From positions 225,001-289,000 of the forward strand of contig NZ_RWGU01000048.1 in NCBI RefSeq assembly GCF_003944755.1: a stretch of 64,000 nt of DNA. The letters are read 5' to 3'. Source of the DNA: Rhodovulum robiginosum. GTDB lineage: Bacteria > Pseudomonadota > Alphaproteobacteria > Rhodobacterales > Rhodobacteraceae. Numbering within the stretch: the stretch's first letter is position 1; each line of letters begins with the position of its first letter. The translations under genes were made by a program, and so were the position numbers. Below, one piece after another: positions 1-64,000 of the stretch. The notes below the pieces were generated by a model, which was given only the letters and a program-made list of their open reading frames with translations, was not told the DNA's origin and searched no databases.

Positions 1-152
1 TCTGGATCAAATCAAGCGCGAGAAGGGCGTTTGGTGGATGCCTTGGCAGTAAGAGGCGATGAAGGACGTGATACTCTGCGATAAGCCATGAGGAGCCGAG
101 AATAGGCTTTGATCCATGGATTTCCGAATGGGGCAACCCACCTGACAGTTCG

Positions 153-180
153 TTATTGTTAACCTTCGGGTTATCAATAA
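153..180 (+). other. Hairpin in 23S helix 9 region
   Basis: A 12-bp stem with one mismatch, closed by a TTCG tetraloop (165-168), replaces the helix-9 tip of E. coli 23S rRNA. In many alphaproteobacteria this place carries an intervening sequence removed by RNase III, which splits off a small 5' rRNA. The stem is seen directly; cleavage is inference. Confidence 0.6.
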
Positions 181-1082
181 TGGGCTGAAACAGGTACTTT
201 GAGGCTGAACACATAGGCTTCAAAGAGCAAACCCGGGGAACTGAAACATCTAAGTACCCGGAGGAAAGGAAATCAACAGATACTCCCCTAGTAGCGGCGA
301 GCGAACGGGGACCAGCCGAGCCGTGAGTGTGACCAGAACTGGTTGGAAAATCAGACCATAGTGGGTGACAGTCCCGTATGGGAAGCATGATCGGACGTAT
401 TAAGTAGGGCGGGACACGTGAAATCCTGTCTGAAGATCGGGGGACCACCCTCGAAGGCTAAGTACTCCTTACTGACCGATAGCGAACCAGTACCGTGAGG
501 GAAAGGTGAAAAGCACCCCGACTAGGGGAGTGAAACAGTACCTGAAACCGAGCGCCTACAAGCAGTCGGAGGCTCCTTGCGAGCTGACGGCGTACCTTTT
601 GTATAATGGGTCATCGACTTGGTCTCACGAGCAAGCTTAAGCCTATAGGTGTAGGCGTAGCGAAAGCGAGTCTTAAATGGGCGTTGAGTTCGTGGGATCA
701 GACCCGAAACCGAGTGATCTAGGCATGTCCAGGATGAAGGTACGGTAACACGTACTGGAGGTCCGAACCCACACCTGTTGAAAAAGGTCGGGATGAGGTG
801 TGCCTAGGGGTGAAAGGCCAATCAAACTCGGAGATAGCTGGTTCTCCGCGAAATCTATTTAGGTAGAGCGTCATCCGAATACCCCGGGGGGTAGAGCACT
901 GGATGGGTAATGGGGCCCCACAGGCTTACTGATCCTAACCAAACTCCGAATACCCGGGAGTACTAGATGGCAGACACACGGCGGGTGCTAACGTCCGTCG
1001 TGGAGAGGGAAACAACCCTGACCTACAGCTAAGGCCCCCAATTCGTGGCTAAGTGGGAAAGCAGGTGGGACGACCAAAACAA

Positions 1083-1113
<31 letters not shown>

Positions 1114-1236
1114 TAAAGATAGCGTAACAGCTCACTGGTCTAATCAAGTTGTCCTGCGGCGAAGATGTAACGGGGCTCAAGCCACGAGCCGAAGCTTAGG
1201 ACTGCGTATGCAGTGGTAGCGGAGCGTAGTGTGATA

Positions 1237-1286
1237 AAACCCATGCCTCTTCTGCACCCCTCGGGGTGCATCGGAGGCCAGGGTTT
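1237..1286 (+). other. Extended hairpin in 23S helix 45 region
   Basis: The stem starts with AAACCC (1237-1242) paired to GGGTTT (1281-1286) and continues through GCCTC/GAGGC and TGCACCC/GGGTGCA to a short loop. It is longer than helix 45 of E. coli and lies where Rhodobacter 23S rRNA is known to be fragmented by RNase III. Fragmentation here is inferred. Confidence 0.5.
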
Positions 1287-1831
1287 GACTGTGAAGCCGG
1301 GGCGTGAGCCATCCGGTGGAGTGATCACTAGCGAGAATGATGACATGAGTAGCGACAAACAGGGTGAGAGACCCTGTCGCCGAAAGTCCAAGGGTTCCTG
1401 CTTAAAGCTAATCTGAGCAGGGTAAGCCGGCCCCTAAGGCGAGGCCGAAAGGCGTAGTCGATGGGAACCTGGTTAATATTCCAGGGCCAGGAGGATGTGA
1501 CGGATCGGAGCGGCGTGCAGTCCTTATCGGATTGGGCTGCATCTCAACCGGTTCCAGGAAATAGCCCTCCATCAGACCGTACCCTAAACCGACACAGGTG
1601 GACTGGTAGAGAATACCAAGGCGCTTGAGAGAACGATGTTGAAGGAACTCGGCAAAATACCTCCGTAAGTTCGCGAGAAGGAGGCCCGGGCCATGAGGTC
1701 CGGGGGCACAAACCAGGGGGTGGCGACTGTTTACTAAAAACACAGGGCTCTGCGAAGTCGCAAGACGACGTATAGGGTCTGACGCCTGCCCGGTGCCGGA
1801 AGGTTAAAAGGAGGGGTGCAAGCTCCGAATT

Positions 1832-1922
<91 letters not shown>

Positions 1923-2177
1923 CGACTTCCCCGCTGTCTCCAACATCGACTCAGCGAAATTGAATTGCCTGTCAAGATGCAGGCTTCCCGCGGTTAGACG
2001 GAAAGACCCCGTGCACCTTTACTACAGCTTCACACTGGCATCAGGCATGTGATGTGCAGGATAGGTGGTAGGCTTTGAAGCAGGGACGCCAGTTCCTGTG
2101 GAGCCATCCTTGAGATACCACCCTTCGCCTGCTTGATGTCTAACCGCGATCCGTTATCCGGATCCGGGACCCTGTGT

Positions 2178-2208
<31 letters not shown>

Positions 2209-2350
2209 CAAAGAGTAACGGAGGCGCGCGAAGGTTGGCTCAGAGCGGTCGGAAATCGCTCGTTGAGTGCAATGGCAGAAGCCAGCCTGACTGCGAGACT
2301 GACAAGTCGAGCAGAGTCGAAAGACGGCCATAGTGATCCGGTGGTCCCGC

Positions 2351-2404
<54 letters not shown>

Positions 2405-2474
2405 ACTGCCCAAGAGTCCATATCGACGGCAGTGTTTGGCACCTCGATGTCGGCTCATCTCATCCTGGGGCTGG

Positions 2475-2511
<37 letters not shown>

Positions 2512-2904
2512 AGGTACGTGAGCTGGGTTTAGAACGTCGTGAGACAGTTCGGTCCCTATCTGCCGTGGGTGTAGGATACTTGAGAGGAGTTGCCCCTAGT
2601 ACGAGAGGACCGGGGTGAACGATCCACTGGTGGACCTGTTGTGGCGCCAGCCGCAGTGCAGGGTAGCTATGATCGGAAAGGATAACCGCTGAAGGCATCT
2701 AAGCGGGAAGCCCCCCTCAAAACAAGGTATCCCTGAGGGCCGTGGTAGACCACCACGTCGATAGGCCGGAGATGTAAGCGCGGCAACGCGTTCAGTTGAC
2801 CGGTACTAATTGCCCGATAGGCTTGATTTGATCCAGTAGAAGCCAGGCTTCACGGATCGAAAGCAGCACACAAAAGAGTACTGACTTGGAACGGTTTCTT
2901 CCTC

Positions 2905-3022
2905 GGTTTGGTGGTCATAGCGCGAGCAAAACACCCGGCTCCATCCCGAACCCGGCAGTTAAGTGCCGTAGCGCCGATGGTACTGCGTCTTAAGACGTGG
3001 GAGAGTAGGTCACCGCCAAACC
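2905..3022 (+). rRNA. rrf: 5S ribosomal RNA
   Basis: The gene has the usual 5S length of about 118 bases. Its terminal helix pairs 2905-2911 with 3016-3022, and it contains the conserved block around 2931-2962 typical of Rhodobacterales 5S rRNA. A 10-bp precursor stem (2891-2900 with 3027-3036) flanks it and is a likely processing site. No tRNA-fMet gene follows, although one often does in this order. Confidence 0.95.
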
Positions 3023-3078
3023 TAGAAAGAAACCGTGTTGTATCTCTCGATACGATGACCAACCACACCGAATGACAG

Positions 3079-3102
3079 GCGCCCTTTTCGGGCGCTTTTT
3101 TT
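3079..3102 (+). terminator. Rho-independent terminator of the rrn operon
   Basis: A perfect 6-bp GC stem (3079-3084 with 3090-3095) with a TTTTC loop is followed by seven T residues (3096-3102). It lies 57 bases after the 5S gene. Confidence 0.9.
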
Positions 3103-3135
3103 GTGGCCGTGCACCTGTCAGGCGCACGGCGCTCG

Positions 3136-3285
3136 TCATTTGGTCAAGATCAGCTTTCCCGCCCGCGTGATCCGCAGAAGGTAGGGCTGGCCGTCGAGGT
3201 CGATCACGACGCTCGTGCCGCCCTGCATCAAATCGCGCGCATCATAGGCCGGGCGCGGGCATGCGTTGTCCTTGCGGTCGGCCAT
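3136..3285 (-). CDS. hemP: Hemin uptake protein HemP
   Basis: A 49-residue protein with the HemP family pattern: a variable N-terminus, then a short beta-rich core ending in LLRITRAGKLILTK, the family's hallmark end. HemP proteins are small and are linked to haem or iron uptake; the mechanism is poorly known. It starts 5 bases after the stop codon of the upstream 55-codon gene and has no strong ribosome site of its own, so it is probably co-translated. Demand for iron and haem would suit a photosynthetic organism, but that link is inference. Confidence 0.8.
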   Translation of the reverse strand: MADRKDNACPRPAYDARDLMQGGTSVVIDLDGQPYLLRITRAGKLILTK

Positions 3286-3290
3286 GGTCG

Positions 3291-3458
3291 TCAACGCAGT
3301 TCGTGGGTTTCGATGCTGTCGATGAGATGTTCGAACATCCGGGCGCTGTCGGTGATGTCGAAGAGCCCCATCGACAGGGCCTCCCAGACCAGATGGCGCG
3401 TGGTGTCGCGCGGCGCCTCTGCGATGCCGGCGCGCGTGGCTTGGCTCAGCTCGTGCAT
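3291..3458 (-). CDS. Small conserved-looking protein upstream of hemP
   Basis: A 55-residue protein. The start at 3458 is chosen because a near-perfect Shine-Dalgarno sequence, AGGAGGTGAG, lies just ahead of it; upstream extensions lack this. The sequence is mostly helical with acidic and hydrophobic residues and has no signal peptide or membrane segment. I do not recognise the family. Its tight linkage to hemP (5-base gap) suggests a role in iron or haem handling, which is only inference from position. Confidence 0.65.
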   Translation of the reverse strand: MHELSQATRAGIAEAPRDTTRHLVWEALSMGLFDITDSARMFEHLIDSIETHELR

Positions 3459-3591
3459 TCTCACCTCCTGTGGCGTGAACGACTCCGGGCTTGTCCGTCG
3501 CGGATGGCTGGGAATCTCTGCCGATAGCCTACCGAAAGACTCGGAAATGTAAAGTCCGATTGTTTCACTTGGGTTTATGCGGCGGGTGCGC

Positions 3592-4929
3592 CTAGAGCGA
3601 CCCGCCATTGGCAAAATAGGCCTCGGTGCCGCGCGCCTCGACCGACTCGGCGATGCGCTTGAGCCCATGGATATAGGCCGCCTCCCGCATCGAGACCGCC
3701 ATCTGATTCTGCACCAGCCAGATCGCCTGGGTCTGGGTCTCGATCACCGATTTCAGGTGATCGCGCACCCGAGAGCCGTCCCAGTAGAACCCCGAGCGAT
3801 TTTGCACCCATTCCAGATGAGACACCGTCACCCCGCCCGAATTCGCCAGAATGTCGGGCACGACGTTCTTCCCGGCGGCCAGCAGAACCCTTTCGGCGTT
3901 GGCCGTGACCGGACCGTTGGCCAACTCCAGCACAACGCGGGCCGCGATACGTTCGCAATTGGCCTCGGTGATCTGGCGTTCCAGCGCCGCGGGCACCAGC
4001 ACGTCGCATTCCTGTTCCAGAAGCTCGGGGTTCGACATCTCCCGCGTCTGCCCGTGCCCCGCGGCGCCCAGCACGCCGCCGTTGAGATGTTTGTGTTCCA
4101 TCACCGACAACGGGTCCAGACCGGCAGGGTCGTAGATCGCACCGCCGGAATCGCTGACACCGACGATGCGGTAGCCATCTGCGTGCAACAGCTTGGCGAT
4201 GTGATAGCCGACATTGCCAAAGCCCTGCACGATCACCGAGGCGTTATCGGCGTTCAGCCCGAACGCGCTCTCCAGGTGGCGCAGGGCGTAATAGCCACCG
4301 CGCGCCGTGGCGTCGGTGCGCCCCGCCGTGCCGCCAAATGCGATCGGCTTGCCGGTAAAGGCCGAGGGCATCGGCCGGCCGCTGATCGAGGCGTATTCGT
4401 CCGCCATCCAGGCCATGACGATGCCGTTGGTGTAAAGATCGGGCGCCAGGATATCGCGGTCGGGCCCGATGAAGGCCGCGAAGGCCTCGACATAGGCGCG
4501 GCTCACCCGTTCGAGCTCGGTCCGCGACAGCGTCTTGGTGTCGACGCAGACCCCGCCCTTGCCGCCACCGAAAGGCAGATCGGCCACCGCGCATTTGAAG
4601 GTCATCCAGAACGCCAGCGTCTGGATCTCGTCGAGGCAGACGCCGGGGTGAAAGCGGATGCCGCCCTTGGTGGGGCCGCGCCGGTCGTTATAGCGGCAGC
4701 GCCACGCCGGCAAGGCACGGCGGCTGCCGTCGTCCATCCGGATCAAGAGTGTGGCCGCCAACGTCTCGCGCGGGGCCTTGAGCTCTTCGAAGACGTCGGG
4801 ATGGATGTTCAGCCGCTCGCAGGCCAGCCGCAGGTTGTCCTGCGCGGCCGGAAAGAGCGGAACGGGTGCGGGCATGGCGGTGTCCTGCATGGGCCAAGCT
4901 TCCCGCGCCGGCGCGCGCTTGTCCAGCAT
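3592..4929 (-). CDS. gdhA: Glutamate dehydrogenase (Glu/Leu/Phe/Val family)
   Basis: A 445-residue protein that interconverts glutamate and 2-oxoglutarate plus ammonia, using NAD(P). The N-terminal catalytic domain shows RGPTKGGIRFHP and PFGGGKGG (substrate-binding lysines), and the C-terminal Rossmann domain shows GFGNVG. Length fits the hexameric bacterial enzymes of about 410-450 residues. Two starts are possible, at 4929 or 13 codons later; neither has a strong ribosome site. The neighbours are unrelated, so it is probably a single gene. Coenzyme preference cannot be told from the sequence alone. Confidence 0.92.
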   Translation of the reverse strand: MLDKRAPAREAWPMQDTAMPAPVPLFPAAQDNLRLACERLNIHPDVFEELKAPRETLAATLLIRMDDGSRRALPAWRCRYNDRRGPTKGGIRFHPGVCLDEIQTLAFWMTFKCAVADLPFGGGKGGVCVDTKTLSRTELERVSRAYVEAFAAFIGPDRDILAPDLYTNGIVMAWMADEYASISGRPMPSAFTGKPIAFGGTAGRTDATARGGYYALRHLESAFGLNADNASVIVQGFGNVGYHIAKLLHADGYRIVGVSDSGGAIYDPAGLDPLSVMEHKHLNGGVLGAAGHGQTREMSNPELLEQECDVLVPAALERQITEANCERIAARVVLELANGPVTANAERVLLAAGKNVVPDILANSGGVTVSHLEWVQNRSGFYWDGSRVRDHLKSVIETQTQAIWLVQNQMAVSMREAAYIHGLKRIAESVEARGTEAYFANGGSL

Positions 4930-4957
4930 GCATGGCCACCTGCGGCCCGCGGATGCG

Positions 4958-5572
4958 TCAGGCGGTCACCGGCTGGGCGGGGGCCTGCGCGTAAGAGGCC
5001 TCGAAAAAATAACCTACCATCTCCGAGACCTCGTCGCGGCTGTATTTGCGCGGCTCGACCTCGAACTCTGCCATGCGGCCGATACGGCGGGTCGGTTTGA
5101 AGAACCGCTCGACATGATGGTATTGCTTTCGATTGACGTAATCGTCGAACAGAATGGTTGCCGGTCGGGTCAACCGCAGGCACGTGGCCACGAAACAGCC
5201 CGGACGAAACCGGCCATCGATCAGAACCAGGTCGGGCATCCGAAAAAACGCCTCGTCCCAGACCGCAAGGGGGTAGCGGTAAAACTGCGTCCACTTGGAG
5301 GCGTTCACGGGCCGTCCCCAATCGCCCGTCGCACCGATATCGACGTAATAGATCAACGCTTGCGAGGGCAAGGCGGAGGTATCGAGCGCCCGTTGAAGAC
5401 CGATTGCCCAATCGAAATCGCTCTCGACGCTGAAGATTAACTTCGATGGCCGGCTGGCGGCATAGGCCGTAGACCCGCCCGACCCGTACTCGAGGATGAC
5501 CTCCGCCGCGTCATACCGGGATTGGACGTGCTTGCGTTCCTTCTCCGGAAAGCTCAACTCCGGTAGGTCCAT
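4958..5572 (-). CDS. Putative SAM-dependent methyltransferase-like protein
   Basis: A protein of about 204 residues. An early glycine-rich motif, ILEYGSGGST, matches SAM-binding motif I of class I methyltransferases. A later segment, LVLIDGRFRPGC, resembles the acidic loop seen in polysaccharide-linked methyltransferases of this kind. The start at 5572 has the better ribosome site (GGAAGGGA); a start 10 codons earlier at 5602 is possible. It opens the surface-polysaccharide region, suggesting a glycan substrate. No catalytic residue can be assigned with certainty. Confidence 0.65.
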   Translation of the reverse strand: MDLPELSFPEKERKHVQSRYDAAEVILEYGSGGSTAYAASRPSKLIFSVESDFDWAIGLQRALDTSALPSQALIYYVDIGATGDWGRPVNASKWTQFYRYPLAVWDEAFFRMPDLVLIDGRFRPGCFVATCLRLTRPATILFDDYVNRKQYHHVERFFKPTRRIGRMAEFEVEPRKYSRDEVSEMVGYFFEASYAQAPAQPVTA

Positions 5573-5723
5573 GTCGCTCCCTTCCTCTGCCATCGGCTTC
5601 ATTAACCTTTCTCGACAAGGGCGTGAAGCCCTGTTGGCAGCGCGTTGAGGGCTTCAACATGGCGCGATGGCGGTGGTAAGGAGGTTACTGCGGCACGAGC
5701 GGATATACACAGGCGAGAACGGC

Positions 5724-6347
5724 ATGGAAAATCAGACCAACCGTCCCAGCAATTACCAGTCAGGCAAATACTGGCAGGAACGGATGGACATGCTGTATTA
5801 CCAGTATCTGGATTATATCGTGCGAACCGTTGCCAGCTCGGCAGAAAGCATGATCGACGTGGGCAGCGGCAACTGCCCCTATCTGGAATGGTTCGACTGG
5901 ATTCCCGAACGCTACTCGGTCGACATCCGCGTGCCGTACAACTCGCCCGCCGTGAAGGGCATGAAGGGCGACATACACAGCATGGATTTCAAGCGGAAAT
6001 TCGACGTGTGCACCTGCTTCCAGGTGCTCGAACATGTGCCCGATGCCGGAAAATTTGCGCAGCGCCTGCTCGAACTCAGCGATCTTACCGTGGTGTCGGT
6101 GCCGTTCAAATGGCCCGAGGGGCGGACCAAGGGCCATGTGCACGACCCCGTCGATTGCCCGAAGCTGACCTCTTGGTTCGGCCGTCGCGCAAATTACCAG
6201 ATCGTCGTGTCGGAGCCATTTCGCAAGGTGAAATCCGACCGGCTGATCGCGATTTACCACCGCGATCCGTCCGTGGAGTTTTCCAACGCGGCGGTCGAGG
6301 GCCGGATCCGGCGCGAAGACGGAATGCGCCCAAGTCTGCGCCGCTAA
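5724..6347 (+). CDS. Class I SAM-dependent methyltransferase
   Basis: A 207-residue protein with motif I as MIDVGSGNCPYLE and a post-motif region CFQVLEHVPD typical of the Methyltransf_11 group. The start at 5724 follows AGGCGAG at good spacing; an upstream extension of 19 codons lacks one. The gene faces the glycosyltransferase gene at 6344-8194 and their ends overlap by 4 bases. Its place in a polysaccharide region suggests it methylates a sugar or sugar precursor; this is inference. Confidence 0.8.
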   Translation: MENQTNRPSNYQSGKYWQERMDMLYYQYLDYIVRTVASSAESMIDVGSGNCPYLEWFDWIPERYSVDIRVPYNSPAVKGMKGDIHSMDFKRKFDVCTCFQVLEHVPDAGKFAQRLLELSDLTVVSVPFKWPEGRTKGHVHDPVDCPKLTSWFGRRANYQIVVSEPFRKVKSDRLIAIYHRDPSVEFSNAAVEGRIRREDGMRPSLRR

Positions 6348-8194
6348 TCCAATGCCGCGTCGGCGGGGGCGACCCGCACATCGCCGTACTCGACTGTGAC
6401 GAGCAGGCACGCGTCCACCTGCGCCCCGCTGCCGGGTACGATGATCTGCACACCATCGGTCTGAAGCAGTTCGAAGAAGGCGGGGTGAAACTCCAGGGCT
6501 ACGCCAGATTTCCTCTGCGCGCTGTCCAACTGCACGCGATGCGTCACGCCGACCGTGCCCCGTGCCGCGGCGGCGATCTCGGCCATGCGGGCGACCACCT
6601 CTGAACGGCTCAGATCGCCGATCAGGTGCAGGTCGCACTGCGCCGGAGCCGCGTCGCGGTCGAACATTTCGCGCGGGATCATGGCCATCCGCCGGGCCGT
6701 GTTCTCGGGTGTCAGGCCATCGGGGCGTTGGTGCCAGTAGCGGCAAATCTCGCGATAGTAGTGGCGCAACCCGTTGTAGACCGTGCTGACATGCGTGAGC
6801 TTGGTTCGGGTGAGCGAGGACTCGCCGTCAAGCGCGAAGGCGAGCGGCGCTTCGCGCACGAGGCGACGCACGGCGCTTTTTCCATAGCGCGACTGGATAC
6901 GCCAGATGAACTCGGTATCGGCGCCCACGCGCAGGTTGTCCCAGCGGCCCACCTCGCGAACGATATCGCGGCGGAACAGAAATGATGAATGGCTCCAGTG
7001 AATCACAGCGTCGGACAGGCGCCAGTTCGTCGTGAACCGCATGTCGGGGCGGACCCGCGCCCAGTGGGTCACGACGCCCGTCGTCGCCACATCGGAGGCG
7101 AGCGCGGCGACCTGCGTCGCAATCTTCTGCGGGTGCGACCAGTCATCGGCGTCATGGGTGGTGACGAAGCGGCCGGTCGCGCGCTCCAGGCCGGCATTGC
7201 GGGCCGGGTAAGCGCCCTGATTGCGCGGTTGCCGAAGCGGAACGATGCGCGGGTCTTCACGGGTCAGCGACTGGACCACGTCAAAGGTGCCGTCCGTGCT
7301 GCAATCGTCGACGACGATGATTTCGAGCGATGGGTATGTCTGGTCCAGCAAGGAACGCAGCGCGGTTTCGATCGTCGCCTCGGCGTTGAAGGCGGGCATG
7401 ATGACAGAGACAAGCCCGGTATTCGCACGCACGGCTTGCGCGGCGGGGCAGGCAAGATTGGACAAAGCCAAGGGGCGGTCTGGGTCGCGCAGGGCGATGG
7501 GCGCAAAGCCGCGGTTTGCGAGGACCGCGTTGATCAGCGCCAACCGCGCGTCGTCATCCTCTTCGGCACTGGCGCGGGCAAGCAGCATGTCCGGGTCATC
7601 CGGCGGGCAATCGCAGCTTTCGAGGCATCTCCGCGCCGCGTCGGCGTCGCCCCGCTGAAGATGGAGAAACCCCAATCGCATCTGCAGTTCCTTGCGGTCG
7701 GCAAGGTCTGGTGCATAGAGGGCAATGTCCTCCAGCACCTTCCGGGCACGGTCCGGCTCGTCCTGAAAGGCGTACCAGGTTGCCAGATGGTAGGCGGCCT
7801 CGAACCGGATGTCTGGTTCGACCTCCGGACCGTCGGCGATTTGTCGAAGGCTCTCGGCGGCGTCTTTTCCCCGCCCGCCCCACATATGGCTGGTCAGCCG
7901 GTACACCGCCTTGAGCTGCGGCGTGGCCTTGGGGCGCCGTCCCTCGGCGGCGCCAAACAGGATATAATGCAGCAAAGGGTTGTAGCCGCTCTCGGCCACG
8001 TCCGAGTAGACCTCCAGATAAAAGGCGGTATCGAAGGAAGGGTTCGGATCGCGGCCCATCCGCGCGCCGTATTTGACGTAGTGCTCGACCGGATCAAAGC
8101 CGAGGCTCGCCACATCAGGATAGGTTTCGCGGTACCATTCCTGGTCGACGCGCCCCGATTCGCGGATGGTGTCGATCTGGTCCTGGGTATTCAT
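6344..8194 (-). CDS. Multidomain family 2 glycosyltransferase
   Basis: A 616-residue protein with three parts. Residues about 17-90 form a two-unit module of the YPDV...DPxxHY...GRxP type, found in two other proteins here. Residues about 95-230 are helical and TPR-like. From about 255 follows a GT2 (GT-A) catalytic domain with VSVIMPAFNAEATI, VVDDCSTDGT and the metal-binding HDADDW. It probably adds a sugar to a surface glycan from a nucleotide sugar. The N-terminal half resembles that of the 14857-17502 protein, so the two look like paralogues. Acceptor and donor are unknown. Confidence 0.85.
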   Translation of the reverse strand: MNTQDQIDTIRESGRVDQEWYRETYPDVASLGFDPVEHYVKYGARMGRDPNPSFDTAFYLEVYSDVAESGYNPLLHYILFGAAEGRRPKATPQLKAVYRLTSHMWGGRGKDAAESLRQIADGPEVEPDIRFEAAYHLATWYAFQDEPDRARKVLEDIALYAPDLADRKELQMRLGFLHLQRGDADAARRCLESCDCPPDDPDMLLARASAEEDDDARLALINAVLANRGFAPIALRDPDRPLALSNLACPAAQAVRANTGLVSVIMPAFNAEATIETALRSLLDQTYPSLEIIVVDDCSTDGTFDVVQSLTREDPRIVPLRQPRNQGAYPARNAGLERATGRFVTTHDADDWSHPQKIATQVAALASDVATTGVVTHWARVRPDMRFTTNWRLSDAVIHWSHSSFLFRRDIVREVGRWDNLRVGADTEFIWRIQSRYGKSAVRRLVREAPLAFALDGESSLTRTKLTHVSTVYNGLRHYYREICRYWHQRPDGLTPENTARRMAMIPREMFDRDAAPAQCDLHLIGDLSRSEVVARMAEIAAAARGTVGVTHRVQLDSAQRKSGVALEFHPAFFELLQTDGVQIIVPGSGAQVDACLLVTVEYGDVRVAPADAALD

Positions 8195-8560
8195 GGGGCT
8201 GTTCGGTTCCGGCTCTTGATGATCCCTGTTAGTGCATCGCAGGCGCCTGATCCATGGTGGCGCTGCTCTTGTCCTCGTCCCGTTTGTAGCGCGATCCGAC
8301 TATGATCCGCAGACGGGTGCAACCGACAAGACAAAACACCCTGGTCACCCTCCGCAAAGCGGCGCCGGTCGTGGGGGTCGGACGCCACTTGAAAACCGAC
8401 ATGGTTTGTTATAGCTGCCACGCCAAGCGACTGTCAGAAACGGCAACGTTGAGTCCTTCGATGATCCTCGCCGGCGGCCATGCGCCCGCTTGGCGATTGC
8501 TAGAACGGCGCGTTGCGGGCCGCGTTACAGCCGAACTTCGAAGGGTGGGCCTTGAAGACG
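8195..8560. other. Intergenic gap with no gene seen
   Basis: This stretch separates two divergent genes and probably holds both promoters. I saw no convincing small gene, RNA, repeat or terminator. Open frames crossing it have poor codon patterns and continue antisense or out of frame into the neighbours. Confidence 0.5.
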
Positions 8561-9274
8561 ATGAAACTGAAGTCGCCGCAGCTTTATCTGTCCATTCCCT
8601 TCTGCAACGACGCATATCTCTACATTCGGAAAAACGCCTGCAGCAACTTCAAGCGTCTGATCGTCGAGACCAGCGAGATCCAGAAGCCAAAGCAAGAAAC
8701 GGCGCTGCATTTCGCCAACTCTCGATACCGTATTTCCAGCGTTCGGCACCTTCGCAACCGCCGCGTCTTGTGCGTGGTGAGAGAACCGATTGGCCGCATC
8801 CATTCGGCGTTTCTGAACCAGTTCATCCAGAAGTTAGACGTCCCCGGCAACAATATCCGCAAACAGGCTGACGAAAGCCTGTCAAAGCCCGTCGTCGAGG
8901 CTACCGCCGACGACTTCTTTCGCGACGTGGTCATGGCCCGGAGCGACGTCGACCTGCACTTCCTGCCGCAGGTGAAACATATGGCCGATGTCCCCCATGA
9001 GATCTGGCCGTTGGAACGTCTTCACGACCGGGCCTCCGAGGCGTGGGGCGACGAGATTGCGGATCGCTTTTTCAAGTCTCACGTGAACTACACCTCCAAC
9101 ATCAATCGGATCGAAGGCGACTACCGGTCTGCATCGATTGGCGAGTTGGCGCAGATGTTGTCCGAAGGTGTTTTCCCAACCATCCGGTCGCTTCTCGGCG
9201 ACGAGACACACGAAGGCCTCAGGCGGATGTACATGGACGACACGTCCCTCCATGAAAGATCCCTCGAAGCGTAG
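8561..9274 (+). CDS. Sulfotransferase family protein
   Basis: A 237-residue protein resembling carbohydrate sulfotransferases (Sulfotransfer_2 type). Near the N-terminus, RKNACSNFKRL fits the loop that binds the 5'-phosphosulfate of PAPS, and VVREPIGRIHSAFLNQ fits the 3'-phosphate-binding motif with its conserved Arg and Ser. It would sulfate a surface sugar. The ATG at 8561 is preferred; a TTG 16 codons earlier keeps the frame open and is the main alternative. No PAPS synthesis genes are nearby. Confidence 0.75.
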   Translation: MKLKSPQLYLSIPFCNDAYLYIRKNACSNFKRLIVETSEIQKPKQETALHFANSRYRISSVRHLRNRRVLCVVREPIGRIHSAFLNQFIQKLDVPGNNIRKQADESLSKPVVEATADDFFRDVVMARSDVDLHFLPQVKHMADVPHEIWPLERLHDRASEAWGDEIADRFFKSHVNYTSNINRIEGDYRSASIGELAQMLSEGVFPTIRSLLGDETHEGLRRMYMDDTSLHERSLEA

Positions 9275-9586
9275 TGCCGAAGGACCTTTCCCCGGCGCAG
9301 ACCGGTTTTCCCAGTGACGCCGGCTGTTGGCCCTGTGACGGGAACACGATGTGGGCCTTGGCCGCACTGCGCCATCCGGGCCGGGGCCCGTCACGGCGGG
9401 GTCAAGGCGTGACCCGCCCGCCCCTGCCGGTGGGGTCGGGCGCCTGTTGCGAAGGCATTATCACTGTGGAACTGAGCGCGGTCATGCACTAACACAGAGT
9501 GCAAATCGCTCTCGCGGGGCAGACCACCGACGAGAACATGATTGCCGGTCTGCTTGAGGAATGAGCACGTCAAACTGGAGACTTCT
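9275..9586. other. Intergenic gap before gmd
   Basis: No gene is seen in these 312 bases. A short GC hairpin (GGGTCA/TGACCC) occurs near 9400-9416 but lacks a T run. The region presumably contains the promoter for the gmd operon; I could not identify clear -35 and -10 boxes. Confidence 0.4.
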
Positions 9587-10708
9587 ATGGCGAAGCGGGC
9601 ACTGATTACCGGGATCACCGGTCAGGACGGGTCGTATCTGGCAGAGCTGCTGCTGGAGAAGGGCTATGAGGTGCACGGGATCAAACGTCGTGCCTCGCTG
9701 TTCAACACCCAGCGGATCGACCACGTCTTTCAGGATCCGCATGAGCCCAACCCAAAGCTGAAGCTGCATTATGGCGATCTGAGCGACACCTCGAACCTCA
9801 CACGCATCCTGTGCGAGGTCGAGCCTGACGAGGTCTACAATCTCGGCGCGCAGTCGCATGTTGCGGTCAGCTTCGAGGCGCCCGAATACACGGCCGATGT
9901 GGACGCGATTGGCACACTGCGCCTGCTGGAGGCTATCCGGTTTCTCGGTTTCGAGAAGAAGACCCGCTTTTACCAGGCGTCGACCTCCGAGCTCTACGGG
10001 CTCGTCCAAGAGATCCCGCAGACCGAGACCACCCCGTTCCATCCGCGTTCGCCCTATGCGGTGGCCAAGCTCTACGCCTACTGGATCACGGTGAACTACC
10101 GCGAAGCCTATGGCATGTACGCCTGCAACGGCATCCTGTTCAACCACGAGTCCCCGCGGCGCGGCGAGACCTTCGTGACTCGCAAGATCACGCGCGGCCT
10201 GGCAAATATCGCCCAGGGGCTGGAAGACTGCCTCTACATGGGCAACATCGACGCCCTGCGCGACTGGGGGCATGCCAAGGATTACGTGCGCATGCAGTGG
10301 ATGATGCTGCAGCAGGACGTGCCCGAGGATTTCGTCATCGCGACCGGCGTGCAGTACTCTGTACGCGAGTTTATCGTTTGGTCCGCTGCCGAGCTGGGGC
10401 TGACGCTGGAGTTTTCCGGCGAGGGTGTCGACGAGATCGCCACCGTGGCTGCAAACGAGGGCGACAAGGCGCCGAGCGTCAAGGTGGGCGACGTGATCAT
10501 GCGCATCGACCCGCGCTATTTCCGGCCGGCGGAGGTGGAAACCCTGCTCGGCGACCCGTCCAAGGCCAAGGCCAAGCTGGGCTGGACCCCCGTAATCACC
10601 GTGCAGGAGATGTGCGCCGAAATGGTCCGCGAGGACCTCAAGGTCGCGCAGCGGCACGCGCATCTTAAATCGCACGGGTTCGACATGCCCATTGCACAGA
10701 GCGGCTGA
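9587..10708 (+). CDS. gmd: GDP-mannose 4,6-dehydratase
   Basis: A 373-residue enzyme that turns GDP-D-mannose into GDP-4-keto-6-deoxy-D-mannose. It is an extended SDR: the NADP-binding [14 protein letters not shown] lies at the N-terminus, followed by the catalytic STSELYG and YAVAK motifs. Length matches the family exactly. The start at 9587 follows a GGAG ribosome site; an extension of 15 codons is open but unlikely. It is the first step of the sugar-nucleotide set formed with the next two genes. Confidence 0.95.
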
Positions 10709-10758
10709 CCCAGCGCCGTTCGGATGCTAGCAAGCGCGTTTCGAGGAAAACCGAGAGT

Positions 10759-11691
10759 ATGAAAGTCTTTCTCACAGGCGGAAGCGGCATGGTCGGCCGC
10801 AACGTGATAGAGGCTGCCCGCGCGGCGCAGCACGACATGATCGCACCGGGCAGCCGGGATCTAGATCTGACCGATCGCGCCGCGACCTTTGCCGCGATCG
10901 CCGAGATCCAGCCAGACATCGTCATCCATGCCGCGGGTCGGGTCGGTGGTATCCAGGCCAACATCGCCAATCCCGTGGGCTTTCTGGTCGATAATCTCGA
11001 TATGGGGATGAACGTCGTTCTGGCGGCGCGCGCGGCGAACGTGCCGCGCGTGCTCAACCTCGGATCGTCGTGCATGTACCCGCACGCGGCGCCGAACCCC
11101 CTGAAGGAAGAGCTGGTCCTGACAGGCGCGTTGGAACCGACAAACGAGGGATACGCGCTGGCCAAGGTGGCCACATCGCGGCTTTGCGATTATGTCAGCC
11201 GGTCGGAGCAGGGGCTGTCTTACAAGACGCTGATCCCGTGCAACCTTTACGGACTGCACGACAAGTTTGACCCCAATGTCTCGCATCTGGTGCCGGCCAT
11301 CATCCGCAAGGTCCACGAGGCCAAGCAGAACGGCGACGGCACGGTCGAGATCTGGGGCGACGGGCTGGCGCGGCGCGAGTTCATGTTCAGCGGCGACCTG
11401 GCCGACGTGATCTGGGAATGTGTCGAACGCTTCGATGATGTGCCGTCGCTGATGAATGTCGGCATCGGTCGGGACTACACCATCAACGAGTATTATCAGG
11501 CCGCGGCCGAGGTGATCGGCTGGTCGGGCGAGTTCGTGCACGATGTCACCAAGCCCGTCGGCATGAAACAGAAGCTCGTTTCGAACGAGCGGCTGACGTC
11601 GTTCGGATGGACGCCGGAAACCAGCCTGAAGGACGGGCTTGCGAAAACCTACGAGCATTTCCTGGCCGTCACCAAGCAACAACGCGTTTGA
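10759..11691 (+). CDS. GDP-L-fucose synthase or GDP-L-colitose synthase
   Basis: A 310-residue SDR epimerase/reductase. The N-terminal FLTGGSGMVGRN binds NADP, and the catalytic triad is visible as Ser103/104 with Tyr132 and Lys136 (YALAK). Enzymes of this family epimerise C5 (and C3 for fucose) and reduce the 4-keto group of GDP-4-keto sugars. Gmd upstream supplies the substrate. Because a ColD-like gene follows, the product could be GDP-L-colitose (ColC role) rather than GDP-L-fucose; sequence alone does not decide. Confidence 0.85.
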   Translation: MKVFLTGGSGMVGRNVIEAARAAQHDMIAPGSRDLDLTDRAATFAAIAEIQPDIVIHAAGRVGGIQANIANPVGFLVDNLDMGMNVVLAARAANVPRVLNLGSSCMYPHAAPNPLKEELVLTGALEPTNEGYALAKVATSRLCDYVSRSEQGLSYKTLIPCNLYGLHDKFDPNVSHLVPAIIRKVHEAKQNGDGTVEIWGDGLARREFMFSGDLADVIWECVERFDDVPSLMNVGIGRDYTINEYYQAAAEVIGWSGEFVHDVTKPVGMKQKLVSNERLTSFGWTPETSLKDGLAKTYEHFLAVTKQQRV

Positions 11692-11709
11692 AGCCGAGGC
11701 ATATCCAAA

Positions 11710-12894
11710 ATGAGCACGATCAACTTTCCTCTTGCGACCTCCTCCTGGGATGAACGCGAATACGCGGCGATCGACCGGGTGATCAAATCGGACCGCTTTT
11801 CGATGGGCCAGGAGGTCGCCCTGTTCGAAAAGCAATTCGCCGAGGCGATGGGCGCCAAATACGCGGTCATGGTCAACTCGGGCTCTTCGGCCAACCTGCT
11901 GATCGCGGCCTCGCTGCGCTACCATTCCTCCTACGGCTTCGAGGACGGCGCCGAGGTGATCGTGCCGGCGGTATCGTGGAGCACGACCTACTTTCCGCTG
12001 TTCCAGCACGGCATGCGGATGAAATTCGTCGATATCGACCGGGAGACGCTGAACTACGACCTGACAGCGCTGGCCGAGGCGATCGGCCCGAACACGCGGG
12101 CGATCATGGTGGTCAACCTGCTGGGAAATCCCAACGAATTCGACGCGATCACGGCGATGGTCGGCGATCGCGACATCATGATCATCGAGGATAACTGCGA
12201 ATCCCTCGGGGCCACCTACAAGGGCAAGCAGGCGGGCACGTTCGGGGTGGCGGGCAGCTATTCCTCGTTCTTCTCGCATCATATCGCCACGATGGAGGGG
12301 GGCCTTGCCGTCACCGACGACGAGGAGTTGTTCCACATCATGCTGGCCGTGCGCGCCCATGGCTGGACACGCAACTTGCCAAAGGAAAATCTCGTCACCG
12401 GCACCAAGAGCGACGATCCCTTCGAGGAATCGTTCAAGTTCGTCCTGCCCGGCTACAACCTTCGCCCGCTGGAGATGAGCGGCGCATTGGGCCAGGAGCA
12501 GATCGCCAAGCTGCCCATGATTGTCGAGGAGCGGCGCAAGAATGCCGATCTCTATCGCGAGATCATGGCGGATTTCCCGCAAATCGCCATCCAGAAAGAA
12601 ATCGGCGAAAGCAGCTGGTTCGGCTTTTCCATGGTCGTGAGCGAGACGGCCGGCATCGACCGCGCGGCCCTGATCGGCAGCCTCGGCGCCAACGGCATCG
12701 AATGCCGCCCGGTTGTGGCCGGGAACTTCGCCAAGAACGAGGCGGTGAAACGCTACATTCCGCACGACATACACGGGACGCTCGACAATGCGGATTACAT
12801 TGACCGGAACGGCTTGTTCATCGGCAACCACCACTACCCGCTCATCCAGCAGTTTCCCTATCTGCGAAAGGCCCTGAAGGAGGCACTGGGATAA
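11710..12894 (+). CDS. ColD-like PLP-dependent sugar 3-dehydratase (DegT/StrS family)
   Basis: A 394-residue protein of the DegT/DnrJ/EryC1/StrS fold. The PLP region is clear: NSGSSANLL near residue 57, and Asp161 in IIEDNCESLG. The position of the catalytic lysine of aminotransferases holds His190-His191 (FFSHHIATMEGG). Lysine-to-histidine replacement marks the 3-dehydratases ColD (GDP-4-keto-6-deoxymannose) and RfbH/E1 (CDP sugars). E1 is longer and has a 2Fe-2S segment not seen here, so ColD is the closer match. With gmd upstream, the likely reaction is C3 deoxygenation toward a 3,6-dideoxyhexose. Confidence 0.8.
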   Translation: MSTINFPLATSSWDEREYAAIDRVIKSDRFSMGQEVALFEKQFAEAMGAKYAVMVNSGSSANLLIAASLRYHSSYGFEDGAEVIVPAVSWSTTYFPLFQHGMRMKFVDIDRETLNYDLTALAEAIGPNTRAIMVVNLLGNPNEFDAITAMVGDRDIMIIEDNCESLGATYKGKQAGTFGVAGSYSSFFSHHIATMEGGLAVTDDEELFHIMLAVRAHGWTRNLPKENLVTGTKSDDPFEESFKFVLPGYNLRPLEMSGALGQEQIAKLPMIVEERRKNADLYREIMADFPQIAIQKEIGESSWFGFSMVVSETAGIDRAALIGSLGANGIECRPVVAGNFAKNEAVKRYIPHDIHGTLDNADYIDRNGLFIGNHHYPLIQQFPYLRKALKEALG

Positions 12895-12900
12895 CCGCCA

Positions 12901-14748
12901 ATGCCAGGGTACTTCGAAGATTTCGTCCGCCGGATCTGTGATGAACAGGGGCTTGTCGATATCGGCCCCGAGGGTCGCGCAAGCCAAAGCTCGTTCTCCA
13001 AATGGTCTCGAAAAGAAGACGCGCAGCGGGCCGTTACCGATATCGGACAGGCGGATTTCGCATTTCACACCGAAAGAGAGGCGGGCGCCTGGTGGCGGCT
13101 CGACTTTGAAAGCACCCATTTCCCCGATCTGATCTGTATCGAAAACCGCGGGAGAGAGGCGTTCTGGGACCTCGCGTCGAGGGTCCGGGTCAAGGTCTCG
13201 GCGGACGGCGAGGACTGGACGACGCTTCACGAAGGAAACCTGTTCTTCGGGAGCTTCCAGAACGGCACCCCGCTGTTGCTGCCGCTCGGTGGGAGGCTCG
13301 CGGTTCGTTCCATCCTCGTGGAGAATGATCCGCAGGCCTATTTCCACCTGCGCTCGGTCAAGGTGTTCGCACGCAAGCTGCACGTGCCGGCGGGTAAGCC
13401 CGTTACCTTTGTATCCAACAGGACCGATGGGTTGGGCGAGCGTCTCAAGGCGCTGGTGAACTGTATCGCGTTATCTGAATACTACGATGGGGATTTCGCC
13501 TTCGCCTGGAAACCGATTTCCAATTCCGTCTCGGACCAGCACGCAATCGGCAAGCCGCAAGACATTTTCTCGCAGGCGTTCATCGGGAAACATCTCTCCG
13601 AGCAAACGCCGGATAAGACCCTCAAGGATTTCCTCAAGGGAACATCCAGGGGCCAAGGGCGCGGCGCAAAAGCACATTCGCATCCCGTCGTCATCGACGT
13701 TCCGCAAAGAAGCATATATTCTTTTGAGCCCCAGCTTGAATCCGTTATCTCCCGCAAACATCTGAGCGAAGCTTTCTCGAAAATAGAATTCTCAGAGAAA
13801 ATGGAGAAGGCAGCCGAGTTGGCGCGCTCCGTAGACATCCCTGCAGGATCTATCGGGATGCATTTGCGGGCCGGGGACATTATCTTTGGTCGCTACAGGT
13901 ACAATGCCCGATATTTGAACAAGGTGGTTCCTTACCCGATCGCGCTGAGATTCGTGCAAAAGCAAAATGAATTCGGCCGAAAGGTCGCGCTTTTCGGGCA
14001 GGATCAGGAATTGTGTAAGGCGATAGAGGCTTCTCATGACGCCGTCTTCGCCGGTGGCTATCACGCCGAGTACGGGTTCGATAATCATCAGGCCGCCTTG
14101 TTCGACATCGTCCTCATGTCGCGTTGCGCAACGGTTGTGGCAGGCAACAGCGGATTCTCGCAGATTGCGCAGATCATCGGCATGTTTGAAACGATAGAGC
14201 CGACCAAGATCTTCCAGCCCGAAGAGGCGGTGGGCGCCATATTGGAAGAACTAAGTCCTGGCGGTGCAAAGCTCGAAGCGCATGACTTTCAAAAGGCGTT
14301 TGCCTGCAGCTATGCCTTGAATATGTTCCCCAACCAGGTTTCCGAACTAGAAGCCATTTCGCTGATGCAATTGGCATGCCGGATGGACCCTGACAACGCA
14401 TTCTATTTCATGCTTCTTGCGATCTTGAACTTCCGGATTGGAAATATCGACGCGTCGCAAGAAATTCTTGAGACTTTGATAGACGAAGATTCACAAAAGT
14501 CCTCGTTTGGCTCTCTTTGGAACCTTGTCTCGACGATACATCCGGACGGCAGCTTTGCCATTGACCGGCAGGTGCGCGCGCTGACGGAAATGGCCGAACA
14601 GGGCGTTCCCGCTGCGTCGGGCATTCTCGCGCTGTTTCATAAGCTCAAGGGAGACACCAAGAATGCGGGCCGGCACCTGGACAGGTTTTTGACCTCGCAC
14701 ACCCACACGGCGTCGGACTACGTAGAAAAGCTGAGAGGCCAAGGCTGA
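12901..14748 (+). CDS. Discoidin-like domain fused to fucosyltransferase-like domain and TPR-like tail
   Basis: A 615-residue protein starting 7 bases after the ColD-like gene. Residues about 15-158 look like an F5/8 type C (discoidin) beta-sandwich, with WWRLDFE and RVRVKVSADGEDW. Residues about 167-460 look like a GT-B fucosyltransferase: RTDGLGERL near 174 and His321-x-Arg323-x-x-Asp326, the HxRxxD donor-site motif of alpha-1,2/1,6 and O-fucosyltransferases. The rest is helical and TPR-like. It would use the GDP-sugar made by the three genes before it. No signal peptide or membrane segment is seen. Codon use is more AT-rich than its neighbours. Confidence 0.65.
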   Translation: MPGYFEDFVRRICDEQGLVDIGPEGRASQSSFSKWSRKEDAQRAVTDIGQADFAFHTEREAGAWWRLDFESTHFPDLICIENRGREAFWDLASRVRVKVSADGEDWTTLHEGNLFFGSFQNGTPLLLPLGGRLAVRSILVENDPQAYFHLRSVKVFARKLHVPAGKPVTFVSNRTDGLGERLKALVNCIALSEYYDGDFAFAWKPISNSVSDQHAIGKPQDIFSQAFIGKHLSEQTPDKTLKDFLKGTSRGQGRGAKAHSHPVVIDVPQRSIYSFEPQLESVISRKHLSEAFSKIEFSEKMEKAAELARSVDIPAGSIGMHLRAGDIIFGRYRYNARYLNKVVPYPIALRFVQKQNEFGRKVALFGQDQELCKAIEASHDAVFAGGYHAEYGFDNHQAALFDIVLMSRCATVVAGNSGFSQIAQIIGMFETIEPTKIFQPEEAVGAILEELSPGGAKLEAHDFQKAFACSYALNMFPNQVSELEAISLMQLACRMDPDNAFYFMLLAILNFRIGNIDASQEILETLIDEDSQKSSFGSLWNLVSTIHPDGSFAIDRQVRALTEMAEQGVPAASGILALFHKLKGDTKNAGRHLDRFLTSHTHTASDYVEKLRGQG

Positions 14749-14856
14749 ACTCCGGCCGATATGGCCGGTCCTTCAAGTTGTCACGACAGCCCGCGGCCGA
14801 CCGCTTGATCGGCCAATCTCCAGGATCGGGGCCGAGCGGCTGAAAACGCGCGCCGC

Positions 14857-17502
14857 CTAAACAAGCAGTTTTCTTAGCTTGGCCTGCACTGCCTCTTGCG
14901 ACGAGGCACGGCGGACGAAACGAAGCCCTCGGTCAACCTGTGCGCGATACGCCTCTGGATCGGCAAACAGCGCGCGTGCCGTCTTTGCGACGTCCTGCGG
15001 CAAGGCGTAAACCGCGCCATCGCCGAACGTGCTTTTGAAATCGGGCGACAGGATCGCGACCCGCCCCGCGGCCATCGCTTCCATCGCGTTGCGCCCGAAC
15101 TCTTCGATATAGTCCTCGTGGACGTAATGGACGAATACATCGAGGTCTTGCAGGAACTGGTTTACCGCGACGCTGTCGAACTCGGCCACATTCCAGTTTT
15201 CAGGCCGCGTGCCGAGGCTCTTGAGCGCGGTGCGTGCGCCGCCAAGCAGATTTACGCTGATCCCTTCGGCATCTGCGCAATAGGCTGCGCCCAGCGTTTC
15301 GGGGGCCGAGGGCCATTTCGTCCAATGGTCTCGCGCGTGCCGGCCTATCCGGATCGGGCGCGCCTTGCCCAGCCCCTCTGGCAGGGGCGGTGTGTCGTCG
15401 GGCAGGGTGCCGTGGAACGGCGGGTACCAGATATCGTCATGGATACGGCCGAAGCCGCCCACGCGCTGAAGGATTGCGCGCACCCGCGGCGAGATCGGAA
15501 TCCAGACCGGGTCTAGCCCGAACAACTCTCGGCAGAGGGCGCCGGCCTCTTCACCGTCGTAGTAGAAGGGCTTTTGCGACCAGCACTGCATCGGCGATTG
15601 GTTGACCAGTACGGCAAGCCGATCGGCAGAGATCGTCGGTACCCCGTCGATGCGGGTCCCGAGGATCGGCGGATGATGGACGATCACCAGCTTCGCGGTG
15701 ATCTTGTCTTCGGGCACCAGGATATCGACGCCGGGGTCGTACGAGAGTTCGAGATACTCCTTTGCCACCTCCGCGAATTTCAGATCGAAGCGCGGCCAGT
15801 GGAAAAGCCCGACCCGCAGCCCCTCGGCCCGCGCCGCGGCGATGTAGCCCTCGTTGCAGCGCCGCGTGCCGCCGAGCAGGCTGAGGTCGGAGACGAGCAC
15901 TATGTCGTAGGCGGTGTTTTTCGCCCAGTTCTTGGGCGCAAGCCCGGCCGGGATCGGAAACGGGTCTTTCATGCTCCGGCGCGTCAGGGCAAGCTTGCCA
16001 CCTTTCGCCTGACCCCGCGTCTGACGCCAGTAGGTCGCCTGCCGGGCATATTCCTTGCGGATGCCGAAGGTCAGGCTGTTGAGGCTGGTTCCCTTTTGCT
16101 GGGTCAGCGAGTTTTCATGCACCAAGAAGAACGACATCGGCACGTCGGGCAAGACATCCTCGATCGCGTCCTGGCCCCACAGCGTGCGAACGCGCTGCAA
16201 CAACTCGTCGTCGGCATTGGCCGAGACCCCGTCCCACTCGCCCAGTTTCGCCAGATCCGCGCGCCGCATCAGCAGAGACGGATAGGACCGGTGGACGTAC
16301 TCGAGGTTTTCGCGCTGCGGGCGCAGTATAAAGCGCAGGTCGGGATGCACCCGCACCATCCGAGACCAGGTCGCCTTGAGACTGGGCCGTGCCATTAGCG
16401 CGCGCATCTGCAATTCGATCATCTGCGGATGCGACCAGTCATCGCTATCATGCACGGTCACGAAATCGCCAGTGGCCCGGGCCAACGCATTGTTGCGATT
16501 GGAATATGCCCCGACATTGACGTCGTTGCGAAAGACCTTCAACCGGGTGTCGCGGGCCGCTAACGCCTGCAGCTTTTCCCAGCTGTCGTCGGGGCTGCAA
16601 TCGTCGACGGCGACGATCTCGAGGTTGCGCCAGGTCTGCGCCAGAAGCGAGCCGATCGAGGTCTCGATGAAATCCGAGGCCTTGTAAACTGGAACCAGGA
16701 TGCTGACGAGCGGGCCATCGACCGCGCGGTCGCCCGGTGCCGCGTCGCGCCAGTTGCCGAAGACGACGCCGCGAGCCGGATCGGCAAGCGCGACCGGCGA
16801 AAGCCCGGACGCGGTGAAGATCGCGTTGATCGTCTCGAAACGCTCGTGCTGGCCGGCACCCTCGGCGAGCGCCAAATTGCAGCGGGCACAGGCGAAATCG
16901 CCATCCATTCGTTGATCCAGCACGAAGTCGATCATGGCGCGGGCTTTTTCGAACTCGCCCAAATGAACAAGGCACTCGATAATCAGAAGCTTGCACTTCT
17001 TCGAGCGGAAGAAACCGCGGTCGAAATCGCTGATCCGCAAAAGACGCCGCAGCGCCTTGTCCCAGAGGCCCTGAAGCGAGTACCAGCGCGCAAGCACGAA
17101 AGCCGCACGGGTTCGGTCGCGTTTGGAGTAACGCGATGAACCGATGGCCGCCTCAAGATGGTTCAGCGCCGGCTCTGAAAAACCGCCCCAGAGCTTGCGC
17201 TCGAGATCCTTGACGGGAAAGTCGTCGGTGACGGGGCACGGGGTGGCATAGTGATCCAGGAAATGTGCGAGCGCGTCGGTGTCATTGGCCAGCGCGTGGC
17301 TGGCCGCGTAGCCGCGGGCGTCGAAAAGGGGGCCGGGGTTGCGCCGCAGAACGGCACCATAGCGGGCATAGTGATCGGCCGGATCCATACCCACCAAGCC
17401 CACATCGCGGTATTCCTGGCAATACCAGTCGGGATCAAACAGCAGCGTGTCCTTCAGCCGGTTCTTCCCAGTGTTTGGCGACAAAATCTCTGAATCTGAC
17501 AT
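14857..17502 (-). CDS. Bifunctional GT2 plus GT4-like glycosyltransferase
   Basis: An 881-residue protein. Residues about 20-85 carry the same module type as the 6344-8194 protein, followed by a TPR-like stretch. A GT2 domain from about 265 shows VSILVPVYKASDF, VDDCSPDDSW and HDSDDW. The C-terminal 330 residues look like a GT-B retaining transferase: LVSDLSLLGGTRRCNEG, then the donor-site EFGRNAMEAMAAGRV. Two catalytic domains suggest it adds two linkages of a repeat unit. The start at 17502 follows GGAGG at proper spacing; 10 more upstream codons are open. It converges with the fucosyltransferase-like gene. Confidence 0.82.
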   Translation of the reverse strand: MSDSEILSPNTGKNRLKDTLLFDPDWYCQEYRDVGLVGMDPADHYARYGAVLRRNPGPLFDARGYAASHALANDTDALAHFLDHYATPCPVTDDFPVKDLERKLWGGFSEPALNHLEAAIGSSRYSKRDRTRAAFVLARWYSLQGLWDKALRRLLRISDFDRGFFRSKKCKLLIIECLVHLGEFEKARAMIDFVLDQRMDGDFACARCNLALAEGAGQHERFETINAIFTASGLSPVALADPARGVVFGNWRDAAPGDRAVDGPLVSILVPVYKASDFIETSIGSLLAQTWRNLEIVAVDDCSPDDSWEKLQALAARDTRLKVFRNDVNVGAYSNRNNALARATGDFVTVHDSDDWSHPQMIELQMRALMARPSLKATWSRMVRVHPDLRFILRPQRENLEYVHRSYPSLLMRRADLAKLGEWDGVSANADDELLQRVRTLWGQDAIEDVLPDVPMSFFLVHENSLTQQKGTSLNSLTFGIRKEYARQATYWRQTRGQAKGGKLALTRRSMKDPFPIPAGLAPKNWAKNTAYDIVLVSDLSLLGGTRRCNEGYIAAARAEGLRVGLFHWPRFDLKFAEVAKEYLELSYDPGVDILVPEDKITAKLVIVHHPPILGTRIDGVPTISADRLAVLVNQSPMQCWSQKPFYYDGEEAGALCRELFGLDPVWIPISPRVRAILQRVGGFGRIHDDIWYPPFHGTLPDDTPPLPEGLGKARPIRIGRHARDHWTKWPSAPETLGAAYCADAEGISVNLLGGARTALKSLGTRPENWNVAEFDSVAVNQFLQDLDVFVHYVHEDYIEEFGRNAMEAMAAGRVAILSPDFKSTFGDGAVYALPQDVAKTARALFADPEAYRAQVDRGLRFVRRASSQEAVQAKLRKLLV

Positions 17503-17813
17503 GTTTCGCCTCCGTCGACAGCGCCGGGTCACTGTCTAAATATTGCTGCGGGTCACCCAAATCAGGGGCACGCCACGGGTAGGTATAAAGCTATACTCGC
17601 ACGACACAACCTGAGGACCTCGCCACATGCCCTGCCATTTCCCTAGGGCTTGGAAGTCACGCTTTGCTGACAGTACAGCCATCCTGCAAGTTCCGTGAAC
17701 TCGTGATGGTTCGGGCAGGTTTCAGAAACCAGAACTGCTTGTTTTTCAGGCTTCGCCCGACCCGGACGTCCAGCCGATCAGGCACGCGCTTTTCGGCGCT
17801 GCGTCATTGATGG
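17503..17813. other. Intergenic gap
   Basis: No gene is seen. On the minus strand a weak promoter-like pair, TTGTGT and TATACC with 16 bases between, lies near 17585-17615 and could serve the glycosyltransferase gene at 14857-17502. The two genes at its sides point the same way, so the left part may be an operon leader. Confidence 0.35.
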
Positions 17814-19586
17814 TCAGGGCGTATTTCGGGACGAGACAGACGGCGTCAGTGCACGCCCTTCGTCTCGGCCGAACAATTGAAAGTGGACAAGAGCATTCCA
17901 TCCCGCGCGGGCGACGTCCGGGTTGGCAAGGTAATAGGACATCGTATCGAATGCCGGCCCGGGATTGCGGCCCTCGCGCGCCCCGAATCGCAGGTAATGC
18001 TCTGCCGGGTCGTGTTCGCTTGCGCTGACGTCCGGATAGGTGGTCTGGTACCATGTCCCGTCGAACTCGGCGGCGTCATGCAGCGCCTTGATCTGTGTTT
18101 TCAGGTCAGGCATGCCGCTGCGGGCGTAAGCTTGGCGAAGAGCGCGGTCAGACAGGCCGGCCCGAAACCGTTCGATCTCGGCGCCGTTCAGTGCGTCGCG
18201 CACGGTTTGTCGCGCGGTCAGGTCCGCGCGGATGGCTTCGAGCTTTTGGTGAGAGTCTTCCGCCATACGCGTCAGTGCCGCAGTTTCGAAAAAGCGTAGC
18301 TCTTGCGCTTCTGAAACGTCGGCCCGCGCCTTGTCGAGCTGCGCCTTGATGTCATCCAACGCGCGCTGACGACTGGCCGCGTCCGCTTCGTTTTCTTGTT
18401 TCTGATGTGCGATCGTCGTCTCTGCCTCGCTCAGCCGGTCGGAAAGCGCGGCATGCGCCTGCTCCAGCTTCTCTCTCGCTTGCGTCTCTTGGCTGAGCTT
18501 GGTGTTTGCCGTGGCCGCACGCGCCTCGGCGGCCTTGGCGGCCTCTTTCCAGCGTTGCGTTTCTTTTTTTGCCTCGTCCCTTTCGGCGTTTGCGGTCTTG
18601 CGGTCTTTTTCAAGCGCCTCGATCTGTTTTTTCGCTTCGACGAAGTTTTCGGCTGCGCGTTCCTGCTCTTTGTCGAACAGCCGCGCCTGGAGTTCACCGA
18701 TCACCCTGGTGCGTTCTTCATAGGCCGATTTGGCCTCTTCCAGCGCCGTCCGGGTCTGTTCGTTCTCGCTCTTTATCTCGTCGAGCCGCGTTTCCGCATC
18801 GCGCAACTGCTTGAGAAGACCCTGCTCAACCTCATCCGCGTCCCGAACCCTCTGTTCGAAAGCATGTGCGCGGCCCAGCCGTGTAAAGACCTGACGCACC
18901 TCGGAATGTCCGGGGTCGCCGAGGTCGAGCTCGGCCAGGCGTTTCAGTCGTTCCTGCTGCTTGGGGCCGTACAGGATCGCCGTCAGACCCTTGCCATGGT
19001 CAAAGCGCATGCTCTGGCGGTCCGTGCAAAGCGACTGAACCAGAGCCCGGCGCATGGCGTTGTCCGTAACATCCTTGGTGCCGTGAAGAACGATCACGGC
19101 GCGTTCCGAGAGCTTGCCAAGCCAATGATCGACCTCGGAAATCGGTGCGTCCCCGGCGTTGAGGTCGATATGCATCAGATCGACAGAGCCGTCACGAAAA
19201 CGCGCCGGGTCGGCGGCTGCGGGGCCATCGACCAGCGACGAGACATCCTCGTAATACTCTTCGCTTTGCACGCGGACGGCGTCGGGAATACCGGCCCCGT
19301 CTTTTTCACCTGTGTGGAGACCGAAACACTGCGTGCTGCAGGCCGTTCTTTCCGATGCCTGGCAATATGCAAAATAGCTGACGCTGCTGCCGAGGCCGAG
19401 GTCGACCAAGATCGCTGGCCGGCAGGTTTCGACGAGCCAGAACAGGAAAGGAATGTGCAGAACCGCGTCGTCTTGCTGAAGATGCCGTGCCTTCCAGAAC
19501 AGGCTGCGAGACGAAAGCGGCTGGATCATGTCGGCGACGGGGAGTGTTCCCTGAAGGTCCGTCGCGGGAGAAATCGAAGAGGGCAT
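17814..19586 (-). CDS. Methyltransferase-like domain with long coiled coil and C-terminal module
   Basis: A 590-residue protein. Residues about 55-205 look like a class I SAM-dependent methyltransferase (LVDLGLGSSVSYF; DLMHIDLNAG). Residues about 243-465 are an uninterrupted, charged heptad-rich coiled coil. Residues 507-578 are the YPDV/HYLRFGAREGR module also found in the two large glycosyltransferases. The start at 19586 follows GGTGAT; 30 upstream codons are open. It belongs to the polysaccharide region. By analogy with WbdD, a coiled-coil methyltransferase that ends O-antigen chains, it might control glycan length; this is a guess from architecture. Confidence 0.6.
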   Translation of the reverse strand: MPSSISPATDLQGTLPVADMIQPLSSRSLFWKARHLQQDDAVLHIPFLFWLVETCRPAILVDLGLGSSVSYFAYCQASERTACSTQCFGLHTGEKDGAGIPDAVRVQSEEYYEDVSSLVDGPAAADPARFRDGSVDLMHIDLNAGDAPISEVDHWLGKLSERAVIVLHGTKDVTDNAMRRALVQSLCTDRQSMRFDHGKGLTAILYGPKQQERLKRLAELDLGDPGHSEVRQVFTRLGRAHAFEQRVRDADEVEQGLLKQLRDAETRLDEIKSENEQTRTALEEAKSAYEERTRVIGELQARLFDKEQERAAENFVEAKKQIEALEKDRKTANAERDEAKKETQRWKEAAKAAEARAATANTKLSQETQAREKLEQAHAALSDRLSEAETTIAHQKQENEADAASRQRALDDIKAQLDKARADVSEAQELRFFETAALTRMAEDSHQKLEAIRADLTARQTVRDALNGAEIERFRAGLSDRALRQAYARSGMPDLKTQIKALHDAAEFDGTWYQTTYPDVSASEHDPAEHYLRFGAREGRNPGPAFDTMSYYLANPDVARAGWNALVHFQLFGRDEGRALTPSVSSRNTP

Positions 19587-19770
19587 CGGGATCGCATCAC
19601 CTTTGGGCGGTCGGTGGAGTTGCAGTCCACCGAGGACGGCATAGTTGGTCGCACCCATTTTGACAAGAAGCGGCACCGCGCCTGGTACCGCATCCGGTCA
19701 TCGCCCGGCCGCTCCTTGCTCTTCCAAACCCCGAGCCCCGGGAAAGTCGCCCCTCGCGCGACTTGGCGCC

Positions 19771-20292
19771 TCAGCCCGGCTCGAAAATCCTCTCGCGATG
19801 CTCCTTCAGGTAGATGCGCAGCCACGGGGTGTAGCTGTCGGGCGCGCGCTCCACTTCGCGGGCCAGTTCGTCGAGCGCGATCCATTTCACGTCCATCACC
19901 TCGTCGGGGTTGGGCGCGATATTCAGGTCGGCGCCCGCGGCGGCGATGAAGATATCGACCACCTCGTGCTCGATCAGCCCGCCGCCCACATCGGCGCGGT
20001 ATTCCACCCGGTCGCGGTGGTTCAGCGTAAGCCCGGTGATACCCAGTTCTTCCTCCAGGCGGCGGCGGGCGCAGGCCTCGGCGCTTTCCTCCCAATGGGG
20101 GTGGGTGCAGCAGGTGTTGGCCCAGTAGCCCGGCGTGTGGTACTTGCCCAGCGCCCGGCGCTGGATCAGCACCTTGTCGCCATCCATCACGAAGACCGAG
20201 ATCGCCTTGTGGCGCAGGCCCTTCTGGTGGACCTCCAGCTTTTCGACCGGTTCCAGCTCGCCGTTCACCCAGGCCGGGATCATGTCGTTCAT
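19771..20292 (-). CDS. idi: Isopentenyl-diphosphate delta-isomerase, type 1
   Basis: A 173-residue Nudix-fold enzyme that interconverts isopentenyl and dimethylallyl diphosphate, feeding carotenoid and phytyl synthesis. The catalytic Cys is in ANTCCTHPH, and the Nudix acid cluster is in RRLEEELGI. The start overlaps the stop of bchP by 4 bases (ATGA), showing translational coupling. It is the last gene of the leftward ppaA-ppsR-bchG-pucC-like-bchP-idi series. Confidence 0.95.
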   Translation of the reverse strand: MNDMIPAWVNGELEPVEKLEVHQKGLRHKAISVFVMDGDKVLIQRRALGKYHTPGYWANTCCTHPHWEESAEACARRRLEEELGITGLTLNHRDRVEYRADVGGGLIEHEVVDIFIAAAGADLNIAPNPDEVMDVKWIALDELAREVERAPDSYTPWLRIYLKEHRERIFEPG

Positions 20293-21470
20293 GTGGAGAG
20301 CGGCGAGACCAGGCCCGTCAGGTGGGCGACGTTCTTGATACCGATCTTGATATGCGCGAGCGGGCGCTTTTTGGTCAGCCGCTTGTTCATGTAGGATTCG
20401 AAGGTCAGCCTTTGCACGTCGATATCGTGGCAGAGCGACACGAACCGTTCGCGCCGTTCGTCCGACTTGTAATAGGCGTCCTGCATCGCCTGCAGCGCCT
20501 TGAAGACGTTCTTGTGATCTTTCATGAACATCTGCCGCGCCAGTTTCAGATCCGACGCCCGGCCCGAGGCCAGCGCCGCCGACACGGCCGACGCGCCGAC
20601 GCGCCCGCCGTACATCGCGTAATAGATGCCTTCACCCGAAGACGGCGCCACGGTGCCGGCGGCATCGCCCACAACCACCACGTCGCGCCCGTTGTCCCAT
20701 TTCGCCATCGGCTTCAGCGGGATCGGCGCGCCTTCCTTGCGCAGGGTCTCGCATTGGGCGAGGCCCGCCATCTGCCGCAGCTCGGCGGTGGCCTGTTTCA
20801 GGTCGACCCCGTCGACGCCCGTGCCCATACCGACCGAGCAGGTGTTGCCGTGCGGGAAAACCCAGCCATAGAAATCGGGGCTGATGCGCCCGTCATAGAT
20901 CACGTCGCAGCGGTTGGGCTGGTAGTTGCCCACGGCGGCAGGGGCGTCGATGATCTCGTGATAGGCGATGACGTAGGGGATGGTGTCGCCGCCGGGCACC
21001 TCGGCGCGGGCCACGTCGGACCGCGCCCCGTCGGCGCCGATGATGTACCTGGTCTGGAGCTTGACCTCCTCGCGGGTCTCCTTGTCGCGGTAGATGAGGA
21101 AGGTCTTTTCCTCCTCGCGGTCGACGCGAAGGAAGGTGCCGGTGTGCCGCTCGGCGCCGGCCTTTTCGGCGCGGGCGCGCAGGAACGGGTCGAAATCCTT
21201 GCGGTCGACCATGCCGACGAAGCCGTCCTCGATCGGGATGTCCACGTGCCGGCCCGAGGGCGAGATCATCCGCGCGGTGTCGATCTTGGCGACGAGCTGC
21301 GCGTCGGAGATATCGTACTCGCGCATCAACTGGGGCGGGATCGCACCGCCGCAGGGCTTGATCCGGCCCTCGCGGTCGAGAAGCGCCACCTTGTGGCCCG
21401 AGCGGGCCAGGTCTTCGGCGGCCGTGGCCCCGGCGGGCCCGCCGCCCACGACGACTACATCATAGATCAT
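20289..21470 (-). CDS. bchP: Geranylgeranyl bacteriochlorophyll/diphosphate reductase
   Basis: A 393-residue flavoprotein that reduces the geranylgeranyl tail of bacteriochlorophyll to phytyl. The N-terminal FAD motif reads VVVGGGPAGATAA, with KPCGGAIPP shortly after, a family signature. A second flavin motif, VVVGDAAGTVAPSSGEG, lies near residue 270. The start is 6 bases after the upstream pucC-like gene and the end is coupled to idi. Confidence 0.96.
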   Translation of the reverse strand: MIYDVVVVGGGPAGATAAEDLARSGHKVALLDREGRIKPCGGAIPPQLMREYDISDAQLVAKIDTARMISPSGRHVDIPIEDGFVGMVDRKDFDPFLRARAEKAGAERHTGTFLRVDREEEKTFLIYRDKETREEVKLQTRYIIGADGARSDVARAEVPGGDTIPYVIAYHEIIDAPAAVGNYQPNRCDVIYDGRISPDFYGWVFPHGNTCSVGMGTGVDGVDLKQATAELRQMAGLAQCETLRKEGAPIPLKPMAKWDNGRDVVVVGDAAGTVAPSSGEGIYYAMYGGRVGASAVSAALASGRASDLKLARQMFMKDHKNVFKALQAMQDAYYKSDERRERFVSLCHDIDVQRLTFESYMNKRLTKKRPLAHIKIGIKNVAHLTGLVSPLST

Positions 21471-21476
21471 CAGTCC

Positions 21477-22766
21477 TCACTCCCCGGGCACCAGGCCCGC
21501 ATTCTCGGTTGTCGGCCGGTTGCCGTCCATGATCCTGAGCGCCATCCAGGCGGAAAGGCAAAACAGGATCGCCTCTGTCAAGAACACCACGCTGAAGGCC
21601 GGTGCGTCGCTTGTCATCGTGCGCAGCGTGTCTGCGGCGGCGGCACCCAAGAGCCCGCCAAAGCCTGCCGCGATGGCCTGCGCCGCGCCCCACAGGCCCA
21701 TCCGCGTGCCTTCGCGCGCGTCGCGGCCCTCGCCGGCCAGCGCCATCATCGCGCCGATCGCGGCCACCGCGAACATGCCGTTGAAAAAGCCCATCAACAC
21801 CACCGCCGGCAGCAGCGGCAGGTCGGGGCGGTACATCCCGATGCCCGAGATCAGCGCCAGCGCCGCCGCCGAGCCGATGCAGCCCCCGACGACCCAAGAC
21901 CTGAGCGAGCCGAAGCGCAGCCCGGTCGCGCCCAGGCCCACCACCACCATGCCGAGGAACACGCCGCCGTTCTGCGCGCCCGAGAGCGAGGTGGACTGGC
22001 CGGGGGTAAAGCCGAAGACGAGGCCCGAATAGGGCTCCAGAATCAGCTCTTGCATGAAATAGGCCGACATCGACAGGAACACGAAGAGGGTAAAGATGCG
22101 CGCCTTGCGCTCGGCCCAGACCTCTTTCATCCCGTCCCAGAATGGCATCTCGTCGGGTTCCTTGCGGGCGATGACGCGGCCTTCCACGCCCCAGACGGCC
22201 AGCGTGGTGACAACGACCGCGCCGCCGGTGACGATGGCGACGATCTTCATCAGCAGTGCCGGCGTGTAGGGGTCGAGAAATGCGCCCACGGTGCCGGCCG
22301 TCACGGCGATGCCGGCGATCATCATCAGCCAGGTGATGGTGGCCGCCGCGGCGCGCCGCTCGGGCGCGGTGGCGGTGGCCAGGAGCGCCAGCAGCGATGT
22401 ACCCGAAGACGCCACCCCGAGCCCGATCAGCGCGTAGGCGAGGATCGACAGCAACAGCCCCGGCCAGAACGCATGGTCAAGCACCAGCACCCCTGCGGCG
22501 GCCCCGAAGCCGCCCAGCGCAAGGATGACCATGCCGCCGATGATGAACCGCGTCCGCTGCCCCTTGGTGTCGGACATGAAGCCCCAGGAGGGCCGGGTGA
22601 TCTGGATGCCGTAATGCAGCGCCACCAGCAGGCCCGGCAGCACGGCGGGCAGGGCCAGCTCGACCACCATCAGCCGGTTCAGCGTCGACGTGGTCAGCAC
22701 CACGATCGCCCCAAGGCACATCTGCACGAGGCCGAGCCGGACAATGTTGAGCCAGCTAAGCGTCAT
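21477..22766 (-). CDS. PucC/LhaA-family membrane protein (Orf428 type)
   Basis: A 429-residue polytopic membrane protein with about 12 hydrophobic segments, of the BCD family within the major facilitator group. The N-terminus (NIVRLGLVQMCLGA) and STLNRLMVVEL are typical. Homologues at this place, between bchG and bchP, are called Orf428 or Bch2. They are thought to help deliver pigments or assemble light-harvesting complexes; the substrate is not proven. The start overlaps bchG by 4 bases. The same cluster holds the related lhaA at 34768. Confidence 0.88.
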   Translation of the reverse strand: MTLSWLNIVRLGLVQMCLGAIVVLTTSTLNRLMVVELALPAVLPGLLVALHYGIQITRPSWGFMSDTKGQRTRFIIGGMVILALGGFGAAAGVLVLDHAFWPGLLLSILAYALIGLGVASSGTSLLALLATATAPERRAAAATITWLMMIAGIAVTAGTVGAFLDPYTPALLMKIVAIVTGGAVVVTTLAVWGVEGRVIARKEPDEMPFWDGMKEVWAERKARIFTLFVFLSMSAYFMQELILEPYSGLVFGFTPGQSTSLSGAQNGGVFLGMVVVGLGATGLRFGSLRSWVVGGCIGSAAALALISGIGMYRPDLPLLPAVVLMGFFNGMFAVAAIGAMMALAGEGRDAREGTRMGLWGAAQAIAAGFGGLLGAAAADTLRTMTSDAPAFSVVFLTEAILFCLSAWMALRIMDGNRPTTENAGLVPGE

Positions 22767-23671
22767 GCGCCGCCCCCAAGGCTGCGGATTGCGAAGGCAG
22801 AGACCATCATGCCCGAGACGTAGAGAACGACGCCCACGCCGTTATACCACGGCGCCTTGCCCTTGGGGTCGCGCATCATCACCGACATCGCCCAGAACTG
22901 CGCCAGCAGAACGGCGGTGACGGCGGCGGCGTGGAACGGCCTGTCCCAAAGCCAAAGCAGGGTAATCACGACGACCTGCGGCACCGCCATGACGATGGAG
23001 GCCACCCAGGCGGCCTTTTCCGGGCCCATGGTCACGGGCAGCGAGTTGACGCCCATCTTGCGGTCACCTTCGAGCGCCTTGAAATCGTTCAGCGTCATGA
23101 TCCCGTGCGCGCCGATGCCGTAAAGCAGGGCGATGACGACGACGTATATCGACGGCGCCCCGGCCGACAGCACCGCCGCGCCGGTGAACCAGGGCAGCGA
23201 TTCGTACGAGAGCCCGACCAGGCCCGGCCCCCACCAGCCCGATTTCTTCAGCCGCACGGGCTCGGCCGAATAGGCCCAGGCCGCGGCCACGCCCAATAGG
23301 GTGGCGCCAAAGCCCCAGGGGCCCAGCTGCCAGCCGATGAGAAGCGACAGGAGAGACATCGCCAGCGCGATATAAAGGCCCCAGCGCCCCGGGATGCGCC
23401 CCGAGGGAATCGGGCGGTCGGGCTCGTTGATAGCGTCGACATGACGGTCGCACCAGTCGTTGGCGGCCTGGCTCATGCCGCAGACCACCGGCCCGGCCAG
23501 GAACATGCCCAGGATCACGAGACCGGGTTTCGACAGCGGTGATACGCCGGACGAGACCGTGCCGCACAGATAGGCCCACATCGGCGGGAACCAGGTGATC
23601 GGCTTGATCAGCGTAACCATGGCCGCGGGTTCGGGCAGGCGGCGATCCGGAACGGTGGGGATATCGGTCAT
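22763..23671 (-). CDS. bchG: Bacteriochlorophyll synthase
   Basis: A 302-residue UbiA-type prenyltransferase with about 8-9 membrane helices. It joins geranylgeranyl or phytyl diphosphate to bacteriochlorophyllide a. The diphosphate-binding motif NDWCDRHVDAINEPDRP lies near residues 66-82 and a second acid-rich loop (TLNDFKALEGDRKMG) near 190. It sits between ppsR and the pucC-like gene, in the usual Rhodobacterales order. Confidence 0.96.
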   Translation of the reverse strand: MTDIPTVPDRRLPEPAAMVTLIKPITWFPPMWAYLCGTVSSGVSPLSKPGLVILGMFLAGPVVCGMSQAANDWCDRHVDAINEPDRPIPSGRIPGRWGLYIALAMSLLSLLIGWQLGPWGFGATLLGVAAAWAYSAEPVRLKKSGWWGPGLVGLSYESLPWFTGAAVLSAGAPSIYVVVIALLYGIGAHGIMTLNDFKALEGDRKMGVNSLPVTMGPEKAAWVASIVMAVPQVVVITLLWLWDRPFHAAAVTAVLLAQFWAMSVMMRDPKGKAPWYNGVGVVLYVSGMMVSAFAIRSLGGGA

Positions 23672-23705
23672 CTTCGTCTTGTTTCCTGGGCGATGGTCGC
23701 GGCGT

Positions 23706-25130
23706 CTAGCTGTCGGCGCCGTCGCGGCTCAAGAGCCCGTATTTGCGCAGTTTCACGTAGAGGCTCTGGCGCGAGAGCCCCAGCATCTCGGCGGCGGCGA
23801 CGCGGTTGTTGCGCGTCAGCTCGACCGCCGTCTCGATGCACATCTTTTCCACCACGTCCGTCGTCTCGGCGACAATGTCCTTCAGTGACGCAGTCCCGAC
23901 CAATTCCATCACGCTGCGCACCGCGTCGTCCGATACGGCGACGCCGGGCTTGCGCACGACCTCCATCCGGCTGGCGTCGCGGATCACGAAGGCCAGCACC
24001 GGCGGCGTGTTGTCGCCCAGATATGTCGCCGAGATTTCGACCGAGACATGCGCGCCGTAATCGCCCGCCAGCTTGGTGGCGAACATCCGCATCTGCCCCG
24101 TGCGGGTCGCGTTTTCCACCAGGACCCGCAGATCGACGCTGCCGCGCACCAGGTAGTCGGCCAGCGACTTGCCCTTGACAGAGGACAGGTCCGAGGCGTC
24201 GGCGAGCCCGAGAAAGGCGTCGTTGGCGGTCAGGATGATCCCGTCGCGGTCGGCAAAGACGATGGCGTCCACCCCTTCCCGGAACAGCGCGGTCAACCCG
24301 GAGGTCAACTCGTCGGCCACGCTTTCCGCGGCCTCGGCGGTGTCGATCCGGCAGAGCAGCAACTGCTCGCCCGCGGCGCGAAAGGCCGTGGGCGTGACAA
24401 GTACGCGCTGCTCGGCCCGGCGCAGGTTGAGCTCCAGCGGGCGCACGGACTCGGCCTGAGCGGCTGCCGAAAGGCTTTGCATGAACTCGCCGCGCCGGCG
24501 GCCCTCGAACTCCTGCGAGAAGATCGTGCCGATCACGTCTTCGCGGGCCACGCCGATCAGAGCGGCCGCGGCGCTGTTGGCATCGATCACGCGTCCGGAA
24601 TTGACCGAGACGAAGGCGAAGGCTTCGCGCGCCGCTTCGAGCAGCACGCGGTAGCGCGTGTCGTACTCGCGCTGGGTCTCGTAATCGCGTTCCAGCGCCA
24701 TTTGCGCTTCGATCAGCTGCACCTGCATCTCGGCGATCGGGCGCAGGTCGCGGCCCAGCATCAGCAGGACGCTTTCGTCGGGGCCGATCCGGTGGAAGGA
24801 GTAGCGCACCGGGAAATCCCAGTTTTCACGGTCGGTGTGGTTGAGCTCGACCGCCTTGTCCGACTCGCCGCCGCCGGCAAAGATCTCCAGCATCTTCTCC
24901 AGCTTGGGCTGGCTGTCGGTGGTCAGGAAATCCCGCAGATCCAGGCCTTCCCAGTGGTCGAGCTTGCCAAAGCTGCGGTGCGCCTGGTTCACCAGTACCG
25001 ACAGGACCCGCCCTTCCTGGGAGATGACGAGAGAAATGTCCGCCGCCGAGGCGATGATGTCGCCCAAGAGTTCGGGCGCGATCAGGGGGATCGCGCCGCT
25101 GCTCCAGTATTTCGTTCCGCGCGACGTCAC
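23706..25130 (-). CDS. ppsR: Redox-responsive repressor PpsR/CrtJ
   Basis: A 474-residue repressor of photosynthesis genes. It has an N-terminal PAS-like domain, a coiled linker near 133-160 (the Q-linker), two further PAS domains (about 160-265 and 280-390), and a Fis-type helix-turn-helix at 433-466. Two cysteines, Cys260 and Cys431, sit where the redox-active pair of R. sphaeroides PpsR occurs (251 and 424; nearly the same spacing). The tetramer binds TGT-N12-ACA palindromes, of which eight occur in this window. It lies 34 bases after ppaA, its antirepressor. Confidence 0.96.
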   Translation of the reverse strand: MTSRGTKYWSSGAIPLIAPELLGDIIASAADISLVISQEGRVLSVLVNQAHRSFGKLDHWEGLDLRDFLTTDSQPKLEKMLEIFAGGGESDKAVELNHTDRENWDFPVRYSFHRIGPDESVLLMLGRDLRPIAEMQVQLIEAQMALERDYETQREYDTRYRVLLEAAREAFAFVSVNSGRVIDANSAAAALIGVAREDVIGTIFSQEFEGRRRGEFMQSLSAAAQAESVRPLELNLRRAEQRVLVTPTAFRAAGEQLLLCRIDTAEAAESVADELTSGLTALFREGVDAIVFADRDGIILTANDAFLGLADASDLSSVKGKSLADYLVRGSVDLRVLVENATRTGQMRMFATKLAGDYGAHVSVEISATYLGDNTPPVLAFVIRDASRMEVVRKPGVAVSDDAVRSVMELVGTASLKDIVAETTDVVEKMCIETAVELTRNNRVAAAEMLGLSRQSLYVKLRKYGLLSRDGADS

Positions 25131-25164
25131 GGTCTGGTCTCCGGTCCGCGGGACCGCCTCCTCA

Positions 25165-25959
25165 TCAATCCGCCTCCGGCCGGGCGAGGGCGGCGAGGGC
25201 GGTTTTCAGACCGCACAGGCGAAGCGCCTCTTTCGGGTCAGAGGTGGCAAAATCCACCCCGGTCAGGGCCTTTACATCCTTCCCGCGCTCAAGAACGGTG
25301 CCGCCCAGAACGATGGGCGCAGCCCAGGCAGAGGCTTGCCGAACGTTCTTGACCAGATTGTGCAGCGAATCAAGCTTGGCGCTGGCCGACGCCGAGAGCG
25401 CGATCATGTCGAACCGGCGGGTGCCGAGCTTTTGCAGGATCTCGTCTTCGGGCAGGCCCAGGCACAGGCAGACCGACAGGCCCAGCCGGCGGAACTGGCT
25501 GGCCGCGGTCATGCCGCCGAGGGTGTGAAACTCGTCGAGGGGAACGACGATCATGATGTTGGGCGCTTTCGGGTCGGCCGCGCCATCCATCGTCCAGAGC
25601 CGCCCAAGGTCGCGCAGGATGGCCTGCAGCCGGGCAACCCCGATCGTCACCTCGGCAAAGCTGAGCTCGTCATCGGCCCAGCGCTGGCCCAGGGCGCGCG
25701 CCGCCTCGGGGATATAACCGTCGAGGATGATCGAGATGCTCAGCCCGTTGGCGCGCAGCTCGGCCAGCGCGCCGGCGTCGATGGTGGCGCTTCGCTGCAG
25801 GATCGCGGCGCAGAACTTGTCGAGGATCTCGCCATCGACGGCGTGGTCCGACAGGCTGGCCTTGGAGGCCAGGACGGACAGAACCTTGGAGGCCAGCGAT
25901 TCGACCTCGTCATGAAGGTGCAGCGCATCGTGATGGGAGTGATGCGAAACCTCAGGCAT
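25165..25959 (-). CDS. ppaA: Cobalamin-binding antirepressor PpaA/AerR
   Basis: A 264-residue protein with a helical N-terminal part and a B12-binding Rossmann domain from about residue 132. His145 in LDEFHTLGG matches the cobalamin-ligating His145 of R. capsulatus AerR. It is expected to bind PpsR and modulate its DNA binding in response to light and B12. The start at 25959 follows AGGAGG with good spacing. The frame is open for 33 more codons to a TTG at 26058, which may allow a longer form, as in AerR, but would overlap a PpsR box. The N-terminus is unusually rich in histidine. Confidence 0.93.
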   Translation of the reverse strand: MPEVSHHSHHDALHLHDEVESLASKVLSVLASKASLSDHAVDGEILDKFCAAILQRSATIDAGALAELRANGLSISIILDGYIPEAARALGQRWADDELSFAEVTIGVARLQAILRDLGRLWTMDGAADPKAPNIMIVVPLDEFHTLGGMTAASQFRRLGLSVCLCLGLPEDEILQKLGTRRFDMIALSASASAKLDSLHNLVKNVRQASAWAAPIVLGGTVLERGKDVKALTGVDFATSDPKEALRLCGLKTALAALARPEAD

Positions 25960-26052
25960 CTGCGCCTCCTCTGCCTTGGTGGCCGCGCGCCGAGTCGCTT
26001 GGGCGGGCCGAACCGCGGTACGGGCCGGCCGGGCCGAAGTGGTGGGACATGT

Positions 26053-26070
26053 TGTCAAACAGGATTGACA
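26053..26070. promoter_or_regulatory. PpsR/CrtJ box upstream of ppaA
   Basis: TGT (26053-26055), 12 bases, ACA (26068-26070): a perfect match to the PpsR operator. It lies about 95 bases before the chosen ppaA start, so ppaA-ppsR is probably autoregulated. Confidence 0.75.
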
Positions 26071-26196
26071 CCGCTAGCCTTGCCCTCGTTCCGGAATCAC
26101 TCAATTCTTGAGCAACACCTTATAATTTAACCACTTTAATATCCGCCGCCTCGCATGTCTCTGGCACCGGACAGGTCGGAGTGTAAACTCAAAAAG

Positions 26197-26214
26197 TGTA
26201 AATTACAATTGACA
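26197..26214. promoter_or_regulatory. PpsR/CrtJ box upstream of bchF
   Basis: TGT-N12-ACA whose right end overlaps a TTGACA -35 element (26209-26214), so bound repressor would block polymerase. A further TGT half-site at 26182-26184 lies 12 bases to the left but lacks the matching ACA. Confidence 0.8.
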
Positions 26215-26270
26215 CTTTCTGGCGTCGGGCGCTAACTTGAGCACGCCACCGTCTGTCAGGGAGTCGGAGG

Positions 26271-34087
<7,817 letters not shown>

Positions 34088-34088
<1 letters not shown>

Positions 34089-34771
34089 TGGACAGCTACG
34101 CCCGCACCCGAGAACGGCTTGAGACCTACTTCGACCGCACCGCGTCGAAGACATGGGAACGGCTGACCTCGGACGCGCCCGTCTCGCGCATACGTCAAAC
34201 GGTGCGCGAGGGGCGTGACCAGATGCGCGCGGCAATGCTGTCGCGCCTGCCGTCGGACCTGACGGGCAAGCGCGTGCTCGACGCCGGGTGCGGCGCCGGG
34301 CCGATGACGCTGGAACTGGTGCAGAAGGGCGCCGAGGTGACGGCCGTCGACATATCGCCCAGCCTGCTGGAGGTTGCGAAAAAGCGCATCCCCGACGGCT
34401 ACCACTCACAGATCACCTTCGTCGCCGGCGACATGCTGTCCGACGCGCTGGGCCGGTTCGACTACGTCATGGCGATGGACAGCCTGATCCACTACAAGGC
34501 GCGCGACATCGCCGCCGCCCTGGGCACGCTTGCCTCGCGCACCGACGAGAAAATCGTCTTTACCGTCGCGCCCAAGACCGCGCTGCTGAGCGCGATGCAT
34601 GTCTCGGGCAAGCTTTTCCCGAGGTCCGACCGCTCGCCGCGGATCATTCCCCATTCCGAGGCCGCCATCGCCAAGGCGCTGGAGAAAGCGGGCGTGCGGG
34701 GCGAACTCAACAGCGTGCTGCGCGTGAGCAAGGGCTTTTACATTTCCCAGGCGATGGAGCTTTGCAGATGA
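34088..34771 (+). CDS. bchM: Mg-protoporphyrin IX O-methyltransferase
   Basis: A 227-residue SAM-dependent enzyme that methylates Mg-protoporphyrin IX, making the substrate of AcsF. Motif I reads VLDAGCGAGPMTLEL (about residues 59-73), followed by VDIS and the FDYVMAMDSLIHY post-motifs. It is coupled to both neighbours by stop/start overlaps. Confidence 0.97.
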
Positions 34772-36210
34772 GCAAGAAGCCCCATCCGCTGACCCGCCTG
34801 ACCGCCGAGTACCTGCCGTTTGCGGACGCAGCCTCGGAGGGTTTCCCGCTGAAGGACCTGCTGCGGCTGTCGCTGTTCCAGGTTTCGGTCGGCATGGCGA
34901 CGGTCATGCTGTTGGGCACGCTCAACCGCGTCATGATTGTCGAGCTTTCGGTGCCGGCGATGGTGGTGGCCATCATGGTGGCGCTGCCGGTGCTGGTCGC
35001 GCCGTTCCGGGCGCTGATGGGGTTCAAGTCCGACACATACCGCTCGGCCATCGGCTGGAAGCGCGTGCCCTACATGTGGTTCGGCTCGCTCTGGCAGATG
35101 GGCGGGCTGGCGATCATGCCGTTTTCGCTGTTCATCCTGTCGGGCGACCAGACGCTCGGGCCCACATGGGCCGGCGAGGTACTGGCGGGTCTGGCCTTCC
35201 TCATGACCGGTCTTGGCATGCACATGACGCAGACGGCGGGACTTGCCCTCGCCTCGGACCGTGCGACGGACGAGACGCGGCCGCGGGTCGTGGCGCTGCT
35301 TTACGTGATGTTCCTGGTCGGCATGGGGGTTTCGGCGCTCATCATCGGCTGGCTGCTGCGCGATTTCTCGCAACTGCGGCTGATCCGCGTGGTGCAGGGC
35401 GCCGCGGTGGTCACCGTGGTGCTCAACGTCGTCGCGCTGTGGAAGCAAGAGCGGATGCGGCCGATGAGCAAGCAGGAGCGCGCCGCGCCGAAACCGCAAT
35501 TCGCCGATGCCTGGGCCGATTTCGCCAGCGGCGGGCAGGCCGGGCGCCTGTTGGCGGTTGTGGCCATCGGCACGCTGGGCTTCAACATGCAGGACATCCT
35601 GCTGGAACCCTATGGCGGTGAAATCCTCGGCCTGTCGGTCTCGTCGACGACGATGCTGACGGGTATGTGGGCCGCCGGCGCGCTCGTCGGCTTCGGCCTG
35701 GCCGCACGCTGGCTGTCGGCGGGGATGAGCGCCTACCGCATGGCCAGCCTCGGCATCCTCGCGGGCATCGTCGGTTTCTCCGCGGTGATCTTCGCGGGTC
35801 CGCTGGTCTCGGCGCCGGTCTTCTTTGCCGGCGCGGGCAGCATCGGCTTCGGCGGCGGTCTCTTCGCCGTGGCCACGCTCACTGCCGCGATGACCATGCC
35901 CGTCGGCGGTGCCGCCGGGCGCGGTCTGGCGCTGGGCGCCTGGGGCGCGGCCCAGGCCACCGCTGCGGGGCTGGCCACGGCCTTCGGCGGCACGCTGCGT
36001 GACGCTCTGAACCATATCGCGCTTTCGGGCGCGCTCGGCGAGGGGCTCAACACCCCCGCCACCGGCTATGCCGCGGTCTACAACATCGAGATCGCGCTTC
36101 TGTTCCTGACACTCATCGTCCTTGGGCCGCTTATGCGGCACAGGGGTATCCAACCCAATCCCAACAGGGAAACCTCGGCCAAGATCGGGCTGGCCGACCT
36201 TCCCACCTGA
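34768..36210 (+). CDS. lhaA: Light-harvesting 1 assembly protein LhaA
   Basis: A 480-residue polytopic membrane protein of the PucC/BCD family with about 12 helices. LhaA is needed for normal assembly of LH1 around the reaction centre. The start at 34768 overlaps the bchM stop by 4 bases. It is followed 17 bases later by puhA, as in Rhodobacter. It is longer than the related protein at 21477, with an extra N-terminal 40 residues. Confidence 0.95.
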   Translation: MSKKPHPLTRLTAEYLPFADAASEGFPLKDLLRLSLFQVSVGMATVMLLGTLNRVMIVELSVPAMVVAIMVALPVLVAPFRALMGFKSDTYRSAIGWKRVPYMWFGSLWQMGGLAIMPFSLFILSGDQTLGPTWAGEVLAGLAFLMTGLGMHMTQTAGLALASDRATDETRPRVVALLYVMFLVGMGVSALIIGWLLRDFSQLRLIRVVQGAAVVTVVLNVVALWKQERMRPMSKQERAAPKPQFADAWADFASGGQAGRLLAVVAIGTLGFNMQDILLEPYGGEILGLSVSSTTMLTGMWAAGALVGFGLAARWLSAGMSAYRMASLGILAGIVGFSAVIFAGPLVSAPVFFAGAGSIGFGGGLFAVATLTAAMTMPVGGAAGRGLALGAWGAAQATAAGLATAFGGTLRDALNHIALSGALGEGLNTPATGYAAVYNIEIALLFLTLIVLGPLMRHRGIQPNPNRETSAKIGLADLPT

Positions 36211-36227
36211 CCCGGAGGATCAAACCC

Positions 36228-37013
36228 ATGGTGGCAACCTTCTTTGGAAATTTCGACCTTGCCAGTCTGTCGATCTGGCTGTTCTGGCTATTCTTCGCGC
36301 TGCTGATCTTCTACCTGCAGCGCGCCAACATGCACGAGGGCTTCCCGCTCGAGGACGAGAACGGTAACCCCGCGCCCAACCAGGGCCTGTTCCCGCTGCC
36401 TGAGCAAAAGACCTTCAAGCTGCCCCACGGCCGCGGCGAAGTGACCGTGCCCAACGGCAATCGCGACCCGCGCGCCATCGAAGGCCTGGCAATGAAGCAG
36501 CTCAACGGTAGCGGCGGCTTCCCGTTCGATCCCACCGGCGACCCGTTCGCCGACGGTGTTGGACCGGCTGCCTGGTGCATGCGCGAGGACGAGCCCGAAC
36601 TTGACGGCAAGGGCCATCCCAAGATCCAGCCGATGGCGGTGCTCGACAGCTTCCACGTCTCGGCCGGGCGCGACCCGCGCGGCATGACGGTCGTCGCCGG
36701 TGACGGTGAGGCCGTGGGCAGCGTGGTCGACCTGTGGGTCGATGAGCCCGAGTCGATGATCCGTTACCTCGAGGTCGAACTCGACGCGGAGCATGGTGGC
36801 GGCAAACGCCTGCTGCCTCTGACCCTGGCCAGGGTCAGCTGGACCAAGCCGACGGTCAAGGTGCACTCGATCTATGGCAAGCACTTTGCCAACGTTCCCA
36901 CGACCAAGTCGCCGACCCAGGTGACCAAGCTCGAGGAAGAGAAGATCTGCGCCTACTACGCCGGCGGCAAGCTCTACGCCGACATCGAGGAGCGGCTCGA
37001 GTCGCAAATCTGA
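36228..37013 (+). CDS. puhA: Reaction centre H subunit
   Basis: A 261-residue protein with one N-terminal membrane helix (about residues 12-32, SIWLFWLFFALLIFYL) and a cytoplasmic beta-rich PRC-barrel domain. It caps PufL/PufM, shields the quinones and guides protons to QB. A GGAGG ribosome site precedes the ATG. Sequence and length are typical. Confidence 0.97.
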   Translation: MVATFFGNFDLASLSIWLFWLFFALLIFYLQRANMHEGFPLEDENGNPAPNQGLFPLPEQKTFKLPHGRGEVTVPNGNRDPRAIEGLAMKQLNGSGGFPFDPTGDPFADGVGPAAWCMREDEPELDGKGHPKIQPMAVLDSFHVSAGRDPRGMTVVAGDGEAVGSVVDLWVDEPESMIRYLEVELDAEHGGGKRLLPLTLARVSWTKPTVKVHSIYGKHFANVPTTKSPTQVTKLEEEKICAYYAGGKLYADIEERLESQI

Positions 37014-37023
37014 GGATAAGGAA

Positions 37024-37656
37024 ATGGCGCACGACGAATTCGAAGAATTCGAGCCCGTTCGCGGCCTGCCCGCGAAGCTCCCCGAGGGCGAGGAAATCCT
37101 CTGGCAGGGGGCGCCCGACTGGTGGGCGCTCGCCAAGGAGGGGCTCTCGCTTTACTGGGTGGCGGGGTATTTCGTCGTGCTCTTCCTCTGGCGGGCCGTG
37201 GTGGCGGCCGAAACCATGCCGGTTCCGACCGCCGTGGCCTCGGCCTCGATCTTCCTGCTTATGGGGGTGGCGGGCTGCGGGTTGCTGATGCTGATGGCCT
37301 TTTTGCAGGCGCGGGCCGCGGTCTACACGGTGACCAACAAGCGGGTCGTGCTGCGCATCGGCGCGGCGCTCTCGATGACGCTGAACCTTCCCTATACCTG
37401 GATCGGCAACGCCAACCTGGCCTTGCGGAAATCCGGCACCGGCACCATCGCCTTCGAACTGATGGGAACGCACCGGTTTTCCTACCTGATGTGCTGGCCT
37501 CATGTCCGTCCCTGGCGGATGGCCCGTACGGAACCCGCGTTTCGCTGCATCCCTGACGCGGCGATGGTCGCCAAGATCATCGCCGGCGCAGCGGAAACGC
37601 GGGTTGCCGAACCCAAGATCGCCCGCGTCAAAGATGACGCGGTCGCAGCGGAGTAA
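37024..37656 (+). CDS. puhB: Photosynthetic complex assembly protein PuhB
   Basis: A 210-residue membrane protein with a bacterial PH-like segment (EEILWQGAPDWW at about 23-34) and about two to three hydrophobic helices. Known PuhB proteins help assemble the reaction centre and LH1. It lies 10 bases after puhA and 3 bases before puhC. Confidence 0.93.
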   Translation: MAHDEFEEFEPVRGLPAKLPEGEEILWQGAPDWWALAKEGLSLYWVAGYFVVLFLWRAVVAAETMPVPTAVASASIFLLMGVAGCGLLMLMAFLQARAAVYTVTNKRVVLRIGAALSMTLNLPYTWIGNANLALRKSGTGTIAFELMGTHRFSYLMCWPHVRPWRMARTEPAFRCIPDAAMVAKIIAGAAETRVAEPKIARVKDDAVAAE

Positions 37657-37659
37657 CCC

Positions 37660-38142
37660 ATGAAAGATCCGAAAAAACCCGTCCGCGGGCACCACCACGA
37701 TGACGAGGAAATGATCCCGCCGGTGCTGCTCAAGGCGGTTTTCGCCCTGGTGCTCTGCTCGCTTCTGATCGTGGCCTATGCCAGGATCACCGACAGGCCG
37801 CTTTCCGCCAATCCCGACGACAGCGTGGGGATCGACAAGGAACGGCCCATCGTGCTGCAAGGCTCGATGTCCGGCTCGGCCACGGTGCTGACTCCGGAAG
37901 GCGAAATCATCGCCGAATACGCGGAAGACGAAGGCGGCTTTGTCGCCGGCGTCTGGCGGGTGCTGCAACGGGAGCGCAAGAAACACGGCGCCCCGCTCGA
38001 CGCCCCAATCCGGCTGGTCCGCTTCAAGGACGGCCGGCTCTCTTTGCGCGACGATGCCACCGGCTGGCGCGCAGAGCTCATCGGCTTTGGTGCCGATAAC
38101 GCGGCAGTTTTCGCGCGACTGCTGGACGACGTCGAGGGGTAA
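37660..38142 (+). CDS. puhC: Photosynthetic complex assembly protein PuhC
   Basis: A 160-residue protein with a short His/Asp-rich N-terminus, one membrane helix (about 23-42) and a periplasmic domain. PuhC is required for efficient reaction centre-LH1 assembly in R. capsulatus. Identification rests on position and the TM-plus-periplasm layout typical of the family. Confidence 0.9.
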   Translation: MKDPKKPVRGHHHDDEEMIPPVLLKAVFALVLCSLLIVAYARITDRPLSANPDDSVGIDKERPIVLQGSMSGSATVLTPEGEIIAEYAEDEGGFVAGVWRVLQRERKKHGAPLDAPIRLVRFKDGRLSLRDDATGWRAELIGFGADNAAVFARLLDDVEG

Positions 38143-38182
38143 CGGAACATGCCCCTCACCACAAAAAACAGGGAACCGAGAA

Positions 38183-38479
38183 ATGGGACTATTTACCCGA
38201 GAAAAGGAGACTGCGCCCTGCACGGTTGAAGTCTCTCACAAGTTCGAAAGCCTTCACGCGCATGTACGCTTCAACAACGGGGCAGTCGTCTATCCGGGCG
38301 ACGAGGTGCAGGTGCACGGCCCCGAGATCATGGCCCCCTACGGCGAGGTGGTGAGCGAGGACCGCACGGCGACGATCATGCGCGCCAGCGCGTTGGAACG
38401 TCTCTGGACGCGCATGACCGGCGATTTCGAGGTCATGGAGCTCTGTGAGTTCTCCTTCTCCGAGGAGGCCACGCTATGA
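38183..38479 (+). CDS. Small conserved-type photosynthesis-cluster protein between puhC and acsF
   Basis: A 98-residue soluble protein, acidic and beta-rich, with NGAVVYPGDEVQVHGPEI in the middle and two cysteines. No signal peptide or membrane helix is seen. The ATG at 38183 follows GGGAACCGAG, and the stop overlaps acsF by 4 bases, so it is coupled to the cyclase gene. I do not recognise a named family; position suggests a role in cyclase function or complex assembly, which is inference. Confidence 0.8.
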   Translation: MGLFTREKETAPCTVEVSHKFESLHAHVRFNNGAVVYPGDEVQVHGPEIMAPYGEVVSEDRTATIMRASALERLWTRMTGDFEVMELCEFSFSEEATL

Positions 38480-39591
38480 ACGTCCATACCGCAGATGCGA
38501 CCACCGTCGAAGAGGGTCTCGCGATCCAGGAGAGCCAGGCCGTTCTCGACAGCGAAACCGCCACCGCCGTGGCGATGCAGGACACCCTGCTGACGCCGCG
38601 CTTCTACACCACCGATTTCGAAGAGCTCGACTCGATCGACGTCTCCCCCGTGCGCACCGACTGGGACGCGCTGATCGCCGAGATGAAGGCCGACCCCAAC
38701 AAGGGCCACTTCAAGAAGGACGAGAACTGGGACACGGTCGACTGGGACGGTATGGAGCCGGCCCTGAAGAAAGAGTTCATCGACTTTCTCATCAGCTCGT
38801 GCACGGCCGAGTTTTCGGGCTGCGTGCTGTACAAGGAGATGAAACGCCGCGGCGCGAACAAGGACGTCACCGAGCTGTTCCAGCTCATGGCCCGCGACGA
38901 GGCACGCCATGCAGGGTTTATCAATGACGCGCTGCGCGAGGCCGGGATCGCGGTGAACCTGGGATTTCTGACCCAGAAGAAGAAATACACCTACTTCCGG
39001 CCCAAGTTCATCTACTACGCCACCTACCTGTCGGAAAAGATCGGCTATGCCCGGTACATCACGATTTTCCGGCACCTTCAGGAAAATCCCGAAAGACGCT
39101 TTCACCCGATCTTCAAGTGGTTCGAGGAGTGGTGCAACGACGAGTTCCGCCATGGCGAGGCCTTCGCGCTATTGATGAAGACCGACCCCAGGCTGACCTC
39201 GGGCGGCAACGTGCTGTGGATCAAGTTCTTCCTGACGGCGGTGTTCGCAACGATGCATGTGCGCGACCACCAGCGGCCGGCCTTTCACGAGGCGCTGGGC
39301 GTCGACACCGACTGGTACGGGCACGAGGTGTTCCGCAAGACCTCGGACCTGTCGAAGCAGATCTTCCCGATCACGCTGGACATCGACCACCCGCGCTGGG
39401 CGAAAGGGCTGAAGATGCTGCAGCGCGCCAGCGCCGACATGGACGCGGCCAAGCGCAAGGGCGGGCTGGGCGGCAAGCTGGCCGAGGCCTCGGCCGGCGC
39501 CCGGGCGGCGACGGCGTTTGCCATGCTCTACACCATCCCCGCCAAGCGCCATGAGGTGCCTGCCTCGACGCGTCTGGAGCCCGTCTACTGA
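38476..39591 (+). CDS. acsF: Aerobic Mg-protoporphyrin IX monomethyl ester oxidative cyclase
   Basis: A 371-residue diiron enzyme that uses O2 to close the fifth ring of chlorophyll intermediates. The iron-binding motifs ARDEARHAGF (near residue 138) and CNDEFRHGEAF (near 222) are intact. No anaerobic cyclase gene bchE is present in the window, so this step depends on oxygen unless bchE is elsewhere. It overlaps the small gene upstream and puhE downstream (1 base). Confidence 0.97.
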   Translation: MNVHTADATTVEEGLAIQESQAVLDSETATAVAMQDTLLTPRFYTTDFEELDSIDVSPVRTDWDALIAEMKADPNKGHFKKDENWDTVDWDGMEPALKKEFIDFLISSCTAEFSGCVLYKEMKRRGANKDVTELFQLMARDEARHAGFINDALREAGIAVNLGFLTQKKKYTYFRPKFIYYATYLSEKIGYARYITIFRHLQENPERRFHPIFKWFEEWCNDEFRHGEAFALLMKTDPRLTSGGNVLWIKFFLTAVFATMHVRDHQRPAFHEALGVDTDWYGHEVFRKTSDLSKQIFPITLDIDHPRWAKGLKMLQRASADMDAAKRKGGLGGKLAEASAGARAATAFAMLYTIPAKRHEVPASTRLEPVY

Positions 39592-40409
39592 TGGGCGCGA
39601 CCTGGGTCGCCGCGCTCTTGGCGCTGTTTATCTGGTGGTTCTCCACCGGGGCGATCCTGGTCATCGTCCGCCGCGCGGAACACCGCGGGCGGACGGCCCA
39701 CCAGCGGGCCGCGCTCTTTACCCTGCCGGTGCTGGCCTTCGCCATCGCCGCCTTCGAGGTGACGCGGCACATGGAAACCGTCACCGCCTCTTACGGCGCC
39801 TTCCTGGCGGCCATCGGCATCTGGGGCTGGATCGAACTGGCCTTCCTGACCGGGGTGATCACCGGGCCGAACCGGCACCATTGCGACGACGAGGTGACGG
39901 GCTGGGAAAGGTTCGTGCGCGCCTACGGCACCATCGCCTATCACGAGACGCTCTTGGTGATCGTCGTCTTCGCCATGGTACTGACCAGCCAGGACGCGCC
40001 GAACACGGTCGGCCTGTGGACGTTCATCGTCCTGTTCTTCGCGCGCATCTCTGCCAAGCTGAACCTCTTTCTCGGCGTGCCCAAGATCAACACCGAGTTC
40101 CTGCCGACACCGCTGGCCCACCTGCCCAGCCATTTCCGCATCTCGAAGATGAACTGGATGTTCCCGATTTCGGTCTCGGCGCTCAGCTTTGCTGTCTATT
40201 GCTGGCTGGAACGCTTGATGGTCACCGCCGCGCCCCATGAACAGGTCGGGTTTGCCCTGCTATCGGCGCTGACGGCGCTGGCGCTGCTGGAGCACTGGCT
40301 GATGGTGCTGCCGCTGCCCGACGAGAAACTCTGGCGGTGGATGCTGCCGGCCCGCAAGACCAAGGAAAAGACAACCAAGATGACAGGGGGAGACGCCCAT
40401 GGATTTTGA
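39591..40409 (+). CDS. puhE: Photosynthetic complex assembly protein PuhE
   Basis: A 272-residue membrane protein with about seven hydrophobic helices. It begins [17 protein letters not shown]-like and is typical of PuhE (DUF3623). In R. capsulatus PuhE modulates bacteriochlorophyll production. Its end overlaps hemA by 11 bases. Confidence 0.93.
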
Positions 40410-41613
40410 AGCTGCGTTCCAGGGACAGCTCGACGCGCTCAAGCAAGAGGGAAACTACCGGATTTTCGCCAATCTGGAGCGCCAGTGCGGCGCGTTTCCC
40501 CGCGCCAAGAACCGCGACGACGAAGACGACCGCGAGGTGACCGTCTGGTGCTCGAACGACTATCTCGGCATGGGCCAGCACCCCGAGGTGACGCGCGCCA
40601 TGGTCGAGACGGTGGAACGCTGCGGCGCCGGCGCCGGCGGGACGCGCAACATTTCGGGCACCAACCACCACCACCTGTTGCTGGAGCGCGAACTGGCCGA
40701 GCTGCACGGCAAGGAGGCGGCGCTTCTGTTCACCTCGGGCTACGTGTCGAACTGGGCCGCGCTCTCGACCCTGGGCAGCCGGCTGCCCAACGCGGTGATC
40801 CTGTCGGATGCGCAGAACCACGCCAGCATGATCGAGGGCATCCGCCATTCCCGCGCCGACAAGGTGATATGGAACCACAACGACCCCGAGGATCTGGATC
40901 GCAAGCTCGCCGCGGTCGGCCCGGACCGGCCCAAGATCGTGGCGTTCGAATCCGTCTACTCGATGGACGGCGATATCTGCCCGATGGCCGAGATCGTAGA
41001 GGTCGCCGAAAAGCATGGCGCGATGACCTATCTCGACGAGGTCCACGCGGTCGGCCTTTACGGCGCCCGCGGCGGCGGGATCTCCGAGCAGGAGGGGCTG
41101 GCCGACCGGATCACGCTGATCGAGGGCACGCTGGGCAAGGCGTTCGGTGTGGTCGGCGGCTACATCACCGGCTCGGCCGCGCTCTGCGATTTCATTCGCT
41201 CCTTCGCCAGCGGGTTCATCTTCACAACCGCGCTTCCCCCCGCGGTCGCGGCGGCGGCCACCGCCTCGATCCGGCATCTAAAGCTCAGCGACTGGGAGCG
41301 GCAGAAACAGCGGCGCAACGTGGCGCGCCTGCGCGCGCGTCTCGATGCCGAGGGCATCCCGCATCTGCCCAACCCCAGCCACATCATCCCGGTCATGATC
41401 AAGGACCCGGTGAAATGCCGGATGATCAGCGACATCCTGATGGAAGAGTGGGGCATCTACGTGCAGCCGATCAACTACCCCACCGTGCCCAAAGGCACCG
41501 AGCGGCTGCGCATCACACCCTCGCCGCTGCACACCGAGGCCGATATCGACCATCTGGTCGCGGCGCTGTCCACGCTCTGGCAGCAGTGTGCCATTTCACA
41601 TGCAGTCGCCTGA
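40399..41613 (+). CDS. hemA: 5-Aminolevulinate synthase
   Basis: A 404-residue PLP enzyme that condenses glycine and succinyl-CoA to 5-aminolevulinate, the start of tetrapyrrole synthesis in alphaproteobacteria. The PLP lysine is Lys247 in EGTLGKAFG, and the glycine-rich [12 protein letters not shown] loop is near residue 76. Placing it in the photosynthesis cluster ties precursor supply to pigment synthesis. A second copy elsewhere is possible, as in R. sphaeroides (hemT). Confidence 0.97.
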
Positions 41614-41693
41614 ATTTGTCGTGTGAAGCGATTGACGCCGACCGGCCGGCGCTACATGGTACCCGCGGTTGTTTTGAAGTCAGGGAGAGACGC

Positions 41694-42146
41694 ATGAAAA
41701 TGAACCTGGTGCTGGCCGCCGCGATGAGCCTTGCCGCCGCCGCTCCCGTCTTGGCCGAGAGCCATGGCGGCATGGTCGAGGCGTCGGGCGACGCCGCTGC
41801 CGGCGAGAAAGCCTTCCGTCAATGCATCGCCTGCCACGTCGTCGAGAACGACGAGGGCGAAACGCTGGCCGGCCGCGCCGCCAAGGTCGGACCCAACCTT
41901 TATGGCGTCGCCGGGCGCCAGGCCGGTCATATCGAAGGTTTCCGTTACTCCAAGTCGATGGAAGAAGCGGGAGAAGAGGGCCTGGTCTGGACCGAGGAAG
42001 AGTTCGTCAGCTACGTGCAGGACCCGACCTCCTACCTGCGCGAGTATCTGGATGATGCCAAGGCCCGCGGTGCGATGACCCACAAGGTCCGCAAGGAGCA
42101 GGAAGCGATCGACGTCTACGCCTATCTTGCAGACCTCGCCAAGTAA
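41694..42146 (+). CDS. cycA: Cytochrome c2
   Basis: A 150-residue periplasmic cytochrome. A cleavable signal peptide (about residues 1-21, ending VLAES) is followed by the haem motif CIACH and a later Met in ARGAMTHKV as likely axial ligand. It carries electrons from the cytochrome bc1 complex to the reaction centre. The ATG at 41694 follows AGGGAGAGA. A separate promoter in the 80-base gap after hemA is possible (TTGACG at 41632-41637) but weak. Confidence 0.95.
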   Translation: MKMNLVLAAAMSLAAAAPVLAESHGGMVEASGDAAAGEKAFRQCIACHVVENDEGETLAGRAAKVGPNLYGVAGRQAGHIEGFRYSKSMEEAGEEGLVWTEEEFVSYVQDPTSYLREYLDDAKARGAMTHKVRKEQEAIDVYAYLADLAK

Positions 42147-42168
42147 TCGCTTTTCGGTATGACGAAAG

Positions 42169-42195
42169 GGCCGCCGGTTTTTCGGCGGCCTTTTT
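42169..42195 (+). terminator. Terminator after cycA
   Basis: An 8-bp GC stem (42169-42176 with 42183-42190) is followed by five T residues. It ends the long rightward series and may also serve the leftward bchO end, since A residues precede it. Confidence 0.88.
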
Positions 42196-42205
42196 GGTTT
42201 TCGGC

Positions 42206-43075
42206 TCAGCGCGGGATGTGGCGATCGAGAAACGCCATGATCGGCTCGGTCACCGGGCCGGGGGCCTCTTCGTGCGCAAGATGCCCGAGTTCGGGAAACT
42301 CGGCCAGTTCGGCCCTGGGCATCCGCTCGGCCGCGCGCCGTGCCTCGCGGGGCGGGACGGCGTGGTCGCGCGCGCCGGTGATAAAGAGACAGGGCGTGTC
42401 GATGTCCGGCAATTCGGCCTGCAGCCCGTCCAGCGTCCATTGCGCCATCATGGTCAGCGCCGCGTCCACATGGTGGCGGTCCGAGATCAGCCGATGATAA
42501 AGCGCCAGCCCCTCGGGGCTGAGTTCGCTGCCGGTCGAGCCGATGAGCGCGCGCACGCTGGCCTCCGACGCGGTGAACCGGGCGAACATGGAGGCGGTGA
42601 ACGGGTTGAGCGACAGCATCCGCGCCGTCATCGGGAAAAGCCACCCGGCCATGCCGGCGAAATTGGCCAGCGCCGCGTTGATGCCGACGATGGCCCGCGG
42701 CGGCTGGGGCAGGTGCCTGACCATGCGCAGCGCGATGGCCGCGCCCGCGGAATGGCCGACGATGGCCTCTGGCGTCAGCCCCTCGCTGGCCATCAGCGCG
42801 GCGATGTCCGCGCTCATCGGATCCAGCCCGCAGCGTTGCCGCGCGCCCATCTTGGTAAAGCCCTGTCCGGGCAGGTCGAGCGCGACCACCCTGTACCGCT
42901 CTGCCAGGATCGGCAGCACGTCGCGCCAGCTGTGGGTCGCGCCCCCGGTGCCGTGCAGCAGCAGAACCAACGGGCCCTCGCCGGCCTCTTGCACATGCCA
43001 GTAGTGGGGCCGGTGGCGCACGAAACGCGAATACTGGCGGTTGGGCCAGTCCGCGCCGTCGCGCCGCCAGTCCAT
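42206..43075 (-). CDS. bchO: BchO, putative alpha/beta hydrolase of Mg-chelatase operon
   Basis: A 289-residue alpha/beta-hydrolase fold protein. The nucleophile elbow is VGHSAGAA and the oxyanion region is LLHGTGGATHSW; a final His appears in LGHLAHEE. BchO is always linked to bchID in purple bacteria, but its exact substrate is unknown. The start at 43075 lies 4 bases after the bchD stop; upstream extension overlaps bchD and is unlikely. Confidence 0.92.
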   Translation of the reverse strand: MDWRRDGADWPNRQYSRFVRHRPHYWHVQEAGEGPLVLLLHGTGGATHSWRDVLPILAERYRVVALDLPGQGFTKMGARQRCGLDPMSADIAALMASEGLTPEAIVGHSAGAAIALRMVRHLPQPPRAIVGINAALANFAGMAGWLFPMTARMLSLNPFTASMFARFTASEASVRALIGSTGSELSPEGLALYHRLISDRHHVDAALTMMAQWTLDGLQAELPDIDTPCLFITGARDHAVPPREARRAAERMPRAELAEFPELGHLAHEEAPGPVTEPIMAFLDRHIPR

Positions 43076-43079
43076 CGGC

Positions 43080-44777
43080 TCAGGCGTCCAGAACCGCCGA
43101 AACCGCCGAGGACAGGCGGTTGGCATCGGCACGGGGCAGGGGAATGTACGGCGCGCCCATCGCATCGGCCAGCACCTTGAGGCTGCGCTCGGGACGCATC
43201 CCCATGTCGATCACCATGCCGGGCAGGTTGTTCAGCCGCAGCGCCTGGGCCATGCGCGTGGCGTCTTCGGCGGCGATGGCCCGGTTGGCGGTGCCCTCAA
43301 GCGTGATGTTGGCCCGCCCGTCGGTCAACAGCGCCACGGTGGGCGTCATGCCCCGCCCCGACGCGGTGGTCGCCACCTCCAGCGCCAGCCGCAGCCCCGC
43401 GGCCAGCGGCGTGCCGCCGCCGCCGGGCAGCGCGGCCAGCCTCCGTTTCGTCTGTACCAGCGACCGGGTGGGCGGCAGCAGCAGCTCGGCCCCCTCGCCG
43501 CGAAAGGCCACCAGGGCCACGTGGTCGCGCCGGGCGTAGGCCTCGGCCAGCAGCAGCTCGACTGCGCCCTTGGCCTCGGCCAGGCGCGTCATCGCGGCCG
43601 AGCCCGAGGCATCGACCACGAAGATCAGCAAACGGTCGCTCTTTTCCTCGTAGCGTTTCACGCGGATGTCGTCGGTGCGGATATGCAGCTTGCGCTCGAT
43701 CAGCGAGTCGCGGCGGCGGATGGTCTGCCACGGCGCGGCGGCGCGGAGCGTCGAGATGATGTCGACGCGGGTCTGCCCGTCGATCCGGCCCCGGCGCGAC
43801 GGGATCGGCCGGCCGCGCCGGTTGCCCTTGCGCTTGGCGCCTGCGCCCGCGCCGCCCTGGCCACGCTGGGCCTTGCCGGCGGCAAGCTGGGCCAGCAGGT
43901 CGGCGGGCAGCGCGGCCTGGGCGGCCTCCAGCAGGATGTCCTGCAGCGGCAGGTCGTCGAGCGATTGCTCGCCCTCGTCGCCACCGTCGGGGTCGTCCTG
44001 CGGGTCCTCGGGCGGGGGCGGGGTGTCGTCCTCAGGCGGCTCTTCGGGCTCGGGCTCGGGGAACTGGGTGGCGCGAGGTGCGAGCACCAGCTCGACCGCG
44101 GCGGCCACGTCGTCGGTCTCGACCTCGCTCTGCCCGGCCAGCGCGGCCAGCGCCTTGGACATGCGCAGCGCCAGCATGGGTGCGCGCAGACTGTCGATGC
44201 CCAGCCGAACGGCCACGATGGTGAGGTCTTCCAGGATGCCCGGCGCGGCGCGCACCGCCGCCAGCCGTGCCCGCGCGGCGGCCAGCCCCTCGGGGTCCAG
44301 CTCCAGCGGATCGGTCTCGCCCCAAGGCAGCGCGTCGAGGTCGACATGCACGCCCAGCCGGTCATTCAGCGCCACCGGCAGCGCCTCGTCGGGCTCGGCG
44401 CCTTCGTCGAGCGCGACCAGGCAATGGCCGATATTCTGGTCGAGCGCCCCGGCCAGCCGCGCGGCGAGGCCCGGCGTCGCGCGCTCGGCCATTGGCAGCA
44501 CCAGGAGCGCGGGCTTGGCCAGGATGCCGGCCCGTTCCACCACCTTGCCGGAGGCCAGCGTCGCGGCCAGGTCGATGCCGCCGAAAAGCTGTTCGTCGCC
44601 GATCGAGGGGTGCAGCCGGCGCTGGGGCAGGGGGATGACCGACAGCCCCGCGACAACGCGGTCGCGCACCGGGCCGGACCGGGCGCGCAGCCACATGCCG
44701 CCCAGGCCAGCGGGATCGACGGCCAGCGCAGCCAGCGCCGTCTCCACCCGTTCCCAAGGCGACATCGGCGTTGTCAC
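43080..44777 (-). CDS. bchD: Magnesium chelatase subunit D
   Basis: A protein of about 565 residues. It has an N-terminal AAA-like part without a good Walker A, an acidic Pro/Glu-rich linker (about 245-285), and a C-terminal von Willebrand A domain with the MIDAS motif VVDASGSAA. It forms the ATP-driven complex with BchI that works with BchH. The GTG at 44777 overlaps the bchI stop (GTGA) and is preferred; an ATG four codons later is possible. Confidence 0.95.
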   Translation of the reverse strand: MTTPMSPWERVETALAALAVDPAGLGGMWLRARSGPVRDRVVAGLSVIPLPQRRLHPSIGDEQLFGGIDLAATLASGKVVERAGILAKPALLVLPMAERATPGLAARLAGALDQNIGHCLVALDEGAEPDEALPVALNDRLGVHVDLDALPWGETDPLELDPEGLAAARARLAAVRAAPGILEDLTIVAVRLGIDSLRAPMLALRMSKALAALAGQSEVETDDVAAAVELVLAPRATQFPEPEPEEPPEDDTPPPPEDPQDDPDGGDEGEQSLDDLPLQDILLEAAQAALPADLLAQLAAGKAQRGQGGAGAGAKRKGNRRGRPIPSRRGRIDGQTRVDIISTLRAAAPWQTIRRRDSLIERKLHIRTDDIRVKRYEEKSDRLLIFVVDASGSAAMTRLAEAKGAVELLLAEAYARRDHVALVAFRGEGAELLLPPTRSLVQTKRRLAALPGGGGTPLAAGLRLALEVATTASGRGMTPTVALLTDGRANITLEGTANRAIAAEDATRMAQALRLNNLPGMVIDMGMRPERSLKVLADAMGAPYIPLPRADANRLSSAVSAVLDA

Positions 44778-45778
44778 GCCAGCACCTCCTCCACCACGCG
44801 GGCGACGCGCGTCGTCGAGCCCGCCTCGTCCAGCGGGTCGCGGCGCAGCCGGTGCCGCAGGCAGGAGGACGCGACGCTGCGCACATGTTCGCGGGTCACT
44901 TCCTCGGCGCCCTCGAACCCGGCCAAAGCGCGCGAGGCGCGCAACAGTGTCAGTTCGCCCCTCAGCCCGTCGGACCCCAGTGCGAGGCACAGCTCGGCGC
45001 AATCGCGCAGCATCGAGTCGGGGGTCTGGACCTGGCCGAGATGGGCACGCGCGGCGAGGATCTTGTCGCGCAGCACCGCGTCTTCTTGCAGCCAATGGGC
45101 CATGAAGCCCTCGTAGTCCATTTCATAGGCGTCGCGGCGGCGGATCACTTCGATTCGCACGTCGATATCCTTGGGCGAGACCACTTCGACCGACAGTCCG
45201 AACCGGTCGAGCAGCTGCGGGCGCAATTCGCCCTCTTCGGGGTTGCCCGAGCCGACGAGGACAAAGCGCGCCGGATGGCGGATCGACAGCCCCTCGCGCT
45301 CGACCACGTTCTCGCCCGACTGGGCGACATCGAGCAGCAGGTCGACGATGTGGTCCTCCAAGAGGTTGACCTCGTCGATATAGAGATACCCGCGATTGGC
45401 GCGCGCCAGCAGCCCCGGCTCGAACGCCTTTTCGCCCGAGGTCAGCGCCTTTTCAATATCGAGCGCGCCGACCACCCTGTCTTCGGTGACGCCGAGCGGC
45501 AGGTCCACCACGGGGGTGGCCCGCTCGACGATGTCATGCTGACCGACATGCGCCCATTCGGGGCACTTGTCGAGCGTGGGAGAGTTCACCGGGCAGCCCG
45601 CGACCACCTGGATCGGCGGCAAGAGCGCGGCGAGCGCCCTGACCGCCGTCGATTTCCCCGTCCCGCGATCGCCAAAGACCAGAACGCCACCGATAGCAGG
45701 GTCGATGGCCGTCAGTACCATCGCCTGTTTCATCTCCTCCTGGCCGACGATCGCGGAGAAGGGAAAGGGTTGTGTCAT
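44774..45778 (-). CDS. bchI: Magnesium chelatase ATPase subunit I
   Basis: A 334-residue AAA+ ATPase. Walker A is GDRGTGKSTAV (about residues 33-43) and Walker B is GYLYIDEVNLL. Full length. It overlaps crtA by 4 bases and bchD by 4 bases, giving the usual crtA-bchI-bchD-bchO order. Confidence 0.97.
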   Translation of the reverse strand: MTQPFPFSAIVGQEEMKQAMVLTAIDPAIGGVLVFGDRGTGKSTAVRALAALLPPIQVVAGCPVNSPTLDKCPEWAHVGQHDIVERATPVVDLPLGVTEDRVVGALDIEKALTSGEKAFEPGLLARANRGYLYIDEVNLLEDHIVDLLLDVAQSGENVVEREGLSIRHPARFVLVGSGNPEEGELRPQLLDRFGLSVEVVSPKDIDVRIEVIRRRDAYEMDYEGFMAHWLQEDAVLRDKILAARAHLGQVQTPDSMLRDCAELCLALGSDGLRGELTLLRASRALAGFEGAEEVTREHVRSVASSCLRHRLRRDPLDEAGSTTRVARVVEEVLA

Positions 45779-46557
45779 GCAGGTTCTTCCGTTTTCTTCG
45801 GCGCCTTCTTTTTCTTCTTCTTCGGCGCCGACTTGGGTTCGTCAAATGTACGGCCCGTGGCGAGCAGACTCATCGGGCTTCCGCCCTCCCACGTACCCTC
45901 TTCTTTCAGGATGTTGAAGCGGGCATACAGTTCTTCCTTGAACCAGTCGCCTTCGCGGACCTTTTCAACCGCGTGGCCATGCGGGCAATCGCCATAGGCA
46001 AAGCCGCTCATTTGGTCGGCGTTGTTCCACAGGGAGAAGGTCACCTGCTGCACCCAGGGCACCTCCGCCATGCCGATATGGAAGACGCAGTTGGGGTGCT
46101 TGGCCACCCGTTCCTGAACTTCCGGCACCTGGGACCAGAATTGCAGCGCCAGGGGCAGCTTGACGGTGGCACGGGTCAGCACGGCGATGTTGCCGCTGTC
46201 GTCGGGCTTTTCGGTGACATCCAGCGGCTCGACGCCGGACCACATGCCGCGCGCCGAAGTGGGCGCCAGGTAGATGGTGTAGGTTTCGCAGGAATGATCG
46301 CGCAGGGTCTTGTGCGTGATGCTCTTGGCCAGCCCCTGCTCGGCGGCGTCCATGTCGACCCAGACGCAGAGGATCGCATTCACATCCACGTTCGGGCGCG
46401 GGTTGAAGCCCTCGTCGGACCCGGTGCCCAGCATCTTGAAGAACTCCAGCCCCGGCTCGTTCTTCAGCGCGAACCGTCCGCGTGCCATCTGGCTGAACGC
46501 TTCCAGCCGTGACGCCCAGTTGTCGTACCGAAAAAAGCTGATCGTGGTGACTTGCAT
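45775..46557 (-). CDS. crtA: Spheroidene monooxygenase
   Basis: A 260-residue oxygenase that converts spheroidene to spheroidenone using O2. The start at 46557 (MQVTTISFFRY) follows AAGGAGAA; a 13-codon upstream extension is open but overlaps a PpsR box. Sequence through LARFNILKEEGTW-like C-terminus is typical. The last 20 residues are a lysine-rich tail (KKKKKKAPKK), probably disordered, which I do not know from characterised CrtA proteins. Its presence indicates spheroidenone as the main aerobic carotenoid. Confidence 0.95.
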   Translation of the reverse strand: MQVTTISFFRYDNWASRLEAFSQMARGRFALKNEPGLEFFKMLGTGSDEGFNPRPNVDVNAILCVWVDMDAAEQGLAKSITHKTLRDHSCETYTIYLAPTSARGMWSGVEPLDVTEKPDDSGNIAVLTRATVKLPLALQFWSQVPEVQERVAKHPNCVFHIGMAEVPWVQQVTFSLWNNADQMSGFAYGDCPHGHAVEKVREGDWFKEELYARFNILKEEGTWEGGSPMSLLATGRTFDEPKSAPKKKKKKAPKKTEEPA

Positions 46558-46577
46558 GAGCGATTCTCCTTCGAGAC

Positions 46578-46595
46578 TGTCAAGTATGTGTGACA
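46578..46595. promoter_or_regulatory. PpsR/CrtJ box near crtA
   Basis: TGT (46578-46580)-N12-ACA (46593-46595). It lies 21 bases before the crtA start, between the crtA and crtI genes, probably within the crtA leader or promoter. Confidence 0.75.
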
Positions 46596-46652
46596 CTTTG
46601 GGTGCGACCGCAAGGGCGGTGCCCCTCTGCGAACGCTTAGGCTAGGAGTCAT

Positions 46653-46670
46653 TGTAAACTAAACTAGACA
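46653..46670. promoter_or_regulatory. PpsR/CrtJ box near crtI
   Basis: TGT (46653-46655)-N12-ACA (46668-46670). It overlaps a possible crtI -35 element TTGTAA (46652-46657), with TAACCT 17 bases on. The two boxes of this region are 57 bases apart, unlike the 8-base spacing at crtD/crtE and bchC. Confidence 0.75.
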
Positions 46671-46686
46671 GGTTTAACCTAGCGAC

Positions 46687-48243
46687 ATGATGACACGAGT
46701 CGATCCCGAACTGGCAGACGAAGCCGCGCGCGCGCGAGGGCCGCATGCCATCGTAATCGGCGCGGGGCTGGGTGGTCTGGCGGCCGCGATGCGGCTGGGC
46801 GCCAAGGGCTATCGCGTCACGGTGATCGACAAGCTGGACGTGCCTGGCGGGCGCGGCTCGGCGCTGTGGATGGACGGCCACCGGTTCGATCTGGGCCCCA
46901 CCATCGTCACAGTGCCGCAGATCTTCCGCGAGCTCTGGGCCGCCTGCGGGCGCGATTTCGACGCCGATGTAAACCTCGTGCCGATGGACCCGTTTTACCA
47001 GATCGTCTTTCCCGATGGCGAGCGGTTCACCGCGCGGCAGGACACCGAAAAGATGCGCGCGGAAGTCGCGCGGCTGTCGCCTGGCGACCTGGCCGGCTAT
47101 GACAGGTTTCTGAAAGACAGCGAGAAACGCTACTGGTTCGGGTTCGAGAACCTCGGCCGCAAGCCGATGAACAAGTGGTGGGACCTCATCAAGGTGCTGC
47201 CGGTTTTCGGCCTGCACCGCGCCGACCGCTCGGTCTACGCGCACGCCGCGCACCGGGTGAAGGACGAGCGCCTGCGCATGGCGCTGTCGTTTCACCCGCT
47301 CTTCATCGGCGGCGACCCGTTCAACGTGACCTCGACCTACATCCTCGTCAGCTACCTCGAAAAGGAATTCGGGGTGCATTACGCCATGGGCGGCGTCGCG
47401 GCGATCGCCCAGGCCATGGCCAATGTCGTGGCCGGGCAGGGCGGCCTCATGCGGATGGAAACCGAGGTGGACGAGATCCTCGTCAAGGACGGCCGCGCGC
47501 GCGGCGTAAAGCTGGCCGGGGGCGAGGTGATCCCGGCCGATATCGTGGTGTCGAACGCCGATTCGGGCTTTACCTACCAGCGGCTCCTTCGCAACCACAA
47601 GCGCAAGCGCTGGACCGACCGCCGGCTCGACCGGACCCGCTGGTCGATGGGCCTGTTCGTCTGGTATTTCGGCACCAAGGGCACACGCGACATGTGGTCC
47701 GACGTGGGCCACCACACCGTGCTGAACGGGCCGCGCTACAAGGGGCTGGTGCGCGACATTTTCTTCCGCACCGATCACCTGGCCGCGGACATGAGCCTTT
47801 ACATCCACCGCCCCTCGGTGTCCGACCCCTCCTGCGCGCCCGAGGGTGACGACACGTTCTACGCCCTCTCGCCGGTGCCCAACCTGCATGACGGCGCGCC
47901 GGTGGACTGGACGGCGATGGGCGAGCGCTACCGCAAGATGGTGCAGGATTTCATGGAAGAGTCGCTGTTGCCCGGTCTGGGCGAGCGCGTGACCGCCAGC
48001 ACTTATTTCACGCCCGAGACGTTCCGCGACCGCTACCGCTCGCCCCACGGCGCCGGTTTTTCGATGGAGCCGCGGATCCTGCAAAGCGCCAATTTCCGTC
48101 CCCACAACGTGTCGGAAGAGGTCGGCGGGCTTTACCTCGTCGGCGCCGGGACGCATCCCGGCGCGGGCCTGCCCAGCGTGATCACCTCGGCCGAGGTGCT
48201 GGCGAAACTCGTGCCCGATGCGGCACATGTCGCGGCCGAGTGA
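46687..48243 (+). CDS. crtI: Phytoene desaturase (neurosporene-forming)
   Basis: A 518-residue flavoprotein that desaturates phytoene in three steps to neurosporene. The FAD motif is VIGAGLGGLAAAMRLG near residue 22, and the C-terminal flavin-binding segment GLYLVGAGTHPGAGLP is intact. No clear Shine-Dalgarno sequence precedes the ATG, and the likely promoter leaves a very short leader. It is followed by crtB after 1 base. Confidence 0.96.
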   Translation: MMTRVDPELADEAARARGPHAIVIGAGLGGLAAAMRLGAKGYRVTVIDKLDVPGGRGSALWMDGHRFDLGPTIVTVPQIFRELWAACGRDFDADVNLVPMDPFYQIVFPDGERFTARQDTEKMRAEVARLSPGDLAGYDRFLKDSEKRYWFGFENLGRKPMNKWWDLIKVLPVFGLHRADRSVYAHAAHRVKDERLRMALSFHPLFIGGDPFNVTSTYILVSYLEKEFGVHYAMGGVAAIAQAMANVVAGQGGLMRMETEVDEILVKDGRARGVKLAGGEVIPADIVVSNADSGFTYQRLLRNHKRKRWTDRRLDRTRWSMGLFVWYFGTKGTRDMWSDVGHHTVLNGPRYKGLVRDIFFRTDHLAADMSLYIHRPSVSDPSCAPEGDDTFYALSPVPNLHDGAPVDWTAMGERYRKMVQDFMEESLLPGLGERVTASTYFTPETFRDRYRSPHGAGFSMEPRILQSANFRPHNVSEEVGGLYLVGAGTHPGAGLPSVITSAEVLAKLVPDAAHVAAE

Positions 48244-48244
48244 C

Positions 48245-49297
48245 ATGATTGCACCGGCGGACCTCGCCTATTGCGAAGCAGCGATCCGCACCGGGTCGTA
48301 CTCTTTCCACGCGGCCTCGCGGCTTTTGCCGGGGCGGGTGCGCGACCCGGCGCTGGCGCTATACGCCTTTTGCCGGCTGACCGACGATTCCGTGGACCTG
48401 ACCGACGAGAAAAGCGCCGCGGTGCTCAGCCTTGGCGAGCGGTTGGAGCTGATATATCGCGGCACGCCCCGCGATGCGCCCGCCGACCGGGCCTTCGCCG
48501 CCGTTGTCGAACAGTTCGCCATGCCCCGCACCCTGCCCGAGGCCCTGCTGGAAGGCATGGCGTGGGACGCGATGGAGCGGCGCTATCCCACGCTGTCGGG
48601 CGTCTACGCCTATTCCGCGCGGGTCGCCGCGGCCGTGGGGGCGATGATGACCGTGCTGATGGGGGTGCGCTGCCCCTATGCGCTGGCGCGGGCCTGCGAC
48701 ATGGGCGTGGCGATGCAGCTGACCAACATCGCCCGCGACGTGGGCGAAGATGCGCGCGCCGGAAGGCTCTACCTGCCGCTGGACTGGTTCGAAGACGCCG
48801 GGCTCGACCCCGAGGCGTTTCTTTCCGATCCGCGGCCGACGCCCGAGATCCGGCGCATGGTCAAACGGCTGGTCGCCGATGCCAACCGTCTCTATTTCCG
48901 GGCCGAGGCTGGTCTGTCCGAGCTGCCCTTGTCGTGCCGCCCGGGCATGTTTGCGGCGCGGTATATCTACGCCGGCATCGCGGCCGAACTCGGCCGCGCC
49001 GATTATGACAGCATCACGCGGCGTGCGCATACCACCAAGACGCAGAAACTCGGCTGGCTTGCGGCATCGGCAATCAAGGCCGGCTCCGGCGCGGTGATGC
49101 CGCGCTCGGCGGTACTCTATGCCAAGCCGCTGCCCGAAGTTGCCTATCTGGTCGAGGCCGCCGCCGATACCAAACCCGACCACAGCCCCTGGGGCCAGGG
49201 CCGCACCGGCGAACTGATCTCTGTGCTGGCGCAGCTCGAAGCGCGCGAGCGCGCGCGGCGTGACGCATTGGCCACGTCGGCGCGGCGCGCTAGCTAA
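48245..49297 (+). CDS. crtB: Phytoene synthase
   Basis: A 350-residue enzyme that condenses two geranylgeranyl diphosphates to phytoene. The acidic motifs DDSVD (near 55) and NIARDVGEDARAGRLYLP (near 160) coordinate Mg-diphosphate. The start at 48245 (MIAPADL) matches the usual CrtB N-terminus; starts up to 9 codons earlier would overlap crtI. Confidence 0.96.
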   Translation: MIAPADLAYCEAAIRTGSYSFHAASRLLPGRVRDPALALYAFCRLTDDSVDLTDEKSAAVLSLGERLELIYRGTPRDAPADRAFAAVVEQFAMPRTLPEALLEGMAWDAMERRYPTLSGVYAYSARVAAAVGAMMTVLMGVRCPYALARACDMGVAMQLTNIARDVGEDARAGRLYLPLDWFEDAGLDPEAFLSDPRPTPEIRRMVKRLVADANRLYFRAEAGLSELPLSCRPGMFAARYIYAGIAAELGRADYDSITRRAHTTKTQKLGWLAASAIKAGSGAVMPRSAVLYAKPLPEVAYLVEAAADTKPDHSPWGQGRTGELISVLAQLEARERARRDALATSARRAS

Positions 49298-49338
49298 GAA
49301 GAAGATTCGATTTTCGCCCTTAGCGCAGGAGGCCCACC

Positions 49339-49824
49339 GTGAGCTTCGACTGGATGCTGTTCGCCCTCTTCATGGGCACTGCCATGGCGGCCGGTTCGAC
49401 CGGCGCCTTTTTTTCGCCCGGCTCGTGGTACGACCGGCTGGACAAACCGGGCTGGACGCCGCCCAACTGGCTGTTCCCGCTGGCCTGGCTGGTGCTTTAC
49501 ATCGCCATGGCGGTGGCCGCCACGCGGGTTGCGGTCTCGGGTCATCCCGGCGTGATCTACGCGCTGGCAATCTGGGGCCTGCAGATCGTGTTCAACACGC
49601 TCTGGTCGCCGGTCTTTTTCGGCCTTCACCGGCTCGGCCCGGCGCTCGTGGTGCTGCTGGGCATGTGGGCGTCGGTGCTGGCGATGGTGGTGGCGTTCTG
49701 GCGGGTCGACCTCACGGCCGGCCTGCTGGTGGCGCCGTATCTCGTCTGGACAAGCTATGCCTTCGCCCTGAATTTCGTGATCTGGCGGCGCAACCCCGGT
49801 GCATCCGAGATGCAGGCGGCCTGA
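49339..49824 (+). CDS. tspO: TspO/MBR family tryptophan-rich sensory protein
   Basis: A 161-residue membrane protein with five helices. The family signature GWTPPNWLFPLAW is in the first loop, and FNTLWSPVFFGL follows later. In R. sphaeroides TspO (CrtK) lies in the same place and lowers photosynthesis gene expression under oxygen, perhaps by exporting porphyrin intermediates. The start is GTG, with an AGGAGG ribosome site just upstream. Confidence 0.95.
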   Translation: MSFDWMLFALFMGTAMAAGSTGAFFSPGSWYDRLDKPGWTPPNWLFPLAWLVLYIAMAVAATRVAVSGHPGVIYALAIWGLQIVFNTLWSPVFFGLHRLGPALVVLLGMWASVLAMVVAFWRVDLTAGLLVAPYLVWTSYAFALNFVIWRRNPGASEMQAA

Positions 49825-49832
49825 GGCCGCCT
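49814..49832. other. GC hairpin at the tspO/crtC convergence
   Basis: An 8-bp perfect inverted repeat (49814-49821 with 49825-49832) spans the tspO stop codon. It lacks a T run directly after it, but TTTT follows a second small hairpin near 49850. It may end transcription in both directions; this is weakly supported. Confidence 0.35.
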
Positions 49833-49881
49833 GGCGCAACGCCGAGGGTTTTATTGGCCCGCCGCTGGTGCGACGCGGGCC

Positions 49882-50823
49882 CTACTCGGCAAAGCGCCAG
49901 CCGCGCCGGCGGGGCACCTTGACGGCCAGCATCGGCTTCAGCCAGGGCGAGGCGAAGCGGTTGAGGTCGAGCGCCTCGTGCACGCCCACCATTTCTTCCC
50001 CGAAGACCTTGGTGCGCACGGTCGAGCGGCAGTAAAACGGCGCGTCGAGCATGTCATGCACCTGGTGGGGCACATAGCCCGGGTCGGCCCGGGTCTCGCG
50101 CCGCACCTGCCACAGCGACCGGCGGAACCGGGTGCGCGGCGGCGCGTCGATCACCTCGACCGTGCCATCGGCACCGAAATGCAGGCCAACCGCCAATTCC
50201 GAGCCATCCCTCACCGTCGCGTCGTAAAAGCAGTAGGCGCCGTTGTCGTGCGTCGGGAACCGGCCCCAGGTCCAATAGCTGAAATCGTCTTCCAGCGCGT
50301 GGATCCCGAAATTGGCGTCGAAATAGCCGTGGCCCGTCCAGTGCCAGCCCGGCTGGTTCAGGTCGACCTCGATTTCCGACGACGGCGCGAAGGGGCGCCA
50401 GACATGGCTGCCATCGGCCTTGAGCGGCAATTCGACGTCCGTGACCGCCGAAGGCGTCACTGTCACCCGGCCCTTGAGCCGGTGCATGTGCGGCCAGGCC
50501 AGTTCGTCGATCTCGACGATCAGCTTGCCGCCCTCCCAGCGCAGCGACGAGGGCCCCACCTGAAAGGTTGTCGGCGTCTGGCGCAGCGCGGGCTGGCCGC
50601 GGTCGGTCATCGTCCAGCGCCCGCCGCGCCCGTAGGTGGCCACGTTGATGCAGACGTGGTCTTCGGGGTTCTTGCGGCCCGACCAGCGGTACCACGGAGA
50701 GAAGACCGAGCCGATGAAGGCAATGATCGAGATCTGTTGATTTCCGTCGTTGCTTATGCCGTCGACGTACCACCAGGCATAGCCGTCGGGCGGGACGTCG
50801 AGGTTGAAGCAAGGTCCGTCAAT
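49882..50823 (-). CDS. crtC: Hydroxyneurosporene synthase (carotenoid 1,2-hydratase)
   Basis: A protein of about 313 residues that adds water to neurosporene and related acyclic carotenoids. Family blocks DGYAWWYVDG, IIAFIGSVFSPWY and YWTWGRFP are clear, so the reading frame is right. No ATG, GTG or TTG lies in frame near the expected N-terminus. The chosen left boundary uses ATT at 50821-50823; the next in-frame ATG upstream is at 51033, deep inside crtD, giving about 70 extra residues of low quality. The gene overlaps the crtD 3' end by 70 bases. Confidence 0.85.
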   Translation of the reverse strand: MDGPCFNLDVPPDGYAWWYVDGISNDGNQQISIIAFIGSVFSPWYRWSGRKNPEDHVCINVATYGRGGRWTMTDRGQPALRQTPTTFQVGPSSLRWEGGKLIVEIDELAWPHMHRLKGRVTVTPSAVTDVELPLKADGSHVWRPFAPSSEIEVDLNQPGWHWTGHGYFDANFGIHALEDDFSYWTWGRFPTHDNGAYCFYDATVRDGSELAVGLHFGADGTVEVIDAPPRTRFRRSLWQVRRETRADPGYVPHQVHDMLDAPFYCRSTVRTKVFGEEMVGVHEALDLNRFASPWLKPMLAVKVPRRRGWRFAE

Positions 50824-52289
50824 ATCGCCGCGGCCGCGTGCCGGCCGGAGAGGGTTGCCATGGGAATGCCCGCCCCCGGATGCGCCCCGCCCCCCGCCAG
50901 GTAGACCCCCGGCACCGTCAGACGGGCCGTCGGTCTCTGAAAGGCCGCCATCAGCCCGTGCGGGCTCCGCCCGTAGAGGGAGCCTTCCGACGCCGGAAAC
51001 AGACGTGCGAAATGACGGGGCGTTGTCAGCCATTGCACCCCGGGCCGGGGATCGAAGGTCAGCCCGAACCGGGCCAGCGTTTGGAAGGTGCGTGTCCGGC
51101 ACGTCTCTTTCTCCTCGTCCGTCGCCTCGGCCCCGTCCGCAGAAGGGGAGGCGTTCATGATGATCTCGAAGCGTTCGATCCCGTCGGGCTGCTGGCCCGT
51201 GCCCCTGTCCTGGGCGCAGATATAGAGCGTTGGGTCCTCGGGCATACGGCCCTCGGCGATGGGGCCGAACTCGTTCTCGGGCGCGTCGCAGAAGAACACG
51301 TTGTGATGCACCATCTCGGGCCCGTGGGGCACCGCCGCAAAGCTCCAGACATAGGCCGACAGGCTGCGGGGCCGGGTCGCGGCCTCTGGCAGAGCATCGC
51401 GCAGCGCCTCGCCCATCAGCCCGGCGCCAAGCGCCGCGGGGTCGCCGTTGAAGACCACGCGCTCGGCCGGCAGGCGGGTGCCGTCGTCGAGATAGACCGC
51501 CGCGACCGCGCCGTTCTGTATCTCTATGCGCGTGGCGGCGGTTTCAAAGCGAAAGCTCACGCCTTGCGCCCGCGCGAGACGCTCCAGCGACCGGGCCAGC
51601 TGGTGCATACCGCCCTCGACCCGCCAGACCCCCTGGGCCTCGGCATGCCAGACCAGCCCGAGAATGGCCGGCGAACGAAAGGGCGAGCCGCCCACATAGG
51701 TGGCGTAGCGGCCGAAAAGCTGGGCCAGCCGGCGGTCCGAGAACTGCGCCGCAAGGCTTTGCGCCAGCGTCCTGTGCGGCGCCATGGCCGGGATAAGCGC
51801 GGGGTGCCGCATCACATGGGCGGTGAGACGGCCCATCGAAGGGGTGACCGCGCGCATCATCGGCGCGTCGAACGCCTCGAACAGGCGCTTGGCGCGGCGG
51901 CAGAACGCCTCGAACTCGGCCCTGGCCCGGGCGCCCGCGAAGGCGCCCACCGCCTCGGCGCTGGCCGCCTGGTCAGCGTAAAGATCCAGCGTGCTGCCAT
52001 CGGGCCACCAGTGTCGGGCCAGTACCTCTTCACGGTGTAGCGTCACATAGTCGCTGAGACGGGCGCCGACGCTGTCGAAAAGCTCTTCGAAGACCGGTCG
52101 CAGGGTCATCACCGTGGGGCCTGCATCGACCGGCCCGGCATCGGTCGTGAACGTGCGCATCTTGCCGCCCGGCACCGGCGCGCGGTCGATCACGGTCACA
52201 TCCAGCCCGGCATGGGCCAGCCGGATCGCGGCCGAAAGCCCGCCCATGCCGGCGCCGATGACAACCACCTTCTCGGCGGGTGCGGCCAT
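50754..52289 (-). CDS. crtD: Hydroxyneurosporene desaturase (1-methoxy/hydroxyneurosporene dehydrogenase)
   Basis: A 511-residue flavoprotein that introduces the 3,4 double bond of spheroidene-type carotenoids. The FAD motif is VIGAGMGGLSAAIRLA near residue 10, followed by VPGGKMRTF, and the C-terminal GVYLAGGGAHPGAGIPM is intact. Length and layout match CrtI/CrtD enzymes. Its last 23 codons overlap crtC in another frame. Confidence 0.95.
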   Translation of the reverse strand: MAAPAEKVVVIGAGMGGLSAAIRLAHAGLDVTVIDRAPVPGGKMRTFTTDAGPVDAGPTVMTLRPVFEELFDSVGARLSDYVTLHREEVLARHWWPDGSTLDLYADQAASAEAVGAFAGARARAEFEAFCRRAKRLFEAFDAPMMRAVTPSMGRLTAHVMRHPALIPAMAPHRTLAQSLAAQFSDRRLAQLFGRYATYVGGSPFRSPAILGLVWHAEAQGVWRVEGGMHQLARSLERLARAQGVSFRFETAATRIEIQNGAVAAVYLDDGTRLPAERVVFNGDPAALGAGLMGEALRDALPEAATRPRSLSAYVWSFAAVPHGPEMVHHNVFFCDAPENEFGPIAEGRMPEDPTLYICAQDRGTGQQPDGIERFEIIMNASPSADGAEATDEEKETCRTRTFQTLARFGLTFDPRPGVQWLTTPRHFARLFPASEGSLYGRSPHGLMAAFQRPTARLTVPGVYLAGGGAHPGAGIPMATLSGRHAAAAILTDLASTSTSRPTAMPGGTSTA

Positions 52290-52327
52290 TGGTTCTCCTC
52301 AAGAAATATTGACTCGAAAGGATAGAG

Positions 52328-52345
52328 TGTCCAATCTGATTTACA
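52328..52345. promoter_or_regulatory. PpsR/CrtJ box in the crtD promoter
   Basis: TGT-N12-ACA. On the minus strand it coincides with TTGTAA, then 16 bases, then TATCCT, a plausible crtD promoter. It is one of a pair with the box at 52354-52371, 8 bases away. Confidence 0.8.
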
Positions 52346-52353
52346 ATCTCAAA

Positions 52354-52371
52354 TGTCTCGTCAGGCTGACA
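52354..52371. promoter_or_regulatory. PpsR/CrtJ box in the crtE promoter
   Basis: TGT (52354-52356)-N12-ACA (52369-52371). The 8-base gap to the neighbouring box suits cooperative binding by one PpsR tetramer, as described for R. capsulatus bchC. Confidence 0.8.
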
Positions 52372-52403
52372 CGCTCTGACGCATCAGACGACAGGAGTTT
52401 TCA

Positions 52404-53276
52404 ATGGGGCTTTCGCAACGTGTCGAGTCGGCCATAGGGGCGGCGATCCGGCAAGGGCAGGGCGACTCGGCGCCGGCACAGCTTGCTTCGGCGCTCGAAT
52501 ACTCGGTCACGCCCGGGGGCGCGCGCATCCGCCCCACGATCTGCCTGAGCGTGGCGATGGCCTGCGGTGACGACAAGCCGGCGCTTTCCGATGCCGCCGC
52601 CACCGCGCTGGAGCTGATCCACTGCGCCAGCCTGGTGCATGACGACATGCCCTGTTTCGACGATGCCGATATCCGCCGCGGCAAGCCCACGGTGCACAAG
52701 GCCTATGGCGAGCCGCTGGCGCTACTGACCGGCGACAGCCTGATCGTGATGGGCTTCGAGGTGCTGGCACGCGCCGCGCCCCACGATTGCGAGCGCGCGG
52801 TCGAGCTGATCCGCATCCTCGGCAAACGCACCGGCATGCCCTTCGGCATCTGCGCCGGGCAGGGCTGGGAAAGCGAAGAGACGGTCGATCTGTCCGCGTA
52901 TCATCAGGCCAAGACCGGGGCGCTGTTCATCGCCGCGACCCAGATGGGTGCGGTCGCAGCGGGGCAAGAGGCCGAGCCCTGGCAAGAGCTGGGCGCGCGC
53001 ATCGGCGAGGCGTTCCAGGTCGCCGACGACCTCAAGGACGCGCTGATGGAGGCCGAGCAGATCGGCAAGCCCGCGCATCAGGACGAGGCCAACAACCGCC
53101 CCAACGCGGTGTCCGAACTCGGCGTGCCGGGCGCGGTGGCGCGGCTCAACGACATCCTGTCCGGCGCCATCGCCTCGATCCCGTCCTGTCCGGGCGAGGC
53201 GGCGCTGGCGCAGATGGTGCGCAAGACCGCCGATCGGCTGGTGCCCACGGCGGCCGCCCAATACGCAGCGGAATAA
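52404..53276 (+). CDS. crtE: Geranylgeranyl diphosphate synthase
   Basis: A 290-residue prenyltransferase. The first aspartate-rich motif [10 protein letters not shown] lies near residue 76; the second, VADDLKD, near 214. It provides C20 diphosphate for carotenoids and the bacteriochlorophyll tail. An AGGAG site precedes the ATG. The stop overlaps the crtF start (TAATG). Confidence 0.96.
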
Positions 53277-54436
53277 TGACCGACACCTTGTCGCAACCCG
53301 GCCCCGCGCAACCTGCGCGGGGGGGCGGTTGGCGTCGCTGGCGTAACCGGCGAATCGCGTCGCCCGCCTTTCAAAGCTGGGCCAGCCGGTTTTTTCTCAC
53401 CCGCGGCCGCTCTCGCCGCGAGGGTGAGCGGCTGTTCGATCTGGTTTCGGGCTTTGTCTATTCGCAGGTGTTGCAGGCGGTCGTCGAACTGGACCTCCTG
53501 GAGGCCCTCCGCGACGAGGCCCAATGCACCGCGGCGCTGGCCGCGCGCACCGGTATCCCCGAGGACCGGATAGAGGCGCTGGCCCAGGCCGCCACCGCGC
53601 TGGATCTGTTCGAGCGGGTGAAGGGCGGCTATCAGCTTGCCCCCCTCGGCGCGGCGCTGATGGGCGTGTCGGGCCTGCGCGAGATGATCCTGCACCACAA
53701 GGTGTTCTACCGCGACATGGCCGATCCGGTGGCGCTGCTGAAAGGCGAGGGCGAGACCGAACTGGCCCGGTTCTGGCCCTATGTCTTCGGCGCCGGCAGC
53801 GCCGAGGACCCGAGCGTGGCCGAGCGTTATTCGAAACTCATGGCCGACAGCCAGACGCTGGTGGCCGAGGAAACGCTGCGCACGGTCAAGCTTGACGGGG
53901 TGCGGCACCTTCTGGACGTGGGCGGCGGCACCGGCGCCTTTCTGGCCGCCGTGGGTGCAGCCTATCCGGACCTGAAGATGACGCTGTTCGATCTGCCCGC
54001 GGTGGTGCCCGCCGCCGAGGCGCGATTTCAAGAGGCCGGCATGGCCGGACGCGCTGCGGTTGTCGCCGGCAGCTTTCGAGACGACCCGCTGCCGCAGGGC
54101 GCCGATTCGATCTCGCTGATCCGTGTGCTGTACGACCATGCCGATGAAACCGTCGAGGCGCTCCTGGCCAAGGTTTTCACCGCGCTGCCCCCGGGCGGAC
54201 GGCTGATCGTGTCCGAGCCGATGTCGGGCGGTCGCAACCCTCAGCGGGCGGGCGACGCCTATTTCGCGTTTTACTGCATGGCGATGCAAACCGGGCGCGC
54301 ACGCTCGGCCGAGCGGATCGCCGGACTGATGCGCAAGGCCGGGTTCGAGAGGGTCGAAACCCCGCGCACGCGACGGCCTTTCATCACGTCGGTGGTGACC
54401 GGGTGTAAACCTGATGCGGCGAATGGCGCAGGTTAA
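53276..54436 (+). CDS. crtF: Hydroxyneurosporene O-methyltransferase
   Basis: A 386-residue SAM-dependent O-methyltransferase that makes the methoxy group of spheroidene. The N-terminal dimerisation helices are followed by [11 protein letters not shown] (near 215) and [11 protein letters not shown], typical of the Methyltransf_2 family. It is coupled to crtE by a one-base overlap and followed by the bchC control region. Confidence 0.96.
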
Positions 54437-54438
54437 GA

Positions 54439-54456
54439 TGTCTAATTAGGTTGACA
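54439..54456. promoter_or_regulatory. PpsR/CrtJ box 1 of bchC promoter
   Basis: TGT (54439-54441)-N12-ACA (54454-54456), overlapping the -35 element TTGACA (54451-54456). TAGACT 16 bases later is the likely -10. Confidence 0.88.
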
Positions 54457-54464
54457 CTTTGCCC

Positions 54465-54482
54465 TGTCAGAATAGACTGACA
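54465..54482. promoter_or_regulatory. PpsR/CrtJ box 2 of bchC promoter
   Basis: TGT (54465-54467)-N12-ACA (54480-54482), covering the -10 region. The pair is separated by 8 bases, as in the well-studied bchC promoter of R. capsulatus. Confidence 0.88.
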
Positions 54483-54549
54483 AAAAGTTGAACACCCGTA
54501 GACGTGAGTCTCGGACACCGGACTCACCGACATCGAGGGGGAGGCGCAA

Positions 54550-55497
54550 ATGCAAACGACGGCTGTCATCCTTCGAGGGCCCAGGGAGCTGGGTCTCGAG
54601 CGGTTGACGCTGGCGGAGCCGGGCGCCAAGGACCTTGTCGTGCAGATCAGCCATTCGGGCATCTCCACCGGCACCGAAAAGCTGTTTTACACTGGAAACA
54701 TGCCCCCTTTTCCGGGGATGGGCTATCCGCTGGTGCCCGGCTACGAGGCGGCCGGCGAGGTGGTCGAGGCCGGGGCTGAAACGAATTTCAAGATCGGCGA
54801 TCGCGTCTTCGTGCCCGGTGCGAATTGCTACGAGGGGGCCTTTGGGCTCTTCGGCGGTTCGTCGCGGCGGATCGTCACGGATGCCAGCCGGGTGACCCAG
54901 ATCGACCCGGGGCTGGGCGCCGAGGGCGCGCTCTTGGCGCTGGCCGCGACCGCGCGCCACGCGCTGGCCGGCGTCGACAAGAAGATGCCCGAACTGATCG
55001 TCGGCCACGGCGTTCTGGGCAGGTTGCTCGCGCGGTTGACCATCGCCGCCGGCGCCTCGGCCCCCACCGTGTGGGAGATAGACCCCGACCGCCAGGGCGG
55101 CGCGTTGGGCTATGACGTGATCCACCCCGATGACGACCCGCGCCACGACTACCGCACGATCTACGACGCCTCGGGCGTGGGGTCGCTGCTCGACAGCCTC
55201 ATCACCCGCATCGCCAAGGGCGGCGAGGTGGTGCTGGCCGGGTTCTATACCGACCCGCTTTCCTTCGCCTTCCCGGCCGCCTTCATGAAAGAGGCCCGGC
55301 TGCGCATCGCTGCCGAATGGGACCGCGAAGACCTGATTGCAACGCGCCAGCTCGTCGAGTCTGGCGCGTTGTCGCTGGGGGGGCTCATCACCCACTCGGT
55401 GCCCGCGGAAGAGGCCGCAGAAGCCTATGAAACCGCATTCAACGATCCTGCATGTCTGAAAATGATCCTGAACTGGGGAGCCGCGCATGACGCTTGA
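54550..55497 (+). CDS. bchC: 3-Hydroxyethyl bacteriochlorophyllide a dehydrogenase
   Basis: A 315-residue enzyme of the medium-chain dehydrogenase type that oxidises the C3 hydroxyethyl group to acetyl. It begins with a GroES-like domain ([13 protein letters not shown]) followed by a cofactor-binding domain around residue 150. A strong GAGGGGGAGG site precedes the ATG. It is the first gene of the bchCXYZ-puf series; its end overlaps bchX by 11 bases. Confidence 0.96.
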
Positions 55498-56491
55498 CGT
55501 CCCGAATATCAAAGACATCGATCAGCGCCTTCGTGACGAGGCGAATGAGCCGCTGGACGACGAGATTCCCGTGACCGAACCGACCAAGAAAACCCAGATC
55601 ATCGCGATCTACGGCAAGGGCGGCATCGGCAAATCTTTCACGCTGGCCAATCTCAGCAACATGATGGCCGAGCAGGGCAAGCGCGTGCTGCTGATCGGCT
55701 GTGACCCGAAATCGGACACCACGTCGCTGTTGTTCGGCGGCAAGGCCTGCCCGACCATCATCGAGACCTCGACCAAGAAGAAGCTGGCCGGGGAAGAGGT
55801 GAAAATCGGCGATGTCTGCTTCAAGCGGAACGGCGTTTTCGCGATGGAGCTCGGCGGGCCCGAGGTCGGCCGCGGCTGCGGCGGGCGCGGCATCATCCAC
55901 GGCTTCGAGTTGCTGGAAAAGCTGGGCTTCCACGATTGGGATTTCGACTACGTGCTGCTCGACTTCCTGGGCGACGTGGTTTGCGGCGGCTTCGGCCTGC
56001 CCATCGCGCGGGACATGGCGCAAAAGGTGATCCTGGTCGGATCGAACGACCTGCAATCGCTCTACGTGGCCAACAACGTCTGCTCGGCGGTCGAATATTT
56101 CCGCAAGCTCGGCGGCAATGTCGGCGTCGCGGGCCTGGTGATCAACAAGGATGACGGCACCGGAGAGGCGCAGGCCTTTGCCGATGCGGTGAACATCCCC
56201 GTTCTCGCCGCGATCCCGCAGGACGAGGACCTGCGCCGGAAATCCGCGAACTACCAGATCGTCGGAAGCTCTGAAAGCAAATGGGGCGATCTGTTTGCCG
56301 GGCTGGCCAGCGCGGTTGCCGAGGCGCCGCCGATCCGGCCTGCGCCGCTCGACCAGGACGGCCTTCTTGGCCTTTTCTCGCCCGAGGAAACCGGCGCCGG
56401 GTTCGAGTTGCAGCCCGCCTCCGACGAGGACATGCGCGGCAAGAACGCCAAGCCCAAGAAATCGCTGGAAGTGGTCTACGACGATGTTTGA
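55487..56491 (+). CDS. bchX: Chlorophyllide a reductase iron protein subunit X
   Basis: A 334-residue NifH-like ATPase that drives reduction of ring B by BchYZ. The P-loop YGKGGIGKS is at 42-50, and Cys131 and Cys166 are the 4Fe-4S ligands. The N-terminal 35 residues before the nucleotide domain are typical of BchX. The stop codon overlaps the start of a 44-codon gene. Confidence 0.97.
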
Positions 56492-56618
56492 CCTCAAAGA
56501 GCTTTCCCGCTGGGACGCGGCGCTGGAGCGCCTTGCGCAGGACAAGACCCCCGCACCCGAGGCCCAAAAGGCGCCCGAAAAGGCGCCGGCGCCCGTGCGG
56601 GAGATGGAGGACGCATGA
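56484..56618 (+). CDS. 44-residue microprotein gene between bchX and bchY
   Basis: ATG at 56484 lies inside the last codons of bchX (8-base overlap), and the TGA stop overlaps the bchY ATG by 4 bases. The encoded protein has a helical, amphipathic first half ([19 protein letters not shown]) and an Ala/Pro/Lys/Glu-rich second half. Stop/start coupling on both sides argues that it is translated, perhaps to keep bchX-bchY coupling. I do not recognise a family. It could instead be only a translational bridge without its own function. Confidence 0.65.
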   Translation: MFDLKELSRWDAALERLAQDKTPAPEAQKAPEKAPAPVREMEDA

Positions 56619-58195
56619 CCGAAGAGGTCAAATACGATGAGGCCCACACCGCCGAGGTGATCGAGGGCGCCCCGCGCGCGGCCGAAGGCCAGCGCGACGG
56701 GGCCGACCCCGCCCTTGGCGACGGGATGGGCTGCCATGCCGGTGCCGCCGAGATGGACAAGGCCGCGCGCGCCGCCGGGAAATCCGAAATTCTCGATCAA
56801 TACGCCAAGGACTACCCGCAGGGGCCCCATGACCGGCCGCAAAGCATGTGCCCGGCCTTCGGAAGCTTGCGCGTGGGCCTGCGGATGCGCCGCGTGGCGA
56901 CCGTACTGTCGGGCTCGGCCTGCTGTGTCTACGGGCTGACCTTCGTCAGCCATTTCTACGGCGCACGGCGGTCGGTGGGCTACGTGCCCTTCAGCTCGGA
57001 AACGCTGGTCACCGGCAAGCTGTTCGAGGACATCCGCGACAGTGTGCACGAACTGGCCGATCCTGACCGGTTCGACGCCATCGTGGTCACCAACCTGTGC
57101 GTGCCCACCGCCTCTGGCGTGCCGCTGCGGCTGCTGCCGACCGAGATCAACGGCGTGCGGATCGTGGGTATCGACGTGCCGGGCTTTGGCGTACCGACCC
57201 ATGCCGAAGCCAAGGACGTGCTGGCCGGCGCGATGCTGAACTACGCCCGGGCCGAGGCCGAGGCGGGCCCGGTGGCCGCGCCCGAGGGCGGCGTGTCCGA
57301 CCGACCCACCGTCACGCTGCTGGGCGAGATGTTCCCGGCCGACCCGGTAATGATCGGCCGTATGCTCGACCCGCTCGGGCTTGCCGTCGGCCCCGTCGTG
57401 CCCTGCCGCGAATGGCGCGAGCTTTACGCCGCGCTCGACTGCGGCGCGGTTGCGGCGATCCATCCGTTCTACACCGCCTCGATGCGCGAATTCGAAGCCG
57501 CCGGCCGGCCCATCGTGGGCTCTGCCCCCGTGGGCCATGACGGCACCGCCGACTGGCTGGCAAATATCGGCGACGCCTTCGGCCTGCCGGCCGACAAGGT
57601 GGCCGCGGCGCAAAACGCCGTGCTGCCCGCCATCAAGGGCGCGCTGGCCGGTGCCCCCATCGACGGCACGATCACCCTGTCGGGCTACGAGGGATCGGAG
57701 CTTTTGGTTGCGCGCCTGCTGATCGAAAGCGGGGCGGATGTGCCCTATGTCGGCACCGCCTGTGCACGAACCAAGCAGTCCGAGGCCGACCGCGACTGGC
57801 TGGAGGCCCGCGGCGTCAAGGTCGTCTACCGCGCCTCGCTGGAAGACGACAAGGCGGCGATGGAAGCGATCAAGCCCGACCTTGCCATCGGTACCACACC
57901 CGTGGTGCAGGCGGCCAAGGAGTTGGCGATCCCGTCGCTTTACTTCACCAACCTGATCTCGGCGCGGCCCCTTATGGGCCCGGCCGGGGCCGGCAGCCTG
58001 GCGCAGGTCGTCAACGCCGCCATCGCCAACAAGGCCCGCATGGAGCACATGCGCGAGTTCTTCGAGGGCGTCGGCGCGGGCGACACCGCCGGCGTCTGGG
58101 AGGGCGACCCGAATCTGCACCCCGAGTTCCGCGCGGCTCACCAGAAGAAGCTGGACAAAAAACGCCGCGCCGAAAAGGCGCAGGAGATGATCTGA
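56615..58195 (+). CDS. bchY: Chlorophyllide a reductase subunit Y
   Basis: A 526-residue subunit of the nitrogenase-like BchYZ component. Cysteines in SMCPAFGSL (near 76), GSACCVYGL (near 104) and TNLCVPTAS (near 160) include the 4Fe-4S ligands. The first 65 residues are an Ala/Gly/Glu-rich, probably flexible extension. It is coupled to bchZ by TGATG. Confidence 0.97.
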
Positions 58196-59679
58196 TGCTG
58201 ATCCAGGATCATGACAGGGCCGGGGGCTACTGGGGCGCGGTCTACGCGTTCACCGCCGTCAAGGGCCTGCAGGTCGTCATCGACGGGCCGGTCGGGTGTG
58301 AAAACCTGCCGGTGACCTCTGTCCTGCATTACACCGACGCGCTGCCGCCGCACGAGCTGCCCATCGTCGTCACCGGCCTGGGCGAGGAAGAGTTGGGCCG
58401 CGACGGCACCGAGGGCGCGATGAAGCGCGCCTGGAAAACGCTCGACCCGGCGCTGCCAGCGGTGGTCGTCACCGGCTCCATCGCCGAGATGATCGGCGGC
58501 GGCGTCACGCCGCAGGGCACCAATATCCAGCGCTTCCTGCCGCGCACCATCGACGAAGATCAATGGGAAGCGGCCGACCGGGCGATGACCTGGCTCTTCA
58601 CCGAGTTCGGCATGACCAAGGGCCGGATGCCCCCCGAGAAAAAGCGCGAAGAAGGCGCAAAGCCGCGGGTCAATATCCTTGGGCCGATGTATGGCGTGTT
58701 CAACATGCCCTCGGACCTGGCCGAGATCCGCCGGCTGGTCGAAGGCATCGGCGCCGAGGTCAACATGGTGCTGCCCCTGGGCGCGCACCTGGCCGAGATG
58801 CGCAACCTGGTGAATGCCGACGCCAATATCGTGATGTATCGCGAGTTCGGACGCGGCCTCGCCGAGGTGCTGGGCAAGCCCTACCTGCAGGCGCCGGTGG
58901 GCATCGACTCGACCACCAAGTTCCTGCGCAAGCTGGGCGAGATGCTGGGCCTCGACCCCGAGCCCTTCATCACCCGCGAAAAGCATTCGACGATCAAACC
59001 CGTTTGGGACCTGTGGCGTTCCGTCACGCAGGATTTCTTTGCCACGGCCAGCTTCGCCATCGTGGCGAACGAGACCTATGCCCGCGGCATCCGGCACTTC
59101 CTGGAAACCGACATGGGCCTGCCCTGCGCCTTTGCCGTGGCCCGCAAAGCGGGCGCAAAGACCAACAACAACGAGGTTCGCGCGCTGATGGCACAGCATC
59201 GGCCGCTCGTCGTCTTCGGCTCGATCAACGAGAAAATGTACCTTGCCGAGCTCTCGGCGGGGCACGGTCCGAAGCCTGCGTTCATCCCCGCGGGCTTCCC
59301 TGGTGCAGCGATCCGCCGCGCGACCGGCACGCCTTTTATGGGCTACGGTGGGGCCACTTATCTGGTTCAGGAAGTCTGTAATGCGTTGTTCGACGCGCTT
59401 TTCCATATCCTGCCGCTCGGAGCCGAAATGGACTCTGCCGCGGCCACGCCGACAAAGCTGCGGCGCGACTTCCCGTGGGACGAGGACGCCCAGGCGCTTC
59501 TCGACAAGATCGTTGCCGAACACCCCATTCTCACCCGCATCTCTGCCGCCAAATCCCTGCGTGACGCCGCCGAGCGCGCCGCGCTGGAACAGGGTGCCGA
59601 GCGCGTGGTGCGGGAAACCGTCGAAGCCCTCAGGACCGGCGGAATCGAAAAGCTTTCAACAGGAGGACGGACATCATGA
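58195..59679 (+). CDS. bchZ: Chlorophyllide a reductase subunit Z
   Basis: A 494-residue partner of Bch[11 protein letters not shown] (near residue 39) carries a cluster-ligand Cys, and the C-terminal domain (about 420-490) resembles the PCP_red module. Together BchXYZ reduces chlorophyllide ring B to the bacteriochlorin and may also reduce the 8-vinyl group. The end overlaps pufQ by 4 bases. Confidence 0.97.
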
Positions 59680-59897
59680 CCGATCAGACTTCCGACATGC
59701 ACATGGTGCGCACGCACCGTGCGCCCAGGGCGGAATTCACCGTCTATTTCGCCATCATCTTCTTGGCCGCTTTGCCCTTGGCGGTGATCGCCTGGGCGCT
59801 GGCGCTGGTCAAGCAGGGCGACCTGAACACCAAGGGGCCGATCTCGCGGGCATGGAGCCAGGCGCGGATCATCACGCCCATGATTTTCTCCGCCTGA
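59676..59897 (+). CDS. pufQ: PufQ, bacteriochlorophyll/puf assembly protein
   Basis: A 73-residue protein with one membrane helix (about 23-44) and a basic N-terminus. PufQ is needed for normal bacteriochlorophyll formation in Rhodobacter. AGGAGG precedes its ATG within bchZ. It links the bch series to the puf genes. Confidence 0.92.
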
Positions 59898-59920
59898 CCA
59901 AGGTCATGCGGACAAACGAA

Positions 59921-59948
59921 ATTCGCCCATCCCCCCGGTTGGGCGAAT
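59921..59948 (+). other. Hairpin between pufQ and pufB
   Basis: A perfect 9-bp stem (59921-59929 with 59940-59948) with a C-rich loop. In Rhodobacter the pufQ-pufB junction is an mRNA processing site whose downstream stem protects pufBA mRNA; a similar role here is inferred. Confidence 0.6.
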
Positions 59949-60026
59949 ACTGGCAGGGCACGAGGCTCTGTCGGAACCCGGCCGCCGGGGTGCGCGGCAT
60001 CAGTCTGACGATCCGGAGGAAAGTTA

Positions 60027-60173
60027 ATGGCTGAATCTGACGTGTCGTTCACCGGTCTGACCGACGAGCAGGCGCAGGAAATCCACGCTGTCTACATGAG
60101 CGGGCTTTGGTTGTTCGCAGCCGTTGCCGGTGTCGCTCACCTGGCAGTGTACATCTGGCGTCCGTGGCTCTGA
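60027..60173 (+). CDS. pufB: Light-harvesting 1 beta polypeptide
   Basis: A 48-residue LH1 beta chain with one membrane helix. His20 and His38 are present; His38 ligates bacteriochlorophyll. The C-terminus IWRPWL is typical. GGAGGAAAG precedes the ATG. Confidence 0.97.
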
Positions 60174-60187
60174 GGAGGACCTGAGAA

Positions 60188-60349
60188 ATGGCAAAATTCT
60201 ACAAGATCTGGATGATCTTCGATCCGCGCCGTGTGCTCGTGGTGCAAGGCGTGTTTCTCATGCTGCTGGCGGTGATGATTCACCTCTTCGTGCTCAGCAA
60301 CCCCTACTTCAACTGGCTGACCGTCGCTGCCGAGAAGGCCGCGGGCTAA
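60188..60349 (+). CDS. pufA: Light-harvesting 1 alpha polypeptide
   Basis: A 53-residue LH1 alpha chain. It begins [15 protein letters not shown], and His32 ligates bacteriochlorophyll; SNPYFNWL follows the helix. It lies 14 bases after pufB. Confidence 0.97.
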
Positions 60350-60396
60350 ACGCCCCGTCCTTAACGGCACCGGCATGGCCAGGTGACAAGAAAAAT

Positions 60397-60431
60397 GCTG
60401 CGGGCGGGAGCCCCGATCTTCCGCCCGCAGC
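60397..60431 (+). other. Intercistronic hairpin between pufA and pufL
   Basis: An 11-bp GC-rich perfect stem (60397-60407 with 60421-60431) and a 13-base loop, without a T run. It corresponds to the pufA-pufL hairpin that blocks 3' exonucleases in Rhodobacter and raises pufBA mRNA over pufLM mRNA. Confidence 0.82.
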
Positions 60432-60494
60432 GATCTCAAGGACAAGGACGGCTGAGGCCCGGACGGACACGGCCGCCATTTGCGGAGACAGACG

Positions 60495-61343
60495 ATGGCA
60501 CTGCTCAGTTTTGAGAAGAAGTATCGCGTCCGTGGAGGGACGCTCATCGGTGGCGATCTGTTCGACTTTTGGGTGGGGCCTTACTATGTAGGCTTCTTCG
60601 GAGTAACGACAGTTTTCTTCGCTACCCTCGGTACCCTGCTTATCCTCTACGGCGCGTCCATGCAGGGGACTTTCAACCCGTGGGTGATTCATATCGCCCC
60701 CCCCGACCTCAGCTACGGTCTGGGGATCGCACCGCTCGCCGACGGCGGGCTATGGCAATTCATCACGGCGTGCGCCCTTGGCGCATTCATCAGCTGGGCC
60801 CTGCGCGAGGTGGAAATCTGCCGCAAGCTCGGGCTTGGTTATCATGTGCCGATCGCGTTCGGCTTCGCGATCCTGGCCTATATGACGCTGGTCGTCTTCC
60901 GCCCGTTGCTGATGGGCGCCTGGGGGCACGGCTTCCCGTACGGCATCTTCAGTCACCTCGACTGGGTGTCAAACACCGGCTACGCCTACCTGCACTTCCA
61001 CTACAACCCGGCGCACATGCTGGCCATCTCGTTGTTCTTCGCAACGGCGATGTTCCTGGCGCTGCACGGCGCGCTGGTGCTCAGCGCCTGTAACCCCGAG
61101 GAAGGCGAAGAGGCGAAGACGCCCGACCATGAAGACGCGTTCTTCCGCGACTTCATCGGCTACTCGGTCGGCACGCTGGGGATTCACCGGGTCGGCTTCC
61201 TGCTGGCCATCAACGCGGTTTTCTTCTCCGCCGTCTGCATCATCATCTCGGGTCCGCTCTGGACCGAGGGGTGGCCTGAATGGTGGACCTGGTGGACCGA
61301 CCTGCCGATCTGGCCGGATGCTGCCGCCGCTGGAGGGATGTAA
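60495..61343 (+). CDS. pufL: Reaction centre L subunit
   Basis: A 282-residue protein with five membrane helices. His154 and His174 (accessory and special-pair bacteriochlorophyll), His191 and His231 (non-haem iron), His169 and Glu213 (near QB) all match known L-subunit positions plus one. The start at 60495 follows GGAGA. Confidence 0.98.
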
Positions 61344-61345
61344 AA

Positions 61346-62314
61346 ATGGCTGAGTATCAGAACATCTTCACCCAGGTTCAGGTCCAGGGCCCGCCCGACT
61401 GGGGCATGGACAACGACAACAACATGATGGAGGAGCGCGTCGGCGGCATCGGCCATGTCGGGTTGCTCGGCTGGTTCGGAAACGCCCAGCTCGGTCCGAT
61501 CTATCTTGGCTGGACCGGCATCGTCGGGCTGCTCTCGGGCTTCATGGCCATCTTCATCGTCGGGCTCAACATGCTCGCTCAGGTGAACTGGTCGCTGGTC
61601 GAGTTGCTGCGCCAGGGCTTCTGGCTCGCGCTCGAGCCTCCGGGGCCGGAATACGGTCTCGGCGTCCCGCCGCTGAGCGAAGGCGGCTGGTATCTGATCG
61701 CCAGCTTCTTCCTTCTGGTCTCGGTGATGACCTGGTGGCTGCGCGCCTATCTGCTCGCCCGCGAGCACAAGATGGGCAAGCACATTGCCTGGGCTTTCGC
61801 CGCGGCGATCTGGCTGTTCCTGGTGCTGGGCCTCATCCGCCCGCTCATGATGGGCAGCTGGTCGGAAATGGTGCCCTACGGCATCTTCCCGCACCTCGAC
61901 TGGACCACGGCCTTCTCGATCCGCTACGGCAACCTCTACTACAACCCGTTCCACGCGCTCTCGATCGCGTTCCTCTACGGTTCTGCGCTGCTCTTTGCGA
62001 TGCACGGCGGTACGATCCTGTCGGGCGCCCGCTTCGGTGCCGAACGCGAGCTGGAGCAGATCTACGACCGGGGCACGGCGGCCGAGCGGACGGCGCTGTT
62101 CTGGCGCTGGACGATGGGCTTCAACGCCACGATCGAAGGCATCCATCGCTGGGCGTGGTGGTTCGCGGTGCTGACCCCGATTACCGGCGGCATCGGCATC
62201 CTGTTGTCGGGCACCGTGGTCGACAACTGGTTCATCTGGGCCCAGGAGCATCACTTCGCGCCTGAGTATATCGCACCCTACGGCTACGAAGCCTATACTG
62301 GGCAAGGAGGCTGA
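61346..62314 (+). CDS. pufM: Reaction centre M subunit
   Basis: A 322-residue protein with five helices. His183, His203, His220, Glu235 and His267 match the pigment and iron ligands plus one. The C-terminus is about 15 residues longer than in R. sphaeroides, as in species with a bound cytochrome subunit. It starts 2 bases after the pufL stop. Confidence 0.98.
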
Positions 62315-62315
62315 C

Positions 62316-63404
62316 ATGCTGAGAATCCCCAAATGGTACAAACAATGGTCCGCGGATAATCCGACCAAGCTTTACGGCCCGGGGATCGTTGTCGGTACGA
62401 TTGGCTTTGCGGTGATCGTCGCGGTGTCTGCGGTGGTCTTCACCAACCCCTACAAGACGACCGACTTCCAGACCGGTCCGCGGGGCATCGGGATGGCCGT
62501 GTCCAAGTTCGTCAAGGACAACCCGCAGGACGATCCCTACGCTGCGCAATACGTTGCCTACGAGCGTGTCGAGGTGCCGGAAGGCACCCCGACCGCGGCC
62601 GAGGCCTACGGTGACAGCGTGGTCGCCTTCGGTGACATGGACCAGGCCAACTTCGACCAACTCACCAAGGCTATGAGCGAGTGGACCGGTGCCGATATCG
62701 TGCTTTACGATAACGGCGAGGTTGACGCGAACATGCTCGAGGTGACCCAGAACTGCATCGAGCTGACGCAGTACCTGAACACCGACTGGGACGGTCACAA
62801 CCTGGCCTCTGACGGGCGTGGCGTGAACTGCTACACCTGCCACCGGGGCGAGCCGATCCCGCCGCAGTCGTGGTTCAAGGCCGGTGCCGTGAACGCTTCG
62901 GCGACGGGCTGGGCGGCGATCCAGAACCGGGTGATGCTCGACAACAAATACACCCAGAGCGAGTTCACCTCGCTGCCGGTGGATGCCGTCGAAAAGTTCC
63001 TGCTCGATGGCGAGAGCATCAAGGTGCACGACCTGGAATCGAGGGTCAACACGTTGCCCGGCGATCCCACCTGGCAGAATGCCGAGCGTACCTTCTCGTT
63101 GATGAACCATCAGTCCAACTCGCTGGACGTGGGCTGTGTCTACTGCCACAACACCCGTGCCTTCTACGACGGCACCCAGGTGACGCCGCAGTGGTCCAGC
63201 ACCATCACAGCGCAGCAGATGCTGATCGACATCAACCAGTATTACCTGGAACCGCGCGCCGAGCTTCTGCCGGCCTCGAGCCTGGGTGACGAGGGCGATG
63301 CCGGCAAGGCCAACTGCGCCACCTGCCACATGGGTGTCGTCAGCCCGCTGAACGGCCGGAACATGGTCGCCGAGTGGCCGGAACTGGCCGCGCCGCTCGA
63401 GTAA
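62316..63404 (+). CDS. pufC: Reaction-centre cytochrome c subunit with three haem motifs
   Basis: A 362-residue periplasmic cytochrome that reduces the photo-oxidised special pair. An uncleaved N-terminal membrane helix (about 22-43) serves as anchor; there is no lipobox Cys. CXXCH motifs occur only at 172-176, 274-278 and 334-338, matching haems 2, 3 and 4 of tetrahaem PufC. The first haem site, expected near 125-140, has no cysteines (WTGADIVLYDNGEVD). Triple-haem subunits are known from Rhodovulum sulfidophilum. It starts 1 base after pufM. Confidence 0.96.
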   Translation: MLRIPKWYKQWSADNPTKLYGPGIVVGTIGFAVIVAVSAVVFTNPYKTTDFQTGPRGIGMAVSKFVKDNPQDDPYAAQYVAYERVEVPEGTPTAAEAYGDSVVAFGDMDQANFDQLTKAMSEWTGADIVLYDNGEVDANMLEVTQNCIELTQYLNTDWDGHNLASDGRGVNCYTCHRGEPIPPQSWFKAGAVNASATGWAAIQNRVMLDNKYTQSEFTSLPVDAVEKFLLDGESIKVHDLESRVNTLPGDPTWQNAERTFSLMNHQSNSLDVGCVYCHNTRAFYDGTQVTPQWSSTITAQQMLIDINQYYLEPRAELLPASSLGDEGDAGKANCATCHMGVVSPLNGRNMVAEWPELAAPLE

Positions 63405-63413
63405 ACGAACACG

Positions 63414-63440
63414 GCCGGGCGCGGGTTTCCGCCCCGGCCA
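63414..63440 (+). other. Hairpin after pufC
   Basis: GGCCGGG (63414-63420) pairs with CCCGGCC (63434-63440), with an inner GCGG/CCGC pairing. It lacks a T run and probably protects the 3' end of puf mRNA. Confidence 0.5.
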
Positions 63441-63520
63441 TATTCCATCGGGCCCTTAACGGGGTCCGATATTCGGGGCCTCCACACCCCGGTTCCCTTC
63501 CTGTCAGACACAGGACACTG

Positions 63521-63559
63521 GCGCCGTGTGGAGATACAAAACCACACGGCGCTTTTTTT
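63521..63559 (+). terminator. Strong terminator (possible attenuator) before dxs
   Basis: A perfect 11-bp stem (63521-63531 with 63542-63552) is followed by seven T residues (63553-63559). It ends only 17 bases before the dxs ATG. An upstream segment (63480-63487, CTCCACAC) is complementary to 63526-63533 and could displace the left arm of the stem. Confidence 0.9.
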
Positions 63560-63576
63560 ATCGCGGGAGAAGAGAA

Positions 63577-64000
63577 ATGAACACACCGCTGACCCCCACC
63601 CTGGACCGCGTCGCCGGTCCGGCCGACCTTCGCTCGATGAACCTGGGCGAGCTCTCCACGCTCGCCCGCGAGTTGCGACAAGAGGTGATTTCGGTGGTCA
63701 GCGAAACCGGCGGGCATCTGGGCTCGTCGCTGGGTGTGGTCGAGTTGACCGTGGCGCTGCACGCGGTCTTCAACACGCCCTTCGACAAGCTCGTCTGGGA
63801 CGTCAGCCACCAGTGCTATCCGCACAAGATCCTGACCGGGCGGCGCGACCGTATGCACACCCTGCGTCAGGGCGGCGGCCTGGCGGGGTTCTGCAAGCGC
63901 ACCGAAAGCGAGTTCGACCCGTTCGGCGCCGGCCACAGCTCGACCTCGATCTCGGCCGCGCTGGGCTTTGCCGTCGGCCGCGACATGGGCCTGCCCACAG
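63577..64000 (+). CDS. dxs: 1-Deoxy-D-xylulose-5-phosphate synthase (partial, runs off the end)
   Basis: The first 141 codons of DXS, the thiamine-dependent first enzyme of the non-mevalonate isoprenoid pathway. [18 protein letters not shown] near residue 46 and [17 protein letters not shown] near 74 are family signatures. GGGAGA precedes the ATG. It follows the puf operon, as in Rhodobacter, and links isoprenoid supply to photosynthesis. The remaining three quarters lie outside the window. Confidence 0.95.

Follow-up and report, generated by a model that had tools for sequence, protein, structure and literature searches.

The pufC gene in the 64,000-nucleotide stretch of Rhodovulum DNA analysed here (hereafter the window) almost certainly encodes an ordinary Rhodovulum-type three-haem reaction-centre cytochrome subunit, a reading to which we assign a probability of about 0.93. 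Its product keeps the binding motifs of haems 2, 3 and 4, has lost haem 1 together with the entire coordination set of that haem, and carries a cysteine in the alignment column that otherwise supplies a methionine ligand to haem 2. The three-haem trait itself is already known, having been described for the same genus. Here we set out the evidence for this assignment, the possible history of the stretch that lacks haem 1 and the route by which electrons would reach the special pair.

The pufC gene and its missing haem

The open reading frame is intact, begins with ATG and encodes 362 amino acids, and its product scores 255 bits against PF02276 (E 1.4e-75; cut-off 22.4) and 264.7 bits against the NF040706 photo_cyt_PufC profile (curated cut-off 150). 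The gene order runs from pufQBALM through pufC to the start of dxs (PF13292), with pufC directly after pufLM, the position expected of a gene for this subunit. The features of the operon and of the pufC gene are as follows.

59676..59897, + strand: pufQ (PF05398, 117.9 bits)
60027..60173, + strand: pufB, LH1 beta (PF00556, NF040862)
60188..60349, + strand: pufA, LH1 alpha (PF00556, NF040861)
60495..61343, + strand: pufL (PF00124, 316.9 bits)
61346..62314, + strand: pufM (PF00124, 339.6 bits)
62316..63404, + strand: pufC, reaction-centre cytochrome subunit, three-haem form (PF02276, NF040706, PDB 9wqv_C)
62601..62753, + strand: region of the lost haem 1, residues ~96-146, without CXXCH (alignment of 116 distinct PufC)
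62754..62756, + strand: codon of Cys147, predicted sixth ligand of haem 2 (alignment column)
62796..62798, + strand: codon of His161, predicted sixth ligand of haem 4 (column is His in all 116 proteins)
62829..62843, + strand: CYTCH, haem 2 motif, residues 172-176
63102..63104, + strand: codon of Met263, predicted sixth ligand of haem 3 (column is Met in all 116 proteins)
63135..63149, + strand: CVYCH, haem 3 motif, residues 274-278
63315..63329, + strand: CATCH, haem 4 motif, residues 334-338

Exactly three CXXCH motifs are present, as the preliminary description of this DNA had reported, and the seven cysteines of the protein fall at residues 147, 172, 175, 274, 277, 334 and 337; three such motifs never arose together in 20,000 shuffled versions of the protein. 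The alignment puts the motifs at haems 2, 3 and 4, bearing out the assignment that had been made from their spacing. The haem-1 cysteine column holds Cys in all 80 four-haem proteins and a gap in all 36 three-haem proteins, and the axial Met of haem 1 is similarly kept in 80/80 of the former and replaced in 36/36 of the latter, by Thr117 in the window protein. Since CXXCH and axial Met are both gone, haem 1 has been lost with its entire coordination set, and the combination of four CXXCH motifs with a haem-1 Met ligand that marks the four-haem form is absent from the window protein.

The sixth-ligand roles of the haem-2, haem-3 and haem-4 columns are presumably those of the known four-haem structures, from which we take them. 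The haem-2 column holds Cys in all 16 proteins of the genus, and Met in all 20 other three-haem proteins and in all 80 four-haem proteins, so that a Cys ligand is restricted to the Rhodovulum group (16 of the 36 three-haem proteins). Replacement of the haem-2 Met ligand by Cys reportedly defines the Rhodovulum-type three-haem PufC, and Alric and co-workers are reported to have shown in 2004 that the subunit of Rhodovulum sulfidophilum contains a Cys-ligated haem of very low potential. This second hallmark of the genus is present in the window protein as Cys147; the preliminary description had recognized the haem loss of the Rhodovulum pattern and overlooked this other half of it. We expect that haem 2 would be a low-potential His/Cys haem with little or no role in normal turnover.

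The idea that an error in sequencing or assembly deleted the haem-1 motif of an ordinary four-haem pufC has a vanishingly small chance of being right, because, although the source is one draft assembly in 51 contigs, the frame is intact, the other two frames contain stops and no CXXCH over residues 96-160, third-position GC is 0.85 over these residues against 0.86 for the whole gene, the axial Met of haem 1 is missing as well, and all 16 genomes of the genus that were searched share the three-motif state. The lack of CXXCH in the other frames and the normal third-position GC mean that no frameshift hides a haem site, including the cysteine motif near residue 130 whose restoration the preliminary description had allowed for; sequencing error and frameshift alike are ruled out by the frame analysis and the 16 genomes.

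Relatives and distribution of the three-haem form

PufC matches were obtained in 16 of 16 genomes of the genus (the source genome included), 73 of 394 of the family, 18 of 385 of the class and 21 of 398 of the phylum, in samples that overlap, and a protein query added seven loci. One weak match that was not confirmed as PufC (L124) was dropped and seven identical copies were removed, leaving 116 distinct proteins. Four haems are the commoner form, as anticipated, occurring in 80 of the 116 distinct proteins, in a sample in which the window's genus is over-represented. The survey of pufC genes for the same loss, which had been proposed as a check, returned a three-haem form in 20 of the 73 PufC-bearing family genomes (2 with Cys and 18 with Met at the haem-2 column) and a four-haem form in the other 53. 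Outside the family, all 26 PufC sampled have four haems and none has the three-haem form. A further three-haem PufC (L038) comes from a metagenome-assembled genome (Alphaproteobacteria). Within the family, one very divergent four-haem PufC (L093, genome G058; end branch 2.13) pairs at support 99 with L122 from another family, perhaps through separate acquisition or long-branch pairing.

The window protein lies inside the genus group in trees (16 rows, support 100; 5 rows, 100/100), and PufC of Rhodovulum marinum, kholense, visakhapatnamense, adriaticum and bhavnagarense share 68-73% identity with it. The triheme reaction-centre subunit has been called ‘constant’ in Rhodovulum (PMC6256444), which upholds the precedent from that genus on which the preliminary description drew. 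With its source organism itself placed within Rhodovulum, the window protein represents this known case and not, as that description had implied, a parallel one in a roseobacter. Like the three-haem PufC of Rhodovulum, including that of R. sulfidophilum, it has its CXXCH motifs at haems 2-4, no haem 1 and Cys at the haem-2 column, and it differs from them by ordinary divergence (~70% identity) and in the spacing between haem 3 and haem 4.

This spacing (window 63150-63329) is 60 in the window protein and, among the other proteins of the genus, in L039 only, being 53 in 14 of the 16 genus proteins. Values in the rest of the family are mostly 60-63, and a deletion therefore seems to have occurred in the genus that is absent from the window protein and L039.

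Two sets of structural coordinates provide reference points. PDB 9wqv_C is identical, letter for letter over 355 aligned residues, to the PufC of a member of the genus (G405, locus L042); it matches the window protein at 253 of 362 residues and has the same Cys sites, but its haem-4 motif lies 7 residues earlier. A literature search for a paper on PDB 9wqv found none. PDB 8yy9_C is contained letter for letter, over 352 aligned residues, in L076, in which residues 117, 128, 130 and 131 are L, D, L and E; the cryo-EM paper on Dinoroseobacter shibae names Leu117, Asp128, Leu130 and Glu131 at the lost haem-1 site and enumerates the haem-1 coordination set (PMC12079452). The D. shibae PufC (L076; PDB 8yy9 and further entries by sequence) resembles the window protein in having lost haem 1 and its pocket and kept haems 2-4, as that paper describes (PMC12079452), whereas it has Met at the haem-2 column and only ~45% identity. 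Four-haem PufC, which include that of Blastochloris viridis and most of those sampled, share with the window protein PF02276, haems 2-4 and the haem-3 and haem-4 ligands, and contrast with it in possessing haem 1, the CXXCH and Met of which are present in all 80 proteins sampled.

Descent of the haem-1-less stretch

Our tentative reading, at somewhat less than even odds, is that the haem-1-less stretch arose once and that recombination then carried it from one puf operon to another within the family, while pufM and the rest of pufC had other histories; Rhodovulum would be one descendant, in which the haem-2 ligand later became Cys. Repeated convergent loss also fits. In that case the family would have lost haem 1 on several independent occasions, a similar short loop would have emerged by convergence, and Rhodovulum would represent one of the losses, an account that we regard as unlikely while giving it real weight. 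It draws on the trees, given that PufC trees built without the haem-1 stretch place the three-haem rows in three places, that a single three-haem clade is rejected on 37 hand-chosen PufC rows (p-AU 0.016), and that pufM rejects such a clade both with Rhodovulum (p-AU 8.6e-7) and without it (p-AU 1.3e-4). An 80-row LG+F+G4 run leaned the same way by ~50 log units, its interim values being -24737.9 for the free tree (iteration 110) and -24788.1 for one clade (iteration 100); both searches were unfinished, and we do not rely on them.

Set against these results, the one-clade PufC tree has a log-likelihood 17.6 higher on 113 rows (p-AU 0.62), a test from which L093, L111 and L122 were left out as long rows, and the three places differ between two trees, with L076 and L085 changing sides. 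Moreover, the Met-type three-haem rows share a replacement loop that is unlikely to have arisen by chance, in which, by eye, WTGI is found in all 20 rows, WTGIPDL in 15 of them and YQT in 18. Three separate losses as a firm claim, which the quick 116-row tree forced, was given up because the 113-row AU test undercuts it.

Exchange by recombination would leave different parts of the operon with different histories, and the evidence here is mixed. The haem-1 stretch alone (32 rows, Rhodovulum left out) joins all 13 Met-type three-haem rows at 100/100 and rejects (p 1.1e-14) a 7-row clade that stands at 100/100 in the rest of PufC. This clustering follows in part from the trait itself, so that its support cannot count as independent evidence of descent. 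In the pufM tree only 5 of 34 branches are starred, and pufM neither contains nor rejects the 7-row PufC clade (p 0.28). In a sliding comparison, L121 (three haems) agrees with L015 (four haems) at up to 36 of 40 residues outside the haem-1 region, and inside that region at 14 of 37, against 28 of 39 between L121 and L077 (three haems). We suggest, on balance, that a three-haem form that does not follow its neighbouring pufM reflects exchange within the puf operon, and the shared loop letters favour exchange over repeated loss.

Five Met-type three-haem proteins (L084, L086, L088, L089 and L121) adjoin the four-haem L003, L015, L017 and L119 in the PufC tree and have the same haem-1-less loop as the remaining three-haem rows; these are possibly mosaic genes.

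As to the order of events, haem 1 would have been lost first and the change from Met to Cys would have followed in the Rhodovulum ancestor. In PufC trees the Cys form is nested among Met-type three-haem rows (16+14 rows at 99; 5+3 rows at 99/98), which suggests that the loss of haem 1 preceded the ligand change. The order is not secure, because the branch leading to Rhodovulum is long (0.87 in the 116-row tree and 1.16 in the other PufC tree) and this nesting is missing from the pufM tree. Exchange of the haem-1-less stretch is the sole part of our account that could be new. A search of the open-access literature by title and abstract start found no paper on it.

Electron donor and route to the special pair

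In four-haem complexes, the electron donor docks at haem 1. A likely donor is encoded in the same photosynthesis gene cluster as pufC.

41694..42146, + strand: gene for a cytochrome c2-like protein, probably a soluble electron donor (best PDB match 1cxa CYTOCHROME C2, 142.8 bits)

Its product has a signal-like N-terminus and one CXXCH and matches PF00034 in hmmscan (29 bits against a cut-off of 21.3, E 2.7e-6). A whole-genome PF00034 search that listed no protein of the expected size had suggested that a soluble cytochrome c2 is absent, a possibility that we discarded when a protein search matched window positions 41757-42038, inside this gene. A hemA-like gene (ALA synthase, by eye) at 40399-41613 lies shortly before it. 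For HiPIP as an alternative donor, the source genome gave no PF01355 match at E <= 0.001. Elsewhere in that genome, contig C36 encodes at 1276-1794 (+) a cytochrome c of 172 aa with a hydrophobic N-terminus (L134), relatives of which, 51-57% identical over nearly their full length, occur in each of the five further genomes that were searched; its presence makes a second reaction-centre donor possible.

In the published AlphaFold 3 model of the D. shibae complex, cytochrome c2 sits close to the plane of the membrane at a distance of 18.4 Å from haem 403 (haem 3), with an ipTM of 0.69, and the authors argue that haem 402 (haem 2), which is almost embedded, is maybe not directly functional (PMC12079452). 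By analogy with this model, we consider it reasonably probable that electrons in the window species pass from cytochrome c2 to haem 3 and on to the special pair. The window PufC is a reaction-centre subunit anchored by its N-terminus, with the haem 3 site beside the special pair and the sites of haems 4 and 2 kept; cytochrome c2 would dock low on it, near the membrane, and reduce haem 3, leaving haem 2 off the main electron path. Such a D. shibae-like route would be the simplest for the window protein, the more so if haem 2 is Cys-ligated. Two features count against the comparison, namely that the D. shibae model is of moderate confidence and that its haem-2 column is Met, not Cys. The preliminary description had proposed that loss of haem 1 alters the outermost entry point and with it the docking of cytochrome c2; a possible shift of electron entry still stands, and the D. 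shibae model has c2 near haem 3 at the membrane plane, not at an altered outermost entry point (PMC12079452).

Charge offers little guidance to docking. The c2-like protein has 14 K+R and 24 D+E, and the window PufC, from residue 46, has 19 K+R and 44 D+E; as both are acidic overall, simple docking of opposite charges is not obvious. Surface charge at the stretches proposed as the c2 site does not tell the family's three-haem PufC from its four-haem PufC either, and its use as a sign that docking has moved was rejected.

Cys-ligated haem 2 could conversely be an extra entry for low-potential donors, for instance from sulphide or thiosulphate oxidation, making the subunit a two-input device. 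The invariance of the Cys in all 16 genus proteins may mean a use, sox genes have been reported in Rhodovulum species (PMC6256444), and the source genome holds several further c-type cytochrome genes, known only as c-type. However, invariance inside one genus may reflect shared descent, donor and docking site both lack a candidate, and haem 402 of D. shibae is described as almost embedded (PMC12079452), all of which makes this second input improbable in our view.

The window PufC is a clean added example of a reaction-centre cytochrome without its outermost haem, and the loss of that haem is relevant to how cytochrome c2 gains access to the special pair as well as to the transition from a bound cytochrome to none. 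One published view is that the photosynthesis cluster behaves as a whole and is not transferred in parts (PMC6739100). If exchange of the haem-1-less stretch between puf operons holds, it would speak against this one-unit view, and the entry of electrons into photosynthesis would be a swappable part.
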